NCBI RefSeq assembly: GCF_030418295.1
Contig: NZ_JAUHQA010000001.1
Span: forward strand, 1,860,001-1,924,000
Reading direction: 5' to 3'
Origin: Demequina muriae
GTDB lineage: Bacteria > Actinomycetota > Actinomycetes > Actinomycetales > Demequinaceae
Length of the DNA stretch: 64,000 bases
The translations under genes were made by a program, and so were the position numbers. This document shows positions 1-64,000 of the stretch, one piece after another (position 1 is the first letter of the stretch; the number at the start of each line of letters is the position of its first letter). Below the pieces are notes generated by a model. It was not told the origin of the DNA. It ran no database searches and saw only the letters and a list, made by a program, of their open reading frames with translations.

Positions 1-416
1 GTCGTGCCGTCGAACAGCGTGCAGTCGGGAATCTCGACCTGCAGGTCGCGGGGGATGGACATGAGCTCCACGCGGGAGCGGTCCCCTGAGAGGTGCGCGA
101 CGACAGTCGCGTCGCTGCGCATGCCCTCGACGCCGTCCTTGACGATCTCCCCGTTCTCGTCGGAGCGAGCGTCAGAGCCGATGAGCAGGATCGTGAGCGG
201 GTCGCCGGGGAGGTCCTCGACCGGTGACTCCGGCGTCTTCGTCACGAGGGGGTTGGCGTCCCGCGTGTCGATCCCGCCGCCGAACTGCATGGCGAGGGTC
301 TGCACCCAGACGATCGCGAACCCGGCCGATGCGGCGAGAGCGATCGCGATCGTGCGGCCGAGAGCGTGCGAGCGGGTGCGGCGCGCGTGCCGGACGGTGC
401 CGATCCGTCTCGTCAC
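1..416 (-). CDS. LytR-CpsA-Psr (LCP) family protein, 3' part off the left edge
   Basis: LCP proteins attach polysaccharides such as wall glycopolymers to peptidoglycan, outside the membrane. Only the first 138 residues are in the window. They show a short basic cytoplasmic tail, one membrane segment at about residues 17-32, then an extracellular start with ILLIGSDAR, a conserved acidic stretch, SDATVVAHL and MSIPRDL, which are hallmarks of the LCP domain. The GTG start at 416 is preceded by GAGGAG six bases upstream; an ATG further upstream is out of frame. It is divergent from the glycosyltransferase at 558, matching LCP/glycosyltransferase linkage in the mycobacterial Rv3260c-Rv3267 region. 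Family call is secure; the exact polymer is unknown. Confidence 0.88.
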   Translation of the reverse strand, partial: MTRRIGTVRHARRTRSHALGRTIAIALAASAGFAIVWVQTLAMQFGGGIDTRDANPLVTKTPESPVEDLPGDPLTILLIGSDARSDENGEIVKDGVEGMRSDATVVAHLSGDRSRVELMSIPRDLQVEIPDCTLFDGT

Positions 417-544
417 GCGCTGCTCCTCGTGGTCGTCATCCGTCTGCGTACGGTGGCGACAGCGGACGGCAGTGGCCGAAGGCGTGCAGGACCAGTGTTC
501 CCCCTGGTGCCGCGGGCCGTCCGTGGCCCCGTGTACTTCTCGGA

Positions 545-550
545 TAGCCT
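545..550 (+). promoter_or_regulatory. -10 element of a probable leaderless promoter for the glycosyltransferase
   Basis: TAGCCT lies 7 nt before the GTG at 558 and no Shine-Dalgarno sequence is present, so transcription should start at the start codon itself. Confidence 0.5.
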
Positions 551-557
551 ACGTGTC

Positions 558-1571
558 GTGCCTGAACTGCCCGCTCTTGACGAACGCCCCGGCGTGTCGG
601 TCGTGATGCCGGTGCGCAACGAATCGTCGGCGCTCGCCAGCTCTGTCGCCGCAGTCCTGGAGTCGGGGTACGGAGGCCAGCTCGAGGTGGTCGTCGCGGT
701 CGGCCCCTCCGATGACGGCACCGAGGAGATCGCCCGCGGCCTCGCTCACACCGGCCAGGTGGTGGTCGTCGACAACCCCAGCGGGCGCACTCCCGACGGC
801 CTCAACGCGGCGATTGCCGCCGCGAAGCATGACGTCATCGTGCGCATGGACGGTCACGCTCATATGCCTGTCGGCTACATCGACCTCGCGGTGGACGCGC
901 TGCGTCGTACCGGCGCGGCCAACGTGGGCGGCCGGATGGTTCCCGATTCGCCAGGCCCATTCGGCCGGGCGGTGGCGGTGGCGATGGCCTCGCGTTGGGG
1001 ACTCGGGGGCGCCAGTCATCGCCAGGGTGGCCGCGAGGAGGCCAGCGCCTCCGTCTATCTCGGGTCCTTCCGGCGGGAGGCGCTCGTCGAGGTCGGCGGG
1101 TATGACCCCCACTTCGTCCGCGCTCAGGACTGGGAGCTCAACCACCGGCTGCGTCGTGCCGGCTACGTGGTGTGGTTCGTGCCGGAGATGGCGGTGCCGT
1201 ACACGCCTCGCGATGGCTGGGGACCGTTGCGCCAGCAGTTCTTCGCGTCCGGGCGGTGGCGCCGAGAGGTCGCCCGCAAGCACCCTGAGACGCGCACGCT
1301 TCGGTATGTCGCGGCGCCAGCGATGGTGGTGGTCAACGCATCCGCGATCGTGGCCGCCGGGCTCGGCGCGGCACTGGGTGCGCCGGCGCTCGGCTGGCTG
1401 CTCGTCGCCCCGGCTGCCTACCTCCTCGGGGTGCTCGGCGCGACCGCATCCCTCGCGAGCCGCACGGGTGCGCGGGCGGCGTTGGCGATGCCGGTGGTGC
1501 TCATTACCATGCATGTTGCCTGGGGCGTCGGATATCTGTGTGGTGTGCGCTACTCTCGACTTGACGCATAG
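558..1571 (+). CDS. Family 2 glycosyltransferase, membrane-anchored
   Basis: Probably adds a sugar to an envelope polysaccharide at the cytoplasmic face of the membrane. The 337-residue protein opens with a GT-A fold: VSVVMPVRNE, then VVVAVGPSDDGT, the DGH acidic motif (VRMDGHAHM) replacing a classical DXD, and an AQDWELNHRLRRAG acceptor motif of ExoA-like succinoglycan-type transferases. Several hydrophobic segments fill the last ~100 residues. The open frame reaches upstream to 366, but family alignment begins near VPELPALDERPG, so I use the GTG at 558, which has a -10 box directly upstream and no ribosome binding site. Its stop codon lies inside the whiB promoter that follows. Substrate not predictable. 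Confidence 0.85.
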   Translation: MPELPALDERPGVSVVMPVRNESSALASSVAAVLESGYGGQLEVVVAVGPSDDGTEEIARGLAHTGQVVVVDNPSGRTPDGLNAAIAAAKHDVIVRMDGHAHMPVGYIDLAVDALRRTGAANVGGRMVPDSPGPFGRAVAVAMASRWGLGGASHRQGGREEASASVYLGSFRREALVEVGGYDPHFVRAQDWELNHRLRRAGYVVWFVPEMAVPYTPRDGWGPLRQQFFASGRWRREVARKHPETRTLRYVAAPAMVVVNASAIVAAGLGAALGAPALGWLLVAPAAYLLGVLGATASLASRTGARAALAMPVVLITMHVAWGVGYLCGVRYSRLDA

Positions 1572-1589
1572 GGATGACAACGGTGTAAT
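1561..1589 (+). promoter_or_regulatory. whiB2 promoter
   Basis: TTGACG (1561-1566), 17-nt spacer, TGTAAT (1584-1589), a close match to the housekeeping sigma consensus. The predicted start site is near 1596, at the left arm of a 16-bp inverted repeat. The upstream gene's TAG stop (1569-1571) sits in the spacer. Confidence 0.6.
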
Positions 1590-1596
1590 TCCTACA

Positions 1597-1612
1597 TGCA
1601 GGAACTCCTGCA
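1597..1612 (+). promoter_or_regulatory. Inverted repeat at the predicted 5' end of whiB2 mRNA
   Basis: TGCAGGA-AC-TCCTGCA, perfect 7-bp arms with a 2-nt centre, starting one base after the predicted +1. It could be a repressor or autoregulatory operator, or a 5'-terminal mRNA hairpin. The Shine-Dalgarno GGAGGA follows 10 bases later. Confidence 0.45.
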
Positions 1613-1634
1613 GCGGCGAATCGGAGGACGGCCT

Positions 1635-1955
1635 ATGTGGAATATCTACGAAGGCGCAGTGCCCTCGGACGCAGGAAAGCCCTCACCGACCCTCGCGTCG
1701 GTCGTGGACATCTTCGATGGGGCCGATGACGACGGTCCCCTGGGCTGGCAAGAACGCGCACTGTGCGCTCAGACCGATCCCGAGGCATTCTTCCCTGAGA
1801 AGGGCGGATCCACCCGCGAGGCCAAGAAGGTCTGCGCCTCGTGCGACGTCCGGTCCGAGTGCCTCGACTACGCGCTCGAGAACGACGAGCGCTTCGGCAT
1901 CTGGGGCGGACTGTCGGAGCGCGAGCGGCGCAAACTCAAGCGCCGCGCTGTCTAG
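1635..1955 (+). CDS. whiB2: WhiB-family iron-sulfur transcriptional regulator (WhiB2/WhmD type)
   Basis: WhiB proteins bind a 4Fe-4S cluster through four cysteines and usually work with the principal sigma factor; the WhiB2 branch is linked to septation and cell division. The 106-residue protein has one Cys in ALCAQTD, then CASCDVRSEC (Cys-x2-Cys-x5-Cys), followed by the GIWGG turn and a basic ERERRKLKRRAV tail that contacts DNA. The ATG at 1635 has GGAGGA six bases upstream; an earlier in-frame ATG at 1596 falls at the predicted transcription start. Position beside DUF3499, manB and the LCP gene corresponds to Rv3260c (whiB2), supporting this assignment over other WhiB classes. Confidence 0.92.
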   Translation: MWNIYEGAVPSDAGKPSPTLASVVDIFDGADDDGPLGWQERALCAQTDPEAFFPEKGGSTREAKKVCASCDVRSECLDYALENDERFGIWGGLSERERRKLKRRAV

Positions 1956-1979
1956 CCGGTCGGCCTGCGTGGGCATCTC

Positions 1980-4900
1980 ATGAGCCCCGCGCGCCTCACG
2001 GTGCGCGCCGTCGTGGTCTCTGACGCGCGCGCGCCCCAACTCTTCGCGGCCCTTGACGCGATCCTCGCTCAGGACCCCGCTCCCGACGCGATCCATCTGC
2101 TGCTGACGGCTGACGTCGAGGCACCCGATCGGGGCTGGGATCCGCGCATCGACGTGCGGCGCGTCGACGCCGACACATGGGGAGAAGCCGTCGCCGGTCT
2201 CGTCGCGGATGTCCCAGCTGCCCCGCACGAGCTGCTGTGGCTGCTCCACGACGACATGGCGCCGCTCCCGGGCGCCCTCGCGGCGCTCACCGCCACCGCA
2301 CGCAAGCGCCTGCGCGCGGGAGTGATCGGTGCCGCCCAGGTGCGGTGGGACGACGCGTCCAGGCTCGTCAATCTGGGCACCACCACCTCCCGCATCGGCG
2401 CGCGCCGGCTCGCGCTCGTCGAGGAGGAGGACGTCAACCAGGGGCAGTACGACGACCGCGACGACGTGCTCGCGGTCTCGTTGGGCGGCGCGCTGGTGCG
2501 GCGCGACGTGTGGGAGCGGCTGGGCGGCATCGACCCCGGATGCGACGGCTGGTCCGAGAGCCTCGACTTCTGCCGCCGCGCGTGGCGGTCCGGTCACGAC
2601 GTCGTGGCGGTGCCCGCGGCCAAGGTGCGGCACAGCCAGGAACGGCTCTACGGCCGGCGCGGCGGTTCGGGCGGCGGACGTCGCTCGACGTATGCCCTGC
2701 GGCGCGCGTCGGAGTGGTACCACGCACTCAGTTACGCGCCGCTGTGGGCGGTTCCGCTGCTGCTCGTCTGGACCATGCTGTCCGCGGTGGCCCGCGCGGT
2801 GCTGCGGATCGCCCAGAACGAGCCTCGACTCCTCGTCGCGGATCTCGTCGTGCCGTGGCGAGTGCTGTCGCTCGTGCCTCAGCTCCCCGGGTCCCGTCGC
2901 CGCGTCCGCCACGCAGGGCGGGAGGGCCGCGCGGCGGAGAAGAGACTGCTGGCTGGCACGCGCCAGATCGCCCACCACGTCCGCGCCCTGGAATTCGGCG
3001 TGCGCGACCGCCGCAAGGCCGCAGCTGCGCCCACCGATGTCGTCAAGGCCGAGCTCCTGGCAGCGCGGCGGCGGCGCCGCATCGTCCTGGCGGCGGTGGC
3101 CGTGCTTCTCGCGGGGCTGTCGGTCGCCCTCCGACCGCAATGGCTCGCGGAGATCGTCAGCGGGGAGATGCTCTCCGGCACCGTGCTCGGCGTCACTGAC
3201 CCAGGCATCGGCGCCCTCTGGGACCGCGCCCTCACCGGATGGTCGGCGCAGTCGCTCGGCGGGCCGGCGATCGATGCGGGACTGAGCGCGCTCCTGGTGC
3301 CGCTCGCGGCCGTGCCTGGTGGGCTTGCCGTGGGACTCGGTCTGCTCCTGGTCTTCACGCCGCTGGCCGCCGGACTCGCCATGTGGGCGGCGTCGGGCGC
3401 CTTCACCCGCTCCCTCGCGACGCGCGGGCTCGTGGCCGTCGTCTACGCACTGTGGCCCGCCGCACTGGTCGCAGTCGAGCAGGGCCGCGTCGGGGCCGTC
3501 ATCGTCCACATCGTGCTGCCGTGGGTCGTCCTGGGCCTCGCGCGGGCGGGCGGATGGCAGCGCGGCGAGCGCATCGGCGACGGAGACGAGCACCCGGCCC
3601 GGCCGCCCTCCTCGAGCGCCGCGATGGGGGCCGCCGCGATGCTGGGCGTGGTGGTCATCGCCGCACCGGTGCTCCTCGCCCCTGCACTCGCGGTGGTGGC
3701 CGCGCTCGGCGTGTTCGCCGGCCGCCTGCGGTGGCGACTCTGGGGAGTCGCCATCCCCGCGCTCGTGCTGTCCGCGCCGGGCCTCATCGCTGCGTGGAAT
3801 GCCGGGCCGTTCTCCCGCGACGCGCTGGCGATCCTGGTCCGTGAGCCCGGACCCAGCGGAACGGCCGCCGTCCAGTCATCGCTGGACCTCCTCACCGGTC
3901 TCGACCTCGACATCGTCGGCGTGCCGCAGATCGTGACGCTTGCGGCGAGGGGGCTCGCCGGCCTCGTCGTCGTCGCGGCGGTGGTCGCGGCGCTGATCGG
4001 CAGGCGCCGCGCGCTGTCGGCGCTCGCTGCCCTCACCGCGACCCTCGGACTGATGGTCGCGAACCTGGTCCAGGGGGTGACGCTGTCTCCCGATGCGGGT
4101 GCGGGCGGTGCCGCGCCTGCCGGCTTCTACGGACCCGGGATGTCCGTGGTGGCCGTCGCATTCCTGATCCTCGTGACCGCAGCCACCGCCGATGTGTGGT
4201 TCGCGGGCGCTGGCGCCGCGAGAGCGTGGCGGCGCGTGGGCGCGATCGCCGTCGGCGCGGTGCTGGTGGTGGCCACCGCCGGCGCCGCCACCGCCCAGGC
4301 GTGGCCCGCGCGCGAGTCCCACGGCGATGTCGACCCGGTCCCGCGTGACGTCCTCCCCTTGGTGGCTGCGATCGAGCAGGGCACGGGGGAGCGCCAGCGT
4401 GTGCTCACGCTCGCGGAGGCCGACGGCGCGGTCGAGTACGCGCTGCTGTTCACTGACGGACATGAGGTGCTCTCCTCCGCAGCGACCCTCACGTCGACGG
4501 GTGCTCCGGCGGCTCGCCGGGATGCTGCGCCCGTCGCGGGCGCGGCCGACTTGGGGGCGGCGGTCGCCGGTCTCGTGACCTCGAGTGACGACGCCGCCAG
4601 TGCGTTGGCGCAGTGGGGCGTCGGCGTCGTGGTGGCCGCGCCGGGATCAGAGGGAATCGCCGATGCGCTTGCGCAGACCCCCGGCCTCGCGCTCATGGGA
4701 GCGTCCGATCGCGGCACGTCCTGGCGCATCGGCACTCCGGAGGGAGAGGGCCGCGTGGCCCTCGGCTGGATGGAGACCAGCGACGGGGTGGCGGTCGCGC
4801 GCATGGGATATGCCTCAGGAACGGTCGACGCGGAGGGGCCCGGCACGCTGGTCGTGGGCGCCGCCGCCGACTCCGCATGGAGAGCGACGCTCGACGGTGC

Positions 4901-5093
4901 ACCGGTGGTGGCGATCGACGACCCGCTCGGCCGGCAGGCCTTCGCGGTGTCAGGCCCGGGGGAGGTCGTTTTCTCGTATGACGACCGCGGGTACCGTGCG
5001 TGGTTCTGGGCGGCTGCGGCGACACTCGGCTGGGCCGTGATCGGGTCGATCCCCGCCCGTTCCCGCCGCGCGACCGAGGAGGACGAGAGATGA
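1980..5093 (+). CDS. Large membrane glycosyltransferase (family 2) with multi-TM and C-terminal soluble region
   Basis: A 1037-residue bifunctional-looking protein. Residues 1-260 form a family-2 glycosyltransferase domain (LLWLLHDDMAP carries the acidic metal motif; GGALVRRDVWERLGG and ESLDFCRRAWRSG are typical acceptor-side motifs). About 10-12 hydrophobic segments follow from residue ~250 to ~780, then an extracellular C-terminal domain with ALQAT-like beta-rich sequence ending in one last membrane helix. Conserved in Actinobacteria next to DUF5719 and WhiB2; probably polymerises or exports a cell-envelope glycan. Starts 24 bp after whiB2 and its stop overlaps the DUF5719 start by ATGA, so the two are translationally coupled. 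Confidence 0.8.
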   Translation: MSPARLTVRAVVVSDARAPQLFAALDAILAQDPAPDAIHLLLTADVEAPDRGWDPRIDVRRVDADTWGEAVAGLVADVPAAPHELLWLLHDDMAPLPGALAALTATARKRLRAGVIGAAQVRWDDASRLVNLGTTTSRIGARRLALVEEEDVNQGQYDDRDDVLAVSLGGALVRRDVWERLGGIDPGCDGWSESLDFCRRAWRSGHDVVAVPAAKVRHSQERLYGRRGGSGGGRRSTYALRRASEWYHALSYAPLWAVPLLLVWTMLSAVARAVLRIAQNEPRLLVADLVVPWRVLSLVPQLPGSRRRVRHAGREGRAAEKRLLAGTRQIAHHVRALEFGVRDRRKAAAAPTDVVKAELLAARRRRRIVLAAVAVLLAGLSVALRPQWLAEIVSGEMLSGTVLGVTDPGIGALWDRALTGWSAQSLGGPAIDAGLSALLVPLAAVPGGLAVGLGLLLVFTPLAAGLAMWAASGAFTRSLATRGLVAVVYALWPAALVAVEQGRVGAVIVHIVLPWVVLGLARAGGWQRGERIGDGDEHPARPPSSSAAMGAAAMLGVVVIAAPVLLAPALAVVAALGVFAGRLRWRLWGVAIPALVLSAPGLIAAWNAGPFSRDALAILVREPGPSGTAAVQSSLDLLTGLDLDIVGVPQIVTLAARGLAGLVVVAAVVAALIGRRRALSALAALTATLGLMVANLVQGVTLSPDAGAGGAAPAGFYGPGMSVVAVAFLILVTAATADVWFAGAGAARAWRRVGAIAVGAVLVVATAGAATAQAWPARESHGDVDPVPRDVLPLVAAIEQGTGERQRVLTLAEADGAVEYALLFTDGHEVLSSAATLTSTGAPAARRDAAPVAGAADLGAAVAGLVTSSDDAASALAQWGVGVVVAAPGSEGIADALAQTPGLALMGASDRGTSWRIGTPEGEGRVALGWMETSDGVAVARMGYASGTVDAEGPGTLVVGAAADSAWRATLDGAPVVAIDDPLGRQAFAVSGPGEVVFSYDDRGYRAWFWAAAATLGWAVIGSIPARSRRATEEDER

Positions 5094-6376
5094 TTCGCAT
5101 CCTGGCCATCGTCGCCGCCCTGGCGGGGCTCGCCGCGGCGATCGCGCTCGACGCCCCGACCCCGGGAGGGTCCCCGGCCGCGTCCGCGACCTTCGCCTCC
5201 GACCCGCGCACGCTCCCCGCCGTGTGCCCTGGCGCGCAGACCATTCCCGTCGGCGACATCCAGTCCGGCGATGCGGAGCTCGACTCCGGTTCGGACGAGG
5301 TCGACTTCACGGTGCTGCCCGAGGGCGGTGAGGTCATCGACGGCGGCGCCTCGTTCGAGGGCGTCGGGATGTCGCTCGAGCGCATCGGCACGGGAGATAT
5401 CGCGGGCCTCGCCGGCATGGCCTGCGCTCCCACGTCACGTGATCAGTGGCTCGTGGGCGGCTCGACGGAGCTCGGCGCGAGCGCCCGGCTGGTGCTCTCG
5501 AACCCGGCGGACACGTCGGTGCGCGCGGAGGTCGCCCTGCACACCCCGGTGGGCGCGGTGGAGGGCGTCACCTCGGTCGTGATCGGACCGGGATCCCAGC
5601 GCGTCGTGCTGCTCGAGGCGATCGAGCCCGAGATGCCGGCGGTCGCAGCCCACATCACCGCGGGGGGCCTGGGGGTGAGCGCGGCCATCCAGGACTCGCG
5701 GCTCGAGGGCTTCACCCCTGCGGGGTCCGACTGGGTGACCGCATCGGCGCTCGGTGAGGCCTTGGCGGTTCCGGTGCCTGCCGAGTCCGATGGTGACGGC
5801 GGTGCCACTCTGACGCTGATCGCGCCGGACGGCGCTCAGGTGGACCTCGCGATGGCGACGGACCAAGGCGAACTGACCTGGATCGGCGAATCGGCGCTCA
5901 CGCTCGAACCAGGAGTCCTGACGGAGATCCCCGTCCCGCAGGCAGGCCCCGGCACCGTGCTCATCGATTCCAGCGCTCCGGTCGCCGCAGCCTCCCGCGT
6001 CCGCGTCGGGCGCGACGCGGCCGCCGCAGGAGAGGGCGTGCAGGCGTTCGACTTCGCGTGGAGCGGGTCCCAGGCGCGGGCCGATGCGCGCGAGCGGGCA
6101 GTGATCGTCCCGCCGGGCGAGGTCTCCCTTCAGGTTCACGCCGACGCCGCCGGCACCGTCGACTTCGACGCCGACGGCGAGGCCGTGACGGTGACCGTCG
6201 AGGAGGGCGGCAGCGCCATCGCGCCCCTCGACCTCGAGGCCGGCGTGCGCTTGTCGAGCACCGCGGAGGCGACGTGGTCGCTGGTCGTCACCGACGATCC
6301 CGGCTTCCTGACCAGCATCGAGCCCGTCTCGGTCGAGCTGTCGTCGGTGGACACCACCGTGACCGTCGGAGGCTAG
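5090..6376 (+). CDS. DUF5719 family secreted/membrane-anchored protein
   Basis: Function unknown. The 428-residue protein begins with a signal-anchor (ILAIVAALAGLAAAIAL, about residues 3-20), then a beta-rich exported region with repeated short immunoglobulin-like stretches (SNPADTSVRAEVALHT, ITAGGLGVSAAIQDSR, IDSSAPVAAASRVRVG). That is the pattern of DUF5719, which in Actinobacteria nearly always follows the big glycosyltransferase, suggesting an accessory role in the same envelope pathway. ATG at 5090 overlaps the upstream stop (ATGA). The C-terminus ends shortly before a tandem repeat shared with the convergent gene. Confidence 0.78.
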   Translation: MIRILAIVAALAGLAAAIALDAPTPGGSPAASATFASDPRTLPAVCPGAQTIPVGDIQSGDAELDSGSDEVDFTVLPEGGEVIDGGASFEGVGMSLERIGTGDIAGLAGMACAPTSRDQWLVGGSTELGASARLVLSNPADTSVRAEVALHTPVGAVEGVTSVVIGPGSQRVVLLEAIEPEMPAVAAHITAGGLGVSAAIQDSRLEGFTPAGSDWVTASALGEALAVPVPAESDGDGGATLTLIAPDGAQVDLAMATDQGELTWIGESALTLEPGVLTEIPVPQAGPGTVLIDSSAPVAAASRVRVGRDAAAAGEGVQAFDFAWSGSQARADARERAVIVPPGEVSLQVHADAAGTVDFDADGEAVTVTVEEGGSAIAPLDLEAGVRLSSTAEATWSLVVTDDPGFLTSIEPVSVELSSVDTTVTVGG

Positions 6377-6425
6377 CGCCCGACCGTCGCACCCAGACCC
6401 GGGAGTGGACGCGTACCGCCATCCG

Positions 6426-6489
6426 GTGCCGCTGCTCTTCAGTGCCACTGCTACTCGGTGCCGCTGCTAATCAGTGCCGCTGCTATTCG
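6426..6489. repeat. Four tandem 16-bp repeats carrying the stop codon of the minus-strand gene
   Basis: Units begin at 6426, 6442, 6458 and 6474, consensus GTGCCGCTGCTAWTCR. The last unit holds the TAG stop of the zincin-like gene (complement of 6483-6485). On that strand TAG recurs at 6467 and 6451; because 16 is not a multiple of 3, the three stops fall in all three frames. Confidence 0.85.
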
Positions 6490-6884
6490 ATGCCATAGTG
6501 CGGGTCGATCTCCTCCGGCGCGCGGCCCAGCACTGCGCCCACCTGCTCGGCGAGGACGTCACGGACGAGCGACGCCACGTCGTCTGAGTCCGCACGCAGC
6601 TCCATCGGCCGCCGGTACAGCACCACGCGCGTGGGCTGACCGAGGTCCGCCGGGAACACGCGACCCAAGGGCACGCCGTGCTCCCACGGCGTCGGGTCCG
6701 ATGGCGGCACGTCCTCGGCGGCGAAGTCGATCCGCCCCCACCGCGATCCCCACCGGCTCTCGAGTCGCTCCGCGCCGTCTCTCACGCAGTCGTCGAACAC
6801 GTCCGCGCGAGTGCGGTAGCCGGGCGCGTCGTAGGGCAGCAGGGGTGCGCGGAGACCGCGGTCGTGGCGATCCCGTCGTCCCAT
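6483..6884 (-). CDS. Zincin-like metallopeptidase-family protein, active-site motif lost (Rv3259 type)
   Basis: A 133-residue protein of the small zincin-like family (PF06262) that lies between DUF3499 and WhiB2 in many Actinobacteria. Family members with activity carry HExGHxxG; here the aligned stretch reads LAEQVGAVLG, so both zinc histidines and the catalytic glutamate are missing, while the flanking RDVL...EEIDP is retained. It is therefore probably not a peptidase. Start at the ATG complementary to 6882-6884 (MGRRDRHDRG); its -10 TAGCGT is 7 nt upstream and there is no ribosome binding site, suggesting a leaderless mRNA divergent from DUF3499. The gene end lies in a 16-bp tandem repeat. 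Confidence 0.75.
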   Translation of the reverse strand: MGRRDRHDRGLRAPLLPYDAPGYRTRADVFDDCVRDGAERLESRWGSRWGRIDFAAEDVPPSDPTPWEHGVPLGRVFPADLGQPTRVVLYRRPMELRADSDDVASLVRDVLAEQVGAVLGRAPEEIDPHYGIE

Positions 6885-6891
6885 GGCGTCC

Positions 6892-6897
6892 ACGCTA
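6892..6897 (-). promoter_or_regulatory. -10 element, leaderless promoter of the zincin-like gene
   Basis: TAGCGT on the minus strand, 7 nt before the ATG at 6884. Confidence 0.5.
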
Positions 6898-6941
6898 CCC
6901 GCGCATCGGCGTGGCAGCCGGAAGCGGCGGGGCCGCGCGGG

Positions 6942-6947
6942 TAGCGT
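6942..6947 (+). promoter_or_regulatory. -10 element, leaderless promoter of the DUF3499 gene
   Basis: TAGCGT on the plus strand, 7 nt before the GTG at 6955. Together with the divergent box at 6892-6897 it makes a symmetric pair of leaderless promoters in a 70-bp gap. Confidence 0.5.
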
Positions 6948-6954
6948 CCCAGGC

Positions 6955-7308
6955 GTGAAGTCCACTCGTCAGTGCTCCCGTACCTCCTGCTCCCGCCCCG
7001 CGGCGGCGACGCTGACGTACGTGTACGCCGATTCGACCGTGGTGGTGGGGCAGCTTGCTGCCGACGCCGAGCCTCACAGCTACGACCTGTGCTCTCACCA
7101 CGCGGATCGGTTCTCGGCGCCGCGCGGCTGGGACGTGGTGCACATCCACCAGGACTTCGTGGACGCGGGGCCCACGCCGGACGATCTCGACGCCCTGGCG
7201 CGAGCCGTGCGGGAGGCAGGCCGGCCCCGTGCCCCGCAGCAGCCGCCGGCACCGCTGGCCTCTGAGCCGCGTCGCGGGCACCTTCGCGTGGTCTCCGGGG
7301 ACGCCTGA
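6955..7308 (+). CDS. DUF3499 family protein
   Basis: Small actinobacterial protein of unknown function, orthologous in position and sequence to Rv3258c. Of 117 residues, the first 60 are the conserved domain with putative zinc ligands: CSRTSC near the start, then SYDLCSHH, followed by the conserved RGWDVVHI. The C-terminal half is Pro/Arg-rich and variable. GTG at 6955 is chosen because the family begins just before the CSRTSC motif and the -10 box is 7 nt upstream. It is followed 16 bp later by manB, itself with its own leaderless promoter, so the two need not be one transcript. Confidence 0.85.
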   Translation: MKSTRQCSRTSCSRPAAATLTYVYADSTVVVGQLAADAEPHSYDLCSHHADRFSAPRGWDVVHIHQDFVDAGPTPDDLDALARAVREAGRPRAPQQPPAPLASEPRRGHLRVVSGDA

Positions 7309-7312
7309 CCGC

Positions 7313-7318
7313 TAGCCT
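7313..7318 (+). promoter_or_regulatory. -10 element, leaderless promoter of manB
   Basis: TAGCCT located 6 nt before the GTG at 7325; no Shine-Dalgarno sequence in the interval. Confidence 0.5.
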
Positions 7319-7324
7319 GGGCGC

Positions 7325-8743
7325 GTGACCTCGCGCCCTGACCTCAGCTCCCTCATCAAGTCCTACGACGTCCGCGGCATCGTGGGCGACACCCTCACGG
7401 TGGACGTCGCCCGTGCCATCGGCGCGGCCTTCGCCGATGCAGTGGTGCTGCCCGACGGTGAGAGCGAGGTGGTCATCGGCCGCGACATGCGCGACTCGGG
7501 ACCCGGCCTCGTCGCGGCGGTGGGTGACGGTCTGCGTGACCGCGGCGTGGACGTGATCGACATCGGGCTGTGCTCCACGGACGGCCTCTACCACGCCTCC
7601 GGCGTCCTCGAGCGGCCGGGCGTGATGGTGACGGCCTCGCACAATCCCGCGGCCTACAACGGGATGAAGCTGTGCCGGAGCCTTGCGCGTGCGGTCGGGG
7701 AGAACACCGGGCTGGGCGACGTGCGATCGGTCGCCGCCGACTATCTCGCCGACGGCATTCCCCTCGCGCCGGTGAGAGGGCGCGCGGTCGAGCGTGACAT
7801 GCTCGCCGACTACGCGGCGTTCCTGCGCTCGCTCGTCGACCTGAGCGCGAACCGCCCCCTGCGCGTGGTGGTCGACGCGGCCAATGCGATGGGGGGCTAC
7901 ACGGTGCCCGCGGTGCTCGGCACCGGTGCCGGGCTGCCCGAGCTGCCGCTCGAGATCATCCCGCTGTACTTCGAGCTCGATGGCACGTTCCCGAACCACG
8001 AGGCGAACCCCCTCGACCCGGCGAACCTCGTCGATCTCCAGGCGGCGGTGCGGGAGCACGGCGCCGACATCGGTCTCGCGTTCGATGGGGATGCGGACCG
8101 CTGCTTCGCGGTGGACGAGCGCGGTGAGGTGGTGCCCGCATCGGCCATCACCGCTCTTGTCGGGCTGCGAGAGAGCGCGCGCGAGTTGGACGCCGGCCGC
8201 ACTCCCACGGTGATCCACAACCTGATCTCCTCCCGCGCCGTGCCCGAGCAGCTCTCCGCAGCCGGCGCGACGGCGGTCCGCTCGCGGGTGGGGCACAGCT
8301 ACATCAAGGCCGAGATGGCGCGACTGAACGCCGTCTTCGGCGGCGAGCACTCCGCCCACTTCTACTTCCGCGACTTCTTCTTCGCCGACTCGGGCATGCT
8401 GGCCGCGATGCACGTGCTGGCGGCGCTTGGTTCGCAGGATCGCCCGCTCTCGGCGCTGCTCGAGTCCCACAGCCCGTACGCGGCGTCCGGCGAGATCAAC
8501 TCGACGGTCGAGGACGTCGCGGCGGCCATCGCACGCGTGCGCACGGAGTTCGACCACGAGTCGATCGAGGTCGACGAGATGGACGGCGTCACGCTGTCGC
8601 ACTGGCACGCGGAGCCGCGGTGGTGGATCAACATCCGCGCCTCGAACACCGAGCCCCTGCTGCGCCTCAACTGCGAAGCCGCCGAGCCTCACGAGATGGA
8701 GCGGGTGCGCGACGCGGCGCTCGCCGCGATCCGCAACGACTGA
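7325..8743 (+). CDS. manB: Phosphomannomutase / phosphoglucomutase
   Basis: Interconverts mannose-6-phosphate and mannose-1-phosphate, the precursor of GDP-mannose for envelope mannosides. The 472-residue alpha-D-phosphohexomutase shows all signature sites: active-site serine in TASHNP, metal-binding DGDADRC, sugar-specificity loop GGEHSAH and phosphate-binding RASNTEPLLRLN. The E-H pair in GGEHSAH fits PMM/PGM specificity. In mycobacteria manB is followed by a phosphoglucose-isomerase-like gene and manA; here it goes straight to a cation transporter one base after the stop, so those two genes are missing from this locus. Confidence 0.93.
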   Translation: MTSRPDLSSLIKSYDVRGIVGDTLTVDVARAIGAAFADAVVLPDGESEVVIGRDMRDSGPGLVAAVGDGLRDRGVDVIDIGLCSTDGLYHASGVLERPGVMVTASHNPAAYNGMKLCRSLARAVGENTGLGDVRSVAADYLADGIPLAPVRGRAVERDMLADYAAFLRSLVDLSANRPLRVVVDAANAMGGYTVPAVLGTGAGLPELPLEIIPLYFELDGTFPNHEANPLDPANLVDLQAAVREHGADIGLAFDGDADRCFAVDERGEVVPASAITALVGLRESARELDAGRTPTVIHNLISSRAVPEQLSAAGATAVRSRVGHSYIKAEMARLNAVFGGEHSAHFYFRDFFFADSGMLAAMHVLAALGSQDRPLSALLESHSPYAASGEINSTVEDVAAAIARVRTEFDHESIEVDEMDGVTLSHWHAEPRWWINIRASNTEPLLRLNCEAAEPHEMERVRDAALAAIRND

Positions 8744-8744
8744 C

Positions 8745-9743
8745 GTGTCGACCGACGGCGGGACCAAGGCGATCGTCGCGGCGCTGAGTGCGAACCTCGG
8801 CATCGGCGTCACGAAGTTCGCGGCGTGGGCGCTCACCGGCGCCTCGTCGATGCTCGCCGAGGCCATCCACTCGATGGCGGACTCCGGCAACCAGGTGCTG
8901 CTGCTCGTCGGCGGACGTCAGGCGCGCAAGGAGGCGACTCCCGAGCACCCGTTCGGCTACGGCCGCAGCAGGTACTACTACGCATTCCTCGTGGCAGTGG
9001 TGCTGTTCACGCTCGGCGGCCTGTTCGCGCTGTACGAGGCATGGCACAAGTTCCAGCACCCGGAGCCCATCGTGTCCTGGCACTGGGTGCCCGTGGTGGT
9101 CCTCGTGACCGCGATCGGGCTCGAGATCCTGAGCTTTCGCACCGCGATCCGCGAGTCGAACAAGGTGCGGGGGAATGCCGGCTGGCTGGCGTTCATCCGC
9201 AAGTCGCGCTCTCCCGAGCTGCCGGTGATCCTGCTCGAGGACTTCGGCGCGCTGGTCGGTCTGGTCTTCGCCCTGTTCGGAGTGTCGATGACGCTCGCCA
9301 CCGGCAGCGGACTGTGGGACGCGGCTGGGACGGCGATGATCGGCGTGCTGCTGGTGGTCATCGCGTTCGTGCTCGCGCGAGAGACCAAGTCGATGCTGCT
9401 CGGCGAGTCCGCGACTCCGGAGCATGTCGCTGCGATCCGATCCGCGTTCCTCGACGCCGGCCTCGGCGACGTCATCCACCTGCGTACCATGCACCTGGGC
9501 CCGGACGACGTGCTCGTCGCGGCCAAGGTCGGGGTGGACTCCGGTGCGACCATGGAGGACATCGCGGCTCAGGTCGACGATGCCGAACGCCGGATCCGCA
9601 CGGCAGTGCCGGCGGCGAGCATCATCTTCATCGAGCCAGACCTGCGTCGAGCCGCCCGCGTCCGTGCGGGCGAGATCGACCCGCAGCATCCAGCCGCCGA
9701 ACCCATCGGCACCGCACCCACGAACGAGGAGCCCCACCCGTGA
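8745..9743 (+). CDS. Cation diffusion facilitator family transporter
   Basis: Proton-coupled efflux of divalent metals (Zn, Mn, Fe, Co) across the plasma membrane. The 332-residue protein has about six membrane segments and a cytoplasmic C-terminal domain ([23 protein letters not shown]). The signature [13 protein letters not shown] in TM2 and the [12 protein letters not shown] loop are typical of the ZT/SLC30A9-like branch; the TM5 metal site reads [14 protein letters not shown] at 8745 starts one base after the manB stop, and the stop overlaps ahcY by GTGA. Metal specificity cannot be read from sequence alone. Residues after about 300 form a short low-complexity tail. Confidence 0.88.
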
Positions 9744-11185
9744 CCCTGACCGACTACGTCATCGCCGATCTGTCCCTTGCGGAATCGGGCCGCCACCAGC
9801 TCCGTCTCGCGGAGCAGGAGATGCCGGGGCTGATGCAGCTCCGCGAGGAGTTCGGCGCCTCTCAGCCTCTTGCGGGCGCCCGCATCGCCGGGTCGCTCCA
9901 CATGACCACGCAGACCGCGGTGCTGATCGAGACGCTGACCGCGCTCGGCGCTGACGTCCGCTGGGCGTCGTGCAACGTGTTCTCGACGCAGGACGACGCC
10001 GCCGCGGCCGTGGTGGTGGGCGCGGGAACGTACTCGGCGCCCGACGGCGTGCCGGTGTTCGCGGTCAAAGGCGAGTCGCTGCGCGAGTACTGGGAGTACA
10101 CGGATCGGATCCTCACGTGGGAGGGCCACGACGGTCCCACGCTCATCCTGGACGACGGCGGCGACGCGACTCTGCTGGTGCACGAGGGCGTCAAGGCCGA
10201 GCGCTCCGGCTCGGTGCCGCCGCCGCTCGAGGAGGAGGACCCCGCCTACAACGCCGAGGTCGAGTCGATGCGCCACGTGCTGCGCCGCTCCCTCGAGGCC
10301 GACCCGCAGCGCTTCACGCGCATGGCCGCAGGCATCGTCGGCGTGTCGGAGGAGACCACCACCGGAGTGCACCGTCTTGACCAGATGCACGCCCGCGGCG
10401 AGCTGGCGTTCCCGGCGATCAACGTCAACGACTCGGTGACCAAGTCCAAGTTCGACAACCGCTACGGCATCCGCCACTCGCTGCCCGACGGCATCAACCG
10501 CGCCACCGACGTGCTGATGGGCGGCAAGGTGGCCTTCGTGGCCGGCTATGGCGACGTCGGCAAGGGCGCGGCAGAGGCGCTGCGCGGCCAGGGCGCGCGC
10601 GTCGTGGTGAGCGAGGTCGACCCCATCTGCGCGCTGCAGGCGGTCATGGACGGCTACGAGGTGGTCCGCATCGAGGACGTCGTGGGCCGCGCCGACTTCT
10701 TCATCACCACCACCGGCAACAAGGACATCATCCGCGTCGAGCACATGGCCGCGATGAAGGACAAGGCCATCGTCGGCAACGTGGGTCACTTCGACAATGA
10801 GATCGACATCGCGGGCCTCGCGCGCTCTGGCGCCAAGCACCAACCGATCAAGCCGCAGGTGGACGAGTGGACCTTCGCCGACGGCCACAGCGTCATCGTG
10901 CTGTCCGAGGGCCGTCTGCTCAACCTCGGGAACGCGACCGGTCACCCCAGCTTCGTGATGAGCACGTCGTTCGCCAACCAGGTGCTCGCCCAGATCGAGC
11001 TGTGGGTCAACCTCGAGGCCTACCCGCTCGGCGTGCACCGACTGCCGAAGGTGCTCGACGAGAAGGTCGCGCGTCTACACCTCGACGCCCTCGGCGTGCG
11101 GCTCACGGAGCTCACCGAGGATCAGGCCGACTACCTGGGTCTGCCGCAGCACGGCCCGTTCAAGTCGGAGCACTACAGGTATTGA
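9740..11185 (+). CDS. ahcY: Adenosylhomocysteinase (S-adenosylhomocysteine hydrolase)
   Basis: Cleaves S-adenosylhomocysteine to adenosine and homocysteine, keeping SAM-dependent methylation running. The 481-residue protein carries [15 protein letters not shown], the catalytic [13 protein letters not shown], the NAD-binding [13 protein letters not shown], and the C-terminal KSEHYRY that completes the neighbouring subunit's NAD site. Full length for the long bacterial type with the extra loop before residue 200. The GTG start overlaps the transporter stop (GTGA), and GAGGAG lies about ten bases upstream. Followed by a bidirectional terminator hairpin. Confidence 0.96.
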
Positions 11186-11226
11186 GCACCGGGCGCTCCT
11201 CACTGGGGGCGGTGCCGACTGCAGGC

Positions 11227-11260
11227 GGCCGATGCGTGCGCGGCTGCGCGCGCATCGGCC
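11227..11260. terminator. Bidirectional terminator between ahcY and the RDD gene
   Basis: GGCCGATGCG (11227-11236) pairs perfectly with CGCATCGGCC (11251-11260) around a 14-nt GC-rich loop. It lies 41 bp past the ahcY stop and 6 bp from the convergent RDD stop. No T-tract, as is usual in Actinobacteria. Confidence 0.7.
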
Positions 11261-11266
11261 CGCGGG

Positions 11267-12094
11267 TCAGTTGACGGCGTCCGGAACGTCGTAGGGGAGC
11301 GTGCTCACCCGGACGGATTCGCCGGCCGCGCGGGCGGCGCGCCGCGACTCGATGACGGTCTCACGTGAGCGACGCTCGGCGAGCACCGCCGCGATCATGT
11401 ACTCCTGGTGCGTGCCCACCGGCGGCGCGGGAGCGACGTACTCTGCGAGGCGCGCGGACAGCGCGGTGGCGAGCCGGGCGCGCGAGCCCACGTGCAGGTC
11501 GTTCGCGCGTGCCAGGAACATCCGGCACGTGAGCGCCAGCCCGTCGGGGAGCCGGCGGATGTCCGCCGTCGACGCCCATGCCGCGAGGTGCGGCGGCATC
11601 TCGACAGGAGGGAGCGCGCGCTTGGCGCCGCGGACGCGCATCGCGTAGGTGCCCGCGAGCATGTCGCCCAGCCGCTTCGCGCGGGCGGACAGCACCGACA
11701 CGGTCATCGCCAGCATCCCCAGCGTGCCGAACAGCTCGACGAGCCCCACCAGCGACCGCGTGAAGGCGTGACGGAACGAGACGGGCCCGCCGTCGTCCCG
11801 CACGACGCGGAGTCCGACGGCATAGCGGCCCGGTGAGCGACCACGCGTGAGCGTCTCGACCAGGGCGGGCACGATCACGAGCATCACGACCGCAGCGATG
11901 ATCAGCAGCGCCCGGACGAGGGCCTCGTTGAGCGGGAGCACGGCACGCTCGACGGCCGAGATCGCGAGCAGGGCGGGGATTCCGTAGGCGGTGAGGTCGA
12001 TGATTCCGGACAGCATGCGCATCGTCACGGAGGCCGCACCGGTGCTGAGCACCACGCCTTCGCCCGTGAGGATCTCGTCGTCGATCTCGTCCAC
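11267..12094 (-). CDS. RDD family membrane protein
   Basis: Function unknown; RDD proteins have been linked to ion or small-molecule transport. The 275-residue protein has three to four hydrophobic segments in residues ~30-145; the RDD feature is represented by MRMLSGIIDLTAYGIPALL with the acidic residue in the first helix, and GRSPGRYAVGLRVVRDDGGPVSFRHAF is the conserved loop. The C-terminal 120 residues are soluble. GTG at 12094 has GGAGG five bases upstream. It is divergent from the SpoIIM-like gene, a pairing conserved in the mtrA neighbourhood of many Actinobacteria. Confidence 0.85.
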   Translation of the reverse strand: MDEIDDEILTGEGVVLSTGAASVTMRMLSGIIDLTAYGIPALLAISAVERAVLPLNEALVRALLIIAAVVMLVIVPALVETLTRGRSPGRYAVGLRVVRDDGGPVSFRHAFTRSLVGLVELFGTLGMLAMTVSVLSARAKRLGDMLAGTYAMRVRGAKRALPPVEMPPHLAAWASTADIRRLPDGLALTCRMFLARANDLHVGSRARLATALSARLAEYVAPAPPVGTHQEYMIAAVLAERRSRETVIESRRAARAAGESVRVSTLPYDVPDAVN

Positions 12095-12135
12095 TGCGTC
12101 CTCCCTCTCCGCCGCTCCTATGGCATCGTAGCGGC

Positions 12136-13131
12136 GTGGACATCGACGCTTTCTCCCAGGCTCGCGAGGCTCGCTGGGCTCGCCTGAAGAACCTCTCTGG
12201 CCGGCGCCGGCTCACCGGGGAGGAGGCCGATGAACTCACCCGCCTCTACCAGTCCACGTCAGGCGATCTGTCGGCGATCCGCTCCGCCGCGCCCGAACCG
12301 GGCCTGGTCACGCGCCTGTCGATCCTGCTCGCCGGAGCCCGCGTGTGGCTCACGGGTGCGCACGAGGTGTCGACCCACGGGGTCCGCCACTACCTGACGC
12401 TCGGTCTGGCCGCCGCCTTCTACCGGGTGCGGTGGTGGGGAGTCATCGTCTTCGCGGCCGTGGTGGCCATGGCCGCGTTGTCGGCGTGGTGGACCGTGAC
12501 CCACCCCGAGGCGCTCGCGCTCATCGGGACGCCAGAGGAGCGGGCGGCCGTCGCCGAGCTCGAGTTCGCGAACTACTACTACGAGTACGACTCCTCGTCG
12601 TTCGCCGCGACGGTGTGGACCAACAACGGGCTCATCGCACTGCAGTGCATCGCGTTGGGCATCACGGGCTTCTTCCCGCTCATCCTGATGTACAACACGG
12701 TGATTCAGCTCGGGGTCGCCGCCGCCGTCATGGCCGAGGCCGGACTGCTCGACATCTTCTTCCAGCTGATCATCCCGCATGGTCTGCTCGAGCTGAGCGC
12801 GGTGTTCGTCGCGGCTGGCGCGGGCCTTCGGCTGTTCTGGACGATGCTCGTGCCCGGCGATCGCACCCGCGGCGAGGCGCTCGCGCAGGAGGGCCGCATC
12901 GCCGTGAGCGTCGGCATCGGACTCGTGGGCGTGCTGTTCCTGTCGGGACTCATCGAGGGCTTCGTGACCGGGTCGTACATGCCGTGGTCCGTGAAGATCG
13001 CGATCGGCTCGCTGGCGTTCGGGGCGTTCTGGCTCTACGTCTTCGTGATCGGTCGCCACGCGGTCGCCTCGCAGGTCACGGGGGACTCCGAGGGCGACTT
13101 CGCGACGGACACCGCCGCGGTCGTCGGCTAG
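12136..13131 (+). CDS. Stage II sporulation protein M-like (SpoIIM/DUF95) membrane protein
   Basis: Integral membrane protein of 331 residues with about six helices. The soluble N-terminus (residues 1-95, including the LTGEEADELTRLYQSTSGDLS box) and the core TNNGLIALQCIALGITGF, MYNTVIQLG and PHGLLELSAVFVAAGAGLRL match the SpoIIM superfamily. In sporulating Firmicutes SpoIIM works in peptidoglycan remodelling at the engulfing membrane; here the host is a non-sporulating-type locus and the role is unknown. The GTG at 12136 lacks a ribosome site, with CATCGT 6 nt upstream as a possible -10. Divergent from RDD and convergent with the MoxR operon. Confidence 0.85.
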   Translation: MDIDAFSQAREARWARLKNLSGRRRLTGEEADELTRLYQSTSGDLSAIRSAAPEPGLVTRLSILLAGARVWLTGAHEVSTHGVRHYLTLGLAAAFYRVRWWGVIVFAAVVAMAALSAWWTVTHPEALALIGTPEERAAVAELEFANYYYEYDSSSFAATVWTNNGLIALQCIALGITGFFPLILMYNTVIQLGVAAAVMAEAGLLDIFFQLIIPHGLLELSAVFVAAGAGLRLFWTMLVPGDRTRGEALAQEGRIAVSVGIGLVGVLFLSGLIEGFVTGSYMPWSVKIAIGSLAFGAFWLYVFVIGRHAVASQVTGDSEGDFATDTAAVVG

Positions 13132-13145
13132 GGCCGCCCGACGCG

Positions 13146-14438
13146 CTACAGCTTTCCCGAGGCCTTGAGGTCGAGGTAGCGGTCGGCCACGGCCGGCGCG
13201 AGATCGTCCGGCAGCGCCGTGAGCACGTCCGCGCCCAGTTCGCGCACCCGCGCCGCGACCGCGTCCTGCTCGAGTGCTCCCCGAGCGGCGGCACCCGCGG
13301 CGTACAGCTCGTGCATGTCGTCGCGACCGCGTTCCAGCGCGCGCACCTCTGGATCGTCGACGGAGGCGATCACGACGGCATGCGTGTGGGCGATCGCCGC
13401 GACGGCGTCGAGCATGCCGCCGTCGACCGCGGAGGCATCGAGGGTCGTCATGAGCACGACGAGCGCACGCTGGGACAGGCGGGACTGGACGAGCCGTGCC
13501 ACGGCGGGCCAGTCAGGTTCCACGAGCGCGGGCTCGACGGTCGACAGCGCGTCTGCGAGGACAGGCATCATCGCGGGCCCTGAGACGCCCATCGCGCGCG
13601 CTCGCTCGACGCGGTCGAACGCGCTCACCTGGACGCGGTCGCCCGCCTTGGACGCGAGCGCGGACAGCAGCAGTGCTGCCTCGATGGAGGCGTCGAGGCG
13701 CGGAGCGTCCGCCACGCGGGCGGCGGAGAGCCGCGCGGTGTCGAGCACGATCATGACGCGCCGGTCGCGCTCGGGGCGGTAGGTCTTCACCAGCACCTCG
13801 GCACGCCGCGCGCTCGCGCGCCAGTCGATGGCGCGGACGTCATCGCCGATCACGTACTCGCGCAGGGAGTCGAATTCGGACCCCGCCCCCTTGAGCTGCA
13901 CCGCCGTCTGACCGTCGATCTCGCGCAGGCGGGCGAGCCGGGAGGGCAGGTGCTTGCGCGAGGCGAACTCGGGGAGCACCCGCAGCGTGGCCGGTGCGTC
14001 GATCGAGCGCTGCCTGCCCGCGAGCCGCAGCGGTCCCGCCAGACGCACCGTGACGACGTCAGCCTTGCGGTCTCCGCGCCGTGTGGGACGCATCGGGGTG
14101 ACGCACACCGTCGCCTCGCCGGGAGCCAGCCGGATGCGATGGCGATTGCCCGTGGCGCCGGCGGACGGCTGCCACGCGTCGCGTACGGCGCCCGACACGC
14201 GCCGGGCCCCCAGGTTCACCACCTCGAGCTCCACGGCCGTGGACTCGGTCAGACGGACGGCGCGGGGTGCGCTGCGCCTGAGGCCGAGGCTCCCGGGCTT
14301 GGGCGCGAGCGCCGCATCCAGGCACGCCAGCGCGATGACGCCGAGCACCCACACCCAGGCGAAGGTGCGCTCCTGCACCCACATCGCGGGCACGGCACCC
14401 AGCGCGCTGAGCGCCACTGTCCAACCGGTGATGTACAT
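13146..14438 (-). CDS. DUF58 domain-containing protein (vWA-like)
   Basis: Partner of MoxR ATPases, of unknown biochemical role. Of 430 residues the first ~50 hold two membrane helices, then a beta-sandwich region, then the DUF58 core with DSLREYVIGDDVRAIDWRASARR (a signature), followed by a von Willebrand A-like domain starting VMIVLDTARLSA. Start at the ATG complementary to 14436-14438 (MYITGWTVA), two bases after the moxR stop, so translation is probably coupled. It is the last gene of a five-gene minus-strand operon (17-18.6 kb membrane gene, DUF4129, DUF4350, moxR). Confidence 0.88.
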   Translation of the reverse strand: MYITGWTVALSALGAVPAMWVQERTFAWVWVLGVIALACLDAALAPKPGSLGLRRSAPRAVRLTESTAVELEVVNLGARRVSGAVRDAWQPSAGATGNRHRIRLAPGEATVCVTPMRPTRRGDRKADVVTVRLAGPLRLAGRQRSIDAPATLRVLPEFASRKHLPSRLARLREIDGQTAVQLKGAGSEFDSLREYVIGDDVRAIDWRASARRAEVLVKTYRPERDRRVMIVLDTARLSAARVADAPRLDASIEAALLLSALASKAGDRVQVSAFDRVERARAMGVSGPAMMPVLADALSTVEPALVEPDWPAVARLVQSRLSQRALVVLMTTLDASAVDGGMLDAVAAIAHTHAVVIASVDDPEVRALERGRDDMHELYAAGAAARGALEQDAVAARVRELGADVLTALPDDLAPAVADRYLDLKASGKL

Positions 14439-14440
14439 CG

Positions 14441-15451
14441 TCAGCGCGGCACCGGGACGCTCGCGAGCACGGAGGCCAGGACTGCGGCCGTCGTGACGCC
14501 TTCGAGTTCTGCTTCCGCGCGCATCTGGATCCGGTGGCTGAGCGCCCATTCGGCGAGCGCCTTGACGTCGTCGGGCGTGACGAAGGTGCCGCCGCGCATC
14601 CAGGCCCACGCCCGCGCGGTGCTCAGCAGGGCGGTCGCTCCACGGGGGGAGACGCCGAGCGCCACCGACGGCGCCTCTCGCGTCGCACGGCAGATGTCCA
14701 CCACGTAGCCGGCGACCTCATCGGACACCGCGACCTGGGACACGGCCGCGCGGCCGGCCTCGAGATCCGCGATCGTGGCGACGGTGGTGACGCCGGCGGC
14801 CTCGAGGTTGCGGGGGTCGAAGCCGGCGGCGTGGCGGCGCAGCACATCGATCTCGTCGTGTCGCGCGGGCATGCGCACGGGCAGCTTGAGGAGGAACCGG
14901 TCCAGCTGGGCCTCGGGGAGCGGATACGTGCCCTCGTACTCGACGGGGTTCTGGGTCGCGATCACGAGGAACGGGTCCGGCAGCGGTCGCGCGGAGCCGT
15001 CGACGGTGACCTGACGCTCCTCCATGGACTCGAGCAGTGACGACTGGGTCTTGGGAGGGGTGCGATTGATCTCGTCCGCGAGCAGCAGGTTGGTGAACAC
15101 CGGGCCCTCACGGAACGAGAACGCCGCCGTGCGCGCGTCGTAGACGAGAGACCCGGTGACGTCGCCCGGCATGAGGTCGGGCGTGAACTGGACCCGCTTG
15201 GAGTCCAGGCCGATCGTGCGCGCAAGGGTCCGCACCATCAGCGTCTTGGCCACGCCTGGCACGCCCTCGAGGAGCACATGTCCGCGGCACAGCAACGCGA
15301 TGACCAGCCCGGTGACCACCTGGTCCTGGCCCACCACGGCCCGTCCCACCTCGGTGCGGATGCGGGACAGCGCCTCGCGTGCGCTGTCGGCTTCGGCGCT
15401 GGAGGGCGGCGTCTCTGAGGTCGGCTGCGGGGAGTCAGGGGTTTCGGTCAC
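14441..15451 (-). CDS. MoxR-family AAA+ ATPase
   Basis: AAA+ chaperone-like ATPase of 336 residues. Walker A GVPGVAKTLMVRTLA (GxxxxKT with Ala before Lys, normal in MoxR), Walker B LLLADEINRTPPKTQ, sensor 1 ATQNPVEYEGTYPLPEAQ and the arginine finger region DRFLLKL are all present, and the C-terminal lid carries GVSPRGA. MoxR ATPases act with DUF58/vWA proteins, often in assembling or activating envelope or metal enzymes. The GTG start overlaps the DUF4350 stop (GTGA). Its client cannot be predicted here. Confidence 0.93.
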   Translation of the reverse strand: MTETPDSPQPTSETPPSSAEADSAREALSRIRTEVGRAVVGQDQVVTGLVIALLCRGHVLLEGVPGVAKTLMVRTLARTIGLDSKRVQFTPDLMPGDVTGSLVYDARTAAFSFREGPVFTNLLLADEINRTPPKTQSSLLESMEERQVTVDGSARPLPDPFLVIATQNPVEYEGTYPLPEAQLDRFLLKLPVRMPARHDEIDVLRRHAAGFDPRNLEAAGVTTVATIADLEAGRAAVSQVAVSDEVAGYVVDICRATREAPSVALGVSPRGATALLSTARAWAWMRGGTFVTPDDVKALAEWALSHRIQMRAEAELEGVTTAAVLASVLASVPVPR

Positions 15452-16752
15452 GGTCGGTGAACCTCACTTTCCAGGGTGTCGAGCTCGTGGATGATGCTCA
15501 TCATGGTCAAGTCGTCGGTGGGCGGAGCGCCGTAGAGGATGCGTTCGACGTCGGTCGCGTCGCGGCCAGCGGCGCGGGCCACGGCGGGGACGAGGCCGGT
15601 CCGTCCCGCCGCGCGGGGCACTCCCAGCCGACGCGCCATGCGTGCGGCGGCGGTGGCGCGAAGAGCGGCGGTGGCCCGACCACTCGCTCGCGAGCGGCGG
15701 TACAGCCGTGCGCGTCCCCGTGTCGCCTCGGACGCGCGTACGACGACAGGCAGCGGCTCGCGCACCAGCGGGCCGAACCTGCGTGCGCGCCACCATGCGG
15801 CGACGAGCGCAGTGAGCGCGAGCAGGTAGATGGCGCTGCCGGTGCCGGGGGGAAGGAAGTCCGGGTTGGCCTCGATCTCGCTGGGCGGGACGGCGCCGTC
15901 AGCGCCAGCGCCCCCGTCCCCATCCCCGTCGCCGTCGCCGTCGTCGCCTGCGCTCCACGTCAGCGTCGACGGATCGAACAGGTCGCCGACGTACCAGGCC
16001 ACCGACTCGTGCCGTCCGAGCGCGCGCAGCGCGAGCGCGGCGTTGCCGTCCTCCGCGAGGTGCTCGTTCGTGACCAGCGGCCACGACGCGATCAGCGTGA
16101 CCCGGCGGTCGCCGTCGTCGACCACTGCGTACGCGTGGCTGCCGTAGTCGTTGGGGAAGCACAGCACTCCGTCCTCGCCGGCATCGCCGGCGAGGCCCTC
16201 GTCCGCGACCCGCACTCGCTCGGCGGCCACCGCATCCGGGTCCTCACAGTCGGCAGCCGTGGGCGCGGCGTCGAGGGAAGGCTCGACCGACAGGGCAGGG
16301 GCGATGCGGTCGACGACGCTCTGTGACGGGTCGATGACGACGATGTCTCCCGGATACTCGAAGAGCGCGTCGATCTGGTACTCGGCCAGGGGCTCGGTGC
16401 CTGCGATCGCGAGCGTGGTCGTCCCCGGGGATTCGATGCGGGCATCGGCCATGGTCGCGATCTGTCGCACGTCCACGCCTTGCGCACGCAGCACCTGGGC
16501 GAGCGCTCGGGTGCCGCTGGGAGTCGCGTTGTCGGTCGACAGGGGCGTGTAGTCCTCGGGCCGCGACGTCCAGATCAGCGTCACGATGAGCGCGACGAAC
16601 AGGGCGGCCGCGATCAGCACCACTGGGCGCTTGCGAGCGCGGGTCACCAGCCCGGCGCTGTCGTCGGCTCGGCTGTAGCCAGCCGAGGCGGGCGTGGGGC
16701 GCGTGCGCGCGCTGTCCAGGTGCGTCGTGCTGTCGACGTGTGAGGCGCTCAC
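15448..16752 (-). CDS. DUF4350 domain-containing membrane protein
   Basis: Actinobacterial partner in MoxR-DUF58 operons. The 434-residue protein has an N-terminal membrane helix (about residues 45-62), an extracytoplasmic DUF4350 domain starting SRPEDYTPLSTDNATPSGTRAL, a short Asp/Gly repeat (DGDGDGDGD near residue 285), a second helix (IYLLALTALVAAWW) and a basic cytoplasmic tail. Both ends overlap neighbours by GTGA, so it should be made stoichiometrically with DUF4129 and MoxR. DUF4350 resembles a glutamine-amidotransferase-like fold in the family description; no catalytic role is established. Confidence 0.82.
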   Translation of the reverse strand: MSASHVDSTTHLDSARTRPTPASAGYSRADDSAGLVTRARKRPVVLIAAALFVALIVTLIWTSRPEDYTPLSTDNATPSGTRALAQVLRAQGVDVRQIATMADARIESPGTTTLAIAGTEPLAEYQIDALFEYPGDIVVIDPSQSVVDRIAPALSVEPSLDAAPTAADCEDPDAVAAERVRVADEGLAGDAGEDGVLCFPNDYGSHAYAVVDDGDRRVTLIASWPLVTNEHLAEDGNAALALRALGRHESVAWYVGDLFDPSTLTWSAGDDGDGDGDGDGGAGADGAVPPSEIEANPDFLPPGTGSAIYLLALTALVAAWWRARRFGPLVREPLPVVVRASEATRGRARLYRRSRASGRATAALRATAAARMARRLGVPRAAGRTGLVPAVARAAGRDATDVERILYGAPPTDDLTMMSIIHELDTLESEVHRP

Positions 16753-17384
16753 GCGGGCGCCTCCGCCCGTGCACCGGGACGCGCGTGGACGAGCGAGTCG
16801 TACGTCGCGCGCGCATGATCCGCATCGGTCTTGGTGAGCCCGCCCGAGCCGTACCGTGCGACGTCGAAGCTCTCGGCATCGACCGCGACGTCACCCGCGA
16901 GGTCCGGCACCGCAGTCTCGATCCGCACGGCGGCCTCGCGGGCGGTGGCGCCGGGGGAGTCGACGATCAGGCGCCGTTCCTCCATCAGGCGCACGGCGGC
17001 GCGGAACCACTCCATGGCCGCGAGGTCCCACTGGGCCTCGTCCCCGGCCGTCGCGGCCGCGTCATGGATCTGCTGGGACGAGCGCCCGTCGTCGTCGAAG
17101 ACTGCGCCCGCGGCGGCGGCACGACGGGAGCGCCTGAGCGGCCCGAGCACGAGCCACACGATGATGCCCACGGCCGCGACGGCGAGCACCACGAGGAGGA
17201 TCGTGCCGAGTGGCCCGATCGCGCCACCGAGAGAGCCGACGCCGTCGAACAGCTCCTGCAACCACTGGAGGAAGCTCTCGAACCAGGTGGTGCCCTGGTC
17301 GATGTACTCGGCCTTCGCCAGCTCCTCGCGCGCCCATTCGCGCGCAGTGTCGGCGTCAGGTGTGACGGGAATGTCGACGCGCAT
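16749..17384 (-). CDS. DUF4129 domain-containing protein
   Basis: A 211-residue protein with one membrane helix (about residues 60-82, TILLVVLAVAAVGIIVWLV) and a cytoplasmic C-terminal DUF4129 domain: WDLAAMEWFRAAVRLMEERRLI, then ATAREAAVRI and a conserved Ala/Tyr helix near the end (FDVARYGSGG). DUF4129 is found with transglutaminase and MoxR-DUF58 proteins. ATG at 17384 begins three bases after the upstream membrane gene's stop; its own stop overlaps DUF4350. Function unknown. Confidence 0.85.
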   Translation of the reverse strand: MRVDIPVTPDADTAREWAREELAKAEYIDQGTTWFESFLQWLQELFDGVGSLGGAIGPLGTILLVVLAVAAVGIIVWLVLGPLRRSRRAAAAGAVFDDDGRSSQQIHDAAATAGDEAQWDLAAMEWFRAAVRLMEERRLIVDSPGATAREAAVRIETAVPDLAGDVAVDAESFDVARYGSGGLTKTDADHARATYDSLVHARPGARAEAPA

Positions 17385-17387
17385 GTG

Positions 17388-18617
17388 TCAGCGCCGTGCC
17401 CGTTCCTCGGCGGCGCGGGCCAGGTCGAGGTCGAAGCCCTCGTGACGCATGCGCAGGTCGATGTAGAGGAGCGCGAACATCGAGCCGAGGTAGGAGTACA
17501 CCAGCACCAGCGAGATCACATAGGACAGCCCGTAGACAACGAAGAAGGCGACCATCAGGACGACCATGTTCTCGGGTGCCACGAGAGAGACGAGGATCGC
17601 GCCGAACTGCCCCGCGTATTGCAGCACGCTCGACACGATGTTGATCAGGATCGCGGTGACGAAGAGGATGAGGATGCTCCACCAGAAGCGACCTCGGATG
17701 AGGCGCGTCAGGCGCTTGAGCGCCGCCACCATCGAGATGCCCTCGAGGACGATCATGGAGCGCGCGATGCCCTGGCCGAGCGTCAGGACGAAGCCCGCAG
17801 GAATCATCACCAGGAGGAACAGCACCACGGTGAGGGCGATCGCGACACCGCTGGGGTCTCCCGCGGCGAGCGACACCAGCAGCGGCGAGAACGCCACGAG
17901 CAGCAGCACGGTGTACGCCGCAGAGCTGGCGACGTAGAGCAGCAGCAGGGAGCCCAGGCGGCGCCGCACCTGGCGCCACGCGAGAGGGATGCCGATGCGC
18001 TCCCCGAGCACGGCGCGCGCGACCCCGGGGGCGATGATTGAGCTGGAGAACACGTCGGCCAGCAGCATCATCAGCACCGACACCACGATCATCGCGATGG
18101 TGCGCGACGAGATGCCCGAGAAGGTCGGCGTGGTGTTCAGCAGGCCGAGCTGGGGGTCGGTGAACACCATCCACAGTGCGACGAGCATGAGAATCGTGGA
18201 AACGAGCGTGAACAGCAGCGGTGCGCCCAGGATGACCGTCCGGTTGAACCGCATCGCCTTGAACGGCACGGTGAGGAAGTCGCCGAAGCTGAGTGGGCGA
18301 AGCGGGATGATTCCTGGCTGCCACGACCGGAACGACGGCGCCGCGCCCATCGGATGGGGGGCGGGTCCCCTGCCTGTGCCCGGGGCGCCGTAGGCCGCTG
18401 TGCCGGGACTGGTGGAGCCGGGACTGGTGGAGCCCGGAGCTGCACCTGCGACCGGGGCGGGGGGCGACGCCGGGTGCACCGGCGGAGCTGGCGGCGCGCC
18501 GCCGGGCGCGCTCCACTCCTGGGCCGCTTCCGCATCGGCCGGTGTGCCGGGCGACGGCCAGTGCAGCGCCGCCGCGTCGGCGGATGCCTCCGTGTCGCGG
18601 CGATCGTCGTTGGTCAT
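17388..18617 (-). CDS. Polytopic membrane protein, glycerophosphodiester-phosphodiesterase membrane-domain type
   Basis: First gene of the MoxR operon. The 409-residue protein has a Pro/Ala/Gly-rich cytoplasmic N-terminus (residues 1-110, including a short PGSTSPGSTSPG repeat), then IIPLRPLSFGDFLTVPFKAMRFN, a motif seen in proteins annotated with the membrane domain of glycerophosphoryl diester phosphodiesterase (PF10110), and six hydrophobic segments. No catalytic phosphodiesterase domain is attached. The ATG complementary to 18615-18617 has AAGGGGG four bases upstream. Divergent from mtrA with a 97-bp shared promoter region. Function unknown; the domain call is moderately sure. Confidence 0.72.
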   Translation of the reverse strand: MTNDDRRDTEASADAAALHWPSPGTPADAEAAQEWSAPGGAPPAPPVHPASPPAPVAGAAPGSTSPGSTSPGTAAYGAPGTGRGPAPHPMGAAPSFRSWQPGIIPLRPLSFGDFLTVPFKAMRFNRTVILGAPLLFTLVSTILMLVALWMVFTDPQLGLLNTTPTFSGISSRTIAMIVVSVLMMLLADVFSSSIIAPGVARAVLGERIGIPLAWRQVRRRLGSLLLLYVASSAAYTVLLLVAFSPLLVSLAAGDPSGVAIALTVVLFLLVMIPAGFVLTLGQGIARSMIVLEGISMVAALKRLTRLIRGRFWWSILILFVTAILINIVSSVLQYAGQFGAILVSLVAPENMVVLMVAFFVVYGLSYVISLVLVYSYLGSMFALLYIDLRMRHEGFDLDLARAAEERARR

Positions 18618-18714
18618 CGAGCCCCCTTCGTTGACTCGGACTATCCTGCCATGCGGCGCACGCGGGAAGCGGACCCTTCCCCGCCTGCCGCGGCCAGCGT
18701 GGCAAGATGGCGTC

Positions 18715-19398
18715 ATGACGGCACGCATCCTGGTGGTCGACGACGACCCCGCTGTAGCGGAGATGATCGGAATCGTCCTGCGCGGGGACGGTTTCGACCC
18801 TGTCTTCTGCGACCATGGCGACCGCGCGGTCCAGGCATTCCGTGACGAGAATCCCGACGTGATCCTGCTCGACCTGATGCTGCCGGGCAAGAGCGGCATC
18901 GACATCTGCCGGGAGATCCGCGCGGAGTCGGGCGTTCCGGTGATCATGCTCACTGCGAAGTCCGACACCGTCGACGTGGTGCTCGGCCTCGAGTCAGGCG
19001 CGGACGACTACATTCCCAAGCCGTTCAAGCCCCGCGAGCTCATCGCCCGCGTGCGGGCGCGGCTGCGCCGCAACGACAATGCGGTCCCGGCCGTGGTGCG
19101 CATCGGCGACCTCGAGATCGATGTCACGGGCCACCGCGTGACGCGGGCAGGCGACGTCATTCCGCTCACGCCGCTCGAGTTCGACGTGCTCGTCACGCTG
19201 GCGCGAGCGCCGGGTCAGGTCTTCACCCGCGAGATCCTGCTCGAAGACGTGTGGGGCTACCGGCACGCCGCCGACACCCGCCTGGTGAACGTCCACATCC
19301 AGCGTCTGCGCGCGAAGATCGAGCACGACCCGGAGAATCCCGAGATCATTCAGACGGTGCGCGGCGTCGGCTACAAGGCGGGCGCCCACCAGCCGTGA
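18715..19398 (+). CDS. mtrA: Response regulator MtrA
   Basis: OmpR-family regulator of the MtrAB system, which in Actinobacteria coordinates cell division, wall remodelling and DNA replication. The 227-residue protein has a receiver domain with acidic pocket VVDDD, phosphorylatable Asp53 in LLDLMLPGKSG, Thr in MLTAKSD and Lys in IPKPFKP, then a winged-helix DNA-binding domain (TPLEFDVLVTLA ... RLVNVHIQRLRAKIE ... VRGVGYKAG). The ATG at 18715 has CAAGAT 6 nt upstream and no Shine-Dalgarno sequence, so it may be leaderless. Followed by mtrB and lpqB in the conserved order. Confidence 0.96.
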   Translation: MTARILVVDDDPAVAEMIGIVLRGDGFDPVFCDHGDRAVQAFRDENPDVILLDLMLPGKSGIDICREIRAESGVPVIMLTAKSDTVDVVLGLESGADDYIPKPFKPRELIARVRARLRRNDNAVPAVVRIGDLEIDVTGHRVTRAGDVIPLTPLEFDVLVTLARAPGQVFTREILLEDVWGYRHAADTRLVNVHIQRLRAKIEHDPENPEIIQTVRGVGYKAGAHQP

Positions 19399-19423
19399 CG
19401 GCGTGGGTCTGAGGTCCACCCCC

Positions 19424-21076
19424 ATGACGAGCATCGCACGGTCCGTCGGCTCGGCTCTCGCCGCCCCGGTGCGCTACGCGACCCGGCGCTGGACCCGTTC
19501 GATGTCGCTGCGCGTCGTCGTATCGACCCTCGTGATGGGCATCGGCACCGTCGCCCTGCTCGGCGCCTACGTCACCACTCAGATTCGCGACGGCCTGGTC
19601 GACAACCGGGTGGACCGCGTGCTCGCGGAGAGCGCGCGCGACGCCGCCACCGCTCAGGAGCGGGCCGAGACGTCGACGGCCGCCAACCCCCAGGATCTTC
19701 AGCAGTTCGTCTACGAGCTGCAGACGGAGCTGCGGGCGCTGGGAGGCGAGAGCCGCGGGTTGGTCATGCTGCGCAGCCCCGACAACACGTCGTCGGTGCC
19801 GCTGACCATCGGTGAGTCGACCACAGGCCTGCGCCAGGCCGTCTCTCCCGACATGCGCGACGCCGTGGCCGACGGGGTCGCCCAGCCGTGGCAGTTCGTC
19901 ACCCTGCCCGGAACCGAGGACCCGGGGGTCGTGGTGGGGTCGCAGTTCGACATTCCCGTCGCCGGCCCGTACGAGCTGTACTTCGTGTACTCGCTCGCCG
20001 ACGAGCAGTCCACCCTCGCGCTCATCCAGCAGGTGCTCGCCCTCGGCGCGGGGGTGCTGGTGGCGCTCGTGGTCGCGATGACGTGGTTCGTGACGTCGCA
20101 GGCGGTGCGCCCGGTGCGGCAGGCCGCGCGCGTCGCGTCGCGCCTCGCCGAAGGGCGGCTCTCGGAGCGCATGACCGTGCGCGGCCACGACGAGATGGCG
20201 ACGCTCGCGCAGACCTTCAACGAGATGGCCGAGTCGCTCCAGCGCCAGATCACGCGCATGGAGCACCTGTCGCGCCTGCAGCGTCGGTTCGTCTCGGACG
20301 TCTCGCATGAGCTGCGCACCCCGCTCACCACGGTGCGCATGGCCTCCGACGTGCTCCACGACGCCCGGGAGGGGTTCCCGCCGCACGTGTCGCGGTCGGC
20401 CGAGCTGCTGAGCGCCCAGCTGGACCGGTTCGAGGCGCTGCTGAGCGACCTGCTGGAGATCTCGCGCATCGACGCCGGCGCCGCGCCCCTGGAGTTCGAA
20501 GAGGTCGACCTCGCCGATGTGGTGCGGGATGAGGTCGAGGCCATGCTGCCCATCGCAGCCGACATGGGCGTCGAGATCAGGCTCCACGTGTCGGCGGGCG
20601 GCCACACGGCCTCGATCGACCGGCCGCGGGTGGGGCGCATCGTCCGCAATCTGCTCTCGAACGCCATCGAACACTGTCAGGAGGGCGCCGTCGACGTCGC
20701 GGTGGGCGCCGACAGGCGCGGCGTCGCCGTCGTGGTGCGCGACTACGGCCTCGGGCTCACCACGCACCAGGTCGAGCGGGTCTTCGACCGGTTCTGGCGC
20801 GCGGATGCCGCCCGGGCCCGCACGATGGGCGGCACCGGGCTGGGGCTGTCGATCGCGCGTGAGGACGCAGTGCTCCACGATGGCCGACTCGAGGCATGGG
20901 GACAGCCGGGCAAGGGCGCCAGCTTCCGGCTGCTGCTGCCGCGCACGTCTGAGGGCCTCGGATCGAACGCCCCGCTCCCGCTCGTCATGCGCGAGAAGGA
21001 CTTCGAGGTCGCTGGGCCCCGCGTGGAGTTCAGTCCCACGCTCGTGAGCCCCAGCGCCGAGGGAGGCTACCTGTGA
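19424..21076 (+). CDS. mtrB: Sensor histidine kinase MtrB
   Basis: Membrane sensor that phosphorylates MtrA. The protein of about 550 residues has TM1 near residues 29-49, an extracellular sensor domain of ~150 residues, TM2 (LALGAGVLVALVVAMTWFV), a HAMP domain, the H-box FVSDVSHELRTPLTTVRMA (phospho-His near residue 295) and an ATPase domain with N-box RNLLSNAIEH, DYGLGLT and GGTGLGLSI. I use the ATG at 19424, which has GAGGT eight bases upstream; an in-frame GTG at 19403 would add seven residues. The stop overlaps lpqB by GTGA. Confidence 0.95.
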   Translation: MTSIARSVGSALAAPVRYATRRWTRSMSLRVVVSTLVMGIGTVALLGAYVTTQIRDGLVDNRVDRVLAESARDAATAQERAETSTAANPQDLQQFVYELQTELRALGGESRGLVMLRSPDNTSSVPLTIGESTTGLRQAVSPDMRDAVADGVAQPWQFVTLPGTEDPGVVVGSQFDIPVAGPYELYFVYSLADEQSTLALIQQVLALGAGVLVALVVAMTWFVTSQAVRPVRQAARVASRLAEGRLSERMTVRGHDEMATLAQTFNEMAESLQRQITRMEHLSRLQRRFVSDVSHELRTPLTTVRMASDVLHDAREGFPPHVSRSAELLSAQLDRFEALLSDLLEISRIDAGAAPLEFEEVDLADVVRDEVEAMLPIAADMGVEIRLHVSAGGHTASIDRPRVGRIVRNLLSNAIEHCQEGAVDVAVGADRRGVAVVVRDYGLGLTTHQVERVFDRFWRADAARARTMGGTGLGLSIAREDAVLHDGRLEAWGQPGKGASFRLLLPRTSEGLGSNAPLPLVMREKDFEVAGPRVEFSPTLVSPSAEGGYL

Positions 21077-22800
21077 GGACCCGACACCTGGCCGCAACGG
21101 TCGCGCTCGCCGCGATGACGCTCGTGGGCTGCGCCGCGATCCCGCACAGCGGCGTGGTCGAAGAGGGCGACGCCGACGTGCTGCCCGTCGAGCCGTTGCA
21201 GCCCATCCAGGAGGGCCCCGGTCCCTCCGATGAGCCCGCGGCGATCATCGTGGGCTTCCTCAACGCCTCCGCCGCGGGCGTCGCCTCCGACTTCGCGGTG
21301 GCCAGAGAGTTCCTCACGGACGATGCGGCGGCGGGGTGGAATCCCGGAGCGCAGACGCTCGTCTACCGCTCGGGCGCCGTCACTCCCGCCTGGGATGAGG
21401 AATCTCGCACGGTCGCCTATGAGGTCCCGCTCTCGTCGACCGTCGACTCGTCGGGCCGGCGAGTCGACTCTCCCGACGGCACCGTCGCCGAGCTCGCGTT
21501 CACGCTCACGCAGGACGCCGAGGGGCGGTGGCGCATCTCCGAGCTTCCCGATGGGGTGCTGATGAACCAGGCGAACTTCACCCGGTTCTTCCGTCAGGTC
21601 GACCTGGTGTTCGCCACCCCCGATCTGACGACCGCCGTCCCCGAGGTGCGCTGGCTCCCGGACAACAATGTCGTGACCGCTGCCGCACGCGAACTGGTCG
21701 AGGGCCCCTCGACATGGTTGGCGGATGCAGTCGTCACGGGGTTCCCCGCGACGGCGGCCCTCGCCGTGGAGTCGGTCGTCGTCACCGGCGGCGTCGCGAC
21801 CGTCGATCTCACGCCTCAGTCCGCCGGCACGCCAGAGCAGCGTGCGCTGGCAGCGGAGCAGATGCGCGCGACGCTGGGAGCGATGCCGAGCGTCACGGAC
21901 GTCGCCGTGCGCATCGGCGGCCTGCCGATCGCCACCGATGAGCCCGTCGAACTCACGGCTCCGCCGGTGCCAGAACCCCAGGCGGCTGTGCTCGCGGCAG
22001 GCCGCCTCGGCACATGGGACGGCGAGACTCTGCTGATGACCGCCGATGACGCGGGTGGCGTGGGCGAGGACGTGGAGGGCCTGGCGCGGTCCTACGACGG
22101 CGAGCGCGTGGCGTACGTGGACGGCGACGCGATCATGACCAGCACCGTGCTCGCGGAGGACGGTGCGTCGTTCGCCGCCTTCGAGCCGGACATGCCGGCG
22201 CCGACGGGCGCTGTGGCAGCCTCCGAGGTGTATTCCGGCGGCGACTTGGTGGCGCCGAGCTTCGACCGGCATGGGTATCTGTGGACCGCCCGCGGCGTCG
22301 ACGGCGAGGGACTCATCGCGATCAGCCCGAGCGGGGACAGCGTGGTCCTCGAGAGTGCCTGGCTGCAGACGCGATCGACGATCGCCCTGTCCGTGTCCCG
22401 CGACGGCAGTATGGTCGCCACGCTGTCGCGTTCCGGCGGGCAGCCGGTGGTCGAGGTCGCTGCCGTGGTGCGCGACGGCGCAGGCGTGCCGCTGGGGATC
22501 GGGGAGCCGGTCGCGATCGGGACTGGGGTCGGCGCCGGCGTCGACCTTGCGTGGCTCGACGACTCGACGGTCGCGGTGCTCGGAGAGGACGTCGAGGGTG
22601 CGTCGTCGCCGCTGTGGCTGGTGACGGTCGGTGGTGGCACTTCCGTGGTGACCACTCTGCAGGATGCGGTCGACCTGTCGGTCCGCGTCGGCGAGGCGTC
22701 GCTCGTGGTGGTGGGCGCGGACGGCCGTGTCGAGGAGCGCTCCGGCTCGGCGTGGGCGGCCGTGCTCGAAGGCGTGTCCGAGATCGCATACTCGGGCTAG
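21073..22800 (+). CDS. lpqB: Lipoprotein LpqB
   Basis: Lipoprotein that tunes MtrB activity at the outer face of the membrane. The 575-residue precursor has a signal peptide ending in the lipobox LVGC (acylated Cys20), a Gly/Ser-type GerMN domain (about residues 200-310, AARELVEGPSTWLADAV and GGVATVDLTPQS) and a C-terminal beta-propeller-like domain (RHGYLWTARGVDGEG). GTG at 21073 overlaps the mtrB stop. The last codons lie in an 18-bp imperfect tandem duplication that spans the TAG stop. Confidence 0.95.
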   Translation: MRTRHLAATVALAAMTLVGCAAIPHSGVVEEGDADVLPVEPLQPIQEGPGPSDEPAAIIVGFLNASAAGVASDFAVAREFLTDDAAAGWNPGAQTLVYRSGAVTPAWDEESRTVAYEVPLSSTVDSSGRRVDSPDGTVAELAFTLTQDAEGRWRISELPDGVLMNQANFTRFFRQVDLVFATPDLTTAVPEVRWLPDNNVVTAAARELVEGPSTWLADAVVTGFPATAALAVESVVVTGGVATVDLTPQSAGTPEQRALAAEQMRATLGAMPSVTDVAVRIGGLPIATDEPVELTAPPVPEPQAAVLAAGRLGTWDGETLLMTADDAGGVGEDVEGLARSYDGERVAYVDGDAIMTSTVLAEDGASFAAFEPDMPAPTGAVAASEVYSGGDLVAPSFDRHGYLWTARGVDGEGLIAISPSGDSVVLESAWLQTRSTIALSVSRDGSMVATLSRSGGQPVVEVAAVVRDGAGVPLGIGEPVAIGTGVGAGVDLAWLDDSTVAVLGEDVEGASSPLWLVTVGGGTSVVTTLQDAVDLSVRVGEASLVVVGADGRVEERSGSAWAAVLEGVSEIAYSG

Positions 22801-22816
22801 ATCGCACACTCCGGCC
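22781..22816. repeat. Two tandem 18-bp imperfect copies at the lpqB stop codon
   Basis: Units 22781-22798 and 22799-22816 agree at 15 of 18 positions; the TAG stop spans the unit junction. The matching position after the second unit is CAG, so no second stop is created. Confidence 0.65.
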
Positions 22817-22909
22817 AGAGCCGTCCCCACCAGGGCGAGGCCCCTGCGCCCTGCACCGTGCGACGGTCCTGGCACGGCCTCTGAGCGTCCCTGCGGTCAT
22901 CCTGGCCCG

Positions 22910-23749
22910 GTGGACTGGAAACGGACGGTGCGCACCGCAGCGACGGACCTGGCGCGTCTGGTGGTGCCTGTCGAGTGTGCGGGGTGTGGCGTCGTCGACG
23001 TGAGGCTGTGCGAGGACTGCGCCTCCCTCTGGTGGGAGTGGCCGGTGCGCGTGGACTCGGGCGCCCCGCGGCTCGATATCGAGGGACGCGCACCCTTGCC
23101 GGTATGGGCGGTCGCCAGCCTCGACGGATCGCCCGAGTCGGTGGTGCGCGCATGGAAGGACGGCGCGCGCCGGGATCTCGACCGGTGGATGGCGGGCGCC
23201 GTGCGCCTGGCCGCGCGGCGCATCGGCCCTGAGTTCGCACCGGCGCCGGTCCTCGACGCCAGGGCCGCGCCGACCTCCGTGACGTCCCTCACGGTGGTCC
23301 CCGCGCCGGCACGCTCCACCAGCACGCGGCGGCGCGGGGTCGACCTGCCGGTGGTGCTCGCGCAGGGCGTCGCAGCCGGCCTGCTCGAGGCCGGCATCGA
23401 GGCGTCGGTCGCCAGGGCGCTGTGGATCGGACGAGGGGAGTCACGAGGTCGATCGGCACGCGCCCGCTGGCGAGGCGCGCGCGGGTCCGTCACGGTGCGA
23501 CGTGCGGTCGTCGGGCCGGTGGTGATGGTCGACGACGTGCTCACCACAGGAGCGACCCTGGCGGCCTGCGCCGATGCGCTCGAGGCGGCCGGCGCGATCG
23601 TGATCGGCGCGTTCGTCGCCGCGTCCGCCGGTGATGCTCGCTCGCGCACCCGGGTGGGGCTAGGGTGGGATTCAGACAGAGATTCGTCGACACCTTCAAG
23701 GTTCGAGGAGGTGATGCCGCAGGCGCAGAAGGCGCCGCCGTCACCATGA
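22910..23749 (+). CDS. ComF family phosphoribosyltransferase-fold protein
   Basis: Named after the competence protein ComF; in non-competent bacteria the role is unclear. Of 279 residues, the N-terminus carries zinc-finger-like cysteines (VECAGCGV ... LCEDCASLWW), the middle a conserved VRAWKDGARRDLDRW, and the C-terminal half a type I phosphoribosyltransferase site VVMVDDVLTTGATL. The RRGVDLPVVLAQGVA box corresponds to the ComF RGFNQA region in a divergent form. The GTG at 22910 was chosen because the family starts just before the zinc motif; CATCCT 6 nt upstream could be a leaderless -10. The last ~30 residues are a non-conserved tail. Confidence 0.82.
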   Translation: MDWKRTVRTAATDLARLVVPVECAGCGVVDVRLCEDCASLWWEWPVRVDSGAPRLDIEGRAPLPVWAVASLDGSPESVVRAWKDGARRDLDRWMAGAVRLAARRIGPEFAPAPVLDARAAPTSVTSLTVVPAPARSTSTRRRGVDLPVVLAQGVAAGLLEAGIEASVARALWIGRGESRGRSARARWRGARGSVTVRRAVVGPVVMVDDVLTTGATLAACADALEAAGAIVIGAFVAASAGDARSRTRVGLGWDSDRDSSTPSRFEEVMPQAQKAPPSP

Positions 23750-23751
23750 CT

Positions 23752-23765
23752 CGGCCACGTGGCCG
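23752..23765. repeat. 14-bp perfect palindrome between comF and hpf
   Basis: CGGCCACGTGGCCG begins 2 bp after the comF stop and ends about 27 bp before the hpf start codon. It could be an operator for a dimeric regulator or a very short hairpin in the hpf leader. Confidence 0.5.
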
Positions 23766-23792
23766 CTAACGCTGACCCGGAGGAGTTTCACC

Positions 23793-24482
23793 ATGGACAT
23801 TGCGATCGTCGGACGCCACACGAAGGTCTCCGAAGACACGCGCCTGAAGATCTTCGAGAAGATGGAGAAGGTCGAGTCGCTCGCCCCCAGAGCCACGCGC
23901 GCAGAGATCAACGTGGTGCACGAACGGAACCCCCGGCTGTCCGGAGAGCGCGAGCGCGTGGAGATCACGCTTCACGATCACGGCGTGATCCGGGCCGAGG
24001 CCGCCGCCGACGACCGGATGGTCGCGCTGGACCTTGCGACCGCGCGCATCGTGGAGCAGTTGCGCCGGCAGCACGAGCGCCGCGCCAACCGTCACAAGGG
24101 CAAGCCGTCGCTCCACGCGGTGGTCGCTCAGGACATGGCAGCCGCCGAGCAGGCCGGCACCACCACCGAGCACGGCGCCCCGCAGGACGGCGAGCGAGTC
24201 GAGAGCGTCGAGTCGTGGGAGGGCGCGCCCGAGGGATCGACGGTGGAGGTGCCGATCGACGGCACGCCGATCGTGATCCGCTCCAAGACTCACAGCGCGA
24301 CGCGCATGTCCGTGGCCGACGCCATCGATCAGATGGAGCTCGTCGGGCACGACTTCTACCTGTTCCTCGACTCCGAGTCCGGACTCGCCTCCGCGGTGTA
24401 CCGCCGGCGGGGCTGGACGTACGGCGTGATCCGCCTCGAGGAGACCTCCGACGACGAGGACGCTCAGCGCGAGACCGCCTGA
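23793..24482 (+). CDS. hpf: Ribosome hibernation-promoting factor, long form
   Basis: Binds idle 70S ribosomes and dimerises them into 100S particles in stationary phase. The 229-residue protein has an N-terminal S30AE domain (residues 1-100, MDIAIVGRHTKVSEDTRLKIFEKMEKVE) and the C-terminal dimerisation domain (GHDFYLFLDSESGLASAVYRRRGWTYGVIRL), joined by a charged linker. ATG at 23793 has GGAGGAG seven bases upstream. Stop region has an 8-bp tandem duplication (gaccgcct twice) so TGA occurs in two frames. Synteny comF-hpf-secA is typical of Actinobacteria. Confidence 0.95.
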   Translation: MDIAIVGRHTKVSEDTRLKIFEKMEKVESLAPRATRAEINVVHERNPRLSGERERVEITLHDHGVIRAEAAADDRMVALDLATARIVEQLRRQHERRANRHKGKPSLHAVVAQDMAAAEQAGTTTEHGAPQDGERVESVESWEGAPEGSTVEVPIDGTPIVIRSKTHSATRMSVADAIDQMELVGHDFYLFLDSESGLASAVYRRRGWTYGVIRLEETSDDEDAQRETA

Positions 24483-24488
24483 CCGCCT
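24473..24488. repeat. 8-bp tandem duplication over the hpf stop codon
   Basis: GACCGCCT occurs at 24473-24480 and 24481-24488, followed by GA; the TGA stop at 24480-24482 is repeated at 24488-24490 in another frame. Confidence 0.55.
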
Positions 24489-24540
24489 GACGACGCGGAA
24501 CCGTCGCGGGTGCGCGCGCTGGAGCATCGGGGCCTCCCGG

Positions 24541-24546
24541 TAGTCT
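24541..24546 (+). promoter_or_regulatory. -10 element, leaderless promoter of the EamA transporter
   Basis: TAGTCT, 6 nt before the GTG at 24553; no ribosome binding site in between. Confidence 0.5.
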
Positions 24547-24552
24547 CCGAGC

Positions 24553-25443
24553 GTGCGCACCCGCGACTTCCTGCTCGTCCTCCTCGCCGCAGCACTGTGG
24601 GGGACGGGAGGGGTGCTCGGGACGCTGCTGGCCGATGACGGCCAGGTGCCGCCGGCCTCGGTGGCGATGTGGCGCATGCTCGTCGCCGGCAGTGCGCTGT
24701 CGCTGTGGCTCGTCGCGCGCGGCGCGCTGCGACTGCGCTCGCTCACCGCGCCGATGCTCCGCCGACTCCTCGCCACGGGAGCGCTGATCGCCGCCTTCGA
24801 GGTGCTGTACTTCACGAGCATCGCACTCGCGGGGGTGGGCCTCGCGACGCTCGTGGCGATCGGCAGCGCGCCCGCCTGGGTGGTGCTGTGGGACTGGGTC
24901 AGGCGCGGTGATCGGCCAGACGCGCGCCGCACGCTCGCGCTGGTGGTCGCGCTCGCCGGACTCGTGGCGCTGCTCGGCTCCTCCTTGGATGCGGGTGACG
25001 GCGCCCTCGCCGGCGTGGCACTGTCGATCGCCACCGGCGCCGTCTTCGCCGGGGTGACGGTGGTGAATCGCGTCGCGGTCCCTGGACTCGGCGCGGCCCG
25101 GCTCACAGCGCTCGCCTTCAGCGCAGGCGGGCTGATGCTGGTGCCGGTCGCTGTCCTGCTCGGCTGGGGAGCGCCCGCGGGAGTCGTGTCGTGGGGATAC
25201 GCACTGGCGCTCGGCATCGGGTCCACTGCGCTCGCGTATCTCGCGTACCTCACCGGACTCCAGACGGTGCCGCCGTTCGTCGCGACCGTGGTCGCGCTGG
25301 TCGAGCCGCTCGTCGCCGCCGTGCTCGGCGCGCTGATCTTCGTCGAGCGCATCGGCCCCGGGGGGCTGCTCGGAGGAGCGGCCCTCGCATCGGCCGTCGT
25401 GCTGTTGCGCCCACAGCGAGACGAACCGGCGACCCTGCACTGA
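24553..25443 (+). CDS. EamA/DMT-family transporter
   Basis: Drug/metabolite-type permease of 296 residues with ten predicted membrane helices in two EamA repeats (first repeat begins FLLVLLAAALWGTGGVLG; second AGVALSIATGAVFAGVTVVNR; conserved YLTGLQTVPPFVATVVALVEPLVAAVLG near the end). Exports or imports small metabolites; substrate not predictable. GTG at 24553 is preceded by a -10 box at 6 nt. It is an insertion between hpf and secA, which are otherwise commonly close neighbours. Confidence 0.88.
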   Translation: MRTRDFLLVLLAAALWGTGGVLGTLLADDGQVPPASVAMWRMLVAGSALSLWLVARGALRLRSLTAPMLRRLLATGALIAAFEVLYFTSIALAGVGLATLVAIGSAPAWVVLWDWVRRGDRPDARRTLALVVALAGLVALLGSSLDAGDGALAGVALSIATGAVFAGVTVVNRVAVPGLGAARLTALAFSAGGLMLVPVAVLLGWGAPAGVVSWGYALALGIGSTALAYLAYLTGLQTVPPFVATVVALVEPLVAAVLGALIFVERIGPGGLLGGAALASAVVLLRPQRDEPATLH

Positions 25444-25486
25444 CGCCCTACGATGGATGACGGATCCGAACCGCTAGGAGAGCTAC

Positions 25487-28330
<2,844 letters not shown>

Positions 28331-28333
28331 TCC

Positions 28334-28777
28334 TCAGCCCACGTGCATCTCGGTGACGAGCCACCTGCCCGTCACGTCCTCGAGCCGCATCGCGATGGCG
28401 CGGCAGTGGTCCCCATCGTCGACGACGATCGAGACCTCGGCCGCGTCCCGCGACACCCGGAACACCCGTGCGCGACGCACGCCGACGGGCCGTGATCGAG
28501 AGAGCCCAGCGCGCCGCGCGAGTGACCGCTGCCGGGCCACCTGCGCGAACACCGCAGGCTCGATCCATCGTGCATACGAGTCCAGCGCCGGGCCGCCCAG
28601 CAGCGCCTCCATGACCGCCTTGGCGACGGTGCAGGCCAGCGGCGTCGGGTCTCCGAGCACCCGGCGCTCCCGGGCGTAGGGAACGGGGGCCGCAGGCCTC
28701 GGCTGCCGGTGCGGCGCCGCGGCAAGCCTCGGCGCACCCGACTGACCCCGGGAGGTGGGGAGGCTCGCGGCGCTCAT
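28334..28777 (-). CDS. Rv3235 family protein (DUF6459)
   Basis: A 147-residue actinobacterial protein of unknown function, usually next to secA. The first 45 residues are Pro/Arg-rich; the conserved domain follows: VAKAVMEALLGGPALDSYARWIEPAVFAQVARQ, then RVFRVSRDAAEVSIVVDDGDHCRAIAMRLE and WLVTEMHVG, a small alpha/beta fold similar in outline to SnoaL/NTF2-like proteins (my inference). ATG at 28777 overlaps the upstream LysM gene stop (ATGA), so the two are one operon. Confidence 0.82.
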   Translation of the reverse strand: MSAASLPTSRGQSGAPRLAAAPHRQPRPAAPVPYARERRVLGDPTPLACTVAKAVMEALLGGPALDSYARWIEPAVFAQVARQRSLARRAGLSRSRPVGVRRARVFRVSRDAAEVSIVVDDGDHCRAIAMRLEDVTGRWLVTEMHVG

Positions 28778-29613
28778 CGCCCCCACCCCTCGGGAATCGC
28801 GAACTCCTGACCGGGATGGATCAGCGAGGGGTCCGGGCCGACGACGCCACGGTTCGCGTCGTACAGTTCCGGCCACCCCTCCGCGATCGCTTCCGCGTCG
28901 AGGCTGACGGCGCCGTCGCGGAGGCCCCCCTCGCGTGCATCGGCCGTGATGCTCCACAACGAGTCGCCCGCAGTCACGACATAGAGCGCGTCTGCGGATC
29001 GGTCTGGGGGTGCCGTCTGCGACGGCGCCTCCGCTGTGGTGGACCCAGAGCCCGCGGGAGGCGGCAGGACCGGGGAGGACGGGGGTGACTCGACGACGCT
29101 GGCCTCATGGGCGATCGGCTCCGGGACCCACCCGGCGTCCGAGTCGCCAGGGGCCGCCACCGCAGGCAGCGCGAGTCCTGCGGAGGCCACCCCGGTCGCG
29201 GCGACGGCGACCACGCGCCGCCACGTCGGTGGGGTGAAGCGGTGTGCGGCCCGTCGCACGCGCGAGCGCTGGGGCGTCGCGACGAGCGCCAACGACATGG
29301 CGCTGAGGTGCGCCGCGACCGCTGCGCCCCCCGCGCCCGCGACGACGGCCAGGGCCTCGCCGAGCGCCACAGGGGCGAGAGCAAGCGACGGCGCCTGTGA
29401 CAGGTCGTGTGCAATCGCGGCACCGGACTCCCACGTGGCGACGGCGAGCATCCAGGCGAGGACCGGCATGGCCACGAGCACGGTCAGGGCCGCAGTCCTC
29501 GTCGCCGCTGTCTTCACTGCCGCAGCGCTCAACGCCGGTGTCTTCACTGCCGCGGAGCGCGCGGCAGGCGTGCCCCGGTTGTCGGTCCGCCGCCCACTTG
29601 TTCCGATCTCCAT
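28774..29613 (-). CDS. LysM peptidoglycan-binding membrane protein
   Basis: The 279-residue protein has two hydrophobic regions (about residues 35-65 and 75-115), a third segment VVAVAATGVASAGLALPAVAA that resembles a signal/anchor, a Pro/Ser-rich spacer, and a C-terminal LysM domain (YVVTAGDSLWSITAD ... ELYDANRGVVGPDPSLIHPGQEFAIP). It probably holds an envelope complex on peptidoglycan. I start at the ATG complementary to 29611-29613, with AGAGGTG six bases upstream; another ATG ten codons earlier (29643) is possible. Operon with the Rv3235-family gene. Divergent from the gene at 29736. Confidence 0.78.
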   Translation of the reverse strand: MEIGTSGRRTDNRGTPAARSAAVKTPALSAAAVKTAATRTAALTVLVAMPVLAWMLAVATWESGAAIAHDLSQAPSLALAPVALGEALAVVAGAGGAAVAAHLSAMSLALVATPQRSRVRRAAHRFTPPTWRRVVAVAATGVASAGLALPAVAAPGDSDAGWVPEPIAHEASVVESPPSSPVLPPPAGSGSTTAEAPSQTAPPDRSADALYVVTAGDSLWSITADAREGGLRDGAVSLDAEAIAEGWPELYDANRGVVGPDPSLIHPGQEFAIPEGWGR

Positions 29614-29723
29614 GTCACACCTCTTCGATAGCGTTTGATGCATGTTGATGACGTTAGATATACAACGATGCGGCTCTGGCGTCCACCGGAAGTGTCCGCT
29701 GGCTGTGGACAGCGGTCACCCCG

Positions 29724-29729
29724 TAGCGT
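29724..29729 (+). promoter_or_regulatory. -10 element, leaderless promoter
   Basis: TAGCGT, 6 nt before the ATG at 29736. Confidence 0.45.
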
Positions 29730-29735
29730 GTGCAC

Positions 29736-30254
29736 ATGCGCTGGGAAGCCCTGTTCACCGACCTCGAGGGACAGATGGCCGCCGCACACGATGACGACTG
29801 GCGCGCGGAGGTCGCCGAGCGGACCCGCGGGGAGCGCACCGGGATCGACCTGCCGTCCAGGATCGCGGCGGCTCAGGGTGCGAGCCTGTCGATCGTGCTG
29901 AGTGACGGCACCGTCCTCGCGGGGGTCGTGACCGACTCCGCTCATGCGTGGCTGCTGCTGGTCGACGCGGGCGGTCGTGAGCATCTGGTGCCGATGGCCG
30001 CCGTCGCCTCCGTCGACGGACTGAGCGGCGCGGCGCATCACGTCACCGAGGTGGAGCGCAGGCTCGGCATCTCCCACGCGCTGCGGGCCCTCAGCCGTGA
30101 TCGCGCCAGGGTTCAGGTGCGGACGCGGGGGAGCGAGACGCACGGCGTCATCGCGGCGGTGTTCGGGGACCACATCGATCTGGTGACCGACGCGCCGCAC
30201 CGGCACCGCGTGGCGGTCCCGACCGCCGCCATCATCGAGGTGGCGTCCTCTTAG
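29736..30254 (+). CDS. Conserved actinobacterial hypothetical protein
   Basis: I do not recognise a named family. The 172-residue protein is soluble, starts MRWEALFTDLEGQMAA, has a charged helix (residues 10-35, ending ERTRGERTGIDL), and then two beta-rich blocks of similar pattern: VLSDGTVLAGVVTDSAHAWLLLVDAGGREHLVPMAAVASVDGL and VRTRGSETHGVIAAVFGDHIDLVTDAPHRHRVAVPTAAIIEV; both look like small Sm/SH3-like barrels. It converges with the HTH gene; the two stop codons overlap (TTAG). Similar genes in this synteny block suggest a conserved but undescribed role. Confidence 0.7.
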   Translation: MRWEALFTDLEGQMAAAHDDDWRAEVAERTRGERTGIDLPSRIAAAQGASLSIVLSDGTVLAGVVTDSAHAWLLLVDAGGREHLVPMAAVASVDGLSGAAHHVTEVERRLGISHALRALSRDRARVQVRTRGSETHGVIAAVFGDHIDLVTDAPHRHRVAVPTAAIIEVASS

Positions 30255-30472
30255 GACTCCGTCGCCGAGCGGGGGTGACTCGTCTTCTCGCGCGTCGCGG
30301 CGTACTGGCGTTCGATGTACGACTCGAGCTCGCTCGCCTCGATGCGCCAGATGCCACGCCCGCCCACCTGGATGGCGGGCAGATCGCCGGAGCGCACGAG
30401 GGCGTAGGCCTGCTGCGAGGAGACGTTCAGGATCTCCTGCACGTCCTCGATCTTGAGGAAACGGGGCGCCAT
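30251..30472 (-). CDS. Small helix-turn-helix protein, excisionase/AlpA-like
   Basis: A 73-residue MerR-like HTH_17 DNA-binding protein: RFLKIEDVQEILNVSSQQAYALVRSGDLPAIQVGGRGIWRIEASELESYIER. Such proteins are found in the same chromosomal spot in many Actinobacteria, so despite the excisionase-like fold this is a resident regulator rather than a phage relic; no integrase is nearby. The ATG complementary to 30470-30472 has CACAAT 6 nt upstream, suggesting leaderless transcription. It is divergent from the SAF-CpaE operon, which it may control. Confidence 0.8.
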   Translation of the reverse strand: MAPRFLKIEDVQEILNVSSQQAYALVRSGDLPAIQVGGRGIWRIEASELESYIERQYAATREKTSHPRSATES

Positions 30473-30585
30473 GGCGACATTGTGGCACGGTGCCGGCGTT
30501 CGTTCGGGCCTTTCCACAGGGCCTTGTGGGATGCGTCGCGACGGGGCAGGCTATGCCCAAAGCCGTGTACCAGGGGGGAAAGGCT

Positions 30586-31221
30586 ATGGACGAACGGGTA
30601 CCTGTCGCGGGCCGACTGCGGCGCCCGGGCTGGAAGGATCCGCGCCTGCTCATTGGGCTGCTGCTGATCGCCGTGGCGATCGTCGGCGTGTCTGGGATCG
30701 TGGGCGCTGCGGACCGCACGACGCCGCACTACGTCGCCCATGCGACGCTCACACCCGGGATGGTCCTCGAGGCCGATGACCTCGTCGTCGCGCATGTGCG
30801 GGTGGGCGAAGGGCCGTACCTGCCCGCCGAGGGGGCCGATGTCGTCGAGCCCTGGGGCCAGGTGGTGACCAGGGTCGTCGATGAGGGCGAACTGGTCCCG
30901 GCAGCAGCGCTGGCCAGCCCGGACGACTTCGACGGGCGCCCCGTGGCCGTGGTTACGACGTCGCCGGTGGCGGCCGACGTGCGTCGCGGCTCGCTCGTGG
31001 ATGTCTGGGTGACGCAGGCGAAGGGCGACTCCGAGGCTCAGAGCAGTCTCGTCGGCGAGGGGCTCGTGGTGGCGGACGTCGAGCGCGACGAGGGCGCATT
31101 CGGTGCTGGCGGCGGCGAGACGGTCTACGTGGTCGTGCCGCGGACCGGGCTCGAGACCTTCCTCGAGGCGCTCGCGGCAGACGGCGAGGTGTCCGTGGTG
31201 GGGCTCGCCGGAGGCCAGTGA
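30586..31221 (+). CDS. SAF-domain membrane protein (pilus-assembly CpaB-like)
   Basis: SAF domains resemble antifreeze/flagellar P-ring chaperones and are found in CpaB/RcpC proteins of tad/flp pilus systems. The 211-residue protein has one membrane helix (about residues 22-42, LLIGLLLIAVAIVGVSGIVG) and a periplasm-side SAF domain starting HYVAHATLTPGMVLEADDLVVAHVRVG. ATG at 30586 follows a purine-rich GGGGGGAAAGG. The stop overlaps the CpaE-like gene (TGATG). No pilin, CpaF or TadC gene is seen nearby, so a complete tad system is not demonstrated here. Confidence 0.78.
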   Translation: MDERVPVAGRLRRPGWKDPRLLIGLLLIAVAIVGVSGIVGAADRTTPHYVAHATLTPGMVLEADDLVVAHVRVGEGPYLPAEGADVVEPWGQVVTRVVDEGELVPAAALASPDDFDGRPVAVVTTSPVAADVRRGSLVDVWVTQAKGDSEAQSSLVGEGLVVADVERDEGAFGAGGGETVYVVVPRTGLETFLEALAADGEVSVVGLAGGQ

Positions 31222-32486
31222 TGGCGGCCCCAGGCGTGATCATCGCCGTCGCGGGCCAGGTGGAGGCGCGCGTGGCCCAGGCGCTCGACGGAGCCGCGGG
31301 CCTCCGGGTCGTGCGCCGATGCGCGGACCTGGCGGAGGCGGCGGCCGCCGCCAACGCGGGTGTGGGCTCCGTCGTGGTGCTCTCGGACCAGCCCCACCTG
31401 ACGCGCACCGTGCTCACCGAGCTCTCGCGGCACGGCGTTGCCGTCGTGGGCGTGCCGACGACGCCCGAGGCGGCCGAGCAGCTGTCCCTCATCGGCATCA
31501 GCGAGGTGGTGGCGCCTCACGCGACCGACGACGCACTCGTCACGGCGGCCCAGCGTGCGCTGCGTGCGCTTGCTCCACGGACGCCGCAGTCGGGTGCTCA
31601 CGTCCCGTCAGGTGCCAGCGGCCCCGATCACGAGCACGAGGGCGTCGTGATCGCGGTGTGGGGCCCCGCCGGTGCTCCGGGGCGCACCACCGTCGCCGTG
31701 AACCTCGCAAGTGAGTTCGCGCGTCACGGCACGGCGACGCTTCTCGTGGATGTCGACACATACGGCGGAGCCGTCGCGCAGGCGTGCGGCCTCATGGATG
31801 AGGCTCCCGGGCTGGCGGCCGTCGCGCGAGCCGCACAGCACGGCGGGGTCGATCGCTCGACGATCGATCACTACGCGCTCGAGGTCGCCCCCGGGCTGCG
31901 GGTCCTGACCGGTGTCACCCGTGCCGAGCGGTGGCCAGAACTGCCGGGGCCCGCTCTCGACGAGGTGTGGCGCGCCGCCCGCTCCTCTGCGGCGATCACG
32001 GTCATCGACTGCGGGTTCAACCTGGAGATCGACGAGGAGCTCTCGTACGACACGCGTGCTCCTCAACGCAACGCGGCGACGCTGAGCGCTCTCGGGGCCG
32101 CGCAGACGGTCGTCGCGGTCGGGACGGCGGAACCGCTGGGAATCCAGCGACTGGTGCACGGCCTGGGCACTCTCCGCAGCCTCATCGGCGGCGAGCCCGT
32201 CGTGGTGGTCAACAGGGTGCGGGCCGAGGTCGCCGGCACCCGGCCAGAGGAGGCGGTCGCTGACGCCCTGCTTCGTTTCGGACAGGTCCCGCACACGTGG
32301 ACCGTGCCGTGGGACCCGCGCGCGTGCGATGCAGCCGCGCTGGCGGGCCAACTCCTTGCCGAGCGTGCTCCACGGTCTCAGGCGCGGCGTGCCATCGCCT
32401 CCCTCGCCGCAAGCCTCCATGCCCCGGCCGATGCGGTCGCCGCGCCGCGTCGTCCGCGCGCCGCGAGCGCCGGGGTGGGACACTGA
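31221..32486 (+). CDS. CpaE/MinD-like P-loop ATPase
   Basis: A 421-residue protein with an N-terminal receiver-like domain (residues 1-125, GVIIAVAGQVEARVAQAL) and a MinD/ParA-type ATPase domain. The Walker A is deviant, AVWGPAGAPGRTTVAVNLA, with Arg in place of the P-loop lysine; Walker A-prime reads LLVDVDTYGGAVAQA and the Walker B-like strand ITVIDCGFNLE. This actinobacterial class sits with SAF-domain proteins and is often annotated as a CpaE homologue. ATP binding is uncertain because of the altered P-loop. Start at ATG 31221 (TGATG overlap); GTG at 31218 would add one residue. Confidence 0.8.
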   Translation: MAAPGVIIAVAGQVEARVAQALDGAAGLRVVRRCADLAEAAAAANAGVGSVVVLSDQPHLTRTVLTELSRHGVAVVGVPTTPEAAEQLSLIGISEVVAPHATDDALVTAAQRALRALAPRTPQSGAHVPSGASGPDHEHEGVVIAVWGPAGAPGRTTVAVNLASEFARHGTATLLVDVDTYGGAVAQACGLMDEAPGLAAVARAAQHGGVDRSTIDHYALEVAPGLRVLTGVTRAERWPELPGPALDEVWRAARSSAAITVIDCGFNLEIDEELSYDTRAPQRNAATLSALGAAQTVVAVGTAEPLGIQRLVHGLGTLRSLIGGEPVVVVNRVRAEVAGTRPEEAVADALLRFGQVPHTWTVPWDPRACDAAALAGQLLAERAPRSQARRAIASLAASLHAPADAVAAPRRPRAASAGVGH

Positions 32487-32490
32487 ACCT

Positions 32491-32931
32491 ATGCGCGTCT
32501 ACGTGCCCATCGCCGTCGAGGACCTGGGTCAGTGTCTGTCCGGAGCGTGGGAACCCCGCACCGGATACGCGCTGACCCCCACGCTCCTCGACATCTCGGC
32601 CTCCGACGATGACGAGCTGCTGGCCGAGCAGGTGCGCGACGCCGCGGCCGCCGATGCGGTGCTCGAACTGGGGGCCCCCCGTCGCGCCGTGATCGCCGTC
32701 GACTACCCGCGCGCCGATGTCGAGCAGGTGGTCGGCGAGCACCCGGCCGCCGTGACGCTCACTGGACGGGTGAGGGCCGATGCGGTGGCGTGTGCCTTCG
32801 TCGACGAGCCCGATGCGGAGGTCGACGGCCGCGCGGCCGCCCAAGGCGACTCCGACGCGCTCGCGAGGCTCGAGGAGCGCGACCTGCTCTGGTACGACGT
32901 GAGCGAGATCGCAGACCTCGCCACCTCCTAG
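32491..32931 (+). CDS. DUF6912 family protein
   Basis: A 146-residue soluble protein found across Actinobacteria; function unknown. It begins MRVYVPIAVEDLGQCLSGAW and has the conserved AVIAVDYPRADV core and the C-terminal ALARLEERDLLWYDVSEI. It begins 4 bp after the CpaE-like gene, so it may be co-transcribed. It converges with hisN, and their stops share the palindrome CTAG at 32928-32931. Confidence 0.78.
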   Translation: MRVYVPIAVEDLGQCLSGAWEPRTGYALTPTLLDISASDDDELLAEQVRDAAAADAVLELGAPRRAVIAVDYPRADVEQVVGEHPAAVTLTGRVRADAVACAFVDEPDAEVDGRAAAQGDSDALARLEERDLLWYDVSEIADLATS

Positions 32932-33716
32932 GGCTGGAGCCGGGCCGCGATCTGGGCGTGCAGCAGCCCATTGGTGGCGAGGGCGTCCCCGCCGAACGGC
33001 CCTGGCTCGCCGGCGAGCGAGGTGAACTGCCCACCTGCCTCCGTCACGATGGGCACCAGCGCCGCCATGTCGTACAGCTCGAGCTCGGGCTCCATCGCGG
33101 CATCGACCACGCCCTCGGCCACCAGCATGTAGCTCCAGAAGTCGCCATAGGCTCGGGTGCGCCACGCGTCGTCCGCCAGCCCGAGGAAGGCCGGCAGCAG
33201 CCCGCGCTCGTCCCACCCGGACAGCGACGAGTACGAGAGGCTCGCCTCGGTGAGGTCGTCCACCGTGGAGACGCCGATGCGCTCGGCGGAGTCCACGGTC
33301 CGTCCTCTCCACGCGCCGTCCCCGGCGGCGGCGAACCACCGACGTGCGAGCGCGGGCGCGCTCACGACGCCCATGACTGGGACGCCGTCGTCGATCAGGG
33401 CGATGAGCGTCGCCCACACGGGCACGCCGCGGACGAAGTTCTTGGTGCCGTCGATGGGATCGACGACCCACTGGCGTGCGCCCCCCGAGGTGGAGCCGTA
33501 CTCCTCGCCCACGAACGCATCGGCCGGTCGCTCGCTGGCGACCCGCGCGCGGATGATGCGCTCCGCCTCCCGGTCGATCGCGGTGACGGGGGAGTCGTCC
33601 GCCTTGAGCTCGACCTCGAAGTGGCCTGTCGAGGCGGGAAGGGTGAGGGCGTCGACCTCGTCCGCGATGCTGAGAGCGAGCGCGAGGTCGGCGGCGTAGG
33701 GTCCGGCGGGCTGCAT
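32928..33716 (-). CDS. hisN: Histidinol-phosphatase, inositol-monophosphatase type
   Basis: Removes phosphate from L-histidinol phosphate in histidine biosynthesis; inositol-monophosphatase fold, Mg2+-dependent. The 262-residue protein has the metal motifs DDSPVTAIDREAE, GEEYG, and VVDPIDGTKNFVRG, plus a C-terminal WDMAAL-like variant (ELYDMAALVPIVTEAGG). The aroA-rsgA-hisN order is the actinobacterial HisN context, which favours HisN over a generic inositol phosphatase. ATG at 33716 has TAGCCT 6 nt upstream and no ribosome site. The rsgA stop ladder lies about 45-105 bp upstream of its start. Confidence 0.86.
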   Translation of the reverse strand: MQPAGPYAADLALALSIADEVDALTLPASTGHFEVELKADDSPVTAIDREAERIIRARVASERPADAFVGEEYGSTSGGARQWVVDPIDGTKNFVRGVPVWATLIALIDDGVPVMGVVSAPALARRWFAAAGDGAWRGRTVDSAERIGVSTVDDLTEASLSYSSLSGWDERGLLPAFLGLADDAWRTRAYGDFWSYMLVAEGVVDAAMEPELELYDMAALVPIVTEAGGQFTSLAGEPGPFGGDALATNGLLHAQIAARLQP

Positions 33717-33722
33717 GGCTCC

Positions 33723-33728
33723 AGGCTA
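33723..33728 (-). promoter_or_regulatory. -10 element, leaderless promoter of hisN
   Basis: TAGCCT on the minus strand, 6 nt before the ATG at 33716. Confidence 0.5.
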
Positions 33729-33758
33729 GCGGGAGCGTGCTCGCCCGCTGGTCCGTGC

Positions 33759-33821
33759 GGTCACCCCGGAGTGGTCACCCCGCGGTGGTCACCCCGCGGT
33801 GGTCACCGCGCAGTGATCACC
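33759..33821. repeat. Four and a half tandem 14-bp repeats carrying the rsgA stop codon
   Basis: Units begin at 33759, 33773, 33787 and 33801, consensus GGTCACCCCGCGGT, with a half unit at 33815-33821 that contains the rsgA TGA (complement of 33817-33819). TGA recurs on that strand at 33803, 33789, 33775 and 33761, covering all three frames. Confidence 0.85.
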
Positions 33822-34830
33822 ATGCGTCGCCCTCGGCCCGCGACGCGAGCAGCCGGCGGATCGATACCACGCGCGCGCGCTGATCGGGCGTGGACGCCCA
33901 CGCGTCGAGCGCGCATCCGGCCTCCTCCGACTCGTGCGTGCAGCCCCGGGGGCAGCCCTCCGCCGCCGCCTCGGCCACGTCGGGGAAGGCGGCGATGAAG
34001 TGCTCGGGGTTGACGTGCGCGAGGCCGAAGGACCGGATCCCGGGGGTGTCGATGATGCGCCCGCCACCGGGCAGATCGAAAGCGATCGCGGAGGTCGAGG
34101 TGTGCCGGCCCCGGCCCGTGACGTCGTTCACGATGCCCGTGGTGCGGTGCGCCTCGGGCACGATCGCGTTCACCAGGGTCGACTTGCCCACCCCGGAGTA
34201 GCCCACGAGGACCGTCGATCGCCCCTGGAGGCGCTCACGCAGCTCGTCGAGGCCGGTGAAGGTGCGGTCCTCGCCCACCGTGGTCATCGTGGTGGTGAGC
34301 AGCGCGACGCCGAGCGGGTCGTAGGAGTCCCGGAGCGCATCGGCCGATGCGAGGTCGCCCTTGGTGAGCACGAGCAGGGCGTCCATGCCCGCGTCGAACG
34401 CCGCGACGAGGCAGCGGTCGATCATGCGGGGGTTGGGCTCGGGGTCCGCGAGCGACGTGACGATCGCCAGCTGCTGGGCGTTCGCGACGACGACGCGCTC
34501 AGTGGGGTCGGTGTCGTCCGCGGTGCGGCGCAGCTCGGTCGCCCTGGGCTCGCGGCGCACGATGCGCGCGAGGGAGCCGTCCTGTCCGCTCGTGTCGCCG
34601 ACCACCCCCACCCGGTCGCCCACGACCAGTCCGCGTCGACCGAGCTCCCTCGCCTTCACCGCCGTGAGGGAGACCCCGTCGTCCATGTGGACGGCGAGGC
34701 GGCCGCGGTCCACGCCGATGACGGTCCCGGGGACGGCGTCGAGGTGCGCCGGCCGGATCTTCGAACGAGGACGGGAGCCGCGCCGGCCGGGCCGCACGCG
34801 AGCGTCTGACTCGTCGTACTCGCGCCTCAC
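33817..34830 (-). CDS. rsgA: Ribosome small subunit-dependent GTPase A
   Basis: Circularly permuted GTPase that checks late 30S maturation. The 337-residue protein has an N-terminal OB fold (about residues 30-105), a GTPase domain in the order G4 (VLTKGD), G1 (GYSGVGKSTL), G3 (IDTPG), and a C-terminal zinc-binding region CPRGCTHESEEAGCAL. GTG at 34830 overlaps the aroA stop (GTGA), giving the coupled DoxX-aroA-rsgA operon. Its stop lies inside a 14-bp tandem repeat that supplies stops in every frame. Confidence 0.94.
   Translation of the reverse strand: MRREYDESDARVRPGRRGSRPRSKIRPAHLDAVPGTVIGVDRGRLAVHMDDGVSLTAVKARELGRRGLVVGDRVGVVGDTSGQDGSLARIVRREPRATELRRTADDTDPTERVVVANAQQLAIVTSLADPEPNPRMIDRCLVAAFDAGMDALLVLTKGDLASADALRDSYDPLGVALLTTTMTTVGEDRTFTGLDELRERLQGRSTVLVGYSGVGKSTLVNAIVPEAHRTTGIVNDVTGRGRHTSTSAIAFDLPGGGRIIDTPGIRSFGLAHVNPEHFIAAFPDVAEAAAEGCPRGCTHESEEAGCALDAWASTPDQRARVVSIRRLLASRAEGDAW
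34336..34351. repeat. 16-bp perfect palindrome made of two overlapping copies of the over-represented 9-mer
   Basis: CGCATCGGCCGATGCG within rsgA. It is the palindromic fusion of CGCATCGGC and GCCGATGCG, a word that recurs throughout the window. Confidence 0.6.
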
Positions 34831-36137
34831 GGGCGGAGCATCGCCTTCCACATGGCGGGGAACTCGGGCATGGTCTTGGCGGTGGTGCCGACGTTGAGCA
34901 CCTGCGTGCCGTTCACGGCGAGCCCCACGATGGCGCCGAACGTCGCCATGCGGTGGTCCTCGTACGACTCGATGACGGCGGGGTGCAGTCCTCCTGCAGG
35001 CATGCCGCCGAAGGCGAGCCAGTCGTCGCCGGCCTCGCATTCGCCGCCGAGCCGCCTGACCTCATCCTGGATCGCCGCGAGGCGGTCCGTCTCGTGCCCG
35101 CGCAGGTGGCCGATGCCGGTGAGCCTCGACGGCCCCTCCGCGAGAGCGCACAGCGCCGCGATGGTGGGGGTGATCTCGCCAGCGGGGGACAGGTCGGCAT
35201 CAATGCCACGGATGGTGCCGTCGCCGCGAACGGTCATGACGTCACCCTCGAGGGAGCACGAGCCGCCCATCCGCGCGAGCAGCTCGGGGTACAGCGCGCC
35301 CGGCTGCGTGGTGCTGGCGGGCCAGCCCGGGATGCGCACCTCGCCACCCGCGACGAGGGCGGCGGCCATGAACGGTCCGGCATTCGACAGGTCAGGCTCG
35401 ACTCGGACGTCGCGCAGACGCACCGGGCCCGGGTGCACCACCCACGTGGTGGCATCGGGCTGGTCGATCTGGACGCCCGCCTCGCGCAGCGTCGCGCAGG
35501 TCATGTCGATGTGCGGCAGGCTCGGAAGGCGCGCGCCCACCTGGCGGATGGTGAGCCCGTGGGGGAGGCGCGGTGCGACCAGGAGCAGGGCCGTCACGAA
35601 CTGCGACGATGTCGAGGCATCGACCTCGACCTCCGACGCCACCGCATCGGGCGGCGTCACGGTGCACGGAAGGGAGCCCCGGCCGTCGTCGTCGACGGGT
35701 GCCCCCAGTGCGCGCAGCGCGTCGAACAGCGGAGCCATGGGACGGACACGGGCGGCCTCGTCACCGTCGAACGTCACGGGACCGTCAGCGAGCAGGACCA
35801 TGGGCGGCACGAAGCGCATGACCGTGCCGGCGAGGCCGCAGAAGACGTCGCCGCCTCCACGCAGCGGGCCCGGCGTGATGGTCCAGGCGTCGCCAGTGTC
35901 GTCGACCGAGGCGCCTAGGCTGCGGAGCGCGGCGATCATGAGCGCGCTGTCGCGTGAGCGCAGGCCGCCACGGAGGTGGACGGGCGTCTCTGACAGGGCG
36001 GCCAGCACGAGGTAGCGCGCCGTGAGGGACTTGGAGCCAGGAACCTCGACCCGTGCGTCGAGCGGTTCGCTCGCGGCAGGGGCAGTCCACGCCTCGCCCG
36101 GGCCGGTGCCGACGGGGAGGGTCTCGCCGACGCTCAC
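34827..36137 (-). CDS. aroA: 3-phosphoshikimate 1-carboxyvinyltransferase (EPSP synthase)
   Basis: Joins shikimate-3-phosphate and phosphoenolpyruvate in the aromatic amino-acid pathway. The 436-residue two-domain protein shows PGSKSLTARYLVLAAL, GLAGTVMRFVPPMV, DGDEAARVRPM, the C-terminal EPDLSNAGPFMAAALV and IGHLRGHETDRLAAI. LAGTVMRF instead of the common NAGTAMRP loop is the form usual in Actinobacteria. GTG at 36137 overlaps the DoxX stop, its own stop overlaps rsgA (both GTGA). Confidence 0.96.
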   Translation of the reverse strand: MSVGETLPVGTGPGEAWTAPAASEPLDARVEVPGSKSLTARYLVLAALSETPVHLRGGLRSRDSALMIAALRSLGASVDDTGDAWTITPGPLRGGGDVFCGLAGTVMRFVPPMVLLADGPVTFDGDEAARVRPMAPLFDALRALGAPVDDDGRGSLPCTVTPPDAVASEVEVDASTSSQFVTALLLVAPRLPHGLTIRQVGARLPSLPHIDMTCATLREAGVQIDQPDATTWVVHPGPVRLRDVRVEPDLSNAGPFMAAALVAGGEVRIPGWPASTTQPGALYPELLARMGGSCSLEGDVMTVRGDGTIRGIDADLSPAGEITPTIAALCALAEGPSRLTGIGHLRGHETDRLAAIQDEVRRLGGECEAGDDWLAFGGMPAGGLHPAVIESYEDHRMATFGAIVGLAVNGTQVLNVGTTAKTMPEFPAMWKAMLRP

Positions 36138-36619
36138 TTCTTCTTGGCCGTGACCGATGCTCCGCCGAGCACGTCCTTCTTCGCCTTGAGCTTCGCCTTC
36201 TTGGCCTTGGCCCGCTTGACCTTGCGCGGGCTGTGGCCGACCGTGGCGGCGAGCAGGGTGCCGCCGAACAGCGACACGTTCTTGAGGAACAGTTCGAGCT
36301 GCTCCTCCCTGCGCTGCTCGTCGGTCTCCAGCCAGAACGGGCGACCGACCGCGACGGTGGCGGCGGTGAGCCCGGCGAGGACCAGACCGGCGGTGCGGGG
36401 GGTGCGTGACAGCGCGAGCACCGATGCGGCAGCGATGGTCGCCATGCCGTGCGCCTTGACGAGGTCGGTGGTGCTGACGTCGTCGAGACCCACCTCCTTG
36501 AGGGCGGGTTCGAGCACCGGGGCGGAGCGCGCGGCTCGCCGCTCGGGCTCGAGAACTGACTGGACGCCTCCGTAGACGAACCACGTGGCGAGCAAGGGCC
36601 GTGCTAGCACTCGGAACAT
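36134..36619 (-). CDS. DoxX family membrane protein
   Basis: Four-helix DoxX-type membrane protein, 161 residues: [21 protein letters not shown], then [39 protein letters not shown]. DoxX relatives have been tied to thiol/radical-stress complexes and quinol metabolism; location beside the SigR thiol-stress gene makes that attractive but it is an inference. The C-terminus is an unusual Lys/Ala-rich tail ([17 protein letters not shown]). ATG at 36619 has TAGCGT 7 nt upstream and no ribosome site, suggesting leaderless mRNA. First gene of the DoxX-aroA-rsgA operon, divergent from sigR. Confidence 0.83.
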
Positions 36620-36626
36620 GACACCT

Positions 36627-36632
36627 ACGCTA
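36627..36632 (-). promoter_or_regulatory. -10 element, leaderless promoter of the DoxX-aroA-rsgA operon
   Basis: TAGCGT on the minus strand, 7 nt before the ATG at 36619. Confidence 0.5.
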
Positions 36633-36669
36633 CCAACCTTCGCGCGAGGTGCACATGGTGAGCACCGGG

Positions 36670-36695
36670 GGAATGGAGCCGCGGGAACAAACGTT
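36670..36695 (+). promoter_or_regulatory. SigR/SigH-type promoter driving its own gene
   Basis: GGAAT (36670-36674, within GGGGAAT), 18-nt spacer, GTT (36693-36695): an exact match to the thiol-oxidative-stress sigma consensus GGAAT-N18-GTT, about 80 bp upstream of the sigR start codon. Predicts positive autoregulation. Confidence 0.75.
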
Positions 36696-36776
36696 GCGAC
36701 CACCATGACAGCCTCCTTGCTTCTCGAACGCGGTGCCGCTACCGGCAGCGTCGAAGCTGGAGTAGGCTCGCCCCTC

Positions 36777-37391
36777 ATGAGTGAGACCGCGCTGGACTTC
36801 GAGACCGAGGCGCTGTCGTACATGGATCAGCTGTACGCCGCCGCCCTGCGCATGACGCGCAACGGTGCCGACGCAGAGGACCTGGTGCAGGAGACGTACG
36901 CGAAGGCGTTCGCCGCCCAGGACAAGTTCACGATGGGCACCAACCTCAAGGCGTGGCTGTACCGCATCCAGACGAACGCGTTCATCAACACGTACCGCAA
37001 GAAGCAGCGTCAGCCCAAGCTCTCCGATGCCGAGCAGGTCGAGGACTGGCAGATCGCCGCGGCGGCTGAGCACACCAGCTCCGGACTCGTGTCCGCTGAG
37101 CAGGAGGCGCTGGACCAGATCGGCGACGTCGAGGTCAAGCGCGCACTGTCGGAGCTGTCGGAGGACTTCAGGATGGCGGTCTACCTCTCGGACGTCGAGG
37201 GGTTCGCCTACAAGGAGATCGCGGAGATCATGGATACCCCCGTGGGCACGGTGATGTCTCGCCTGCACCGGGGGCGCAAGCTGCTCCGTGAGAAGTTGAG
37301 AGAATACGCGGCTGAGCGCGGCATCTACGACAAGCGCCCGGCCCCCAATGTGGACAGTGGGGAGGTGTGCCATGCCCGGAAGGGAGTGTGA
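36777..37391 (+). CDS. sigR: ECF sigma factor of the SigR/SigH thiol-oxidative stress family
   Basis: Directs RNA polymerase to thioredoxin and related genes when thiols are oxidised. The 204-residue protein has sigma region 2 ([31 protein letters not shown] ... [19 protein letters not shown]) and region 4 ([52 protein letters not shown]). The following gene is a zinc anti-sigma factor with 20 bp overlap, and a perfect GGAAT-N18-GTT promoter precedes it. I use the ATG at 36777; the frame is open further upstream. Some genera call the same gene sigH. Confidence 0.95.
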
Positions 37392-37608
37392 GGAGGCCCT
37401 CGACCGCCTGTTCGAATACATCGACGATGAGCTCTCGGATGATGAGCTCCGCCGCATCGGCGCCCATCTGAAGACGTGCCCGCCGTGCGAGGCGGAGCAC
37501 AAGATCAAAGAGAAGATCAAGAACCTGACGTCGCGCTCCGGCGGCGACGCCGCCCCGGAGGAACTGCGCGAGCGCATCCTCTCGTCGATCAGGTCCACGC
37601 GCGCCTGA
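37372..37608 (+). CDS. rsrA: Zinc-containing anti-sigma factor RsrA
   Basis: Redox switch that holds SigR inactive until its zinc-coordinating cysteines form a disulfide. The 78-residue protein has the ZAS signature H-x3-C-x2-C (AHLKTCPPC) and an N-terminal Cys (GRECEEAL), with a [11 protein letters not shown] helix between them. ATG at 37372 lies within the sigR 3' end, a 20-bp overlap that implies coupled synthesis at a fixed ratio. A terminator hairpin follows 22 bp after the stop. Confidence 0.93.
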
Positions 37609-37630
37609 CCTGACTGGCCAGGCATGACGA

Positions 37631-37660
37631 AGGCCGCACCGGAACTGTCCGATGCGGCCT
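37631..37660. terminator. Bidirectional terminator between rsrA and bL37 gene
   Basis: AGGCCGCA (37631-37638) pairs with TGCGGCCT (37653-37660), with an inner CGGA-ACTG-TCCG helix across one symmetric mismatch, giving a long stable hairpin between convergent genes. Confidence 0.75.
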
Positions 37661-37678
37661 CGAGTCAGGTGGGATCAA

Positions 37679-37753
37679 TCAGGCGTTGGGACGCTTGCCG
37701 TGATTGGCTCCGCCCTTGGCGCGCGCCTTGCGCTTGCGGCCTCGCTTGCTCAT
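37679..37753 (-). CDS. 50S ribosomal protein bL37
   Basis: A 24-residue, highly basic peptide, MSKRGRKRKARAKGGANHGK followed by RPNA. It matches the actinobacterial large-subunit protein bL37 (family C-terminus NHGKRPN). The position, convergent with the SigR/RsrA pair, agrees with its location in other Actinobacteria as I recall it. The ATG complementary to 37751-37753 has AAAGGGGGA eight bases upstream on the minus strand. It is too short for ordinary gene callers and is often missed. Confidence 0.85.
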   Translation of the reverse strand: MSKRGRKRKARAKGGANHGKRPNA

Positions 37754-37881
37754 CGGGATCCCCCTTTCTTACGCGGACGTGACGAAATCGACTATCTATC
37801 TTCCCACACCGTGCTTCACGTCGGTGCCTCGGAGCCCTACCCTCGCTCAAGAGACCACCGACCCGTGCCGATGGAGTACCC

Positions 37882-38970
37882 GTGAGCGACCAGCCAGTAT
37901 CCGTCATCCCCTTCCTGCACGCCCTCGCGTCCACGGGCGGTTCCGACCTCCACTGCAAGGTGGGCTCCGCTCCGCGGGTACGCGTGGATGGCCGGCTGCG
38001 CAAGCTGCAGGTGCCGCCGCTGACGCCCGCCGACACCCGCAACATGGTGGCCCAGGTGCTGCCGGAGGACCTCGTCGCCCAGTTCCGCGACACGCATGAG
38101 GCGGACTTCGCGTTCTCCCTGTCCGGCGTGGGTCGATTCCGCGTCAACGCCTATGTGGCGCGCGGCACGGACTGCCTCGTGTTCCGGCGCGTGGCGGTGG
38201 GAGCGACCCCGTTCGAGGACCTCGGCCTGCCGCCCGTGATCGCCGACCTCGCGCTCGAGCCGCGTGGGCTGGTGCTGGTCACCGGCCCTACCGGCTCCGG
38301 CAAGACCACCACGCTGGCGTCCATGGTCGACCTGATCAACACGTACCGCGAGGTCAACATCATCACCATCGAGGACCCGATCGAGGTCCTCCACAGCGAC
38401 AAGAAGGCGATCATCTCGCAGCGCGAGATCCGCTCGGACACCCTCGACTTCACCGCGGCGCTGCGCGGAGCGATGCGCCAGGACCCCGACGTCATCATGG
38501 TCGGCGAGATGCGCGACATCGAGACCGTGCGCGCCGCGCTGTCGGCGGCCGAGACGGGCCACCTCGTGCTCGCCACCCTTCACACCGTCGATGCGCAGGA
38601 CACCATCAACCGGATCATCGACTTCTTCACCCCGCACGAGCAGAGCCAGGTGCGCTCCACCCTCGCCCAGACGCTCCGCGGCATCGTGTCACAGCGCCTG
38701 GTGCGCAAGGGCGACGGCAGCGGCCGCACGCTCGCGGCGGAGATCATGGTCAACCACGGCCGCATCGCGGAGGCCATCGTGGAGCCGGCGAGCCAGCCGC
38801 CCATCACGGACCTCATCGCCGAGGGCGAGTACTACAAGATGCAGACGTTCGACCAGCACCTGTTCGAGCTGGTGCGGGACCGCGTGGTGTCCGTCGACGA
38901 CGCCGTGGCGATCGCGACGCGTCCGCACGACCTTCAGGTGACCTTGCGGAACTCCGGCGTCATCGTCTGA
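37882..38970 (+). CDS. pilT: PilT-type type IV pilus twitching ATPase
   Basis: Hexameric ATPase that retracts type IV pili. The 362-residue protein has an N-terminal PAS-like domain (LHALASTGGSDLHCKVGSAPRVRVDG), Walker A GPTGSGKTTTLA near residue 136, the Asp box (IITIEDPIEVLH), Walker B DPDVIMVGEMRDIETVRAAL and the His box TGHLVLATLHTVDAQDTINRIIDFF. AEIMVNHGRIAE corresponds to the AIRNLIRE region of canonical PilT in divergent form. GTG at 37882 has GGAG five bases upstream. No other pilus gene is within the window, so it is an orphan here. Confidence 0.88.
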   Translation: MSDQPVSVIPFLHALASTGGSDLHCKVGSAPRVRVDGRLRKLQVPPLTPADTRNMVAQVLPEDLVAQFRDTHEADFAFSLSGVGRFRVNAYVARGTDCLVFRRVAVGATPFEDLGLPPVIADLALEPRGLVLVTGPTGSGKTTTLASMVDLINTYREVNIITIEDPIEVLHSDKKAIISQREIRSDTLDFTAALRGAMRQDPDVIMVGEMRDIETVRAALSAAETGHLVLATLHTVDAQDTINRIIDFFTPHEQSQVRSTLAQTLRGIVSQRLVRKGDGSGRTLAAEIMVNHGRIAEAIVEPASQPPITDLIAEGEYYKMQTFDQHLFELVRDRVVSVDDAVAIATRPHDLQVTLRNSGVIV

Positions 38971-38980
38971 CACGGGACCT

Positions 38981-39097
38981 CTGTCCGGCACTGGTTGACC
39001 CCTACGGCAGGTATCGGCCTGCTGTCCGGCAGGACCTGGCAGTGAGTGCCGGACAGCACGTCACGAGCCGCCAGAGGGGTCAGTGAGTGCCGGACAG
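38981..39097. repeat. Nested inverted repeats built from CTGTCCGGCA
   Basis: A 23-bp arm (38981-39003) matches the complement of 39075-39097 at 20 of 23 positions. Inside it, GCTGTCCGGCA (39021-39031) and TGCCGGACAGC (39047-39057) form a perfect 11-bp inverted repeat. The word CTGTCCGGCA therefore occurs four times, two in each orientation, in the 153-bp gap between the convergent pilT and SGNH genes. It may be a double terminator or a repeat element. Confidence 0.8.
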
Positions 39098-39123
39098 GAG
39101 TGCGGCGCGGTCCGAGGGAGAGG

Positions 39124-39732
39124 TCAGGCGGTGAGGGCCGACGACGGCACGCCCAGCCAGTCGTGCCACGTCGAGTGCAGCACGAGCCACGCCATGAGGC
39201 CGTACCCGGCCTGCAACGGCAGCTCGCCGCCGCTCATCGCCATGTCGGTCGCCCACTGCTCATGACGCGCGAGCGGGCCGTACATGTCGATGTAGGGCAC
39301 GTCGCGGCGTGCCGCAGACTCCTCGCACAGCGCGGAGTACTCGGCGACCGCGCGACGGTCCTCGGCGGCGATGGGAGGAGGGCCCGCGATCATCGTGCGG
39401 AAGCCCAAGGCCGATGCGCGATCGAGGGTGTTCGCCAGGTGCAGTCTGGTCATGGTGGGGGAGACGCCGTGCGACAGGTCGTGGCGGCCGATGGCGAACA
39501 GCACGAAGTTGGTGGTGCCCGAGACGCCGTCGGGGCCGATGCGCCGCAGCGCCTCCTCGTCCCATCGGCTCGTGAGCTCGCCGGTGGTCTCACCCGGCAC
39601 TGCGAGCGTGTGGAAGCGCAGGTGAGGCGCGAGCGGCAGCGTGCGCGCCGCGACGCGGCCCGCCCATCCCAGCGCCTTGGGGTCGCCGTGACCCGCGACC
39701 AGCTCGTCGCCCACGAAGAACACGTTGCTCAT
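39124..39732 (-). CDS. SGNH/GDSL-hydrolase-fold protein with altered active site
   Basis: The 202-residue protein has the SGNH fold layout: block I is [11 protein letters not shown] (normally GDS), block [13 protein letters not shown], block [12 protein letters not shown] (normally GxND), block [11 protein letters not shown]. The nucleophilic serine is replaced by glutamate and the block III asparagine by histidine, so ordinary esterase activity is doubtful. Similar GDE-type proteins next to the 2-oxoglutarate enzyme seem to be an actinobacterial subgroup (from memory, unsure). ATG at 39732 overlaps the upstream stop (ATGA), so it is translated with kgd. Confidence 0.75.
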
Positions 39733-42700
39733 CGCGCGAATGCCCGGTCCACGAGATCGGCCTGCTCTTCCTGGTGCCGCGAGCTCAGGCCCGAGGCCGG
39801 CGAGGCGGCCGCCGCGCGAGTCACGCCCTTGACCGTGCGCTTCATCAGCGGCGGCAGCGTCATCGACAGGTAGCCCCAGGCTCCCTGGTTGCGCGGCTCC
39901 TCCTGGACCCACACGAGCGCAGCGTCGCCGTACGGGGCCAGGGCCGCCTCGAGGCTGTCGTGGTCGAGCGGGTAGAGCTGCTCGAGACGGACGATCGCGG
40001 TCGAGGTGTCACCCGACTTCTCACGCCGTGCGGCGAGGTCGTAGTACACCTTGCCGGCGCAGAGCAGCACCCGATCCACGCCCTCGGGGTCGACCGTGTC
40101 CGCAATGACGGGCTCGAACGTTCCGGACGTGAAGTCCTCGACCGCGGACTGCGCCGCCCGCAGCCGCAGCATCGACTTGGGGGTGAACACGATCAGGGGT
40201 CGGCGCGGCCTGTCGTACGCCTGGCGACGCAGGAGGTGGAAGTAACTGGCCGGCGTGGACGGCATGGCGGCGATCATGTTGTCCTCGGCACACAGCTGGA
40301 GGAAGCGCTCGACGCGGGCGGACGAGTGGTCCGGGCCCTGCCCCTCGAAGCCGTGCGGCAGCAGCAGCACGACGGACGAGGACTGACCCCACTTCTGCTC
40401 GGCAGAGGAGATGAACTCGTCGATGATCGTCTGGGCGCCGTTGACGAAGTCGCCGAACTGCGCCTCCCACAGCGTGAGCGCATCGGGCCGCTCGACGGAG
40501 TAGCCGTACTCGAATCCCACGACGGCGTACTCGCTGAGCGACGAGTCGAAGATGTGGAGCTTGGCCTGGTTCGAGCTCAGGTAGAGGAGCGGTGCCCACT
40601 CGGCGCCGGTCGCGCGGTCATGGAAGACGGCGTGGCGCTGCACGAAAGTGCCGCGGCGAGAGTCCTGTCCGGACAGCCGCACGGGCACGCCCTCCTGGAG
40701 CAGGGCGCCGAACGCCAGCAGTTCTCCGTAGCCCCAGTCGATGCCGCCTTCGCGGGTCATCAGTTCGCGGCGCTCGAGGAGCTTCGCGAGCTTGGGGTGG
40801 ACGGAGAAGCCCTGCGGGGGGCGGGTGTGAGCGACGCCGATGCGTTCGACCTGGGCCGTGGTCGCGGCCGTCTGCCAGCCCACCATGACGCCGGCGTCGG
40901 ACGACTGCGAGGAGGGCAGCTCGAGTCCCGAGATGGATTCGGACTCGGTGCCCTTGAAGCCCTCGCGGGTCTCGATGAACACGCGCTCGAGCTGCGCCAA
41001 GTAGTCCTGCGAGACCGACTCGGCCTCGTCCGTGGTGATGTCGCCGCGGCGGATCAGCGCCTCGGTGTACAGGTGACGCACGGACCGCTTGGCCTCGATG
41101 AGGTCGTACATGCGCGGCTGGGTCATCGACGGGTCGTCGCCCTCGTTGTGGCCGCGGCGACGGTAGCAGACCATGTCGATGATCACATCGCGACCGAATG
41201 CCTCGCGGTACTCGAAGGCCAGTCGCGCAGCGCGCACGCACGCCTCGGGGTCGTCGCCGTTCACGTGGAAGATCGGGATCTGGAAGCCCTTGGCGATGTC
41301 CGTGCAGTAGCGCGTGGACCGCGAGTCGCCCGGTCCCGTCGTGAAGCCCACCTGGTTGTTGATGATCACGTGGACCGTGCCGCCCGTGGTGAAGCCGCGC
41401 AGGCCCGCCATGTTCAGCGTCTCCATGACGACACCCTGGCCGGCGAAGGCGGCGTCGCCGTGGATGAGCACGGGGAGCACGGGGTAGCCATCGGTGGCGG
41501 GGTCGGCGCCCAGCTGGTCGAGCTTCGCGCGCACGATGCCCTCGAGCACCGGGTTGACCGCCTCGAGGTGGGAGGGGTTCGCGGCCAGGTACACGTTGGT
41601 GGTCTCGCCGGTCTCTGCGGTGAAGACGCCCTCGGTGCCGAGGTGGTACTTCACGTCTCCGGAGCCCTGGACAGAGCCGGGGATGGCGGTGCCGTCGAAC
41701 TCGCTGAAGATCTGCGAGTACGACTTTCCCGCCAGGTTCGCGAGCACGTTGAGGCGCCCGCGGTGCGCCATACCGATGCACACCTCCTGGATGCCGGAGA
41801 CGGCAGCCGCGGACATCATCGCGTCGAGCAACGGGATGAGGGACTCGCCGCCCTCGAGCGAGAATCGCTTCTGGCCCACGTACTTGGTCTGCAGGAACGC
41901 CTCGAACGCCTCCGCGGCGTTGAGGCGTCGCAGGACTCGCAGGTGCTCCTCGCGGGTGGGCTTGGTGTAGCCCTTCTCGAGCCGCTCCTGGAGCCACGCA
42001 CGCTGGGCGCGATCGGCGATGTGCATGTACTCGACGCCCACGGTGCGGCAGTACGCGTCGCGCAGGCGGCCCAGGACCTCCCGCATCTTCCAGCGGTTCT
42101 TGCCGCCGAACCCGCCGGTCGCGTAGTGGCGGTCGAGGTCCCACAGCGTGAGGCCGTGGGTCTGCACGTCGAGGTCGGGGTGCTTGCGCAGGCGTGTGCT
42201 GAGCGGGTCGACGTCGGCCATCAGGTGGCCGCGCGAGCGGTACGCGTGGATCAGCTCGGCGATGCGCGCGGGCTTCGCCGCCTCTGCGTCGTCGTTGGTC
42301 GCGGAGTCCTGCACCCACCGCACGGGCTCGTACGGCACGCGCAGCGCCACGAACACGCGGTCCCAGAACCCGTCGAGTCCGAGCAGCTTCTTGTGCACCA
42401 ATGACAGGAAGTCGCCGGACTGCGCGCCCTGAATGACGCGGTGGTCGTAGGTCGACGTCAGCGTGAGCACCTTCGAGACGCCGAGCCGTGCGACGGTCTC
42501 CTCCGACGCGCCCTGGTACTCGGCGGGGTAGTCCATCGCACCCACGCCGATGATCGCGCCCTGGCCCTGCATGAGTCGAGGCACCGAGTGCACGGTGCCG
42601 ATCGTGCCGGGGTTCGTCAGCGTGATGGTGGTGCCCTGGAAGTCGTCGGCCTGGAGGGCCCCTGTGCGCGCCTTGCGGACGACGGCCTCATACGCGGCCC

Positions 42701-43640
42701 AGAACTTCGCGAAGTCCATGCTGTCGACGCCCTTGACGTTCGGCACGAGCAGCTGGCGCACGCCGTCGCCCTTGTCGAGGTCGATCGCGAGGCCGAAGTT
42801 GATGTGCTCGGGGGTGCGCACGGCGGGCTTGCCATCGTCCTCGGCGAACGAGACGTTCATCGCCGGCTGCTCGGAGAGCGCCTCGATGATCGCGTAGCCG
42901 ATGAGGTGGGTGAAGCTCACCTTTCCGCCGCGCGTGCGGGCCAGGTGGTTGTTGATCACGACCCGGTTGTCCATCAGCAGCTTGGCGGGGATGGTGCGCA
43001 CCGAGGTCGCGGTGGGGACCTCGAGGCTCGCCTCCATGTTCGAGACGACGCGCGCAGCGGGTCCGCGCAGCCGCTCGAGCCCGTGCTTCACGTCCTTGGC
43101 CGCGAGCATCTTGTGGTCGTGGCGCTGCAGGTAGGCGGCCGTGGGAGCCTGCGCCGTCGCGATCGGCTGCGTGGCGAGCTGCTCGACGTCGGCCGCCGGC
43201 TCGGGCGCCGATGCGGCCGATGCGGGGGAGTCCTTCCGCGCCACGGGCATCTCCTGCGTCGCTGGCTGGGGCACGGTGCGGCGCTCGGTGGCGGGCGCGG
43301 GTGTGGGCGTCGGCGCGGAGGGCTGGCCGCCCTCCTCGTGGCTTCCTGGCGATGGCGCCGGGCGTTCAGCACGCGCCGCGGGCTGCGCGGTGGGCTCGTC
43401 GCCCGGGCTCGCGGTGCCCGCATCCGACGCGGTGGCCGATGCGGGGGCGTCCGGGGCCGGATCGCCCGGAGGGGCGGATTCGGCGGTCGGGGCCGTGGCG
43501 TGGGGAGTCGAGTCGCCCTCGGCGGCGCTCGAGGCGCTGGGCGCGCTCGTGCCGAGGATGAGCGAGGCGACCGAGGGAGCCCCGGCGTCTCGTGCGACTG
43601 ACGTGCGGTCAGTAGCTGTCGCGCTGGTGTCGGTGGACAC
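39729..43640 (-). CDS. kgd: Multifunctional 2-oxoglutarate metabolism enzyme (fused E2-E1, Kgd/OdhA type)
   Basis: Actinobacterial fusion that decarboxylates 2-oxoglutarate and, with E2p/E3, makes succinyl-CoA in the TCA cycle; in mycobacteria also a carboligase/decarboxylase. The 1303-residue protein has a Pro/Ala-rich N-terminal region (residues 1-~175) with no lipoyl domain, an E2-type succinyltransferase core ([19 protein letters not shown] ... [16 protein letters not shown]), and the full E1o domain ([38 protein letters not shown]). GTG at 43640 is used; no in-frame ATG lies near it and no good ribosome site is seen. The long disordered N-terminus is a little longer than in mycobacteria. 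Confidence 0.95.
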
Positions 43641-43757
43641 GTCGGGGGCCGCTCACTTTCTTGGCGCGGATGCGTCTAACGAGGACGTCGATGTTCTTCA
43701 ATAGTCCAGCCTAGACGCTCTGCGCGGGTGGACCGTCCCCGTGACTTGGGCAAATCG

Positions 43758-44570
43758 TTACGAGATGTCCTTGCGGAACGTGATCAGCCAACCGATGACG
43801 GCGGCGATGACCGCGTATCCCAGGAGAACGAGCAGTCCAGCCCATGGCGCGAGCAGATCGCCCACTCCCGCAGTGGAGTAGAAGCTGGCACCCGCGATCG
43901 CCTCGCCTGCCGCGCCCGGCATGAACTTCCCGGCTCCCGCAATCGGGTCGACGAAGGCGAGTCCGAAGCGCACGATGGGCTCGACCAGCTGGGTCCAGCC
44001 CAGCAGCGCCACGATCACGACCACCTGGTTGGTGAGCGCTGTGCCGAATCCCACGCCGACGAGGCCCCACGCGGTCAGCGCCACGACGCTCATGCCGAGC
44101 GTGCGCCACACCTCCGCGGAATCGAGGCCGGTCGGTTCTCCGCCGAGCATCAGCGCTCCGGCTCCGACGCCCACGCCGGTCGCGACACCGACGACCGCGT
44201 AGATCAGCGCGAACGGGATCACCGCGACGAACTTCGCACCGATCACCTTCGCCCGACTCGGCTCCAGCAGCAGCGTCGTGTCGATGGTGCGATGGCGGAA
44301 CTCGGACGTGACTGCCAGGGCGCCCACGATGACGGGGAACACATACCCGAACGACACTGGCAACGTGTAGATGATGCGGGCCGTGGCGACCGGGTCCATG
44401 TCGGCGCCGCCGCCCTCCACTCCGGATCCGCCGATCTCCTCCGCGAAGGCGAAGGAGAAGCCGATCGTCGCGGTCATGAAGGCGACGCCCGCGACCATGC
44501 ACAGCAACAGGATCCACCACAGCCGGGTGGACCGGATCTTGCGCAGCTCGGAGACGATCGCGGTGCTCAT
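43758..44570 (-). CDS. ABC-2 type transporter permease
   Basis: Membrane subunit of the exporter whose ATPase is the gene just upstream. The 270-residue protein has about six membrane helices; it opens with SELRKIRSTRLWWILLLCMV and has TSEFRHRTIDTTLLLEPSR, the conserved cytoplasmic loop of BcrB-like permeases. ATG at 44570 overlaps the ATPase stop (ATGA). Substrate unknown; bacitracin/lantibiotic-type or lipid efflux is common for this pair. Confidence 0.87.
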   Translation of the reverse strand: MSTAIVSELRKIRSTRLWWILLLCMVAGVAFMTATIGFSFAFAEEIGGSGVEGGGADMDPVATARIIYTLPVSFGYVFPVIVGALAVTSEFRHRTIDTTLLLEPSRAKVIGAKFVAVIPFALIYAVVGVATGVGVGAGALMLGGEPTGLDSAEVWRTLGMSVVALTAWGLVGVGFGTALTNQVVVIVALLGWTQLVEPIVRFGLAFVDPIAGAGKFMPGAAGEAIAGASFYSTAGVGDLLAPWAGLLVLLGYAVIAAVIGWLITFRKDIS

Positions 44571-45487
44571 GCGGCCACCTCGGTCTCGGTCGTGGCGGGG
44601 GACTCGGTCAGTCGCAGGAACACGTCCTCGAGGCTCTCGCCCGTCTCGTCGAGCCCGTGGATCTCGAGTCCATCGGCGAACGCGTAGGCCCCGACCTCGG
44701 CGGCGCTCGCGCCCAGGATCCGGACCTGGCCCTCCCGCTCGATGGTCGCCGTGCCGGGGAATCGCGTGCGTGCGAAATCTGCCAGCGCATCGGCGCGGGG
44801 GCTCTTCAGCACGACACCCGGCTCGGCAAGCGCGCGCAGCTCCTCGAGGGAGGACTGATGGCGCAGGGCGCCGTTCGCGATCACCACCACATCGTCGACA
44901 GTCTGCTGAACCTCGCTCAGCAGGTGAGAGCTGAGCAGCACCGTGCCCCCCGCATCGGCGAACGATCGCAGGAACGACCGCAGCCACTTGATGCCCGCGG
45001 GGTCCAAGCCGTTGGCGGATTCGTCGAGGACCAGCACGTCGGGGCGTCCGAGCAGTGCGGTGGCGAGGCCCAGTCGCTGGCGCATGCCGAGCGAGAAGCC
45101 GCCCACCCGCCGGTGCGCGGCGTCCGTCATGCCGACCGAGGCGAGCGCCTCGTGGCAGCGGGCATCGTCGACATCCACGAGCGGTGCGTAGGCGCGGAGG
45201 TGCTGGAAGGCGGTGCGACCCGGGTGGAACGCACCCTCGAAATGCGCGCCCACGATGGTGCCGGGGCGGTGCTGCTTCGCGTAGCTCGCGCCTCCGATGT
45301 GGGCGGTGCCCGACGTCGCGGAGACGAGTCCCACCAGGATCCGCAGCGTGGTCGACTTGCCGGCCCCGTTGGGTCCGAGGAACCCGGTCACGCGACCCGG
45401 CTGCGCCGAGAAGCTCAGGTCGTCCACGGCGGTGATCGCGCCGTACCGCTTGGTGAGCGAGTCGACCTCGATGGTGCGCGACTGCAT
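44567..45487 (-). CDS. ABC transporter ATP-binding protein (BcrA/DrrA-like)
   Basis: The 306-residue ATPase has Walker A GPNGAGKST, Q-loop region VGAHFEGAFHP, signature FSLGMRQRLGLA (a BcrA/DrrA form of LSGGQ), Walker B VLVLDESANGLDPAG with Ser replacing the usual Pro, and the H-loop SSHLL. A C-terminal extension (residues ~215-306) is the accessory domain of this branch. ATG at 45487 has GGAGG a few bases upstream. Forms a two-gene operon with the permease; probably confers export of an antibiotic or lipid, specificity unknown. Confidence 0.9.
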   Translation of the reverse strand: MQSRTIEVDSLTKRYGAITAVDDLSFSAQPGRVTGFLGPNGAGKSTTLRILVGLVSATSGTAHIGGASYAKQHRPGTIVGAHFEGAFHPGRTAFQHLRAYAPLVDVDDARCHEALASVGMTDAAHRRVGGFSLGMRQRLGLATALLGRPDVLVLDESANGLDPAGIKWLRSFLRSFADAGGTVLLSSHLLSEVQQTVDDVVVIANGALRHQSSLEELRALAEPGVVLKSPRADALADFARTRFPGTATIEREGQVRILGASAAEVGAYAFADGLEIHGLDETGESLEDVFLRLTESPATTETEVAA

Positions 45488-45633
45488 GAGACCTCCGTGA
45501 GTGTGGTGTGTTTCGATGCTAACGGGCTCCCGCGCTCGATGACCACGCGTCCAAGGCCTGGCAGGTCACCGCTTTCGGGCCGCGTGACCAATCAGACAGA
45601 GGTGAGGGGTGGCGCTCTCCGTTACCAATTGGT

Positions 45634-45639
45634 TACAAT
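45634..45639 (+). promoter_or_regulatory. -10 element of the M15 peptidase promoter
   Basis: TACAAT, with the 10-bp palindrome ACCAATTGGT (45623-45632) immediately upstream in the spacer. No good -35 hexamer, suggesting activator control. Predicted start near 45646. Confidence 0.5.
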
Positions 45640-45647
45640 CGCACCCA

Positions 45648-45669
45648 GGCCGACGCTTCGACGTCGGCC
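45648..45669 (+). promoter_or_regulatory. Hairpin at the predicted 5' end of the M15 peptidase mRNA
   Basis: GGCCGACG pairs with CGTCGGCC around CTTCGA, 8 bp. It starts about two bases after the predicted transcription start; such terminal hairpins often protect mRNA from decay. An SD (GGAGG) follows before the GTG at 45706. Confidence 0.5.
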
Positions 45670-45705
45670 GTACTCGTTCGATTCAGATGGCACCTGGAGG
45701 CTCGT

Positions 45706-46545
45706 GTGAGCACTGACGCGCATGCGTCGGCGCCCCAAGCGTCGCGCTCGTCGCGCCGCGAGCGACGGCTCCTGCAGACGCAGGAGATCCAGGTCCGTCA
45801 GACCCACCGCCGCCGCAAGGTGCTCACTCGCACCGGCGTCCTCGCGGGTTTCGTGCTCGCGATGGTCGTGTACCCGGTCATGGGCACGCTGACGCCGTAC
45901 GCCGATGCAGTCGAGGCGGTGCCGGGAGCGGTGGCCGGCGAGAATCCCTCGACGGCCCGCGCGCTCCTCGGAGGCGGGCCTCAGCTCGTCGAGTCCGAGC
46001 TGCCGCTGCCCGAGGCAGACGCCTCCGCCGTGCTCGCGACCTCGGTCCAGATCGAGGTCAGCCAGCACCTTCCTGACTGCAACCCGCTCCAGGGCTGGGA
46101 GGGGTACAACGGCAAGCTCTCGGCAGACTCGCTGTGCGACGTCGGCCAGGGCGAGCAGCTCCGCAACGACGCCGCCGTCGCGTTCGCCGAGCTCAACAAC
46201 CGCTTCGCCCAGGACTTCGGTCGAGACATCTGCCTCTCGGACGGGTACCGCACGCTCTCCAGCCAGTACGCCACGAAGCGTTCCCGCGGGTTCCTTGCGG
46301 CGACGCCGGGCACCTCGGTTCACGGCTGGGGCCTTGCCATCGACCTGTGCAGCAGCGATGCACGCGGCCCTGCGAAGGCGTGGCTGGAGGAGAACGGCGC
46401 CACGTGGGGCTGGGTCAACCCCAGCTGGGCCAAGACCAGCAAGTACGAGCCGTGGCACTTCGAGTACGAGCCCGGCACCGATGAGCTCGGCGTCTACGGC
46501 TCCTCCTACTGGGCCAATTCAGGCGCCTACCGCTCGTCGAACTGA
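45706..46545 (+). CDS. M15 family D-alanyl-D-alanine carboxypeptidase, secreted/anchored
   Basis: Trims D-Ala from peptidoglycan stem peptides outside the cell. The 279-residue protein has a basic N-terminus, one membrane/signal segment (GVLAGFVLAMVVYPVMG, residues ~44-60), a linker, and a VanY/M15 domain with CLSDGYRTLSSQ, the zinc motif SVHGWGLAIDL and the catalytic/zinc PWHFEY. GTG at 45706 has GGAGG three bases upstream. Expression is probably controlled through the TACAAT promoter with a palindrome at its upstream edge. Convergent with rhaD 22 bp away. Confidence 0.88.
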   Translation: MSTDAHASAPQASRSSRRERRLLQTQEIQVRQTHRRRKVLTRTGVLAGFVLAMVVYPVMGTLTPYADAVEAVPGAVAGENPSTARALLGGGPQLVESELPLPEADASAVLATSVQIEVSQHLPDCNPLQGWEGYNGKLSADSLCDVGQGEQLRNDAAVAFAELNNRFAQDFGRDICLSDGYRTLSSQYATKRSRGFLAATPGTSVHGWGLAIDLCSSDARGPAKAWLEENGATWGWVNPSWAKTSKYEPWHFEYEPGTDELGVYGSSYWANSGAYRSSN

Positions 46546-46567
46546 CCCATCGCCCCGTTCCGAGGCG

Positions 46568-47392
46568 CTAGAGCCAGCGGGACTCGATCGAGAACGTCGT
46601 GGCGACGGTGGCGATCTCCTCGCGCGTGAGGCCCTCCGCACGGCCGCCTGCCAGCAGGTCCATGTACTCGTAGCGCGCAGCCGTCTCCGCGTACTCGACG
46701 CGGTCGACCGCCCGGTAGACCGACACATCCGAGCGTGACATGGTGCCGTGCTTGGACCACAGCACGATCTCGTGCTCGCGGAGCCCCGCCACGTTCGCGG
46801 CGCCCATCTGCTCTGAGCCTGGGACGTAGAACGGCAGCACGCCGATCCCCTGGGAGAGCGAGACGATGGTCTCCGGCTCCCACCGGAGGATCGCGCGGTT
46901 CATGCGCTCGGTGTCCCGATACGCAGGGATGTGACTGAGGTAGGTCAGGTGCGGCGGTTGTGCGTGCACCACGGCTTGGAAGCCGATGCCGCGCCGCGCG
47001 ACCTGGTCCTGGTGCACGGCCAGGTGCGAGTTGAGCTCCGAGGTGAGGCGCGCGAATCGGCGGGTGGTCGCGGTGTGAAGAGTGCCGGTGCGGCCGTCCT
47101 GGTGGATCCGCACCGCGCCCATGGCGGACAGCGGGTCGGCCTCGATCTGGCGCAGGCGCCGTCCCGATCCCGTCGCGAGCACGATGCCGCCGGCGAGGGC
47201 AGGAACCGGATCGGGAAGCGTGATCTGCTCCTCCTGGGGGAAGTGGTGGCTCACGTCGACGTCCCACCCCATGTAGACGGAGATGTTGCCCGCACCGGCC
47301 TCGGAGGCGTCGATGTCGCAGATGCGGGCGCCGGCCTCGCCTATCTGCGCGATGAGTTCGTCGAGGGAGGGGTGGGAGGGGGTGCTGCTCAT
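46568..47392 (-). CDS. rhaD: Rhamnulose-1-phosphate aldolase, class II (RhaD family)
   Basis: Splits L-rhamnulose-1-phosphate to dihydroxyacetone phosphate and L-lactaldehyde. The 274-residue protein matches RhaD at ATGSGRRLRQIEADP, TSELNSHLAVH, GIGVLPFYVPGSEQMGAANV and HEIVLWSKHGTMSRSD. Class II aldolases carry an HxH zinc pair; here the spot reads VVHAQPPHLTYL, so the second His is Gln with another His three positions later. ATG at 47392 has AAGGAG six bases upstream. An upstream operator TTGAAACGATTCAA is shared with the rhamnose operon at 59.5 kb, so this is a second, separately located aldolase of the same regulon. Confidence 0.78.
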   Translation of the reverse strand: MSSTPSHPSLDELIAQIGEAGARICDIDASEAGAGNISVYMGWDVDVSHHFPQEEQITLPDPVPALAGGIVLATGSGRRLRQIEADPLSAMGAVRIHQDGRTGTLHTATTRRFARLTSELNSHLAVHQDQVARRGIGFQAVVHAQPPHLTYLSHIPAYRDTERMNRAILRWEPETIVSLSQGIGVLPFYVPGSEQMGAANVAGLREHEIVLWSKHGTMSRSDVSVYRAVDRVEYAETAARYEYMDLLAGGRAEGLTREEIATVATTFSIESRWL

Positions 47393-47424
47393 GGCGTGCT
47401 CCTTGGCGTGAGGGGGACGGTGCG

Positions 47425-47438
47425 TTGAAACGATTCAA
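47425..47438. promoter_or_regulatory. LacI-type operator upstream of rhaD
   Basis: TTGAAACGATTCAA: arms TTGAA/TTCAA around a central ACGA, the classic LacI/GalR operator form. It lies 33 bp upstream of the rhaD start codon. The same 13-bp core occurs at 59518-59530 at the rhaI promoter. Confidence 0.75.
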
Positions 47439-47654
47439 GCACGTGGGATGCGCGCCGGCCGTGTCCTAGGTCCTGGTGCGGTCGCCGGCGGGAGCGGAAG
47501 GCGATCGGGGCGAGCCGACCGACGTGTCGCCAGGCATCCCCGTACGCGCTGTAGCAGGCTAGGGGCCAGGAACCGGCCCTGACCCGTGGCCGCGACCGCA
47601 CTCGCCGACGCCCGGTCCACCCGCACCGGGCGCGGCGCGAGACGAGGAGGCGCG

Positions 47655-48770
47655 ATGCGCATCGGCATCCCCCGGGAGACCAAGAACCGCGAGACCCGTG
47701 TGGCACTGACGCCCGAGGGCGCTCGCGCGCTCGCGGACGACGGTCACGAGGTGCTCGTCGAACGGGGTGCGGGCGCGGCCGCGTTCCTGCCCGACGACGA
47801 GTACGAGGCCGCGGGGGCGAGCATCGTCTCCACCTCAGAGGCGTGGGGCGCGGACCTGGTGCTGAAGGTCAAGGAGCCGGTCGAAGGGGAGTACGGTCTG
47901 CTGCGCGCCAATGTGCTGTTCACGTTCCTTCACCTGGCGGCGAACGAACCCCTCGCAGCGGCGCTGGTCCAGGCGGGAACGACGGCCTTCTCGTACGACA
48001 CGGTCCAGGTGGAGGACGGCAGCCTTCCGCTGCTCACGCCGATGAGCGTCATCGCCGGCCGGCTCGCAACGCTCGAGGGCGGCCATCACCTGTTGAGCTC
48101 GCAAGGCGGGCGCGGGGTGCTGATCTCTGGTGCCCCCGGCGTCGCAGGCGCCCGTGTGGTGGTCATCGGCGGCGGGGTGGCCGGCTCGCACGCGCTGGCA
48201 CAGGCGGTCGGGATGGGCGCCGATGCGGTGGTGATCGACCTCGACGAGGCGCGCCTCGCGGCGCTCGCGCGCACCCACGGAGACCGGGTGCGCACGGTGG
48301 TCTCCACGCCCGCTGCCATCGAGCGTGAGGTGCTCGCTGCGGATCTTGTCATCGGCGCCGTGCTGGTTCCCGGTCACCGCGCACCGAAGGTCGTGAGCCG
48401 TGACACGGTGATGCGCATGCGGCCGGGGGCCGTGATGGTGGACATCGCCATCGATCAGGGCGGCTGCTTCGAGGTGTCGCGCCCCACCACTCATGACGAC
48501 CCCGTGTTCACCGTGGGGGAGGTGCAGGTGTACTGCGTCGCCAACATGCCGGGAGCCGTGGGGGCGACGGCCACGGCGGCCCTGGCGCACGCCACCCTGC
48601 CCTACATCACAGCGCTCGCCGGCGGATGGGAGCGCGCAGTGGCGGCCGACGGCGCTCTCGCCCGCGGACTCAATACCGATGCAGGAACCGTGCGATACCC
48701 CGCAGTGGCCCAGGCATTTCCTCATCTTCCGGCGGATCCTCCGGCGGTTCGCGCGGTGGAGGCGGAGTGA
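47655..48770 (+). CDS. ald: Alanine dehydrogenase
   Basis: NAD-dependent reversible deamination of L-alanine to pyruvate and ammonia. The 371-residue protein begins MRIGIPRETKNRETRVALTP (substrate-binding domain) and has the NAD-binding fold GARVVVIGGGVAGSHALAQA and the conserved AIDQGGCFEVSRPTTHDDPVF. ATG at 47655 has GAGGAGG four bases upstream. Its last 101 bp overlap the 3' end of the convergent patatin gene, an unusually long tail overlap. Confidence 0.95.
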   Translation: MRIGIPRETKNRETRVALTPEGARALADDGHEVLVERGAGAAAFLPDDEYEAAGASIVSTSEAWGADLVLKVKEPVEGEYGLLRANVLFTFLHLAANEPLAAALVQAGTTAFSYDTVQVEDGSLPLLTPMSVIAGRLATLEGGHHLLSSQGGRGVLISGAPGVAGARVVVIGGGVAGSHALAQAVGMGADAVVIDLDEARLAALARTHGDRVRTVVSTPAAIEREVLAADLVIGAVLVPGHRAPKVVSRDTVMRMRPGAVMVDIAIDQGGCFEVSRPTTHDDPVFTVGEVQVYCVANMPGAVGATATAALAHATLPYITALAGGWERAVAADGALARGLNTDAGTVRYPAVAQAFPHLPADPPAVRAVEAE

Positions 48771-49512
48771 CCACCGGGTAGTCGGCGAGCACCGCCTCCG
48801 CCGCGCGACGGCCCTCCGTGACGAGCGCGGTCAGGTCGCGGGGCACCCATTGGGAGTGGGTGCCGACCACGGGCTGCACGAGCGTCACATCGGCCCGGAT
48901 GGCCCACTCGTGCACCGAGAGCTCGGAGCCGCCCAGCCGCTCCCACTCGGGCGCCAGCCGGACTCCGATGACGTGCTCGGCGCCCATGTCGAAGGCCGTC
49001 TCGATCGGGAGGTTCTGCACCACGCCGCCGTCGATCAGCATGCGACCGCCGATGCTGACAGGCCGAAAGATCCCCGGCACGGCTATCGACGCGGCGATCG
49101 CGTCCGCGAGCGGCCCGCTCCTCAGAACGGTCGCGGTGCGAGTCTCGGCATCGGTGGCGACGGCCCCGTAGGTCACCGGCAGGTCCTCGATCGCCGCATC
49201 CCCGGCGACAGTCCGCACTGTCTCACGGAGCGCATCGGCCGTCAGCAGGCCCAGTCCGGGCCTGGGGGTGAAGGTGCCGAACGTGCTCCACGAGGCACGC
49301 ACCACGTGATCCTCGAGGTCGTAGGGGTCGAGCCCGACGGCGTAGGCGGCGCCCACGACGGCACCGGCGGAGGTGCCCGCGACGATGCTGGGCGCGATGC
49401 CGCGCTCGCGGAGCACCTGCAGCACTCCCACGTGCGCCGCTCCGAGCGCCCCGCCGCCGCCGAGCGCGAGCCCGAGCCGCGGCATGCGGGTGAGGTCGTG
49501 CACGGCTGCCAT
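48670..49512 (-). CDS. Patatin-like phospholipase family protein
   Basis: Serine lipase/acylhydrolase, cytoplasmic. The 280-residue protein has the oxyanion loop LGLALGGGGALGAAHVGVL, nucleophile elbow AGTSAGAVVGAAY and the catalytic Asp in MLIDGGVVQNLPIE. The C-terminus is an Arg/Pro/Glu tail (PPREPPEDPPEDEE) encoded in the region that overlaps the ald 3' end. ATG at 49512 has TACGAT 6 nt upstream and no ribosome site, so it is probably leaderless; the -10 overlaps that of the divergent gene at 49535. Confidence 0.88.
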   Translation of the reverse strand: MAAVHDLTRMPRLGLALGGGGALGAAHVGVLQVLRERGIAPSIVAGTSAGAVVGAAYAVGLDPYDLEDHVVRASWSTFGTFTPRPGLGLLTADALRETVRTVAGDAAIEDLPVTYGAVATDAETRTATVLRSGPLADAIAASIAVPGIFRPVSIGGRMLIDGGVVQNLPIETAFDMGAEHVIGVRLAPEWERLGGSELSVHEWAIRADVTLVQPVVGTHSQWVPRDLTALVTEGRRAAEAVLADYPVVTPPPPREPPEDPPEDEEMPGPLRGIARFLHRY

Positions 49513-49518
49513 GGCGTC

Positions 49519-49528
49519 ATCGTAGGCT
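49519..49528. promoter_or_regulatory. Overlapping divergent -10 elements
   Basis: ATCGTAGGCT: read leftward it is TACGAT (6 nt before the patatin ATG), read rightward TAGGCT (6 nt before the ATG at 49535). The boxes share the TA dinucleotide, so only one polymerase can melt this site at a time. Confidence 0.55.
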
Positions 49529-49534
49529 GGCAGG

Positions 49535-50011
49535 ATGTCCGATGCGCCCGATGAACGCCCCCGCACCTGGCTTCCCCTGGCGGCCGCGGGCGTGGTCGGA
49601 GCGGTGGTGGTCGCGGCGGCGGTGGTGTCCTTCGCGCTCGGCGGAGGGCCGGACGAGACCGAGGCGGCGGTGATCGCCGCATGCGAGGCCGAGTACGAAG
49701 CCACCACCGGCCCCGCGATCGTTGCGGGCGAGATCTATGACCCGACTCGGTGGCGCGAGCACTACGCCGTCGTCGAGGAGCAGGCGGACGTCCCGGCGTC
49801 GTTGGATGACCTGTCCGACGATGACGTCGCCGCGTGGGACGCGCGGGCCGCGGCCTTCGAGGAGAGCGGCGCGGGCACCATGGTGATCGTGTGGCGGCTC
49901 GACGACGACGCCTACGCGCAGTGCGCCGTGCCTGTCGCGGACGGCACCGTCGACGCGGGGCTCGCGGTCGTGGGTCCCCTCGAGGTGGTGCGCGGGGGAG
50001 CTGACGCGTAG
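49535..50011 (+). CDS. Hypothetical membrane-anchored protein
   Basis: I do not recognise a family. The 158-residue protein has one N-terminal membrane helix (about residues 13-36, LAAAGVVGAVVVAAAVVSFAL) and an acidic extracellular domain with two Cys (IAACEAEYE and QCAVPVADG) that could form a disulfide. It carries short repeats of Asp/Glu (DDLSDDDVAAWDARAAAFEE). ATG at 49535 has TAGGCT 6 nt upstream, so probably leaderless. Divergent from the patatin gene, followed 94 bp later by the aldo/keto reductase. Confidence 0.6.
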   Translation: MSDAPDERPRTWLPLAAAGVVGAVVVAAAVVSFALGGGPDETEAAVIAACEAEYEATTGPAIVAGEIYDPTRWREHYAVVEEQADVPASLDDLSDDDVAAWDARAAAFEESGAGTMVIVWRLDDDAYAQCAVPVADGTVDAGLAVVGPLEVVRGGADA

Positions 50012-50105
50012 CGAGAACGCGGGAAGCGCGCGTGCGCGAGTTGCGTTGTCGGTCACAGCCGCTACGTTCGATTGTGGACCAGGACCTTCAGACACAGGGA
50101 GACGC

Positions 50106-50981
50106 ATGGAGCAGCGCAAGCTCGGAGACCGCACCGTCGGCGCGATCGGCCTGGGCGGCATGCCCATGTCGATCGAAGGCCGGCCCGACGAGGCGAGGGC
50201 GATCGCCACGATCCACGCGGCCCTGGACGCCGGCGTCACCCTTATCGACACGGCCGACGCCTACCATCTCAACCCCGGCGAGACCGGGCACAACGAGGCG
50301 CTCATCGCGCGCGCCCTGATGGCCTATTCAGGCCCGGCCGACAAGACGGAGGTGCTCGTCGCCACCAAGTCGGGCTCGCTCCGCCCCGGTGATGGCACCT
50401 GGCACCAGAATGGCGACCCGGCCTACCTGAAGTCGGCTGCCAAGGCCTCGGTCCAGCGCCTGGGCGTCGAGGCCATCGGCCTGCATCAGTTCCACCGCCC
50501 CGATCCACGCGTGCCGTTCGCGGATTCGGTGGGCGCCTTCGCCGAGCTGCTCGATGAAGGCGTGATCCAGATGGCGGGCATCTCGAACGCCGACACCGCG
50601 CAGATCCGTGAGGCTCACGAGATCCTGGATGGCCGGCTCGTGAGCGTGCAGAACCAGTTCTCGCCGCGGTTCGTCTCGAGTTACCCGGAGCTCGAGCTGT
50701 GTGCCGAGCTCGGGATCGCGTTCCTTCCGTGGAGCCCACTCGGCGGCATCGGCCGCGCCGGGGACGTGGGCACGGAGCACGTGCCTTTCCAGGAGGTCGC
50801 CGACGCGCGGGGCATCTCCCCGCAGCAGGCAGTGCTGGCGTGGGAGCTTGCGCTGTCCGACGTCGTGATCCCCATCCCCGGGGCGTCGCGCCCGAGCTCG
50901 ATCCTGGACTCGGCCGGAGCCGCGGAGATCGATCTGACCGAGGATGAGATGGCCGCGCTCGCGGTGGTCCTCGGAGACTGA
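50106..50981 (+). CDS. Aldo/keto reductase
   Basis: NADPH-dependent reductase of 291 residues, TIM barrel. The catalytic tetrad is present: Asp in IDTADAYH, Tyr in the same motif, Lys in VLVATKSG and His in GLHQFHRP; the cofactor motif is PIPGASRPSSILDSAG. Substrate unknown. ATG at 50106 with GGGAGA a few bases upstream. Confidence 0.9.
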   Translation: MEQRKLGDRTVGAIGLGGMPMSIEGRPDEARAIATIHAALDAGVTLIDTADAYHLNPGETGHNEALIARALMAYSGPADKTEVLVATKSGSLRPGDGTWHQNGDPAYLKSAAKASVQRLGVEAIGLHQFHRPDPRVPFADSVGAFAELLDEGVIQMAGISNADTAQIREAHEILDGRLVSVQNQFSPRFVSSYPELELCAELGIAFLPWSPLGGIGRAGDVGTEHVPFQEVADARGISPQQAVLAWELALSDVVIPIPGASRPSSILDSAGAAEIDLTEDEMAALAVVLGD

Positions 50982-51005
50982 CACGAACGACATCTGGAGG
51001 ACGTC

Positions 51006-51248
51006 ATGAGTCGCAAGATCAGCGTGAGAATAGGTGAGACGGTCGGGATCGGTCTCATCGGCGACGGCGTGATCGGCTTGCTGCAGCCGGAGCAGCACAT
51101 CGCGCGCTGGGAGTCCGGACCGGCGTGGTGGCAGCGGGCGCTCAAGCCGTTCGTGGGCAACGCGCGCAACACCCGCACGTTCGCCGCGGCCGAGGTGGTC
51201 GCGGGTGTCGCCATCGTGTGGCTCCTGCCGCCTGGCCGCAAGGACTAG
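51006..51248 (+). CDS. Small hypothetical protein ending in a stop-codon repeat
   Basis: An 80-residue protein, no family recognised. MSRKISVRIGETVGIGLIGDGVIGLLQPEQHIARWESGP, a tryptophan-rich WWQRALKPFVG and a hydrophobic end FAAAEVVAGVAIVWLLP. Probably a small membrane-associated protein. It follows the aldo/keto reductase by 24 bp, with GGAGG about five bases upstream of ATG 51006. The last codons and TAG stop are repeated four times as 17-bp units. Confidence 0.55.
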   Translation: MSRKISVRIGETVGIGLIGDGVIGLLQPEQHIARWESGPAWWQRALKPFVGNARNTRTFAAAEVVAGVAIVWLLPPGRKD

Positions 51249-51304
51249 CGGGGCGCAAGGACTAGCGGGGCGCAAGGACTAGCTGGTCGCGAGGACTAGC
51301 TAGT
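51237..51304. repeat. Four tandem 17-bp repeats carrying the stop codon
   Basis: Units start at 51237, 51254, 51271 and 51288, consensus CGCAAGGACTAGCKGGK. TAG occurs at 51246, 51263, 51280 and 51297, that is in all three frames (51246 and 51297 share one). The first is the stop of the small gene at 51006-51248. Confidence 0.9.
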
Positions 51305-51357
51305 CGCGACGACGATGCGGCCGCAGGGAATGGGTGCCCCGCGGCCCGCGCCGCGGG

Positions 51358-52032
51358 TCATGCGCCCGCAGCGAGCGTGACCGCGAGGGCGAGCATCACC
51401 AGCGCGATCGCGGCGTCGAGCACGCGCCATGCGCCCGGCTTGGCGAGCACGCCGCTGAACAGCCGCGCTCCGTAGCCGAGCGCGGTGAACCACACGATCG
51501 ACCCCACGATCGCGCCCGCGCCGAAGAGCCAGCGCGCATCGCCGTGGGATGACGCGATCGTGCCGAGCAGGAGCACGGTGTCCAAGTAGACGTGCGGGTT
51601 GAGCCAGGTGAGCGCGAGGCAGGTCACCGCAGTCGCGCTCATTGATGCGGTCCCGGGTGCGAGGGTGCGGACGGGGACGGCGCTTGCGTTCCCCTGGATC
51701 TGGTGTTCGGGTGCGGTCCCTCCCTCGGCCTCAAGGGCCGTGGCGCGCGGCCGCCATGCCCGCCGCGCGGCGAGCACCGCATAGCCGAGCAGGAAGATCG
51801 CGCCTCCCCATCGGATCGCCGTCACCAGAGCGGGAGCGGAGGAGAGTGCCGCTCCGACGCCCGCGACGCCAGCAGCGATGAGCAGCGCGTCGGATGCCGC
51901 GCAGATGGTGACGACCAGTCCCACGTGCTCGCGGCGCAGCCCCTGGCGCAGCACGAAGACGTTCTGGGCGCCGATGGCGATGATGAGGGAGAGCCCGAGG
52001 GCCATGCCGGCGAGGAAGGTCACGGGATCCAC
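51358..52032 (-). CDS. LysE/ArgO-family amino acid exporter
   Basis: Exports basic amino acids (lysine/arginine). The 224-residue protein has five to six membrane helices: FLAGMALGLSLIIAIGAQNVFVLRQGLRREH is the family signature, then CLALTWLNPHVYLDTVLLLG. Divergent from a LysR-type regulator of the LysG/ArgP class, the classic exporter/activator pairing. GTG at 52032. Confidence 0.9.
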   Translation of the reverse strand: MDPVTFLAGMALGLSLIIAIGAQNVFVLRQGLRREHVGLVVTICAASDALLIAAGVAGVGAALSSAPALVTAIRWGGAIFLLGYAVLAARRAWRPRATALEAEGGTAPEHQIQGNASAVPVRTLAPGTASMSATAVTCLALTWLNPHVYLDTVLLLGTIASSHGDARWLFGAGAIVGSIVWFTALGYGARLFSGVLAKPGAWRVLDAAIALVMLALAVTLAAGA

Positions 52033-52085
52033 GCTAGGGCGAGTCCTGTAGAAGCGCCACTAAATTGTAGCGATGGGGCATTAGC

Positions 52086-52970
52086 ATGGCTGATATGAAG
52101 GTGCCTCCAGACCTTGCCGCGACTCTTGCCGCGGCCGTCTCGGAGGGCTCGCTGGAAGGGGCGGCGCGTGCCCTTCACGTCTCGCAGCCCGCGGTCACGC
52201 AGCGCATCCAGGCCCTCGAGAAGACGGTGGGCCAGGTGCTGCTGGTGCGGTCACGTCCCGTGCGCGCCACGGCTGCCGGAGAAGCGGTGATCCGGTATGC
52301 GCGCCAGGTCGAACATCTCGAGCGCGACCTTGGGGAGGCGCTCGGGGTGGAGACGCAGCCGCGCCCCAGCGTCGCCATCGCCGTGAACGGGGACTCGCTC
52401 GCCACATGGTTCCTCGAGCCCCTCGCGGTGCTCGCCGACGAGCTGGGCGTCACCTTTCAGCTCCATCGTGAGGACGAGGGGCGCACGGCGGACCTGCTGT
52501 CCGACGGTACCGTCGCCGCTGCGGTCACAACCCGCTCCGCGCCCGTGCCGGGCTGCACGGTGACCCGCCTGGGAGACATGCGCTACGGGGCGTTCGCGTC
52601 GCAGGCCTTCGCGGCGCAGTGGTTCCCCGACGGGGTGTCAGCGCCTGCCCTCAGTTCCGCTCCGGTCGTGGACGTGGACGAGGACGACGCACTCCAGACG
52701 CGCTTTCTGCGCGCGCACGACGTCGATCCGCACCAGCCGCCTCGCCACCGCATCCCCGGATCCTCCGAAATGGTGCGTGCCATCGAGCTCGGCATGGGGT
52801 GGGCGGTGCTGCCACCCGCACTGGGGGCGCAGGCCGCCGGCCTGGTGGAGCTGGGCGGACCAATCGTGACGGTGCCGTTGCACTGGCAGCAGTGGCGGGT
52901 TCGGTCGGCACTGCTTGACCGCATCGCGGCGGAGGTGGCAGCGGCCGCGTCGACTGCCCTGGGCCGCTGA
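52086..52970 (+). CDS. LysR-type regulator of the LysG/ArgP (IciA) class
   Basis: Activates the divergent lysE when intracellular lysine or arginine is high. The 294-residue protein has an N-terminal winged helix (LAATLAAAVSEGSLEGAARALHVSQPAVTQRIQALEKTVGQVLLVR) and the ligand-binding fold (IAVNGDSLATWFLEPLA, typical of ArgP). The 53-bp gap to lysE holds AT-rich sequence around TAAATTGTAGCGATG that is a candidate binding site. Followed by a strong terminator. Confidence 0.88.
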   Translation: MADMKVPPDLAATLAAAVSEGSLEGAARALHVSQPAVTQRIQALEKTVGQVLLVRSRPVRATAAGEAVIRYARQVEHLERDLGEALGVETQPRPSVAIAVNGDSLATWFLEPLAVLADELGVTFQLHREDEGRTADLLSDGTVAAAVTTRSAPVPGCTVTRLGDMRYGAFASQAFAAQWFPDGVSAPALSSAPVVDVDEDDALQTRFLRAHDVDPHQPPRHRIPGSSEMVRAIELGMGWAVLPPALGAQAAGLVELGGPIVTVPLHWQQWRVRSALLDRIAAEVAAAASTALGR

Positions 52971-53038
52971 CGGGCGGGCGGTCACCGCGGCACCAGATCG
53001 TGTTGCCGTCGTCGCGTCCATGCGACCCGGATGCGACA

Positions 53039-53079
53039 AAGCCGGAGGGACCCACGCCTTTCAGCGTGCCCTCCGGCTT
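53039..53079. terminator. Strong bidirectional terminator
   Basis: AAGCCGGAGGG (53039-53049) pairs with CCCTCCGGCTT (53069-53079), and the inner CACGC/GCGTG (53053-53057, 53064-53068) extends the stem around a small loop. It lies between the LysG gene and the tRNA. Confidence 0.85.
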
Positions 53080-53100
53080 CAGTGTCGCGAGCATGCGACG

Positions 53101-53173
53101 CGCCCTCGACAGGAATCGAACCTGCGACCTTCGGTACCGGAAACCGGTGCTCTATCCGCTGAGCTACGAGGGC
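53101..53173 (-). tRNA. tRNA-Arg (anticodon CCG)
   Basis: Cloverleaf on the minus strand: acceptor GCCCTCG/CGAGGGC, D arm GCTC/GAGC, anticodon loop TTCCGGT with anticodon CCG reading CGG, T arm GCAGG/CCTGT with TTCGAAT loop. A C-A mismatch tops the anticodon stem. The 3' CCA is not encoded. I see no duplicated tRNA end or integrase nearby, so no element is integrated here. Confidence 0.93.
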
Positions 53174-53221
53174 AAGACGGGATCAACCCGCGAGGATCAA
53201 GGTTACCAGTGCGGGGACGGC

Positions 53222-54466
53222 TCAGGAGGCGTCCCCGCGCGGCACCAATTGCTGCAGTTGGGTGACGTGACCGGGGTTCAGGTCGGCCACCGACGCCACT
53301 CCCAGGAGCTTCATGGTGCGAATGGTCTCTGCGGTCAGGATCTCGATGGCCCGGTCCACCCCTTCGCGGCCGCCGGCCATCAGCCCGTACAGGTACGCGC
53401 GGCCCACGAGGGTGAAGTCCGCTCCCATCGCGAGTGCCGCCACGATGTCGGCGCCGGACATGATGCCGGTGTCGAGAATGATCTCTTTGCTCTCGCCCAG
53501 CTCGGCTCGCACCGCAGGCAGCAGGTGGAACGGCACCGGTGCACGGTCGAGCTGCCGCCCGCCGTGGTTGCTCAGCACGATGCCGTCGACTCCGAGGTCG
53601 GCGACCGCGCGAGCATCGGCGACGGTCTGGATGCCTTTGACGACCACCTTCCCGGGCCACTGATCGCGGACCCACGCCAGGTCCTCGAAGTCCATGGTGG
53701 GGTCGAAGAGGGTATCGAGGAGCTCGCCGATAGTGCCCTGCCACTCGGACAGCGAGGCGAAGGTCAGTGGCTCCGTGGTGAGGAAGTTCCACCACCACTC
53801 GGGGCGCGGGATCGCGTTCAGGATCGTCCGGGGCGTCAGCTGCGGTGGGATCGTGAACCCGTTGTAGCTGTCGCGCAGGCGGGCGCCCGCGACCGGCACG
53901 TCGACGGTCACGAGCAGGGTGTCGAAGCCCGCCTCTGCCGCCCGGGACACGAGGGACATGGACCGGTCGCGGTCCTTCTGCATGTACAGCTGGAACCAGT
54001 TGCGCCCCTCAGGATTCGCCGCCCGCACGTCCTCGGGAGACGTGGTGCCGACCGTGGACAGCGAGAACGGGATCCCCGCCGCTCCCGCGGCCGAGGCGCC
54101 AGCCCGCTCGCCCTCGGAGTGCATCATCCGGGTGAATCCCGTGGGGGCGATGCCGAAGGGCAGCGCCGAGCGCCCGCCCGCGATCTCGACCGACGTGTCG
54201 ACCGCCGAGACGTCGCGCAGAATCGCGGGGTGGAATTCGATCTCGCGGAAGGCCCGACGCGCCCGGCCGAGCGACAGCTCCGCCTCGGCCGCCCCGTCGG
54301 CGTAGTCGAACGCGCCCTTCGGAGTCCGCCGCTTGGCGATCGCCCGCAGATCCGCGATGGTGTGTGCCTTCGCCAGCCGGCGCGTGCGGCCGTCGGTCTC
54401 GAAGCGCTTGAACCGCATCAGGGGAGCGAGTTCGCTCGGCCGCGGGATGTGCCGCTCTTGCTTCAT
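53222..54466 (-). CDS. lldD: L-lactate dehydrogenase-type alpha-hydroxy acid oxidoreductase (FMN)
   Basis: Oxidises L-lactate to pyruvate; the 414-residue FMN enzyme has [13 protein letters not shown] (FMN site), the [13 protein letters not shown] and QLYMQKDRD regions, conserved [19 protein letters not shown] and [13 protein letters not shown] with the catalytic His. It is the last gene of the rhamnose operon, one base after the kinase stop, where it converts the lactate made from lactaldehyde. ATG at 54466 ([10 protein letters not shown]). Confidence 0.88.
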
Positions 54467-54467
54467 G

Positions 54468-55883
54468 TCAGGCTCCGGTGGGCTCGAAGGTGCGGGGTGA
54501 GAACGTGCGGCGCACGAGATCGCGCATGGACTCCAGAGTGCCCCCGATCGCGCCCAGCGCGCGACCTTGGACCAGCACGTTGCCGAGCGCGGTCGCCTCG
54601 ACGGGCCCCGCGACGACCGTGAGCCCCGACCTGTCCGCAGTGCGCTGGCACAGCAGCTCGTTCTGAGCGCCGCCGCCCACCAGATGGATGGTGTCGACTC
54701 GCTGTCCGGAGAGCGCCGATGCGCGGGTGACGGCATCGGCGAACGCGACGGCGAGGCTCTCGATGATTGACCGCGCGAACTCCGCTCGGGTCGTCGGGGT
54801 GCGCAGTCCCCGCCCTGCGCACCACTGAGCAATGCGCTCCGGCATGTCGCCCGGGGCCATGAAGACCGGGTCGTTCGCGTCGAAGACCGGCACGTCAGGC
54901 CCGATCGCCGTCGCTTCGGCGAGCAGTCGCTCGAGGGCCACCGGCTCGCCGTCGCGCTCCCAGGCCCTGACGGACTCGCTGAGCAGCCAGAGGCCCATGA
55001 CGTTGTGAAGGAACCGCGTGCGGCCGTCGACGCCCCCCTCGTTGGTGAAGTTCGCCTCCCGGGCATCGTCCGACAGCACGGGGCGCTCGGTCTCGACGCC
55101 CACCAGGCCCCACGTCCCGCACGAGATGTATGCTCCGCCGGATTCGCGCATCGGCGTGGCCACGACGGCCGATGCGGTGTCGTGGCTGCCCACGGCGATT
55201 ACGCGGGCATCCCGCAGTCCGGTGTGCTGCGCGGGTGCCGCGAGCAGGGGCCCGATCGCCTCGCCAGCGTCGACGAGTGCGGGCAGCAGTCCGGAGTCGA
55301 TGCCCAGCGCATCGAGCAGCGAGAGATCCCAGTCTCGCGTCGCGACGTCCAGCAGGCCCGTGGTCGAGGCATTGGTGCGTTCTGTGACGGCGCGGCCCGT
55401 GAGCCAGAATCCGAGGAGGTCGGGCACGAGCAGCAGAGAATCGGCGACCCCCAGCACCGCCGGGTCCTCCGCAGCGAGCTGGTACACGGTGTTGAACGGC
55501 AGGAACTGAAGGCCGTTGCGCGCATAGAGGGCTTCGAACGGCACCTGGGAGTGCACCTTCTCGACCGCGGGCGCATTGCGCGCGTCCCGGTAGTGGAAGG
55601 GTTCGCCGAGCGTGCGGCCCCTGCGCAGCAGCGCGTAGTCCACGGCCCACGAGTCGATGCCGACGCTCGCGATGTCCTTCTCCCAGGACACCGCGTCCCG
55701 GAGGCCGTCCAGCGCGGCGCGATGCAGCCCTTGGGTGTTCCAGTGCAGTCCGTCGGGCAGTGCGACCGCGCCGTTGGGGAAACGGGCGACCTGGCGGATT
55801 CTCAGCGACTCCGAGCCGACGTGGCCCACGACCACGCGACCGCTGGTGGCCCCCAGGTCGATCGCGGCGACCGCGGCGGTCAT
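54468..55883 (-). CDS. rhaB: Rhamnulokinase
   Basis: Phosphorylates L-rhamnulose at O-1. The 471-residue FGGY kinase has the phosphate-1 loop [16 protein letters not shown], the catalytic Asp in [28 protein letters not shown], and the C-terminal [28 protein letters not shown] instead of the GASNGR common in FGGY kinases is typical of RhaB. Overlaps the fusion gene's stop (ATGA) and is one base from lldD. Confidence 0.92.
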
Positions 55884-57931
55884 CGCAGGAAGGCGGCCGC
55901 GACGCCGGCGTCCACGGGCACGTGCAGTCCCGTGGTGTGGGTCATGTCGGGCCCGGTCAGCACGATCGCGGCGTTGGCGACGTGCTCCGGGAGCACCTCG
56001 CGCTTCAGGATCGTGCGTTGCGCGTAGAACTCGCCCAGATTCTCCTCGTCGATGCCGTAGGTCTTGGCGCGGTTGGCGCCCCAGCCCCCGGCGAAGATGC
56101 CGGATCCTCGGACTACGCCGTCGGGGTTGATGCCGTTGACTTTGATGCCGTGCTCGCCCAGCTCGACGGCGAGCAGCCGCACCTGGTGGGCCTGGTCCGC
56201 TTTGGTGGCGGAATACGCGATGTTACTCGGGCCGGCGAAGACAGCGTTCTTGGAGGCGATGTAGAGGATGTCGCCGCCCATCTGCTGAGCGATCATGGCG
56301 CGCGCCGCGGCCTGGCTCACGAGGAACGAGCCCTTGGCCATGACGTCATGCTGGAGGTCCCAGTCCTTCTCGGTGGTCTCGAGCAGTGGCTTGGACAGCG
56401 ACAGGCCCGCGTTGTTGACGACCAGGTCGACGCCCCCGAAGGCGAGGACCGCCTCATCGATCGCGGCGGCCACCGCATCGGGCTTCGACACGTCGACCTG
56501 CACTCCGACGGCGACGTCGGTCGAGCCCAGTTCTGCCGCCGCGTCGCGTGCCTTGTCGAGGTCGAGATCGGCGATCACCACGCATGCTCCCTCGGCCGCG
56601 AGGCGCGTGGCGATCGCGTTGCCGATGCCAGAGGCGGCGCCGGTCACGAAGGCCACGCGGGTGGCGTGGGACTTCGGTGCGGGCATGCGCTGGAGCTTGG
56701 CCTCCTCGAGCGCCCAGTACTCGATGCGGAACTTCTCGGCATCGGAGATGGGGGTATACGTGCTGAGGGACTCGGCTCCCCTCATCACGTTGATCGCGTT
56801 GACATAGAACTCGCCGGCGACGCGAGCGGTCTGCTTGTTCGCGCCGAACGAGAACATGCCCACGCCGGGCACGAGCACGATGAGCGGGTCGGCTCCGCGG
56901 ATGGCGGGCGACTCATCGGTGGCGTGCGCGTCGTAGTAGGCCTGGTAGTCGGCTCGGTACTCCTCATGAAGCTCTTTGAGCCGCGTGATCGAGTCGTCGA
57001 CTGAGGCGTCGGCGGGCAGATCGAGCACCATGGGCCTGACCTTGGTGCGCAGAAAGTGATCCGGGCACGAGGTGCCCAACGCGGCCAGGCGCGGGTGCTC
57101 GGCACGGGACAGGAAGTCCAGCACCACCTCGGAGTCGGTGAAGTGCCCCACCATGGGCCGGTCGGTGCTGGCGAGTCCGCGAATCGTGGGGGAGAGCGCG
57201 GCGGCCTTGGCGCGGCGAGCCGTGGCCTCGAGTGCCCCGTAGCCGGCGAGTTCGCCTCCGAAGGGGTCGGGCCGCCCGTGCTCCTGGATATAGGCCGCCG
57301 CGGTCTCGATGATCTCGAGGGACCGTGCCTCGCACTCCTCCGACGTGTCACCCCACGCGGTGATCCCGTGCCCGCCGAGGATGCAGCCAATGGCCTGCGG
57401 GTTCGCGGCCTTGATCGCCGCGATGTCCAGGCCGAGCTGGAAGCCGGGCCGGCGCCATGGCACCCACACCACCGTCTGTCCACCAGCACCGTCGCCGAAG
57501 ATCTTCTGGGTGAGCTCCTCGCCGTCGGCGGCTGTCGCGATGGCGATGCCGGCGTCGGGGTGGAGGTGATCCACGTGCGCGGCGTCGACGAGTCCGTGCA
57601 TCGCGGTGTCGATGCTGGGGGCCGCACCGCCCTTGCCGTGCAGGCAGTAGTCGAAGGCCGCGACCATCTCGTCCTCGCGCTCCACGCCGGGATAGACGTC
57701 GACGAGGGCGCGCATGCGGTCCAGCCGCAGCACCGCGAGACCCTTCTCCTGAAGCGTGCCGAGGTCGCCGCCGGAGCCCTTGACCCACATCAGCTCGACC
57801 GCGTCGCCGGTCACAGGATCCGTGTCCGCGCCCTTGGCGGACGTGTTGCCGCCGGCGTAGTTGGTGTTCTTGGGATCTGCGCCCAGGCGGTTCGAGCGTG
57901 AGATCAGGTCGGTGACGACGGGGTTCGTCAT
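55880..57931 (-). CDS. Bifunctional rhamnulose-1-phosphate aldolase / short-chain dehydrogenase
   Basis: Fusion of a class II aldolase domain (residues ~1-420; NYAGGNTSAKG, VKGSGGDLGTLQ, HVDHLHPDAGIAIATA with an HLH zinc pair, GGHGITAWG) and a Rossmann dehydrogenase (residues ~430-683; TGAASGIGNAIATRLA, VNNAGLSLS, catalytic YSATK). It cleaves rhamnulose-1-phosphate and oxidises lactaldehyde to lactate in one protein; known as RhaD/RhaEW-type fusion in Actinobacteria and Bacilli. ATG at 57931 with AAAGGA five bases upstream. The 683-residue length is normal for the fusion. Confidence 0.88.
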   Translation of the reverse strand: MTNPVVTDLISRSNRLGADPKNTNYAGGNTSAKGADTDPVTGDAVELMWVKGSGGDLGTLQEKGLAVLRLDRMRALVDVYPGVEREDEMVAAFDYCLHGKGGAAPSIDTAMHGLVDAAHVDHLHPDAGIAIATAADGEELTQKIFGDGAGGQTVVWVPWRRPGFQLGLDIAAIKAANPQAIGCILGGHGITAWGDTSEECEARSLEIIETAAAYIQEHGRPDPFGGELAGYGALEATARRAKAAALSPTIRGLASTDRPMVGHFTDSEVVLDFLSRAEHPRLAALGTSCPDHFLRTKVRPMVLDLPADASVDDSITRLKELHEEYRADYQAYYDAHATDESPAIRGADPLIVLVPGVGMFSFGANKQTARVAGEFYVNAINVMRGAESLSTYTPISDAEKFRIEYWALEEAKLQRMPAPKSHATRVAFVTGAASGIGNAIATRLAAEGACVVIADLDLDKARDAAAELGSTDVAVGVQVDVSKPDAVAAAIDEAVLAFGGVDLVVNNAGLSLSKPLLETTEKDWDLQHDVMAKGSFLVSQAAARAMIAQQMGGDILYIASKNAVFAGPSNIAYSATKADQAHQVRLLAVELGEHGIKVNGINPDGVVRGSGIFAGGWGANRAKTYGIDEENLGEFYAQRTILKREVLPEHVANAAIVLTGPDMTHTTGLHVPVDAGVAAAFLR

Positions 57932-57957
57932 GAGAGTCCTTTCAGGGTGCGATGCGG

Positions 57958-58326
57958 TCAGGAGGCAGATGTGCGGCGCACGTCGGGGGACAGCGCCGCC
58001 AGTTGGGCCTCGAGGTTGAACACTTCGGTCAGGTGCGGGGCGCTCTGATCGGCACGTGCGCCGTCGAGCGAGACGAAGAACGGCGCCATGGTCGCCTCCC
58101 ACTCAGCGGTGCGGGGGTCCTCCGCCAGGGCGCGAGACGAGGCCTCATCGTCGTCGGACTCGTAGCAGCCCACCAGCAGCCCGTCAGGACGCAGGAACAG
58201 GGAGTACTCACGGCGGCCGGCGTCGCGGATCGCGTCGAGCATCTCTGGCCACACCGTCCGATGCGCGTCGATGTACTCATCGAGGCGATCGCGATCGACC
58301 TGGAGCGTGAAGCACACGCGGGGCAC
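57958..58326 (-). CDS. rhaM: L-rhamnose mutarotase
   Basis: Interconverts alpha and beta anomers of L-rhamnose for the isomerase. The 122-residue ferredoxin-fold protein starts MPRVCFTLQVDRDRLDEYIDAHRTVWPEMLDAI and has REYSLFLRPDGLLVGCYESDD and the C-terminal hydrophobic strand LTEVFNLEAQ. GTG at 58326 begins 3 bp after the isomerase stop. Confidence 0.93.
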   Translation of the reverse strand: MPRVCFTLQVDRDRLDEYIDAHRTVWPEMLDAIRDAGRREYSLFLRPDGLLVGCYESDDDEASSRALAEDPRTAEWEATMAPFFVSLDGARADQSAPHLTEVFNLEAQLAALSPDVRRTSAS

Positions 58327-58329
58327 GGC

Positions 58330-59496
58330 TCAGGCTCCCCAGCCGGCCTGGGCGCCACCGGTGCGCTCAGCGACGATGCGGTCCTTGTATCCGGAGGAGG
58401 CGAATGCCGCCATCGGGTCCGCAGGAAGGCCCTTCGCCGCGCGCCACTCGGCCAGCGCGGGTCGTACGTCCGTGTAGAAGGCGTCCATCAGAATGCCGTT
58501 GGCTGCCAGCACATCTCCCGCCGCCTGGGCCTTGTCCAGCGCATCGCGGTCCACGAGCAGCGCGCGTGCGGTCATCTCCTGGACGTTGAGGACGCTCCTG
58601 ATCTGGCCGGGGATCTTGTCCTCGATGTTGTGGCACTGGTCGAGCATGAAGGCGGTGTCGCCGTCGTTGCCGTAGCCGCCGCCGCGGATCACCTCGACCA
58701 GGATCCGGAACAACTGGAAGGGGTCGGCTGCGCCCACGATGAGGTCATCGTCGGCATAGAAGCGAGAGTTGAAGTCGAAGGAGCCGAGTCGACCGAGTCG
58801 CAGTAGTTGCATCACGATGAACTCGATGTTGGTGCTGGGGGCGTGGTGGCCGGTGTCGAGGCACACGACGGCGCGCTCGCCGAGCGAGGCGCACTGGGCG
58901 TAGCTGGTGCCCCAGTCCGGAACGTCCATGTGATAGAACGCCGGCTCGAAGATCTTGTACTCGAGCACCAGCCGCTGGTGCTCTCCGATGCGGCCGTAGA
59001 TCTCCTGGAGCGCCTCGTGCATGCGGTCCTGGCGTCCCCGCATGTCGTCCTGGCCGGGGTAGTTGGTGCCGTCGGCGAGCCAGATCTTGAGGTCGCGGGA
59101 CCCCGTCTCGTCCATGATGTCGATGCATTCGAGGTGGTGGTCGATGGCCTTGCGGCGCACGCGCGCGTCGCGGTGGGCGAGCGAGCCGAGCTTGTAGTCG
59201 TCGTCCTGGAACGTGTTCGAGTTGATGGTGCCCAGTGAGACGCCCTCCGACTCCGCGTGTGCGCGGAGCTTCCCGTAGTCGTCCACCTTGTCCCACGGGA
59301 TATGAAGCGCGACGGACGGCGAGAGCCCCGTGTGGCGGTGAACTTGGGCGGCGTCGGAGACCTTCTCGAACGGATCCCGCGGCACTCCAGGCTGGCCGAA
59401 GACGCGAAAGCGCGTACCCGAGTTGCCGAAGGCCCAGGACGGAAGCTCGATGGCCTGCTCATCGAGGCGGCCTGCGATGGTGTCGAACTGTGGCAT
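58330..59496 (-). CDS. rhaI: L-rhamnose isomerase (RhaI/Pseudomonas stutzeri type)
   Basis: Converts L-rhamnose to L-rhamnulose. The 388-residue TIM-barrel metalloenzyme has SVALHIPWDKVDDYG, LGTINSNTFQDDDYKLGSL, KIFEPAFYHMDVPDWGTSY and AVVCLDTGHHAPSTNIEFIV, and ends with the RhaI GYKDRIVAERTGG. The open frame extends to 59565, but that would place the promoter inside the gene; I take the ATG complementary to 59494-59496, with AAGGA ten bases upstream. The LacI-type operator lies right behind the start site. First gene of the rhamnose operon. Confidence 0.93.
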   Translation of the reverse strand: MPQFDTIAGRLDEQAIELPSWAFGNSGTRFRVFGQPGVPRDPFEKVSDAAQVHRHTGLSPSVALHIPWDKVDDYGKLRAHAESEGVSLGTINSNTFQDDDYKLGSLAHRDARVRRKAIDHHLECIDIMDETGSRDLKIWLADGTNYPGQDDMRGRQDRMHEALQEIYGRIGEHQRLVLEYKIFEPAFYHMDVPDWGTSYAQCASLGERAVVCLDTGHHAPSTNIEFIVMQLLRLGRLGSFDFNSRFYADDDLIVGAADPFQLFRILVEVIRGGGYGNDGDTAFMLDQCHNIEDKIPGQIRSVLNVQEMTARALLVDRDALDKAQAAGDVLAANGILMDAFYTDVRPALAEWRAAKGLPADPMAAFASSGYKDRIVAERTGGAQAGWGA

Positions 59497-59517
59497 GACG
59501 TCGTTGTCCTTCCAGAA

Positions 59518-59530
59518 TTGAAACGATTCA
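59518..59530. promoter_or_regulatory. LacI-type operator at the rhaI promoter
   Basis: TTGAAACGATTCA, identical over 13 bases to the rhaD operator at 47425-47438. It covers the predicted transcription start, ideal for repression. No LacI-type regulator is in the window, so the repressor must lie elsewhere. Confidence 0.78.
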
Positions 59531-59536
59531 CCTCCG

Positions 59537-59565
59537 AGCCTAGGCAGGTCGTTCGTCGCTGTCAA
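59537..59565 (-). promoter_or_regulatory. rhaI promoter (minus strand)
   Basis: On the minus strand TTGACA (59565-59560), 17-nt spacer, TAGGCT (59542-59537). The -35 is perfect; start site expected near 59530, inside the operator. Confidence 0.75.
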
Positions 59566-59619
59566 CGAGGGCGAGGGTGGGATTTCACCACGCGTGTGCA
59601 GTCCCCGTCCGTCAGGCTC

Positions 59620-60897
59620 TCAGGACTGAGCGCGGATCTTGGCGTTGAGTCGGATCTGCCAGGCGCGCTGCTCCCACATGGGGTGATGCGGTGCAGCGTT
59701 CGAGCACAGCACCATTCCCCAGGCTCCCTCCGCGAGAGCGGTCTCCACGCCAGCTTCCACGAGTGCCCTGCCGCCCGGCCCTTCTTCGAACGTGCCATGG
59801 AGGGGCGTGTAGCCCACCCAGCCTTCGCCGATCACCGCCGGTACGCCCCGCCAGTGCGCTGCGCGCGCGATCGCCTTGGTGCGCGAGGTGATCTCGCGGA
59901 TCATCATCGCCCGGTACTCCCCGTAGTGCGAGTAGAGCCACGTGTCCCACGCATCGGCGTCGAGCCAGTCGTAGCCGTAGATCATGCGATCGGTCACGAC
60001 CGTCGCGTTCATCTTCCAGGCGATCGGGGCGCCGTACGCCTGAGGGCTGGGGGAGTCCTTCACCAGCATCGCGGCCAGCGCGTCACCGGGATAGTTCTCC
60101 ATTCCTGTCCCTCGGATGTCCAGTTCGTCCTGGAGAGCGTCGAGAACGCCATAGCTGTACACGTGGCACTGGATCGCGCCCATTGACTCAGGCAGCCTGT
60201 ACATCTCGAGGTGGGGTGGCTTGCCGTAGCTGGCCGTGACCACCAGGTCGGAGTGGTGCGCTCTCAACTCCGTCAGAGCGTCTGCCATGTTCTCCATGGG
60301 GGGGAGCATCGAGAAGTCCACCTCGTTATGAAGCTCGACCATGGCGATGCGGTCGCGGTGGCCTCGTGCGTCGAGCCAGCGGATCAGCCCATCCCACGCG
60401 GTCGCGAGCGCGCGGGGCCGCTTCTCGAGCGGGACCGAGTCGATCGCCTCCCACCACCGTGAGGAGGCGGCGAATGCCGTCGCCTGCTGGTACTCCCAGC
60501 TGGCGAGCATGATCACCATTCCGTGACGACGAGCGGCCGCGAAGAGTGCCTCGAGCCGCTCATAGAGGTTGATCGAATATCCGCCCGGCGCGTCGTACCA
60601 TCGCGTCCGCTGGCCGTAGTAGCCGCCGGTGTTCGCGCGCCCCAGGCCTTCGATCCGGAGGTCCCGCGCGAGGTCCTCGACGCCGAGACCACCGAACATC
60701 AGCATCGGTGCGGCGCAGATGCGGATCGCGTTGTAGCCGAGGCTCGCGGCGTCCGCGACGGCGGCGTCGATGTCCTCATACGGCTCCCCTTGGCCGCACC
60801 GCGTGTACCAGGAGAAGTCCCACAACGTGATGGCGAGGCGTGTGGGCAGGTGGTCAGGTACGCCCGCGGCAGTCGGATACGTGTGCGACACGGTCAT
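59620..60897 (-). CDS. Cellulase-like family glycoside hydrolase
   Basis: A 425-residue TIM-barrel protein of the cellulase-like family (PF12876). It contains RLAITLWDFSWYTRCGQGEPYED, an N-terminal beta-strand core, the likely acid/base ELHNEVDFSM and the C-terminal GEGWVGYTPLHGTFEEGPGG, where the Glu in PAVIGEGWVGYTP would be the nucleophile. No signal peptide, so it acts inside the cell. ATG at 60897 overlaps the stop of the upstream DUF5107 gene (ATGA). Association with the rhamnose operon suggests processing of rhamnose-containing oligosaccharides; unproven. Confidence 0.75.
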   Translation of the reverse strand: MTVSHTYPTAAGVPDHLPTRLAITLWDFSWYTRCGQGEPYEDIDAAVADAASLGYNAIRICAAPMLMFGGLGVEDLARDLRIEGLGRANTGGYYGQRTRWYDAPGGYSINLYERLEALFAAARRHGMVIMLASWEYQQATAFAASSRWWEAIDSVPLEKRPRALATAWDGLIRWLDARGHRDRIAMVELHNEVDFSMLPPMENMADALTELRAHHSDLVVTASYGKPPHLEMYRLPESMGAIQCHVYSYGVLDALQDELDIRGTGMENYPGDALAAMLVKDSPSPQAYGAPIAWKMNATVVTDRMIYGYDWLDADAWDTWLYSHYGEYRAMMIREITSRTKAIARAAHWRGVPAVIGEGWVGYTPLHGTFEEGPGGRALVEAGVETALAEGAWGMVLCSNAAPHHPMWEQRAWQIRLNAKIRAQS

Positions 60898-63800
60898 TCC
60901 TCCCTTCGGCGCCCGCGTTCGGCGAGCGCGCGCAACTGTGCCACGTGCAGGGCACGATGTGGTGCAGTGTCGGTATCGAACACGAGAAGCTCCGGGAGCG
61001 ACGTCGCGAAGTAGTCTGGAGCGTCCCCTGCTGCGTCGAGCGCATCGGCCCGTTCCTCGAGCGCCCGCCAGACGCCATCGGCGGACGCAGGGTCGTTCCC
61101 ACGCAGGTGAGCGACGCCACGCCAGAAGTCACGCTCGGACGCGGGGGTCGGATCGACGGCGAAGGGGTCCGATGCGCGGGCCGCCTCCCACGCCGCACGT
61201 GCTCCGTCCTCATCGCCGGCGCGTGCCCGCAGGTCTCCCAAGAGCACCAGGCGTTCGGTGGGGCGCGTCTGCGGGTGGCGTCCCTCGCCGAGCGTCTGTG
61301 GCACCGTGAAGCCGTCGTCGAGGAGGGCGATCGCCGCGTCCACGTCCGTCTCGCTGAGCTGTCGAGCTCGCGCGCACAGTGCGCGATCGAATGCGTCGAT
61401 GAGCCGGCCCTCGCCGCCCTCGAACGGTCGGAACCGCCGCGTCGAGACGATCTGCCACGCCTCCTGCTCACGGCCATCGTCGAGTAGCAGCTCGACGTAG
61501 ACCAGGGCGAGGTCGTCGCGTTCCTCGACGAGCCGTCGGTGAGGCTCCATGAGGTCGAGCCTATGGCGCGGCGCGAGCCCGCGGGCTCGCGCCAGGGCGT
61601 CGCGTTCGAGGACGAGGCGTGCGATGGGCGAGGCCTTCAGCGCACGCTCGAGTAGCGCGTCGGCCTCCACGGGGTCGCCGTCGGAGCGCATGAGTGCCAC
61701 AGCGAGATTGCGGAGCGTGACGGCGTCATCGGGCCCGTTGGCGATTGCACTTCGGAGAATGCGCACGGCGTCCGCAGCCCTGCCCGCATCGATCAGCCAC
61801 ATCCCGAGCAGCGAGAGCGCGCGCGCATCTGTGGGGTCTGCTGTGATCGCGGCGACCAGAGCGTCGTGCTGGTCGAGTCCCGCCGGGAAGGCCAGCGAGT
61901 GGTCGGCGGCGGCCGCCGCGGCACGATCGGCCTGCGCGCTGGCGGGGCGGCCGATGCGCTCCCACCACGAAGCGCGGAGGTAGAGGCGCATGGGCTCGGG
62001 ATTGCCGAACGCGCGGGGTTCTGCTGGCTCGGAGGCTTCGGTAGCGGCCAGCGCCTCGTCCCAACCCCCTGCGCGAGCGAGTTCGGCGGCGGCGTCGAGC
62101 CGTGCGCGTGGGTCCGTGCCTGCTGGGCGGCGCGCAAGCGCGCGGGTCACGGGGTCCAGCGGGTCCTCGTCGAGCAACCGCGTGAGACTGGCATCCGCAG
62201 TCTCACGGAGACCGAGCGCACGCTGAGCGAGCACGATGAGGCGACGTGCCTCCGGAACATGGGCCGCGGCTTGCGCCATCGTGGCTGCATCGGAGGGGCG
62301 CCCTGTGCGGAGCGCGATCCGGGCACGCGCCAAGGATGATGGCGCCCGCCAGGCGGACAGCCATGCAGCGCGCGCGAAGGCGGCATCGGCTTCGTCGTCC
62401 CGACCGGCACGCTCCAGCGCCAAGCCGAGCAGATAGTGCGGCTCTCCGTCGCGAGTGTTGAGGTTGCGTTTCTGTAGACGTGCCACAGCACGCTCCAAAT
62501 GGTGAATCGCTTCCACGTATCGTCCCTGCTCGAGCCGAATGGCGCCGATATGGGTGTGGGCGCGCGTATCTGCGGCATCGCGGTTCAGTGCCTCGCTCAG
62601 GTACGGCTCCGCCGCCCGAGACGGATGCCGGTACTGCTCAAGATGGGTCGCGGTCACGATGAGTTCGTCGTTGGAGTCGATCTCTGCTGGCAGCGGCGGC
62701 GCCTCTGCCACCCACGGCTCGTCGACCGTCGCATCCTGGGCGTCCCATTGCACGAGCAGGTGATCTCCCGCAGCGACGCGAACGGCCAAGGCAGCGCCGG
62801 CATCGATCGAGACCTCGGCGCGGAAGGGTCGGTCAGGGCCGATGGTCGCCGTCCACCTGGCCACTTCGGTTCCGTCGGCGACGACGGTGACGAGACACTC
62901 CGGTCGCGCGGATGTGGTGATCACCGCGACCCTGGCCGTCGTGTCGTCGACGGTGACGGAGACTGCGGCATCGGGCGTTGCCTGGCGCGCGGGACCGATC
63001 CGGTGGATCGGATACCAGTACTGGCTGAAGGACTTGGTCTCGCCGGGTGCGAGCCAGGCGAAGTCGGGCTGGTTGTCGGTATAGACGCCGGCCATGAGCT
63101 CGACGTATGGCCCGTCGTCGTCGGTCAGCTGAGCGTCCCACGCGCGCCCGATGGCCCCGTCTCCCCACGTCCATTGCTTCTTTCCCGGCGCGATCGAAGG
63201 ATCTGCCCAATGCACGAACCCCGCGTCAGCCGCGTGGTCGTAGCCTCCGAAGAACGCGTGCGCCGTGTCGGTGATCATGTATGAGGTGGGCACGGGGAGG
63301 TTTGCGTAGTAGTCGATGCGGTCGGCGTCGACGCGGGAGGCCGCCAGCGCCGGATAGTCGACGCCGTAGTAGGGGCGGTCGGCGGCAGGGAACGAGGTGA
63401 TGGCTCGTCGTGCGTGGTCGGCGACGTACCGGACGTCGTCGGGGAAGAACGACTGGTACTGGTCATGCACGCGGGCGGCGACGTTCGCCCACCACAGGAA
63501 CGTCTGAACCGTGTCGCGGCGGTTATGCGCATGCACCTCGGCCTCGACCAGCGATGAGCCGGGTCGCAGCCGGACGCCGTGCTGTGCGCGCATCCTTTGC
63601 AGGGGGTCGAGGTCGCTGTGCCACACGACGACGGAGCCGTCGTCCTCCCGCTCGATGCGCCAATCGACGGGCAAGAACGTCCCGGGCCGGTGGTGTTGGG
63701 GCCAGTTGAACTCGACTCCGCCGGAGATCCATGGCCCCGCGAGCCCCACGAGAGCGGGCTTGATGACGTTGTTGCGGTAGAAGAAGTCGTAGCCTGCGAC

Positions 63801-64000
63801 CTTGTCGTACCCGATGTGGATCCTGCCGCCGATCTCTGGCAGGAGCAGCAGGCGCACATAGGCGTTCTCGAGGTGCACGGCCTGCCACTCTCGGGGAGCC
63901 TTCTCGTGGTCGATGGAGTCGACGATCGGCATGGGGTAGACGCGCCCGCTCGACCCCTGGTAGACGCGACGCTCGAGGAACAAGGGGTACGGATCGGGTG
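60894..64000 (-). CDS. DUF5107 protein with tetratricopeptide repeats, N-terminus beyond window
   Basis: At least 1034 residues; the start lies beyond 64000. The N-terminal domain matches DUF5107 (ERRVYQGSSGRVYPMPIVDS, EIGGRIHIGYDKVAGYDFFYRN, GGVEFNWPQHHRPGTF), a beta-sandwich resembling galactose-mutarotase folds. After residue ~450 it has a long array of TPR-like helices (YLSEALNRDAADTRAHTHIGAIRLEQGRYVEAIHHLERAV and many more). DUF5107-TPR proteins cluster with rhamnosidase and cellulase-like genes. No catalytic assignment. The stop overlaps the cellulase-like gene start (ATGA). Confidence 0.8.
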   Translation of the reverse strand, partial: PDPYPLFLERRVYQGSSGRVYPMPIVDSIDHEKAPREWQAVHLENAYVRLLLLPEIGGRIHIGYDKVAGYDFFYRNNVIKPALVGLAGPWISGGVEFNWPQHHRPGTFLPVDWRIEREDDGSVVVWHSDLDPLQRMRAQHGVRLRPGSSLVEAEVHAHNRRDTVQTFLWWANVAARVHDQYQSFFPDDVRYVADHARRAITSFPAADRPYYGVDYPALAASRVDADRIDYYANLPVPTSYMITDTAHAFFGGYDHAADAGFVHWADPSIAPGKKQWTWGDGAIGRAWDAQLTDDDGPYVELMAGVYTDNQPDFAWLAPGETKSFSQYWYPIHRIGPARQATPDAAVSVTVDDTTARVAVITTSARPECLVTVVADGTEVARWTATIGPDRPFRAEVSIDAGAALAVRVAAGDHLLVQWDAQDATVDEPWVAEAPPLPAEIDSNDELIVTATHLEQYRHPSRAAEPYLSEALNRDAADTRAHTHIGAIRLEQGRYVEAIHHLERAVARLQKRNLNTRDGEPHYLLGLALERAGRDDEADAAFARAAWLSAWRAPSSLARARIALRTGRPSDAATMAQAAAHVPEARRLIVLAQRALGLRETADASLTRLLDEDPLDPVTRALARRPAGTDPRARLDAAAELARAGGWDEALAATEASEPAEPRAFGNPEPMRLYLRASWWERIGRPASAQADRAAAAAADHSLAFPAGLDQHDALVAAITADPTDARALSLLGMWLIDAGRAADAVRILRSAIANGPDDAVTLRNLAVALMRSDGDPVEADALLERALKASPIARLVLERDALARARGLAPRHRLDLMEPHRRLVEERDDLALVYVELLLDDGREQEAWQIVSTRRFRPFEGGEGRLIDAFDRALCARARQLSETDVDAAIALLDDGFTVPQTLGEGRHPQTRPTERLVLLGDLRARAGDEDGARAAWEAARASDPFAVDPTPASERDFWRGVAHLRGNDPASADGVWRALEERADALDAAGDAPDYFATSLPELLVFDTDTAPHRALHVAQLRALAERGRRREE

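Follow-up and report, generated by a model that had tools for sequence, protein, structure and literature searches.

Bacterial minisatellites, or VNTRs, consist of short direct repeats in near-identical copies, and where their units are non-coding they are free of the multiple-of-three rule. Additional stop codons of the fail-safe or tandem kind are reportedly the subject of a paper on yeast. In marine Beggiatoaceae some of the TAACTGA direct repeats overlap stop codons (MacGregor 2015, PMC4679880), and in a later analysis of eubacteria additional stops are reported to show no sign of selection (Ho and Hurst 2019, PMC6764699). No description of stop-straddling arrays of varied sequence was found in the literature searched, which consists mainly of open sources.

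The array considered here lies at the 3′ end of rsgA in Demequina muriae (assembly of 2.80 Mb in 64 contigs), within a 64-kb stretch that was analysed as a whole and is referred to below as the window (features in Table 1). It has a period of 14 bp, 4.5 copies and 89% matches with a TRF score of 91, and its TRF consensus on the plus strand is GGTCACCCCGCAGT. TRF thus recovers the arrangement of the original prediction, which had read the end of rsgA as 14-bp units (4.5 of them); the gene's own stop lies in the first. The same prediction had placed minus-strand TGA triplets covering all three frames at five positions, and all five are right: on the plus strand between 33701 and 33830, TCA (TGA on the minus strand) starts at 33761, 33775, 33789, 33803 and 33817. 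The array begins 2 bp upstream of the stop and so includes no more than the final bases of the last sense codon. Readthrough of the rsgA TGA leads to an in-frame stop after 13 residues (at 33775), a +1 stop after 9 and a +2 stop after 4, the second in-frame stop lying 42 nt downstream of the first. In 30 first-order Markov shuffles of the window no array reached a score of 90 (maximum 73), whereas the real window holds four with a score of at least 90 after merging of overlapping TRF rows. The rsgA array therefore has at least three adjacent near-identical copies beyond chance, as expected of a minisatellite. The claim that the arrays are independent in sequence also held, as a search of the genome with 151 bp around the rsgA array returned only the locus itself, with no second copy at E<0.01.

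Table 1. Features of the window that are discussed in the text.
Feature	Position	Strand	Basis and remarks
14-bp × 4.5 tandem array	33759..33821	−	TRF score 91 and direct reading; rsgA stop inside first unit
TGA stop of rsgA, the ladder's first rung	33817..33819	−	Gene call and sequence
Four copied TGA triplets	33761..33805	−	Leftmost bases 33803, 33789, 33775, 33761; 33775 in frame with rsgA
rsgA, ribosome small subunit GTPase, upstream gene	33817..34830	−	PF03193, E=1.7e-44; start from home-made gene caller
hisN-like inositol-phosphatase-family gene, downstream	32928..33716	−	PF00459, E=3.5e-47; name hisN from the original prediction
TAGCCT, −10-like motif of hisN	33723..33728	−	Direct reading; 6 bp before ATG
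Sister array, 16-bp units	6424..6494	−	Over TAG of gene 6483-6893; three TAG, three frames
Sister array, 17-bp × 3.8	51237..51300	+	Over TAG of gene 51006-51248; four TAG
Sister array, 18-bp × 2.2	22781..22819	+	Over TAG of gene 21115-22800

The two flanking genes are co-directional, with 100 bp between the rsgA stop (33819-33817) and the hisN-like ATG (33716-33714), and 30 bp separate the end of the array from the −10-like TAGCCT. A consensus scan found no promoter. A loose TAnnnN..ATG pattern is present in 23 of the 30 Demequina rsgA 3′ flanks, and in these 23 the distance from stop to motif varies from 0 to 232 bp. In three relatives (L016, L020 and L021) the TAG stop of rsgA is the TAG of TAGCCT just before the next ATG, so that one triplet may serve as both stop and motif.

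The nearest relative found was D. aestuarii NBRC 106260 (G002), the rsgA of which is 97–98% identical. TRF with a score of at least 40 was run on 30 Demequina rsgA 3′ ends, namely that of D. muriae and those of 29 of 43 relatives with an rsgA match, one genome being compared per species. No array was detected at this threshold in 28 of the 29 relatives (a set that includes one match, L022, which is cut short, so that its ‘end’ is perhaps not the true gene end), and the sole exception, L029, carries a 15-bp array that is unrelated and starts downstream of its stop. The relatives’ ends are therefore without this array, an outcome that had been named beforehand as counting against the original prediction. 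From the rsgA stop to TAGCCT the distance is 91 bp in D. muriae vs 49 bp in D. aestuarii, a difference of exactly 42 bp or 3 × 14, and the D. aestuarii end reads TGATCACCGCGTACTGACC, with one faint 14-bp repeat in which TGA..TGAC is spaced by 14 bp. Copy number thus differs between close relatives, as it does in minisatellites, by three units. As the difference is exactly three units, comparison of the two sequences suggests that the array most likely grew in the D. muriae lineage, either by three additions of 14 bp or by a smaller number of longer ones.

Our preferred reading, to which we assign a probability of about 0.8, is that the rsgA array is a recent, species-specific minisatellite in a permissive 3′ gap and that the ladder of stops is a by-product, not a termination device. 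In the ancestral rsgA–hisN gap a faint 14-bp repeat, much like that of D. aestuarii, was probably present at the stop, and slipped-strand replication would then have added 42 bp in the D. muriae lineage. Such an insertion could be tolerated because the last codons and the stop of rsgA are preserved in the first unit, while the bases adjoining hisN follow the last unit unchanged. Each unit has a stop because the first had one, and since 14 cannot be divided by three, successive units present that stop in different frames. We infer in this way the direction in which the gap changed, slipped-strand replication as the mechanism and the neutrality of the outcome.

A sample of 1.264 Mb of the D. muriae genome (the window plus 60 spread 20-kb stretches; 45% of the genome, with 1,118 gene stops) was surveyed with TRF at a score of at least 50, genes being called by a home-made program for which the sampled sequence itself served as training set. 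Arrays that extend beyond coding sequence or lie outside it number 41, of which 22 straddle a stop and one a start, the remaining 18 being at other positions. L161, one of the 22, is a gene overlap that D. aestuarii has as well; it was dropped, leaving 21 in most counts, or about 2% of the sampled genes, so that the same arrangement does occur at other loci as had been proposed. Unit lengths range from 14 to 52 bp, and both units and lengths differ from one another on sight. Not every copy carries a stop, the second copy of the sister array at 22781..22819 reading CAG. The orthologous D. aestuarii end was readable for 13 of the 22, and 12 of these have no stop-straddling array, the 13th being the L161 overlap; three D. 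aestuarii loci that were checked outside the main survey (L166, L167 and L079) have no stop array. Coverage by distance from the stop showed that arrays are frequent up to about 100 bp past stops and scarcer near starts, a pattern that did not separate the hypotheses. The only start-overlapping array of the sample lies in the window at 29489-29553 (30-bp × 2.2, with a 15-bp sub-unit), at the 5′ end of a called ORF, 28774-29517, the start call of which is uncertain. As a separate observation, D. aestuarii has a tRNA-Arg (CCG) within about 100 bp after the orthologue of gene 51006-51248; in the D. muriae window a tRNA-Arg (CCG) lies at 53100-53173, with called genes 51358-52032 and 52095-52970 between it and 51006-51248, which suggests a difference of about 1.8 kb at this junction.

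Stop-straddling arrays were also sought in other genomes. D. aestuarii has none in 492 stops (P=0.0006), and there are none in the 172 stops of genome G027. Across 28 Demequina or Demequinaceae rsgA neighbourhoods, D. aestuarii included, one of 21 non-coding arrays straddles a stop, and at 39 other actinobacterial loci the figure is 8 of 26. For a sample at the level of the order, nine other Micrococcales genomes supplied 80 kb each (617 stops), a tenth (G095) having been dropped as the gene caller returned zero genes for it; its eight arrays are among the 47 scored as ‘inter’ in the uncorrected tally. In this order sample 11 arrays straddle stops in seven of the nine genomes, or nine arrays in five genomes once two doubtful rows (L230 and L219, with ends overlapping a called or likely gene) are dropped, and some of them, such as a 17-bp × 4.1 array in G068, are as striking as that of rsgA. 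The rate per stop is similar in the two samples (21/1,118 in D. muriae vs 9/617 in the other Micrococcales, P=0.57), whereas, set against the other non-coding arrays, straddling ones are more frequent in D. muriae (21:18) than in the order sample (9:39, P=0.0008), start-overlapping arrays (one in D. muriae, four in the order sample) being counted on neither side.

How many arrays should straddle a stop by chance depends on the null model. A first null compared 22 bp of ‘stop’ space per gene with the whole of the non-coding DNA; it returned P=1.5e-8 (22 of 41 arrays straddling) and was discarded because it is blind to short 3′ gaps and to promoter sides that tolerate few arrays. In the null that replaced it a duplication of length L spares the gene if the first copy keeps the stop, which gives about L straddling positions per gene end; each gap was taken at its length without the inserted copies, region by region, and for co-directional gaps the 40 bp adjoining the downstream start were left out. 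With this null no signal is left for co-directional gaps, the class of rsgA–hisN, in which 5 of 15 arrays straddle a stop with 4.6 expected; placement at this class of gap is thus at chance level. Within the window taken alone both of two co-directional arrays straddle (P=0.018), but the window was chosen for its ladders. In convergent gaps of D. muriae 16 of 17 arrays straddle a stop, with 9.8 expected (P=1.2e-4; from the set that retains L161) or, by a second estimate from the set lacking L161, 9.45 expected (P=2e-5), and as the window was chosen for its ladders the count is also given without it (14 of 15, 9.0 expected, P=7e-4); these P values treat arrays as independent though the convergent arrays fall at 15 junctions, two of which have an array at both stops. 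At those two junctions (L148:11553-11709 and L196:3584-3797) each of the facing genes has its own stop-straddling array and the two sequences are different.

A plainly neutral reading does not account for the excess at convergent ends of D. muriae, nor for the lack of it in the sister species D. aestuarii. Together with the 21:18 vs 9:39 ratio and the sister's zero, the excess leaves room for a stop-linked bias, as do the window-only co-directional count and, described below, the small number of unit lengths divisible by three and the folding of the rsgA array RNA. One alternative is a lineage-specific mutational hotspot at the stops of convergent genes, with duplications seeded, for example, where ribosomes come off the mRNA and converging transcription units abut; slippage could still be the mutational step. 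We consider it unlikely. The convergent excess and the empty D. aestuarii stops speak for it, but rsgA–hisN is co-directional and belongs to the class without excess, and the excess itself comes from one genome with our own gene calls and TRF cut-off. It did not recur in the other sets, where the convergent counts were 6 of 16 in the order sample (4.96 expected), 4 of 8 in other actinobacteria (3.42 expected), 1 of 9 in other Demequina (0.66 expected) and 0 of 2 in D. aestuarii (0.16 expected); co-directional gaps of the order sample likewise showed none (5 of 20, 5.2 expected), both order-sample counts being taken before the two doubtful rows were dropped. Loss of NucS, the one repair gene examined, was ruled out by its presence. 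A wider version, in which duplications in the D. muriae lineage would be drawn to or kept at convergent stops (21/1,118, most of them apparently after the split from D. aestuarii) by a stop-linked hotspot or as a selected all-frame terminator, at a strength unmatched in the other Micrococcales sampled, seems to us improbable too.

Selection for fail-safe termination, in which stops in all frames would catch readthrough or slipped ribosomes and limit long C-terminal extensions in a stop-poor genome, we regard as very unlikely. Stops are indeed rare downstream of D. muriae genes (59 of 4,959 in-frame triplets, array genes left out), TGA is kept in all four later units of the rsgA array, and stop triplets are kept in 32 of 39 later units over the 21 arrays. 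However, mismatches in later units affect 13 of 121 stop-column positions (10.7%) vs 95 of 661 others (14.4%), a difference in the direction predicted by selection but not significant in this small sample (permutation P=0.33). Stops in all three frames are found in 7 of the 21 arrays, and the other 14 fall short. Array-free genes show no in-frame excess of downstream stops (0.0119 in frame vs 0.0107 and 0.0167 in the other frames) and no more of them than in ladder-free D. aestuarii (29/2,367, or 0.0123). A loss of the termination or rescue machinery was ruled out, as D. muriae has two release-factor-domain matches and tmRNA; the other 43 Demequina likewise have release-factor matches and tmRNA (three release-factor matches in G040). 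The eubacterial analysis mentioned at the outset points the same way. Unit lengths were expected by the original prediction to depart from randomness relative to three and are indistinguishable from random: multiples of three make up 3 of the 21 D. muriae stop arrays (P=0.067) and 9 of 39 stop arrays pooled over all sets sampled (P=0.23). The low D. muriae count leans towards selected stops, without significance. Among coding arrays of the D. muriae sample, on the other hand, 120 of 135 have unit lengths that are multiples of three vs 3 of 22 stop arrays (L161 included), which indicates that unit length is constrained by the reading frame within genes but is free of this constraint at stops. 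The idea of ‘convergent evolution’ therefore stands as regards repeated independent origin; as regards a selected arrangement it is unsupported, save for the unexplained excess at convergent gene ends, and an adaptive reading of the rsgA ladder is not supported.

A role of the rsgA array as a transcription terminator, or as a multi-site protein-binding element for rsgA or hisN, is highly improbable. The array RNA does fold strongly, at −49.6 kcal/mol (z −2.92 vs its shuffles, and z −3.00 when the segment is taken from the stop onwards), but an intrinsic terminator has a GC-rich hairpin followed by a T run, and no terminator-like site with a T run was found. The array is, moreover, missing in relatives that retain the hisN −10-like motif. 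A terminator role for the stop arrays as a class is unsupported: although a few fold strongly, the 21 taken together do not exceed a set of 84 other 3′ ends in structure (mean z −1.00 vs −0.99, P=0.72). Insertion of one dispersed repeat family or mobile element at stops can practically be dismissed, since nothing in D. muriae speaks for it, the stop arrays differ in unit and length and the rsgA array has no second match at the sensitivity given above. A dispersed tandem family does exist elsewhere: in the Micrococcales genome G044 arrays at two distant loci (L207:9994-10300 and L227:7996-8369) share the unit GTGATCATGCAATCCCGCCAC, and one of the two straddles a stop.

On the preferred reading of a recent minisatellite, the rsgA array illustrates that eye-catching stops in all frames at a gene end can result from nothing more than a filter on position. 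Tandem duplications persist at places where the stop is preserved in the first copy, and a unit length not divisible by three then shifts each further copy into another frame. The array provides a definite null against which proposed cases of selected stop ladders can be judged. Should a full survey confirm the excess at convergent ends, this would suggest that a duplication hotspot, or selection, is tied to gene ends.

Compared with fail-safe or tandem stops, the rsgA array resembles them in having extra stops downstream of the primary one; those, however, are in frame and have been tested for selection, whereas the D. muriae stops are copied along with their units and are mostly out of frame. 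The Beggiatoaceae TAACTGA repeats form one dispersed heptamer family that mostly points at downstream start codons (PMC4679880). Each D. muriae array examined, in contrast, has its own sequence, and the rsgA unit is confined to its locus in its own genome at E<0.01, unlike a unit that recurs at many loci. Tandem repeats of Bacillus, with units of 52 and of 20–21 nt, are also reported to be species-specific, varied in sequence and outside genes (PMC8161180), but there the unit length is constant whereas it runs from 14 to 52 bp in the stop arrays of D. muriae. With bacterial minisatellites the rsgA array shares short, near-identical direct repeats, a non-coding unit not bound to multiples of three and a copy number that differs from the closest relative, and it departs from them in general in beginning at a stop codon. 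Stop-straddling arrays are, on this comparison, an ordinary kind of tandem repeat.
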